Positions 1 to 16,988 of a stretch of 16,988 nucleotides of DNA are shown here, piece after piece. The position numbers were made by a program, and so were the translations under genes. The notes under the pieces were generated by a model, which ran no database searches, had not been told where the DNA came from, and saw only the letters and a program-made list of their open reading frames with translations. Within the stretch, counting starts at the first letter, position 1. Every line of letters starts with the position of its first letter. The DNA comes from Victivallales bacterium (lineage in GTDB: Bacteria; Verrucomicrobiota; Lentisphaeria; Oligosphaerales; Oligosphaeraceae): contig JAGCSE010000081.1 of assembly GCA_017964325.1 (NCBI GenBank), forward strand, positions 1 to 16,988. Direction: 5' to 3'.

Positions 1-303
1 CATGGGGCAGATGCAGGAAAGGAACCATGCAAGTTCCTGCACTTCAGGAACGTCGGACTGGCGGAAGAAGACGGTCTTCTGCGGGTTGATGCCGGCGGCG
101 AGGAAATCGACGGCGACATTGAACGTGCGTTCATGCAGATCTTTCGGATCTGGCATGGAGGTCATCGCGTGGTAGTTGGCGATGAAATAGAAACATTCGT
201 TACCGCTGTCCTGCAGGGTGACGGCGGGGCGCATGGCGCCGAAATAGTTGCCGATATGGAGGGTTCCGGACGGCTGGATGCCTGTAAGAATTCGTTTGCT
301 CAT
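1..303 (-). CDS. trpS: Tryptophan--tRNA ligase, N-terminal 101 residues (cut by window edge)
   Basis: Charges tRNA-Trp with tryptophan in the cytoplasm. The reverse strand from the ATG at 303-301 reads MSKRILTGIQPSGTLHIGNY and stays open to base 1. The segment GIQPSGTLHIGN is the class I HIGH-type signature of bacterial TrpRS, and the following text (FGAMRPAVTLQD, then YFIANYHAMT) fits the family's N-terminal Rossmann half. About 101 of the usual 330 or so residues are visible; the KMSKS region lies outside. The start is chosen by fit to the family N-terminus. No convincing Shine-Dalgarno precedes it, because the upstream bases are the heptamer array at 308-374. It lies downstream of glnS and the MBL-fold gene on the same strand with a 68-base spacer, so cotranscription is possible but not shown. 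Confidence 0.93.
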   Translation of the reverse strand, partial: MSKRILTGIQPSGTLHIGNYFGAMRPAVTLQDSGNECFYFIANYHAMTSMPDPKDLHERTFNVAVDFLAAGINPQKTVFFRQSDVPEVQELAWFLSCICPM

Positions 304-307
304 ATTC

Positions 308-374
308 GTGATTAGTGGTTAGTGGTTAGTGGGCGGGAGGGCTGCGCTCCTGCGCGGCCTGTGGTTAGTGGCTA
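308..374. repeat. Heptamer tandem array interrupted by a GC-rich hairpin
   Basis: On the plus strand the units are GTGATTA (308-314), GTGGTTA (315-321), GTGGTTA (322-328) and a degenerate GTGGGCG (329-335). A 25-base GC-rich insert follows (336-360), then GTGGTTA (361-367) and GTGGCTA (368-374). The insert contains GGCTGCGC-TCCT-GCGCGGCC, an 8-bp stem with one G-U pair and a 4-base loop. The last unit holds the stop codon of the MBL-fold gene (TAG, reverse strand 374-372). On both strands the unit carries a stop trinucleotide every 7 bases, giving stops in all three frames. There is no T-tract, so it is not a standard intrinsic terminator. Function unknown. Confidence 0.8.
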
Positions 375-980
375 AAAGAATTGCGTTCGCTTTTCGTCGC
401 CGATGGTCGTGGCGTCGTTGTGTCCGGGCCAGACGTTGATGTCATCGGGCAGAGTGAACAGCTTCGTGCGGATGGAGCTGAAAAGCTTCTGTGCGGAACC
501 GCCTGGAAAATCCGTCCGTCCGTAGGTGCCGCGGAAAAGCGTGTCGCCGGAGAACAGCTGCTTCTCCTCTTTGAAATAATAGCAAACGCCACCGGGCGTA
601 TGTCCGGGCGTCTCGATGATTTCAAACGGATGGTTTGGCAACTGCGGCGGCGTGCCCACCGGCTTCGGGAGATTTTCAGCGGCGGGAAGCCACGGGAGGA
701 TGGCGTTGTCCGGGCTTTCATAGTATGGTCTGTCCGCCTCATGGATCCATACAGGAAGGCTGAACGCCTCAGCCACGGCACCGACGCCGCGGATGTGATC
801 GACATGCGCATGCGTCAGCAGAATACCCTTCGGCGAGACGCTGAGAGCCTTGACGGATTCGATGATGCGGTCGGCTTCGTCGCCTGGATCGATGATCAAT
901 GCTTCCTTCGTCTCGGTGTCATAGACAATGTAGCAGTTGACCTCCAATGCGCCGACGATGACTGTTTCGATTTTCAACAT
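372..980 (-). CDS. MBL-fold metallo-hydrolase, glyoxalase II/YcbL-like
   Basis: A 202-residue cytoplasmic metallo-beta-lactamase-fold hydrolase, probably dinuclear. The metal ligands are visible in order: THAHVDH at 56-62, the histidine of ETPGHTPG at 127, the aspartate of FSGDTLF at 146 and the histidine of WPGHND at 187. The length and the GRTDFPGG segment resemble the short glyoxalase II-like (YcbL) group, which lacks the full C-terminal glutathione-binding domain of GloB. The substrate therefore cannot be assigned; hydroxyacylglutathione or another thioester is plausible. It starts 6 bases past the glnS stop. The only SD-like bases (GGAT) overlap the last glnS codon and the stop, suggesting translational coupling. 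Its own TAG stop lies inside a heptamer of the array at 308-374. Confidence 0.88.
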   Translation of the reverse strand: MLKIETVIVGALEVNCYIVYDTETKEALIIDPGDEADRIIESVKALSVSPKGILLTHAHVDHIRGVGAVAEAFSLPVWIHEADRPYYESPDNAILPWLPAAENLPKPVGTPPQLPNHPFEIIETPGHTPGGVCYYFKEEKQLFSGDTLFRGTYGRTDFPGGSAQKLFSSIRTKLFTLPDDINVWPGHNDATTIGDEKRTQFF

Positions 981-986
981 GATGGT

Positions 987-3083
987 TTATCCGATGTTGG
1001 CGCCCGGGACGATGTCGCCATCGACGGTTAGCAGACGCAGTTCGTTCTTCTTTTTGGCGGCCAGTAGCATACCGTTGGACTCGATGCCACGGATGACGGC
1101 TGGCTTGAGATTGACAACCATGACAATCAGTTTGCCGACGATTTCCTCCGGCTTATAGTATGCCGCGACTCCAGCCACGATCTGGCGTTTTTCGCCGCAG
1201 TCAACTTGCAGTTTCAGCAACTTATCCGCATTTTCAACGCGTTCTGCAGCAAGGACTTTAGCAACCTTCAACTGAAGTTTTGCAAAGTCCTCGACACCGA
1301 TGACGGCGACGTTGACGGGCTGTTCGGCCGCTTTTTTATCAGCCTTCTTCTCAGCCTTCTTCTCAGCTTTCGGAGTGGCCTTCGCGGGCTCTTCCTTCTT
1401 TTCGATCTTCGCCCAGGAGTCCTTCAGAGATACGGTCAGATTGAACACGGGATGTTCGGGGGAGTAGTCGTAGCGATCCGCGCAGAAATAGCCGACGCGC
1501 TCCAGCTGGACACGCGTTTCGGGCGTGAGCTTGCCGAGGGCGGGTTCGAGCTTGCAGTTGTGGAGGATGTGAAGCGAATCCGGATTCAGATTCGCGAGGA
1601 AATCTTCCTGTCCTTCCTCCAAATCGTCCGGATCCTCCTTCGTGAAGAGGCGGTCGTATTGGCGGATTTCCGCATCAATGGCGTTGGAGGCTTCGACCCA
1701 CTGGATGGTGCCTTTGACTTTGCGGCCGTCGGGGGCATTGCCGCCCTTCGTCTGCGGATCATACGTGCAGCGCAGTTCGACGATGTTGCCGTTGGCGTCT
1801 TTCACAACTTCTTGGCAGGTAATGAAATAGCCCCAGCGGAGGCGGACTTCGGCTCCCGGCGCGAGGCGGTAGTATTTCGGCGGCGGGACTTCACGGAAGT
1901 CGTCGCGGTCAATGTACAACTCGCGTCCGAACGGAAGCTGGCGTGTTCCGGCGGCGGGGTCTTCCGGATTGTTGACGGCTTCAAGATATTCAATCTGGCC
2001 TTCCGGATAGTTTGTCAGCACGACTTTCAGCGGGTTGAGGACACCCATGTAGCGGGATGCTGTTTTGTTAAGTTCTTCACGCAAACTGTTCTCCAGCAGG
2101 GCGATGTCGATGATCCCGTTGAATTTCGTGATGCCGCCGCGTCCGAGAAAATCCATGATGGCCGTGGGCGTATAGCCACGACGGCGGAAACCGCAGATTG
2201 TGGGCATTCGCGGGTCGTCCCATCCGTTGACGTGCTTCTCCTGTACGAGCTTGAGAAGTTTCCGCTTGCTCATGACCGTGTAGGTCAGATTCAAGCGGGA
2301 GAATTCAATCTGCTGCGGATGATGGACGGGCAGCTGTTCGAGGAACCAGTTGTAGAGCGGACGGTGAATTTCGAATTCAAGCGTGCAGAGCGAATGCGTG
2401 ATGCCTTCGATGGAGTCTTCGAGACCGTGCGCCCAGTCATACATGGGATAGATGCACCACTTGTCGCCCGTGCGGTGATGACTGGCGTGAAGGATGCGGT
2501 ACATGACGGGATCGCGGAAATTGATGTTCGGACTGGCCATGTCGATTTTGGCACGGAGGACTTTTTCGCCATCCGCGAACTCGCCAGCTCTCATGCGTTT
2601 AAACAGATCGAGATTCTCCTCGACGGAGCGGTTGCGCCATGGACTTTCCTTGCCGGGCTCGGTCAGCGTGCCGCGCGTTTCACGGATCTGATCCGCCGTC
2701 TGGTCATCGACGTAGGCGAGGCCTTTCTCAATCATGAGAACGGCGTATTCATACATTTTCTCGAAATAATCGGAGGCGTAGCGCACGTCGCCTTCCCAAT
2801 CAAAGCCCATCCAATGGATGTCCTCCTTGATGGCGTCAACGTATTCGACATCTTCTTTGACAGGATTCGTATCGTCCATGCGGAGCATGGTCTTGCCTTT
2901 GTAGTCGCGAGCCACGCCGAAATCGATCCAGAGAGCCTTTGCATGGCCGATATGGAGGTAGCCATTGGGCTCCGGGGGGAAGCGTGTGCGGATGTCGCCG
3001 ACTTTGTATTTTCCTGATGCGATGTCCTGATTGACGATTTCACGGATAAAATCCGTCGAGGCTTTTTCAGTAGGTTCTGACAT
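987..3083 (-). CDS. glnS: Glutamine--tRNA ligase with fused C-terminal Trbp111-like tRNA-binding domain
   Basis: Attaches glutamine to tRNA-Gln. The protein has 698 residues. The class I catalytic core shows [15 protein letters not shown] at 36-50 (HIGH motif) and the KMSKS variant VMSKRK at 270-275. Beta-barrel anticodon-binding domains follow to about residue 558. Bacterial GlnRS normally ends there, at about 550 residues. Here a Lys/Ala/Glu-rich linker (about 561-588, with [12 protein letters not shown] at 573-584) leads to a roughly 105-residue domain. Its features ([19 protein letters not shown]-like [24 protein letters not shown], and ESNGMLLAA) are those of the Trbp111/MetRS C-terminal OB-fold that grips tRNA. 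ATG 3083 is preceded by AAGGAG (3091-3096, 7-base spacing). It leads an apparent glnS-MBL-trpS series. Confidence 0.95.
1332..1367 (-). repeat. 12-bp coding repeat for the AEKK linker of GlnRS
   Basis: Three near-identical 12-base units encode AEKK, AEKK and ADKK (residues 573-584). This is the flexible basic tether between the GlnRS body and its extra tRNA-binding domain. Replication slippage could change tether length. Confidence 0.7.
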
Positions 3084-3090
3084 GCTTTGA

Positions 3091-3173
3091 CTCCTTTGGG
3101 GGACAAAAACGAAAACAACTCATTATAATATAAATGTGATTTTTTTTTCTTCACTAACGGCTCTTCTGCCGTT
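3091..3173 (-). promoter_or_regulatory. glnS upstream region: strong RBS, -10-like box, hairpin
   Basis: Reading leftward toward glnS: an inverted repeat AACGGC-tcttct-GCCGTT (3156-3173), a TATAAT hexamer (3127-3122) about 40 bases before the ATG, and the Shine-Dalgarno AAGGAG (3096-3091). No convincing -35 box sits at the right distance from the TATAAT, so the promoter is tentative while the RBS is clear. The hairpin lies just upstream of the -10 region and lacks a T-tract on the leftward strand; it could be an operator or chance. Confidence 0.5.
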
Positions 3174-3187
3174 GACTGTTTTTTGAT

Positions 3188-3224
3188 AAAAAAAGACGGA
3201 CTGGCGTTGGCCAATCCGTCTTTT
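3188..3224 (-). terminator. Intrinsic terminator of the EF-G-like gene
   Basis: AAAAGACGGA (3191-3200) pairs perfectly with TCCGTCTTTT (3215-3224). Inside this, TGGC pairs with GCCA around a GTTG loop. The one irregular position is C/A on the plus strand but a permitted G-U pair on the leftward transcript. That transcript then runs into seven U residues (plus-strand A-tract 3188-3194). Both facts indicate leftward use, ending transcription from the EF-G-like gene 126 bases upstream. Confidence 0.85.
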
Positions 3225-3349
3225 GCACCTGTTTCGAACTTGTTGTGTTCGATGCGATCAAACCGCAAGGTCGCGTGACGGTGGCCTATGCGGCCACTGT
3301 TGGCACCAAGACTGGAATTTGATCGTGATCATGGTCATGTATGTTAGGA
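3225..3349. other. Gene-free spacer with nested inverted repeats
   Basis: No credible coding region is seen between the EF-G-like stop and its terminator. The spacer holds an 8-bp outer inverted repeat, CGATCAAA (3255-3262) with TTTGATCG (3318-3325). Enclosed in it is a hairpin GTGGCC-TATGC-GGCCAC (3281-3297). The inner stem extends with G-U pairs only on the plus strand. It may be a structured 3' UTR or a small RNA; nothing matches a known RNA family by eye. Confidence 0.45.
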
Positions 3350-5374
3350 TTAATCTTCTTCTTCCTCGTCGAGCTTTGCGGCTTCGGCCTGGATTTGGGC
3401 GGTGAGCTGCGCGGGAACGGGATCGTAGCGGTTGAAGGTCATTTCGAAGAAGCCACGGCCCTGCGTCATGGAGCGGAGCTGCGTCGGATAGCTATAGATT
3501 TCCGCGAGCGGAACTTCAGCGTTGAGGACCTGCATGCCTTCCTGATGTTCCATGCCGAGGATGCGGCCGCGGCGGGAATTCAAATCGCCGGAGATGGCGC
3601 CCATGTATTCTTCGGGGAAGACGATTTTCAATGTGTAGATGGGTTCGAGCAGCATGGGCTTGGCATTGGCCATAGCCGCGCGGAATGCACCGCGTGTGGC
3701 GATCTTGAACGCCATTTCTGAGGAGTCAACGTCATGGTATTTGCCGTCATAGACGACAGCCTTGAAATTGATGACTTTGGAACGGGAGAGCGGGCCAACC
3801 AGACGGGTTTCACCGACGCCCTTTTCAACAGCGGGAATGTAGTTCTTCGGGATGTTGCCGCCGACGACTTCGTTTGCAAAGACGAAATCATCGCCGCCTT
3901 CTTCAGGCGTATAAGGTTCGAGGCGGAGATGGACTTCCGCGAACTGGCCGTGGCCGCCGGACTGTTTCTTGTGGCGGAACTGTGCGGTGCCCGTGCCATT
4001 GATGGTTTCACGGTAGGCGATTCTGGGCGTGTCGAGCGCGACTTCAACCTTGAAGTCTTTCTTCAGACGTGCAACCATCAAGTTCATGTACTGGTCGCCC
4101 ATGCAGGAGACGACGGTCTGCTTTGTTTCTGCATTGCGGTCGATGACGATGGTCGGGTCTTCGTCTTGCAGACGTTTGAGACCCGCGCCGAGCTTGTCTT
4201 CTTCGCCTTTTGCCACAGCGGAAACCGCGTAGAAGGTTGTCGATTGCGGATATTTGACGGGGCCAAACTTGATGCCTGGATCAGCAGTCGCAAGAACGTC
4301 GTTAAGGCCTGTGTTCTTGAGTTTTGCGATGGCGACGAATTCGCCGGGGCCTGCTTCTTCGACGGTGGCCTGGTCTTTGCCCTGAATCTGGAGGAGGTTG
4401 CCGACGCGCTCTTTGCCGTTCTTGGTGACATTGAGGAGTTCGGAATCGGATTTGAACGTGCCGCTGAGGACGCGGATGTAGTTCATCTGGCCGATGAAGG
4501 AGTCGTTGACGGATTTGAAGACATAGCCGACGGCGGCGGAGCTTGTGCGGTCGAGTTCGCCTTCTTCGATGTTCATCGGGATGTTCTCAAGCGGGGAGGG
4601 GCCAAACGTGAGGATGGCGTCCGCGAGTTCGGCGACGCCGAGGTCTTTGTTAGCGGAGCCGAAGAAGATTGGAACGAGCGTACCTGCGAGGACGGCCTTC
4701 TTGAAACCTGTGGCGATTTCTTCCGTGGAGAGTTCCATCGTCTCCAAGTACTTTTCCATCAAAGCTTCATCCGATTCGGCGATGGCATCCATGAGGGAGG
4801 ATTTGTAGTCTTCCGCTTCAGCGGGAGCGTCTTCTGCGAGGACGGAGTGAACGCCTTTGAAGGTGGCAGCTTCGCCGTCTGGAATCGAGCAGGGGATACA
4901 AACCGTTTTGCCGTAGCTGTTTATGATGTTTTCGAGGGTTCCCGCGATATTGACTTGGTCACGGTCGCAGCCGTTGATGAAAATCATGCGGGGCATCTGG
5001 CGGTCACGAGCCTGGTTCCATGCGCGGATGGTGCCCGGGCCGATGCCGGACATGGCGTCAATGACAAGAATCATCATGTCGCACATATTGATGGCGTTCA
5101 TGGCTTCGCCGCAGAAATCGCTGTTTCCGGGGGTGTCAGCGAAGAAGAAATGGCCGTCTTTCCAGGGGCAGTGGAGGATGCCCGTGTAGATGGAGTTCTT
5201 GCGTTCCTGTTCTTCAGCGCGGAAATCGGAGACGGAGGTCCCGTTATCGACGCTTCCCTTGCGGCCGACGATGCCGGACTTGAAGAGGAGGAGGTCGGCA
5301 AGAGTGGTTTTACCGGCGCCGGCATGACCGGCGAGAACGAAATTTCTAATTTTGTCAGCGGGACAGTTTTTCAC
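3350..5374 (-). CDS. EF-G-like translational GTPase (EF-G2-type paralogue)
   Basis: A 674-residue cytoplasmic GTPase with the EF-G domain order. The P-loop GHAGAGKT lies at about 16-23 and DTPGNSDF at about 80-87. A degenerate G4 motif, NGCD, replaces NKxD at about 134-137. The domain IV signature YRETINGTGTAQF with KKQSGGHGQFAEV follows, then a domain V end with TQGRGFFEMTF. The family's catalytic histidine in DTPGH is Asn here. It resembles the divergent EF-G-like group more than canonical FusA, so a housekeeping translocase role should not be assumed. The start is the GTG at 5374-5372, preceded by AGGAG with 7-base spacing. The reading frame extends 16 codons further upstream to an ATG, but those codons (rich in I and F) look untranslated. 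The C-terminus is acidic (DEEEED). Confidence 0.88.
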   Translation of the reverse strand: MKNCPADKIRNFVLAGHAGAGKTTLADLLLFKSGIVGRKGSVDNGTSVSDFRAEEQERKNSIYTGILHCPWKDGHFFFADTPGNSDFCGEAMNAINMCDMMILVIDAMSGIGPGTIRAWNQARDRQMPRMIFINGCDRDQVNIAGTLENIINSYGKTVCIPCSIPDGEAATFKGVHSVLAEDAPAEAEDYKSSLMDAIAESDEALMEKYLETMELSTEEIATGFKKAVLAGTLVPIFFGSANKDLGVAELADAILTFGPSPLENIPMNIEEGELDRTSSAAVGYVFKSVNDSFIGQMNYIRVLSGTFKSDSELLNVTKNGKERVGNLLQIQGKDQATVEEAGPGEFVAIAKLKNTGLNDVLATADPGIKFGPVKYPQSTTFYAVSAVAKGEEDKLGAGLKRLQDEDPTIVIDRNAETKQTVVSCMGDQYMNLMVARLKKDFKVEVALDTPRIAYRETINGTGTAQFRHKKQSGGHGQFAEVHLRLEPYTPEEGGDDFVFANEVVGGNIPKNYIPAVEKGVGETRLVGPLSRSKVINFKAVVYDGKYHDVDSSEMAFKIATRGAFRAAMANAKPMLLEPIYTLKIVFPEEYMGAISGDLNSRRGRILGMEHQEGMQVLNAEVPLAEIYSYPTQLRSMTQGRGFFEMTFNRYDPVPAQLTAQIQAEAAKLDEEEED

Positions 5375-5431
5375 GTGGATGCTCCTGGACGGTTTTATGA
5401 ATATGGATATAATAAAAATCATAAAACAAAT

Positions 5432-5460
5432 AATGTAATACAGGGAACGGATTTTGACAA
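5432..5460 (-). promoter_or_regulatory. Probable promoter of the EF-G-like gene
   Basis: On the leftward strand TTGTCA (5460-5455) and TACATT (5437-5432) are separated by exactly 17 bases, about 58 bases before the GTG start. The -35 box is one base off TTGACA and the -10 box is weaker. An AT-rich tract follows. Confidence 0.45.
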
Positions 5461-5528
5461 ATGATTTGACTGTAAAGAATGGTGACTTACTGTTTTTTCA
5501 TTGTTGTTCGAGACAATGGAATTTTGAT

Positions 5529-6272
5529 TTAAAGGGAAAGGCCGCCATCGACTTCAAGCGTCTGGCCTGTGATGTAGTCCGCGAGGTCGGAAAGGAGGAA
5601 GAGGACGGCGTTGGCGATGTCGATTGGATGGGCAGTGCGTTTGAGGGGGATGGCATCCGTCAATGCCTGTTTTACGGAGTCTTTTAATGCGGCCGTCATG
5701 TCGGTTTCGACATAGCCCGGTGCGACGACGTTGGCATGTATGTTACGTGACGCCAGTTCCTTGGCGAGTGATTTTGTGAAGCCGACGATACCCGCCTTGG
5801 ATGCGGCGTAATTGGTCTGTCCCGCATTTCCGTGGAGACCGACGATGGAGGCGATGCTGACGATGCGGCCGAAGCGGGCCTTCATCATGTGAATGACGGC
5901 GGCTTTCGTGATGTTGAAAGTGCCTTTGAGATTGATGTCCAAGACGTCGTCCCACGCCTGTTCCGTCATTTTCATCAGGAGGCCATCCCGCGTGACACCG
6001 GCGTTGTTGACGAGCAGGTCGAGCTTGCCAAGTGCTGTGACTGCGTTATTTACGAAATCGACCGCCTGTGATGAATCAGCGATATTGACTTGGAAAGGAA
6101 AGACTTGTCGTCCTGTTTCCGCTGAAATTTTCGTTGCAGCGGTCTGTGCGGATTCGAGCTTGGTTGCGCAGATGGCGAGATTTGCACCGTGGAGTGCGAG
6201 CTGGCGGGCGATTTCAAATCCGATGCCACGGGAGGCGCCTGTGACGATGGCTGTCTTGTTTTGGAAGTCCAT
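5529..6272 (-). CDS. fabG: 3-oxoacyl-[ACP] reductase
   Basis: NADPH-dependent reduction of 3-oxoacyl-ACP in fatty-acid elongation; a cytoplasmic, typically tetrameric classical SDR. The 247 residues match FabG length. The cofactor motif TGASRGIG is at 11-18, NNAG at 89-92, and the catalytic set is Ser142 (IVSIASIVG), Tyr155 and Lys159 (NYAASK), in the Y-x3-K spacing. The C-terminal part has the FabG-like VVAPGYVETDMT and the ending TGQTLEVDGGLSL. ATG 6272 has a modest SD-like AAAGG 6 bases upstream. It lies alone between the lysM gene terminator and the EF-G-like promoter, without fabD, fabF or acpP beside it. A different SDR substrate is therefore possible, though the motif fit to FabG is strong. 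Confidence 0.9.
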   Translation of the reverse strand: MDFQNKTAIVTGASRGIGFEIARQLALHGANLAICATKLESAQTAATKISAETGRQVFPFQVNIADSSQAVDFVNNAVTALGKLDLLVNNAGVTRDGLLMKMTEQAWDDVLDINLKGTFNITKAAVIHMMKARFGRIVSIASIVGLHGNAGQTNYAASKAGIVGFTKSLAKELASRNIHANVVAPGYVETDMTAALKDSVKQALTDAIPLKRTAHPIDIANAVLFLLSDLADYITGQTLEVDGGLSL

Positions 6273-6311
6273 TGTTGCCTTTGAATTAGAGATTGGGAAT
6301 ATTTGGGATAT

Positions 6312-6347
6312 AAAAATGCCCGCGAATTACTCACGCAACTCACGGGC
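6312..6347 (-). terminator. Intrinsic terminator of the LysM lipoprotein gene
   Basis: The leftward transcript folds GCCCGTGAGTT (6347-6337) against AATTCGCGGGC (6328-6318). This is an 11-bp stem with two G-U pairs and an 8-base loop, followed by ATTTTTAT (A-tract 6312-6316 on the plus strand). It begins 31 bases after the stop of the LysM gene. Confidence 0.8.
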
Positions 6348-6377
6348 TGAAACGGATGAACGGAACTTACGTGTTCC

Positions 6378-7688
6378 TCAGGGCTTGAGGAGCGTATATG
6401 GGATGTCAATCTTCATGCCAGGCTTCAAATCATCGTCCGACTGGATGCTCGGATTCTGTTTTTTGATGGCCTCGACCGTCGTTCCATATATTTCTGCCAG
6501 AATGGACAGTTTGTCGTTTTCATCCTTGATGGTGTATGAGATGACACCTTTGTCTTCTCCGCCTGCGTCCTTCGTCGATGTCTGCGGGGGGAGGCCGCCG
6601 ATGGGGGTGGGTTCCTTTACAGCAGGTGTTGCCGTCTTGGGGGCGGGAGCGGGGGTGCCAGGCGTATTGTTTGCTGCCGCTGCGGGCTTGTCAGCGGCTT
6701 TTGGGGGCTGTGCAGTTGCTTGTGGGGCGGTTGCGACCTTTCCATTCGGAGCTTTGATGTAGATGACCTGGCCAGGCTGGAGTGCCTTGCTTGCAGCCTC
6801 TGGATTCCATTTTTGGATGTCTGCGAAACTGACATGATATTTGTGGGCGATGCTCCAGAGACTGTCATTCGCCTGGACGACGTATGTTCCTTCTTTGGGA
6901 GTTGCTGTTGCCGCGCCAGAAGCCGCTGGAGTAGCCGATGCTTTTTTCGTCCCTGTGCTTGAGGATGAATGCTGTTTCGGGGGTAGTGCCTTGGGCGTCA
7001 AAAGGGCGCCTTCGGGAAGGGCCAATACTTTTCCAACTTTCAGGACATCGTTTTTGTTGATGCCGTTTACGGCTGCGAGATCATCAGTCTTAACGCCATA
7101 TTTGAAGGCGATGCCGGAGAGCGTGTCACCAGAGACAACGGTCACCGTGCGTTTTGAGGCGGCGGGGGCTGGATGGGCTTTCGGGGAGACGGGATGCTTT
7201 TTCGGGGAATCGAAGACAGTCGGCTTGGCAGAACCTTGCGGTGTGCCGCGCGTGCTCATTGAAACCTGCTTGGTGTTGGAAGCTCCTTTTGACGGCGGAG
7301 CGGGAACGGCAGGCGTGTCGTCTGCGTTTTCCAGTTTCGGGAACAGGGAGCTGATGGTATTCGTGTTGGAGACCTGCACTTGATCTCCGACGACATCCTG
7401 CTGTGGCGGGATGAACGGCTGGGCTGCCGGAATCTGCGGTTGCTGCATACTACCGTCATTGTAGGCGAGGTTGCCCGGCGGGACGGGGGCGGTTGCGTTG
7501 GGACGGGCGGGAGTGATGCCTCTCAAGGCGTCAGGTGACGAATAGGGCTGCGGGACAAGATCCCTGTTGTCAAGAATCCGCCTTGAACCAGCAGGTTTGG
7601 GCGGTTTGGATGTTGTGCTTTTGCAACTAGTTGCGAACGTGACGGCAATGCCGCACGCGACGGCGATGTTGATCCACTTTTTTGTCAT
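6378..7688 (-). CDS. LysM-repeat lipoprotein (three LysM domains)
   Basis: A 436-residue exported peptidoglycan-binding protein. The N-terminus has a lysine pair, a hydrophobic stretch (residues 6-19) and ATSC with Cys22, a permissive lipobox, so it is probably lipid-anchored in the envelope. Three LysM motifs are seen: about 180-226 (SGDTLSGIAFKYGV), 267-312 (ANDSLWSIAHKYHV) and 383-430 (NDKLSILAEIYGT, with LKPGMKIDIPY). They are joined by long Pro/Ala/Thr/Lys-rich linkers, and residues 30-178 are low complexity. No M23 peptidase, NlpC or amidase domain is present, so it binds rather than cuts the wall, perhaps as a scaffold. The third LysM is the most divergent. SD AAGGAG lies 10 bases before the ATG; a good promoter (7755-7783) and a terminator (6312-6347) make it a single-gene transcription unit. 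Confidence 0.88.
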   Translation of the reverse strand: MTKKWINIAVACGIAVTFATSCKSTTSKPPKPAGSRRILDNRDLVPQPYSSPDALRGITPARPNATAPVPPGNLAYNDGSMQQPQIPAAQPFIPPQQDVVGDQVQVSNTNTISSLFPKLENADDTPAVPAPPSKGASNTKQVSMSTRGTPQGSAKPTVFDSPKKHPVSPKAHPAPAASKRTVTVVSGDTLSGIAFKYGVKTDDLAAVNGINKNDVLKVGKVLALPEGALLTPKALPPKQHSSSSTGTKKASATPAASGAATATPKEGTYVVQANDSLWSIAHKYHVSFADIQKWNPEAASKALQPGQVIYIKAPNGKVATAPQATAQPPKAADKPAAAANNTPGTPAPAPKTATPAVKEPTPIGGLPPQTSTKDAGGEDKGVISYTIKDENDKLSILAEIYGTTVEAIKKQNPSIQSDDDLKPGMKIDIPYTLLKP

Positions 7689-7754
7689 TTTTGGGGTTCT
7701 CCTTTTTTCTCCTATGGGGCTGGCTTTCAGAAGATAATTTCTTTTACATTAATA

Positions 7755-7783
7755 AGTATAATGCAACAATTCAAAAGTGCCAA
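7755..7783 (-). promoter_or_regulatory. Sigma70-type promoter of the LysM gene
   Basis: On the leftward strand TTGGCA (7783-7778) and TATACT (7760-7755) each match consensus at five of six positions with a 17-base spacer. The implied start site leaves a leader of about 60 bases before ATG 7688, containing the AAGGAG ribosome site. Confidence 0.65.
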
Positions 7784-7794
7784 GACTCCATAGG

Positions 7795-7846
7795 AAAAAC
7801 ATCCGCTTTTTTTTATCAAAACGCGATTTTTTTACGTCTAGCGGAT
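7795..7846 (-). terminator. Possible weak terminator of the Tat Gfo/Idh/MocA gene
   Basis: ATCCGC (7846-7841), which are the last two sense codons, can pair with GCGGAT (7806-7801). GTTTTT follows (7800-7795). The loop is long (34 bases) and A/T-rich, so folding efficiency is doubtful. Confidence 0.35.
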
Positions 7847-9163
7847 TTTAAGGCCTCCTTTTTCGACTGCGGGGATGACGGAGAGGACGGTGATGCAGGT
7901 GTCGTATCCGACTTCGCCCGGGCAGTTGAGCATTTTCTTGTCGTTTTTGGCGACGGCGGCGAAGAAATTTTCTAGATGGAGGTGATGGCCTTGCTTGGCT
8001 TCGAAATCCTCCATGACGGCCTTGTAGTCGTCGCCGCGGTTCTTGAGGGCGGGAATCAGCGGGATAGCCTGGATGCCGCCGCCGAGAGTCATCTGCTCGA
8101 CGCCTTCCATCCATTTCGGAATTTCAACGTTGGAACCGGGGATGTAGAAGCAGTTCTTTGGATTTTCTGAGAGGTTGATGGCGCCTCGGTCGCCAGCGAA
8201 GCGTTCGTAGTATTCCTGCCAGCCGGAGGTGTTAAGAACTTGGTAGTAGGAGCGGGCTGATCCTGGTTTGCCGGCGAACGTCGTCTTGTAGTCATACATG
8301 ACGGTGACATCTTCATACCATTCGCGATCTGGGAAATAGTCTGCGCCGCCGAAGGCGGTGACGGCGTATGGTTCGGCGTTGAGGAACCAGCTGAAGATGT
8401 CGATCTGGTGGGAGCCTAGGTCGGCAATAGGTCCGCCGGAGTATTTCTTGAACCAGCGCCAGTTTTTGAACTGCTGCATGTTTTCGTAGCCGTATTTCTT
8501 GAGGATGTCTTCGGGGACTTCCTTTCCGGCGGGCCATGCGAGGAGGTCTTCGGGGGTGCGGTCCCACTGGCCGTAGAGGGCGGTGAGGCGGCCGCACATC
8601 TTGTCTTCGTGGATCATCTTGTAGGCGTATTGATAGACGGGATTGGAACGGCGCTGATGGCCGATCTGGAGGAGCTTGCCCGTTTCGTTGGAGGTCTTGA
8701 CCATGTTCTCGGCGAGCTTGAGGTCGTGGGACATTTCCTTTTCGCAATAGACGTGGAGGCCAGCCTTGAGACAGGCGATGGTGTGCTCGGCATGATAGCA
8801 GTCCGGCGTGGCGATGACGACGGCGTCGAGGTCCTTTTCCTTGTCAAGCATTTCGCGGTAGTCGATATATGCGTTGACGTTTTTCTTCGTGTATGCTTTG
8901 ATGCGCTTTGCGGTATAGTTGCGGTTGTACTCCCAGATGTCGCAGATGGCTTTGAAATTGACGCCAGGAATCTTGCGGATGCACTCGGCGAGGATGCGGC
9001 CCTGCGTACCCGCTCCGATCAAGGCGACGTTGATGCCGGAATTGGCGGGAGTTGCGGCGGGATTCGCGTTTTGTGCGAACAGTCCAGCTGTCTGGTTGAA
9101 CACTACCATGCCTGCGCCTACGGCGCCCATGCTACGGATAAAGTCTCTTCTGTTGATTTCCAT
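7838..9163 (-). CDS. Tat-exported Gfo/Idh/MocA family oxidoreductase
   Basis: A 441-residue NAD(P)-dependent sugar or glycan oxidoreductase-type protein predicted to be exported folded. The N-terminus NRRDFIRSMGAVGAG is a twin-arginine signal (Arg5-Arg6) followed by a hydrophobic stretch and an Ala-rich region near 30-40. The mature part begins with the Rossmann motif ALIGAGTQG (GAGTQG at 50-55). The family's catalytic EKP is EKE at 141-143, so the lysine is kept and the proline lost. Later comes GSHQIDIFSWFL, the conserved His/Asp helix. Such Tat-signal paralogues are frequent in PVC and Bacteroidota genomes, often near glycan catabolism. SD AGGA lies about 9 bases before ATG 9163. The gene is divergent from the kinase. 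Substrate unknown. Confidence 0.87.
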   Translation of the reverse strand: MEINRRDFIRSMGAVGAGMVVFNQTAGLFAQNANPAATPANSGINVALIGAGTQGRILAECIRKIPGVNFKAICDIWEYNRNYTAKRIKAYTKKNVNAYIDYREMLDKEKDLDAVVIATPDCYHAEHTIACLKAGLHVYCEKEMSHDLKLAENMVKTSNETGKLLQIGHQRRSNPVYQYAYKMIHEDKMCGRLTALYGQWDRTPEDLLAWPAGKEVPEDILKKYGYENMQQFKNWRWFKKYSGGPIADLGSHQIDIFSWFLNAEPYAVTAFGGADYFPDREWYEDVTVMYDYKTTFAGKPGSARSYYQVLNTSGWQEYYERFAGDRGAINLSENPKNCFYIPGSNVEIPKWMEGVEQMTLGGGIQAIPLIPALKNRGDDYKAVMEDFEAKQGHHLHLENFFAAVAKNDKKMLNCPGEVGYDTCITVLSVIPAVEKGGLKIR

Positions 9164-9294
9164 TACGACAAATCCTATGTTTTGTGAACAAAATATTGGA
9201 AAAATTGCTTTTTTTTGTTGTATTATATTTAAAATTATATTAAATGGTGTATTTTCAAGAAATTGATAGATAAAAAATTAACAGAAGGCATTTC
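9164..9294. promoter_or_regulatory. Divergent AT-rich promoter region with a palindrome
   Basis: The spacer between the Tat oxidoreductase (leftward) and the kinase (rightward) is strongly AT-rich. It contains the inverted repeat TTTTGT-GA-ACAAAA (9180-9193), 17-30 bases before the oxidoreductase ATG and a possible operator. It also has a weak rightward pair TTGTTG (9215-9220)/TATTAA (9238-9243) with 17-base spacing. AGAAGG lies a few bases before the kinase ATG and serves as its ribosome site. Promoter boxes for the leftward gene are not clear. Confidence 0.4.
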
Positions 9295-12057
9295 ATGACA
9301 GACAAAGACACCAAGAAGACGCCGTTTCCGCCGCCTGTCTATGACAGCGAGGAGGAGCAGCAGCAGATGTCCACTCCCCCTAATCCGGACGAGTTCATGC
9401 ATGCCATCTTAGATGACGAGGGGGTTCACTATGATGCGGCCGAACCTCCGTTGACCGATATTGAGTCGTATGCCAGAGGTGGGACGGGCGAAATTTTTAC
9501 GGCGCGGGACGAAATGCTGGGCAGGACGGTGGCGGTGAAGACGCTTCGCCCGAAGCACCAGTATTGTGTCGATCAAATCGAACGTCTTCTTCGTGAGGCG
9601 AAGGCGGCGGCGCAATTGGAGCATCCGAACATCATCCCAATCCATTCGCTGGGAGTCAGTCCGACAAAGGGTATCTATTTCACGATGAAGCGTTTGCGTG
9701 GTGATTCGCTGCGACACATCGTGAACCAGTTGGCGTTGCGCAATCCCGCCTATACGCGGGTCTATACACATAGCGTTCGGATGTCGATTTTCATGAAAAT
9801 CTGCCAAGGCATCAATTATGCGCACAGTAAAGGCATCATTCATAGGGACTTGAAACCGGAGAACATCCTGGTCGGAAATTACGGCGAAGTGACGATTATC
9901 GACTGGGGGCTGGTGAAGAAGATGGATGCTCAGCGTAGCACGCACGTGCCTGGCCGCCGCAAAGTCGTCGGCATCTATCCGGAGGCGTCGAATGGTACGG
10001 CGTCTTCGGGCAGAGTCATGGTGGCGCACCCACCAGTTGAGGCGAGCCAGTCGGTCGTGAGCGAAGCGGTGAAGCAGGAATCTGTTTCACTGCCATCAGG
10101 CAATTTGACACAAAACGGACAGTTGAACGGGACGCCGCGATTCATGTCGCCCGAACAGATCATGGGAGACGTGGGTGACATCGACTCGCGTTCGGACATC
10201 TATGCGCTGGGGGTCATCCTATACGAGCTTCTGACATTCAAAAATCCCTTCGAAAATCTGCTGACAGACGATGAGATATTCGATGCCGTTCCGCGCGGGC
10301 TGTACCAAAAACCGCGGCAGACAGAACGGAAATATTCGATATCGCCTGAATTGGAGGCGATTTGTCTGAAGGCGATGGCTTTGAACAAAGAGCAGCGCTA
10401 CCAAGCGGTCGGGGAACTCATCAAAGACTTGCAGGCCCATCAGGAGGGGCTGCCCGTATCCGCCTACAATGCGCCTTCTCATGTACGGCTGGTGAAATTC
10501 TGCAAGCGAAATCCGATCAAGGTGACCATTCTGGCAAGCTGCGTGGTGGCCATTTTCATGTATCTTGGGATTTCATCTGTCGTGGATTCGTATTATTTCG
10601 ACCAGACGATTCGGCAGGTCCAGATTTCCGTTCGTACGGGGGAGTACAAGCTGAAGCATTTGGACGACCTTCTGAAGGTGAATGAAGCGGCTGAAAAGAA
10701 CAAGGCTTTTGGCGAGATGCCGCTACTGCTCAGCAAGGAGCGGTATGACGATATGCGCGACGAATGCGACAATTATTTCAACGAGGCGAATCTCCTTCTG
10801 AATTCTCTTGGAGGGCTGCATCACCGTCAGCAGTCCAAGATATACAGGTTGCGTGAACGAATCATGACGGCGCAGATAGAGTTTTGCATGAAGCATAGCA
10901 AGATCAACGAATTGAAGAAGTTGCGTGCCATCTTGCCCGCGACGTTGGGGGACGACATGGACGCCTACAGCAGCAAAATGCGCCGCCTGCTCAGCGAAAT
11001 GGAGACGGTGTTGGGCGGAACTTGCTATTTGCAGGTGGAAAGCAATCCTTCGGGTGCCGATGTGAGCATTTCCTTCATGGAGACGACGGATAACGGCAGA
11101 ATGGCTCCTGGCATTGCCATTCATGAAGATTTGCTCTACACGCCTATCTACAATATGCCGCTTAGTCGGGGAACATACAATGTGACTATGCGGATGGATG
11201 GAGCGCCCGACCTGTCGTTTCCCGTCACGTTGAAATATGGAGAAGTTAAACGGGTGATGATAGACATACCGTCCGAGATTCCCGATGGAATGGTGTATAT
11301 TCCTGGTGGGACGTGTGTTGTCGGTGGCGAACAGTCGCCGTACAAGCGTGACTACGAAATAGAAGTGGCGCCATTTTACATATCGCGCCATGAAGTGACG
11401 AACCGCGAATACATCGCCTTCTGGCTGACGTTGCAGGATGCGAAATTGTTGAATGCGTACATGAGCCGTGTGATTCTGTCACGAGGAAGCAACCTTCCGA
11501 AGAATGCGTGGAACAGAGCAGGGAAGGCGATACCGGAAGTCGATTTGGACAAGCCTGTCGTGGGCATTTCACGCGAGGCAGCGCAAGCCTATTGCGAGTG
11601 GCTTGGCAAAGTCCGCAAGCGGCCATGTCGTCTGCCGACCGTGGAGGAATGGGAGAAGGCGGCACGTGGGACGGATGGGCGGCTGTATCCATGGGGCAAC
11701 ACGTTCGCGAAGGAATTTGCGTTCACGCATGAGAACGCGGAGGCGCGCAAGACGTTCGGCCTGTGGGCGAAGCCCGGTTCGTTTCCCTTCGATGTGTCGC
11801 CGTATGGCGTCTTTGACATGGCTGGAAATGTGCGTGAATGGACGGCTACGGATTTTCCGGAAGGGGATGGCGTCTTCCCGCAGATCAAGGGGGCGTCTAG
11901 TGCGACTACCAGTCGCTATTTGCCGTTGGAACGCGCCTCCGATACCGCCGTGGCACCGTCGGACGTTGGTTTCCGTTACGTGATGTCCTATCTTCCTGAA
12001 GATACCGTCGAAGAAGTCCTCCAGCCGGACGATACTGTCGAAGAAGGCCAACAATAA
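9295..12057 (+). CDS. Membrane Ser/Thr protein kinase with PEGA-like and SUMF1/FGE-like domain
   Basis: A 920-residue PknB-type kinase. The glycine loop RGGTGEIF is at 61-68, Lys82 in VAVKTL, HRDLKPEN at 183-190, DWG (for DFG) at 203-205, and SPEQ (for APE) near 285. Between DWG and SPEQ the activation segment carries an insertion, about 80 residues in total and rich in Ser/Val/Gln. A single transmembrane helix follows at about 407-428, then a probably helical stalk (about 435-570), a PEGA-like beta segment (576-660) and an FGE/SUMF1 fold (661-898; PDGMVYIPGG, HEVTNREY, RLPTVEEWEKAA, YPWGN, DMAGNVREW). The catalytic FGE cysteines are absent: the family GFRC is GFRYV. The outer domain is thus probably a sensor or binding module, not a formylglycine-generating enzyme. 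The C-terminus has an acidic repeat. Known fusion type in chlamydial Pkn1 and PVC relatives. Confidence 0.92.
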   Translation: MTDKDTKKTPFPPPVYDSEEEQQQMSTPPNPDEFMHAILDDEGVHYDAAEPPLTDIESYARGGTGEIFTARDEMLGRTVAVKTLRPKHQYCVDQIERLLREAKAAAQLEHPNIIPIHSLGVSPTKGIYFTMKRLRGDSLRHIVNQLALRNPAYTRVYTHSVRMSIFMKICQGINYAHSKGIIHRDLKPENILVGNYGEVTIIDWGLVKKMDAQRSTHVPGRRKVVGIYPEASNGTASSGRVMVAHPPVEASQSVVSEAVKQESVSLPSGNLTQNGQLNGTPRFMSPEQIMGDVGDIDSRSDIYALGVILYELLTFKNPFENLLTDDEIFDAVPRGLYQKPRQTERKYSISPELEAICLKAMALNKEQRYQAVGELIKDLQAHQEGLPVSAYNAPSHVRLVKFCKRNPIKVTILASCVVAIFMYLGISSVVDSYYFDQTIRQVQISVRTGEYKLKHLDDLLKVNEAAEKNKAFGEMPLLLSKERYDDMRDECDNYFNEANLLLNSLGGLHHRQQSKIYRLRERIMTAQIEFCMKHSKINELKKLRAILPATLGDDMDAYSSKMRRLLSEMETVLGGTCYLQVESNPSGADVSISFMETTDNGRMAPGIAIHEDLLYTPIYNMPLSRGTYNVTMRMDGAPDLSFPVTLKYGEVKRVMIDIPSEIPDGMVYIPGGTCVVGGEQSPYKRDYEIEVAPFYISRHEVTNREYIAFWLTLQDAKLLNAYMSRVILSRGSNLPKNAWNRAGKAIPEVDLDKPVVGISREAAQAYCEWLGKVRKRPCRLPTVEEWEKAARGTDGRLYPWGNTFAKEFAFTHENAEARKTFGLWAKPGSFPFDVSPYGVFDMAGNVREWTATDFPEGDGVFPQIKGASSATTSRYLPLERASDTAVAPSDVGFRYVMSYLPEDTVEEVLQPDDTVEEGQQ
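12001..12046 (+). repeat. 30-bp period direct repeat at the kinase C-terminus
   Basis: GATACCGTCGAAGAAG (12001-12016) recurs as GATACTGTCGAAGAAG (12031-12046) with one difference. Both encode DTVEE in the acidic tail just before the stop. Confidence 0.75.
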
Positions 12058-12160
12058 AGGAGATGGATTGAAAATCATGTGTTGAAGGTTAAATTTTCCG
12101 TTAGAGGGCAATCGTGCCAAGGGAAAAAAGACAAGCCAAATTTTTTTTGTAGGAGCAAAC

Positions 12161-13315
12161 ATGGACAAAGTACGTTTGGGCATCATTGGTCTGGGCAACA
12201 TGGGTTCTGCCCATATCCAGCATATCAAGAGCGGCCAGATTCCGCGCTGTGAATTGACGGCTGTCTGCGACATCGACGCTGCGAAACTGAAGAAATATCC
12301 TGATATCAAGGGATTTACGGACAGTGCCGAAATGATCCGCAGCGGCGAAGTCGATGCCGTGTTGATTGCGACTCCGCATTATTTCCATACGACGATCGGC
12401 ATCGACGCCTTGAACAACGGATTGCACGTCTTGACGGAGAAGCCGATTTCCGTCCATAAGGCGGATGCACTGCGACTGATTGCCGCCCACGAGGCTCATC
12501 CCGAACTAGTGTTCGCCGCGATGTTCAACCAGCGGACAGATCCGCATTACATTAAAATAAAGCAACTTATCGAAAAGGGTGAGCTTGGCACGATCCAACG
12601 GACGAATTGGATCATCACGGCGTGGTTCCGCAGTGAAGCCTACTATCGCTCTGGCGGCTGGCGTGCGACATGGGCGGGCGAAGGCGGCGGCGTGCTGCTC
12701 AACCAATGCCCCCATAATCTTGATTTGTTCCAATGGCTGTGCGGAATGCCGTCAGCCGTCACCGCCATCGGCGGCATTGGAAAATACCACGACATCGAAG
12801 TAGAAGACGAAATCACAGCTCTTTACGAATATCCAAACGGCGCAACGGGCGTGTTTGTGACGACGACTGGCGAAGCCCCTGGAACGAATCGCTTGGAAAT
12901 AGTCGGCACGCGCGGCAAACTGGTCTGCGAAGGCGGCCGTCTGACGTTTACCCGTAACGAAGTGCCTGCGGATGAGTTCTCTAAGACGACGAACAGTTCG
13001 TTCGGCGTTCCGCCTGTGTGGAACATCGACATTCCAGTCGGCGGTGGCAACGGCGAACAGCATGTCGGCATCAAGAAGAACTTTGTAGCGGCGATTCTGG
13101 ACGGCGCGAAGCTGATCGCTCCGGCGGAGGAAGGGTTGCATTCCGTTGAAATGGCGAATGCGATGCTGTATTCGATGATGACCGGCAAGCGTGTCGAGCT
13201 TCCACTGGACGAGAAGAAATTCGAGGCCCATCTGAAGAAACTCATCAAGAGCTCGACGTTTGTGAAGAAATCGACCGTGAAGACGGACGTGGATTTCGCG
13301 AAGAGCCAAAGCTAA
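12161..13315 (+). CDS. Cytoplasmic Gfo/Idh/MocA family dehydrogenase
   Basis: A 384-residue NAD(P)-dependent dehydrogenase of the glucose-fructose oxidoreductase/inositol dehydrogenase family, without a signal peptide. The Rossmann motif GLGNMG is at 10-15, the catalytic EKP at 93-95, and the His/Asp helix appears as NQCPHNLDLFQWL. The fold continues with the usual beta-sheet domain (GTRGKLVCEGG). SD AGGAG (12151-12155) sits 5 bases before the ATG. The 103-base gap after the kinase shows no strong terminator, so readthrough is possible. It is followed by the repeat-filled spacer and then araB, suggesting a role in pentose, inositol or related sugar oxidation; substrate not determinable. It shares the family with the Tat-exported protein at 7838-9163 but is clearly a different subgroup. 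Its stop lies inside the heptamer-like tract at 13311. Confidence 0.9.
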   Translation: MDKVRLGIIGLGNMGSAHIQHIKSGQIPRCELTAVCDIDAAKLKKYPDIKGFTDSAEMIRSGEVDAVLIATPHYFHTTIGIDALNNGLHVLTEKPISVHKADALRLIAAHEAHPELVFAAMFNQRTDPHYIKIKQLIEKGELGTIQRTNWIITAWFRSEAYYRSGGWRATWAGEGGGVLLNQCPHNLDLFQWLCGMPSAVTAIGGIGKYHDIEVEDEITALYEYPNGATGVFVTTTGEAPGTNRLEIVGTRGKLVCEGGRLTFTRNEVPADEFSKTTNSSFGVPPVWNIDIPVGGGNGEQHVGIKKNFVAAILDGAKLIAPAEEGLHSVEMANAMLYSMMTGKRVELPLDEKKFEAHLKKLIKSSTFVKKSTVKTDVDFAKSQS

Positions 13316-13340
13316 GGAAGCTGAAAGCTAAAAGCAAATA
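13311..13340 (+). repeat. Heptamer array GCTnAAA at the Gfo gene end
   Basis: After a 9-base unit that includes the stop codon (GCTAAGGAA, 13311-13319) come GCTGAAA, GCTAAAA and GCAAATA in 7-base register. GCTGAAAGCTAAAAGCAAAT recurs nearly identically at 16089, with two substitutions. Confidence 0.75.
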
Positions 13341-13359
13341 CATTACAGTAGATGATAAA

Positions 13360-13449
13360 ATAGATATTCTAGAGAGTCTAGAGTTTCTAGAATATCTAGA
13401 GCCTCTAGCAAATCTAGAGAGTCTAGAGCTTCTAGCGAATCTAGGATAT
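13360..13449 (+). repeat. 9-bp tandem array with invariant CTAG core
   Basis: CTAG starts at 13369, 13378, 13387, 13396, 13405, 13414, 13423, 13432 and 13441, exactly every 9 bases. A degenerate tenth unit (ATAG) is at 13360. Unit consensus is CTAGAGnnT; T closes every unit. Six junctions read TCTAGA, a palindrome, so neighbouring units can pair. The array ends 5 bases before the araB Shine-Dalgarno (13455-13460). It could be an iterated regulator site, a leader structure, or slippage-grown sequence; no known element matches. Confidence 0.9.
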
Positions 13450-13467
13450 TATATAAGGAGTAAAGGC

Positions 13468-15138
13468 ATGCAGGCAGGCGAACGTTACGCCATCGGCGTT
13501 GACTATGGCAGCAATTCGGTGCGTTGTCTGATTGTGGACTGTTTCACAGGACACGAGGCAGGCGTTTCCGTCTGGAATTATCGTGGCGGCGAGGCTGGAG
13601 TCTATCTGGCTGCGGGTAATCCACATATAGCGCGCCAATGCCCAGGCGATTTCATCGACGGACTGTCAACGGTCGTTCCTGCTGCGATCAAGATGGCGTT
13701 GGAGACAACGCCTGATTTTGCCGTTGAAAAAGTCGTTGGAATCGGCGTTGATTTCACTGGTTCGACGCCGCTGCCGCTGGACGAAAATTTGGAGCCGTTG
13801 GCCTTCCAAGAGCGTTTCAAAGAAAATCTGAACGCGAAGGCGTGGATGTGGAAAGACCATTCGTCTGCCGAGGAGGCGGATTTCATCACGAAAAAGGCGC
13901 GGGAGATGCGTCCACAGTATCTGAAAAAATGCGGCGGGACGTATTCGTCCGAATGGCTGTTCTCGAAGATGCTGCATTGCCTAAATGTTGATCCTGAAGT
14001 ATTTAACGCATCTTATATTTGGTTGGAGATGGCGGATTACATTCCTGCATTGCTGTGTGGTGTGAAAAATGTTGTGGATTTGAAGGTAAATATCTGCGCG
14101 GCAGGGCACAAGGCGATGTACAGCGATGAATGGGGCGGCTATCCGGACGCAGAATTCCTCTCTGCATTGGCTCCTGAACTTGGTGAAATGCGCAAACGTA
14201 TGCCACAGAAAGCTTATACCGCTGACCAAATGGCGGGGCGGCTCTGCGGCGAATGGTCGGCTAAACTCGGCCTTCCATGCGGCTTGCCTGTGGCGGTCGG
14301 CTCGTTGGATGCGCATTTGGGCGCGGTTGGTGCGGGAGTCGGCAACGGTCGCATGGTGAAAATCATCGGAACGTCTGTCTGCGATGTTCTGTTGGCGAAA
14401 CCGGATGCGGTAGTGCCCGATATTCCAGGCGTTTGTGGCATCGTCGAAGGGTCTGCGATTCCAGGCGTCAAGGGCATTGAAGCGGGGCAGACGGCGGTCG
14501 GCGACATCTTCAATTGGTTCGTCGGGCGAGTCTGTGGCGGCGATGCAACGCTTTTTGGGAAACTGACGGAGGAGGCGTCGGCATTGAGGCCTGGACAGAG
14601 CGGACTTCTGGCTTTGGATTGGGAGAATGGCAACCGTTGCATTCTGACAGATGCACGGCTGACTGGGCTCATCATGGGCTTGACGTTGCAAACGACCCAG
14701 GCGGAGATTTACCGTTGTCTTCTGGAGGCGACTGCGTTCGGGGCGCGGCGTATTTTGGACAGACTGGAAGAATACGGCGTCGAAGTGAGCGAAGTCATTG
14801 CCTGCGGGGGAATTGCGGAGAAGAATCCGTTGTTCATGCAAATCTATGCGGATGTTTTGGGGAGACCGATGCTGATTTCGTCGTCTGCGCAGACGTGTGC
14901 ATTGGGTGCGGCGATGATGGGCATGGTGGCAAGTGGTGCATATCCAGACGTAACATCCGCTCAAACAAAGATTTGCGCGTTCAAAGACAAGATTTACCGC
15001 CCTGTGCCCTCCGCGAAGGTGATATATGATGAACTATACAAGCTGTATTGCGAATTGCATGACAGCTTTGGTGTGGCGGGAACGAGCTTCGACCATGCGG
15101 AGATGATGAAACGTCTTTTGGATTTGCGTAACAATTAG
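13468..15138 (+). CDS. araB: Ribulokinase
   Basis: ATP-dependent phosphorylation of L-ribulose to L-ribulose 5-phosphate in arabinose catabolism; an FGGY-family cytoplasmic kinase. The 556 residues compare with 566 in E. coli AraB. The N-terminal phosphate loop is GVDYGSNSVRCLIVD (10-24). AraB-type signatures follow: GIGVDFTGSTPLPLDEN, MWKDHSSAEEAD, GGTYSSEWLFSKML and, in the C-terminal ATPase half, IGTSVCDV and ACGGIAEKNPLFMQ. SD AAGGAG (13455-13460) is 7 bases before the ATG, immediately after the CTAG array. Neither araA (isomerase) nor araD (epimerase) is in the window; they may lie elsewhere, or the enzyme may act on another ribulose-type sugar. The next gene begins 13 bases after its stop, so the two are very probably cotranscribed. 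Confidence 0.93.
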   Translation: MQAGERYAIGVDYGSNSVRCLIVDCFTGHEAGVSVWNYRGGEAGVYLAAGNPHIARQCPGDFIDGLSTVVPAAIKMALETTPDFAVEKVVGIGVDFTGSTPLPLDENLEPLAFQERFKENLNAKAWMWKDHSSAEEADFITKKAREMRPQYLKKCGGTYSSEWLFSKMLHCLNVDPEVFNASYIWLEMADYIPALLCGVKNVVDLKVNICAAGHKAMYSDEWGGYPDAEFLSALAPELGEMRKRMPQKAYTADQMAGRLCGEWSAKLGLPCGLPVAVGSLDAHLGAVGAGVGNGRMVKIIGTSVCDVLLAKPDAVVPDIPGVCGIVEGSAIPGVKGIEAGQTAVGDIFNWFVGRVCGGDATLFGKLTEEASALRPGQSGLLALDWENGNRCILTDARLTGLIMGLTLQTTQAEIYRCLLEATAFGARRILDRLEEYGVEVSEVIACGGIAEKNPLFMQIYADVLGRPMLISSSAQTCALGAAMMGMVASGAYPDVTSAQTKICAFKDKIYRPVPSAKVIYDELYKLYCELHDSFGVAGTSFDHAEMMKRLLDLRNN

Positions 15139-15151
15139 TTTGGGAAGAAAC

Positions 15152-16087
15152 ATGAAAAGACTTTATACAAACGCACGTATCATATCGCCTGGAGTTGATT
15201 TGTCCAATGCGTCGGTATTGGAGGAGGAAGGCGTTGTTGTGCAGATATATCCGCCCAGCATGGCTCTGCCGTCGTTCGATGAGGCGATAGACTGCGACGG
15301 CCATTTGCTGGTGCCTGGCTTTTTCGACATCCACGCTCGTGCGGCGAAGCCGAAGGATGTCGCAAAGATGGCGCGACAGGCGAAGAAGGCGGGTGTCATG
15401 AATCTGCTCGTTGCGGTGGAGGAAGGTGACTACGACATCATTGCCCAATATTGCCGTGAGACGGCTGCAGTCATGGAGAAGGACGCGGCTTGCGGGGCGC
15501 GTGTATTTGGTGTGCATCTTGCTGGACCATACGGAAATACAGATTTTCTGGAGGTGAAATCGCTTTATCAGCTCTGTACCATTCGCAAGATTACGTTTGA
15601 TGTGGAGCTTGCGGGTGCGATGGATTTCTCGCAGAAGTTGCGGAAAGAAGGCATTGTCCCGTGTTGCGGCGGTGTTTGTACTGACTATGATGTTCTGGTC
15701 GAAGCACTTCAAAACGGCGTGCGCGACATCGGCGGCTTTGAGGAGGCTGGTTTGTCTGGCGTATTGGCGGGGTTGGGCGAAGATGGATTCAGCTTGGAAT
15801 TTGCGGGAGACAAGGCGGCGGAAAAGTCGGCGTTGATTCGCTTCATGTTCAAGGTGAAGGGGCTGGATAGGCTGATGATGACTGTAAGTTCATCGGATAT
15901 TCCTTTCAATGAAGGACTTAAGACGTTGGTTGCTGTGAGCGGTCTGGAGTTGAAGGAGTTGATTCGGACGACATCATTGAACCAGGCCGTGTCATTAGGC
16001 ATCCACGACATCGGACGGATTGAATCTGGATACAAGGCGGAGTTCGTGCTGTTGGATGATGATTTGAATGTGCTCAAGACGTTTTAG
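15152..16087 (+). CDS. NagA-like amidohydrolase fold protein lacking metal ligands (probable pseudoenzyme)
   Basis: 311 residues from ATG 15152 (GGGAAG 5 bases upstream; the TTG at 15140 is less likely). The architecture follows N-acetylglucosamine-6-phosphate deacetylase: a short N-terminal beta part, LVPGFFDIH entering the barrel, GVHLAGPYGN mid-barrel, and a C-terminal TTSLNQAVSLGIHDIGRIESGYKAEFVLLD. Every recognisable metal or catalytic position appears changed. HxH is HAR (61-63), the Glu of HLEGP is Ala (HLAGP, 122-126), the GHS region is CGGVC, and THLFNAM is RDIGGFEEA (191-199). It is also about 70 residues shorter than NagA. The frame is intact, so it is probably expressed but not a classical deacetylase; a binding or regulatory role is inference. 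Cotranscribed with araB. Confidence 0.75.
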   Translation: MKRLYTNARIISPGVDLSNASVLEEEGVVVQIYPPSMALPSFDEAIDCDGHLLVPGFFDIHARAAKPKDVAKMARQAKKAGVMNLLVAVEEGDYDIIAQYCRETAAVMEKDAACGARVFGVHLAGPYGNTDFLEVKSLYQLCTIRKITFDVELAGAMDFSQKLRKEGIVPCCGGVCTDYDVLVEALQNGVRDIGGFEEAGLSGVLAGLGEDGFSLEFAGDKAAEKSALIRFMFKVKGLDRLMMTVSSSDIPFNEGLKTLVAVSGLELKELIRTTSLNQAVSLGIHDIGRIESGYKAEFVLLDDDLNVLKTF

Positions 16088-16088
16088 A

Positions 16089-16109
16089 GCTCAAAGCTTA
16101 AAGCAAATA
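16089..16109 (+). repeat. Heptamer array, second copy of the GCTnAAA element
   Basis: GCTCAAA, GCTTAAA and GCAAATA in exact 7-base register start one base after the TAG stop of the NagA-like gene. The copy at 13320-13340 differs at two positions. A short palindrome GGAAAA-TAGT-TTTTCC (16128-16143) follows before the Nudix gene. Confidence 0.75.
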
Positions 16110-16172
16110 CAAAAGTTGAGAAGCACAGGAAAATAGTTTTTCCAAAAAAGATAATGTTTGTTGGATGTTGAT

Positions 16173-16742
16173 ATGAAACCAGAAATCGTAAAGACGACGG
16201 AATTGGCGGCGGGGCGTTTCCTGCGGCTGGATTTGCATGAATATCGTGATTCCAAAGGCGTTTTGCGGAAATGGGAGGCGGCGCACCGTCAGAAGGCGCA
16301 GGCGGCCGTGTATATTTTGGCGATTCTGAAGCCGAGCAATCGGTTGGTCGTGCTACGGCAGTATCGTGTTCCAATCAACGCTTATTGCATTGAATGCCCA
16401 GCAGGGCTGATCGACGACGGTGAAGAACCTGTTGTTGCTGCGGAACGTGAATTGATGGAGGAAACAGGCTATGTCGGAAAAGTCGAATGGCAGAGCGGTG
16501 CAACGTGCAGTTCGGCGGGTATGACAAGCGAAATGGTGACGATCTTCCGTATGTCGATTGACGAAACGCTGCCGGAAAACAAGTCTCCGAAACAGCATTT
16601 GGATGATGGCGAGGAAATAGACGTCAAATTGGTTCCGTTGTCGGAACTGGATGTGTTTTTAAAGGAACGCATCCAGGCGGGCGACAAGCTTGATTCGCGA
16701 ATCGCCGCCTGGAGTGCAGCTTTTTCAATGAGTAATGAGTAA
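16173..16742 (+). CDS. Nudix hydrolase, ADP-ribose pyrophosphatase type
   Basis: 189 residues from ATG 16173, the first ATG in frame; TTG codons at 16158 and 16161 are alternatives, and the ribosome site is weak (GGA). The Nudix box is complete: Gly78, Glu84, Arg92-Glu93-Leu94, Glu96-Glu97, Gly99, in the spacing G-x5-E-x7-REU-x-EE-x-GU. The preceding ECPAGLID and the later ATCSSAGMTSE are typical of the ADP-ribose pyrophosphatase (NudF-like) group, which hydrolyses ADP-ribose to AMP and ribose 5-phosphate. It is cytoplasmic and probably a dimer. Its last residues, MSNE, and its TAA stop are encoded by units of the heptamer array at 16727-16789, so the natural C-terminus seems to have been replaced or extended by repeat sequence. 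Confidence 0.9.
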   Translation: MKPEIVKTTELAAGRFLRLDLHEYRDSKGVLRKWEAAHRQKAQAAVYILAILKPSNRLVVLRQYRVPINAYCIECPAGLIDDGEEPVVAAERELMEETGYVGKVEWQSGATCSSAGMTSEMVTIFRMSIDETLPENKSPKQHLDDGEEIDVKLVPLSELDVFLKERIQAGDKLDSRIAAWSAAFSMSNE

Positions 16743-16789
16743 TGAGTCATGAGTAATGAAACATTAATCATTAATCATTAATCATTAAT
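16727..16789. repeat. Nine heptamers in one register across a convergent gene junction
   Basis: Units of exactly 7 bases: AATGAGT three times (16727-16747), CATGAGT, AATGAAA, then CATTAAT four times (16762-16789). The left half ends the Nudix gene (stop TAA 16740-16742). The right half ends the cupin gene on the other strand (stop 16787-16785). TAATG and CATTA pair around an AAA loop, and the pairing continues outward with about one mismatch per heptamer, giving an imperfect hairpin between two convergent genes. It may act as a bidirectional transcript end. Confidence 0.9.
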
Positions 16790-16988
16790 AAGTTACTACG
16801 AGGGCTATGATTTCGAGTGTTTCATCGCCGACGCATTCGACGGAATGGGAGTTGCCTTGGCCCGTGAGGACGGTGTCGCCGACGTTGAGTTCCGTGACGG
16901 TTCCCGCATCATTGACTTTTCCTGTGCCTTTGACTACGATATAGACTTCGTCTTCCCCCTCATGGGCATGGAGCCCGATGCCCGCACC
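16785..16988 (-). CDS. Cupin-domain protein, C-terminal 67 residues (cut by window edge)
   Basis: The reverse strand from the window edge is open for 67 codons to TAA at 16787-16785. It contains GLHAHEGEDEVYIVVKGTG, the first cupin motif with metal-ligand His-x-His and Glu, and VGDTVLTGQGNSHSVE, the second motif with its His. It is a small single-domain cupin (cupin_2 type), cytoplasmic as far as can be seen. Ligand and reaction are unknown; such proteins include sugar isomerases and small-molecule binders. The start is outside the window. It converges on the Nudix gene, and its stop codon belongs to a CATTAAT heptamer. Confidence 0.85.
   Translation of the reverse strand, partial: GAGIGLHAHEGEDEVYIVVKGTGKVNDAGTVTELNVGDTVLTGQGNSHSVECVGDETLEIIALVVTY

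Follow-up and report, generated by a model that had tools for sequence, protein, structure and literature searches.

The nine-unit heptanucleotide array between a Nudix hydrolase gene and a convergent cupin gene in the DNA analyzed here (the window, a stretch of 16,988 nucleotides from a Victivallales bacterium) is probably one of a few hundred heptamer arrays that lie between genes in a group of gut bacteria. Extrapolation from sampled DNA of close relatives, which are Victivallales metagenome-assembled genomes (MAGs), gives about 230-350 arrays in a genome of about 5 Mb, based on merged arrays (22 in 463 kb, and 34 in 480 kb for the relative G026). It is reasonably likely that the array belongs to a genome-wide, lineage-specific population of heptanucleotide simple sequence repeats that change by slippage and occupy permissive sites. 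The features at the junction are as follows.

16173..16742, plus strand: Nudix hydrolase gene (PF00293), from the open reading frame (ORF) list, Pfam and the starts of relatives.
16727..16789, no strand assigned: heptanucleotide array of nine units that takes up the entire gap between the convergent genes, from reading of the sequence and Tandem Repeats Finder (TRF).
16727..16761, plus strand: first half of the array, AATGAGT three times, CATGAGT and AATGAAA, from the same two sources.
16762..16789, plus strand: second half of the array, CATTAAT four times, from the same two sources.
16785..16988, minus strand: C-terminal part of a Cupin_2 gene (PF07883) that continues beyond the window, from the ORF list and Pfam.

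The Nudix gene starts with an ATG, as in most close relatives (the ORF list begins it at a TTG, 16158), and ends with ATG AGT AAT GAG TAA at 16728-16742, which encodes MSNE followed by the stop TAA at 16740-16742. The minus-strand cupin gene ends with TAT TAA TGA, its stop TAA at 16787-16785 lying inside the last array unit. Direct reading bears out the preliminary description that the 7-base register is unbroken over the nine units of 16727-16789, that the Nudix MSNE and stop are array units, and that the convergent cupin stop is in the other half. TRF reports the array as two parts, AATGAGT at 16727-16759 and CATTAAT at 16762-16789. The switch between them changes three bases, keeps the register, and turns the unit into nearly its reverse complement; CATTAAT reads ATTAATG on the minus strand, in phase AATGATT, which is one base from the first-half unit, and the halves are therefore inverted. 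A recurrence of TAA every 7 bases, also described earlier, is not strict, as TAA starts at 16733, 16740, 16754, 16765, 16772, 16779, 16786, and 16789, so that the 7-base spacing occurs within the array halves only and with gaps. The related claim of frame closure stands for the whole array, which has a stop in every frame of both strands, but within the first half by itself two of the three minus-strand frames remain open. Because of these open frames, a minus-strand ORF of 100 residues (16469-16771), probably spurious, begins in the array and extends backward across the Nudix gene.

Within the window, a two-unit pattern with at most 3 mismatches has 8 matches, compared with 0.96 on average and never more than 4 across 200 shuffles, and exact period-7 runs of 18 bases or longer number 3 (two of them inside the junction array), compared with 0 in 3 shuffles. 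Two further elements were recorded.

308..332, plus strand: second array, unit GTGGTTA (AACCACT class), from the ORF list, TRF and the period-7 scan.
16088..16110, plus strand: short AAAGCTTAAAGCAAATAC element directly past the amidohydrolase stop, from a word count.

The GTGGTTA array lies between the start of a minus-strand gene (1-303) and the end of another (372-980). An 18-base word of the AAAGCTTAAAGCAAATAC element has 8 copies in the sampled sequence, including that of the window, and all 8 are intergenic. A TCTAGA-rich tandem array with 9-base and 27-base periods is present at 13361-13449, between the Gfo/Idh/MocA and FGGY kinase genes; the same gap holds similar TCTAGA-rich repeats in G026 and ATTATGC/A heptamers in L001 and L002. 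An Rfam scan of the window gave no match at gathering scores.

A scan of genome contigs identified two close relatives, L001 and L002, which are Victivallales MAGs from water buffalo reticulum and omasum; the genomes behind them are referred to as G001 and G002, and G026 is a third close relative. These two closest named relatives, with 83-85% protein identity, agree with the earlier assignment of the host to a PVC-type bacterium. A 19-base AATGAKT pattern with at most 2 mismatches has 74 and 103 matches in G001 and G002, compared with 26 and 28 for its reversed control, overlapping matches being scored separately. Where contigs were picked by number, G001 shows 11 exact period-7 runs (18 bases or longer) over 213 kb and G002 shows 14 over 261 kb, and three shuffles gave none. 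For G026, there are 38 in 480 kb, and periods 4 to 12 give 8, 4, 2, 38, 9, 14, 1, 1, and 1 runs, making 9 the second-commonest period (14 runs). G001, G002, and the window together hold 105 runs in 829 kb, a sample partly chosen for arrays, whereas more distant organisms hold 6 in 1.03 Mb (67 loci), and a set of mostly other Lentisphaerota and Planctomycetota holds 1 in 161 kb (11 loci, L003-L013, including two Planctomycetota records and one Kiritimatiellota record). The count of 7-mer arrays in relatives that had been proposed as a check thus came out far above shuffles in the sampled stretches of G001, G002, and G026. Densities and junction counts are biased upward for L081-L110, which were fetched for their arrays, and for L111-L130, which are G002 contigs nearly all listed beforehand as array-bearing; L131-L170 (with previously used contigs excluded) and the contigs of G026 were chosen by number. 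From G001, five small contigs that read as N were left out, and the array-counting script halves the window array, which is consequently counted twice.

Contig ends coincide with these arrays, 6 of 61 lying within 60 bp of one against about 0.17 expected, as would be expected if the real arrays are longer or are shared between loci. Array lengths in MAGs may accordingly be collapsed, and to this extent the coincidence fits an origin of the arrays in chance or misassembly. We regard such an origin as barely credible, given the shuffles, the presence of arrays well inside G026 contigs of 223 and 227 kb, and the array at the Nudix-cupin junction in the window, G001, G002, and G026, since independent assemblies make an artefact very unlikely. 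Perfect arrays of 83, 86, and 110 bases were observed at L135 11568-11650 (ACTAGCC), at L147 1-86 (ACCACTG), and in a G019 stretch, L236 or L256 (ACTAGCC). Those in L135 and L147 sit at contig ends, which hints that short-read assemblies understate the true length of arrays. In practical terms, the arrays coincide with the breaks in MAG assemblies.

The arrays draw on a limited vocabulary. The 146 runs comprise 31 units, and the 12 units seen at least 3 times cover 119 of them; the commonest, AACCACT, accounts for 24 runs in the sampled relatives and the window, and is the class of the array at 308-332. The recurring units are related and mostly AT-rich, AAGCATT being one base from each of AAAGCTT, AATGCTG, AATCATT, and AATGCAT. 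Among 26 in-register unit switches within merged arrays, a set to which the switch at the center of the window array does not belong, 16 are one-base changes. No recurring unit contains GGG on either strand (0 of 12), and AATGAGT and CATTAAT lack a G run. Self-complementarity was considered as a shared property of the units and rejected, as 3 of the 12 recurring units are self-complementary at distance 1 against 12.7% expected, which is not clearly above composition. Dispersed GC-rich words are also found in intergenic DNA of L111-L170, L001, L002, and the window, for example the 14-mers AACCGCCGAGCAGA in 16 gaps and CACGAATGGACACG in 13, and a CCGCCTTCGGCGG hairpin adjoins AAAGCTT elements in L001 and L002.

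The distribution of the arrays across the family and the phylum is patchy. The CATTAAG/T pattern is found in 4 of 29 family genomes (113 to 279 matches) and has no match in the other 25; its reversed control matches 8 of the 29, six of which lack the pattern itself, hinting at other kinds of heptamer in the control-matching genomes. The CACTAAC pattern occurs in 15 of 288 genomes drawn from the phylum, four of which have more than 100 matches. Small samples of 26 other family genomes (616 kb in total, well under 1% of bases for most genomes) contain period-7 runs in 9, often with units of their own, such as AATTAGG in G023 and AATTCTC in G027. Mismatch repair acts poorly on 7-base loops. MutS1 is encoded in all 12 genomes tested and MutL in 11 of the 12, with both present in the array-rich genomes, and therefore no loss of mismatch repair is needed; on these counts, it was rejected as a cause. 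The sole tested genome without MutL, G003, has no period-7 run in a 20 kb sample.

In the sampled genomes, the arrays hug gene edges and shun divergent gaps. Mostly intergenic positions are occupied by 109 of 120 arrays in DNA that is about 85% coding. Genes were called by a codon-usage script, which found 13 genes in the window, matching the ORF list and five Pfam checks, with start codons remaining uncertain. After 22 of the 120 arrays were dropped as lying at contig ends or as unplaceable, 98 could be set between two called genes. Divergent gaps hold 5 of these against 17.1 expected (1 against 5.7 in G026 alone). Arrays that overlap a stop or lie within 15 bp of one number 42 of 98, with 11.6 expected, and for starts the number is 31 of 98, with 12.1 expected. 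When each array is held in its own gap, the expected numbers rise to 31.4 for stops (P 0.004) and 24.0 for starts (P 0.033). G026, an unselected sample, has 13 near stops against 3.4 expected and 6 near starts against 3.5 (P 0.12). As to the tie to stop codons proposed in the preliminary description, stops are enriched, but so are starts in the pooled sample, and in tandem gaps the closer codon is the stop for 35 arrays and the start for 34. The samples also disagree, with stop-to-start ratios in tandem gaps of 15:9 in G026 (P 0.31), 18:13 in the selected G002 contigs (P 0.47), and 2:12 in the rest (P 0.013). A stop-specific placement, strong against random gap positions and with no overall preference in tandem gaps, is thus unsettled rather than refuted.

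These data bear on whether the arrays are kept as translational insurance, supplying stop codons in every frame at the ends of genes. At least one strand contains a stop in every one of the 12 recurring units (0.70 expected from composition), and both strands do in 7 of them (0.23 expected), although the units are not mutually independent. Strand-asymmetric units near stops have the stop-bearing strand as sense in 12 of 15 cases, but this falls to just 7 against 3 where the gene's own stop lies outside the array. In 23 of the 48 cases where an array is in reach of a stop, the stop lies inside the array, and AACCACT lies 9 times one way and 8 times the other. The enrichment of stops above starts, above all in G026, would fit such insurance; the tandem-gap ratios, both overall and by sample, and the open minus-strand frames in the first half of the junction array do not. 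We judge translational insurance to be most improbable.

The consequences of an array that reaches into a gene are visible in the Nudix proteins. A protein search gave 12 relatives (P0001-P0012) with 82-99% identity over 97-98% of the protein and a thirteenth, P0013, with 86% identity over 82%. Twelve of the 13 closest proteins are the same up to AAF and, following one extra residue (S or T), end in MSNE, INN, MLNA, MIN, IHN, or IKN; P0013 is cut differently and has another ending. More distant relatives have other tails, such as LGLGIRW. We infer from the proteins that all 12 tails are array-coded, the corresponding DNA having been seen for the window, L001, L002, and G026. As far as sequence can tell, the arrays appear to rewrite protein C-termini.

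Comparison of orthologous junctions indicates how the arrays turn over. L001 and L002 both have an array at the Nudix-cupin junction, and both contigs stop in it or within about 20 bases beyond it; the units of L002 are ATGAGTA (four times) and ATGCTTA (twice). The G026 gap reads TTTTTCA, then ATTAACA ATTAATA ATTGAAA ATTAATA ATTGATA ATTGATA ATTAATA, that is, seven different ATTAATA-like heptads in the same register as the window, the gap being exactly 14 bases shorter. Of 55 junctions paired across two genomes, with each pair taken in one direction, 8 have arrays in both members, 11 in one only, and 36 in neither (P 0.0017; about 0.03 in each of two length classes). Without L081-L110, the counts are 5, 10, and 36 (51 pairs, P 0.016), and without L111-L130 as well, they are 4, 5, and 20 (29 pairs, P 0.018), although two of the four shared junctions in this last set are one junction in two genomes, so that the pairs are not all independent. 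The units at the eight shared junctions are the same or shared in L094/L126 and L164/G026 C3, one base apart in L082/L119, and otherwise different, for example AATGCTG at L142 (G001) and AACCACT plus AACAATT at L115 (G002). The L115 junction, partner of L142:13040, is scored "none" in the orthologue table, and by eye it is an array with a 14-base higher-order unit. Elsewhere, an AATGAGT array in G001 (L106 1501-1541) corresponds to a 9-mer array of the AATATCCAG class in G002 (L128), in gap pieces of 93 and 91 bases. The gap lengths at the eight shared junctions differ by -79, -24, -22, 2, -280, 66, 2, and -14, and differences over whole orthologous gaps are mostly not multiples of seven, with single-unit differences evident by eye between L094 and L126 and between L001 and L002. 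Some junctions are free of arrays in the other genome, and L002 lacks the AAAGCTT element that is present past the amidohydrolase gene in the window and L001. The arrays seem to change in length and in repeat word at places where this does no damage to a gene or promoter.

Such observations could also reflect templated spread or exchange of arrays between loci, by gene conversion or copying akin to that of mobile elements, with junctions refilled from a common vocabulary. The vocabulary common to unrelated junctions, the unlike units at orthologous ones, the presence or absence of an array at some junctions, a recurring outer boundary, AAAGCAAATAC, that is intergenic in 14 of 15 cases, and the re-use of junctions, weaker once array-selected pieces are removed, are all consistent with this. 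Nonetheless, we consider it unlikely, as the single-base changes in 16 of 26 switches and the position of AAGCATT one base from four other units are what mutation and slippage would produce, no clean insertion scar was seen by eye in the orthologous pairs aligned, and the re-use of sites may reflect long or permissive gaps. A more specific proposal, which we hold to be decidedly unlikely, is that an active process in this clade copies arrays of standard vocabulary into preset junctions and swaps them, such that the address would be inherited and the repeat word exchanged; if true, this would be a non-coding analogue of cassette exchange.

The near-reverse-complement switch at the center of the window array leads to the expectation of a hairpin, which the preliminary description proposed, and one is indeed predicted at this junction (minimum free energy -22.3 kcal/mol, z -3.0, for a 96-base piece), but hairpins are not general across the arrays. 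Shorter window pieces from the two strands give z -3.3 and -4.6, the plus-strand piece with z -3.3 having a fully unpaired centroid structure. In relatives, the Nudix-cupin junction gives z -3.75 (L001), -2.8 (G026), and -1.7 (L002, cut by the contig end). As a class, the arrays fold no better than random intergenic DNA of like GC content, and convergent gaps with an array have a mean z of -1.05 (4 of 22 under -2), compared with -2.16 (31 of 71 under -2) for mid-gap pieces of convergent gaps without one, piece lengths and shuffle numbers being unequal between the two sets. No terminator-like site was found at the window array, and no T run lies past the stem on either strand; an intrinsic terminator would have a GC-rich stem and then a T run. 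Given this and the population folding tests, arrays were rejected as general hairpin terminators. The narrower possibility that the junction array acts for its two convergent genes as a transcription terminator working in both directions, or as a hairpin protecting their 3' ends, would draw on the inverted halves and on a predicted fold that beats shuffles in the window, L001, and G026 despite their unlike units. However, the lower score of L002, the unpaired centroid of one window piece, the lack of a terminator-like site or T run, and the poorer folding of array-bearing convergent gaps argue against it, and we think it very unlikely. The better-than-shuffle predicted hairpin at this junction could be a sign of local selection, and to that extent it counts against a reading by permissive sites.

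The reading that we favor, a slippage-driven population of heptamers at permissive sites, would proceed as follows. Arrays would begin from a small set of related heptamers, whole units would be gained and lost by replication slippage, and the identity of an array would shift as mutated units spread through it. Arrays would then persist where neither coding sequence nor promoter suffers, namely along gene borders and only rarely between divergent genes. In the convergent gap of about 40 bases considered here, the array would have come to fill the whole gap, units with stop codons being tolerated, so both stop codons and the last few Nudix residues would be array-coded. What is observed in the close relatives is the population, its vocabulary and its placement, together with orthologous junctions of which some differ in length by whole units and others in the units themselves. 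That slippage and the spread of units are the mechanism, and that permissiveness rather than function accounts for the placement, we infer. The reading as a whole is favored by the period-7 excess, the recurrence of 12 units in 119 of 146 runs, the predominance of one-base switches (16 of 26), the intergenic bias with few arrays in divergent gaps, the 14-base difference at the Nudix-cupin gap of G026, the varying Nudix tails, and the contig ends at arrays. Less readily explained are the recurrence of about a dozen units at unrelated places, the outright unit differences at one and the same junction, the gap differences that are mostly not simple multiples of seven, and the enrichment of stops above starts in G026, which permissiveness alone need not give. 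The lineage contrast, with the CATTAAG/T kind in 4 of 29 sampled genomes of one family and absent from 25, makes these bacteria a tractable system for asking why seven is favored as a repeat length in bacterial DNA and what lets arrays spread in certain lineages but not in their near relatives.

The STRR repeats of heterocystous cyanobacteria, to which the preliminary description compared the array, consist of several types of heptamer unit in tandem, and the arrays described here are similar in having multiple tandem heptamer types, although in a different phylum (the closest relatives are Victivallales). The wider resemblance to dispersed heptanucleotide arrays known elsewhere also proved right. 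In the part of their study drawn on here, Rehm et al. (2015, PMC4692102) report GGGAATC and GGGGA(C/T)T heptamers in Xanthomonas and Nostoc that are distributed genome-wide and mostly intergenic, rare between divergent ORFs, and often within 50 bp of a stop, some overlapping it; their length varies between relatives, and 83% are at the same place in Xcc and Xac. The present arrays are alike in dispersal, intergenic bias, scarcity in divergent gaps (5 against 17.1 expected), and length variation between relatives, and 42 of 98 lie within 15 bp of a stop, though with no overall stop preference in tandem gaps, so that, judged against that part of the study, their placement largely repeats that of the Xanthomonas and Nostoc heptamers in another phylum and with different units. 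The repeats of Rehm et al. (2015), as described there, are G-rich quadruplex formers with one consensus and a preference for four units, whereas those found here are mostly AT-rich, are of about a dozen kinds, none of them able to serve as a G-rich quadruplex unit, and, in a small sample, are often absent or of another unit in a relative. The TAACTGA direct repeats of Beggiatoaceae, Cyanobacteria, and Bacteroidetes (MacGregor 2015, PMC4679880) are, in the portion of that paper used, likewise intergenic and patchy across relatives, some being split by related 7-mers, with contig ends falling in arrays and mostly 7-base indels between two Cyanothece strains. The present arrays share the intergenic position, the patchiness, the splitting of some arrays by related 7-mers, and the contig ends, but TAACTGA is not among the 31 units here, many units are in use, and there is no consistent preference for starts (35:34), unlike TAACTGA in the BOGUAY genome, which for the most part directly precedes start codons and has a single orientation there (PMC4679880). 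A 2007 survey by Mrazek of long simple sequence repeats of 5-11 nt, as summarized in the same portion of PMC4679880, found heptamers to be the most abundant class in most genomes and proposed polymerase slippage; the above-chance 7-nt tandem units and the non-coding preference are common to both, while a recurring, related vocabulary sets the present arrays apart from what that summary describes. The literature on Lentisphaerota, Victivallales, and Verrucomicrobia, searched by title and abstract with subscription literature largely outside its scope, contained no description of such arrays, and the part consulted of a survey that counts Verrucomicrobia among its phyla (PMC4060949) makes no mention of heptanucleotides or Lentisphaerae. 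Intergenic heptamer arrays near stops are thus, on the parts of these sources drawn on here, already described from Xanthomonas, Nostoc, and Beggiatoaceae, and it is in phylum, vocabulary, and unit turnover that the arrays reported here differ.
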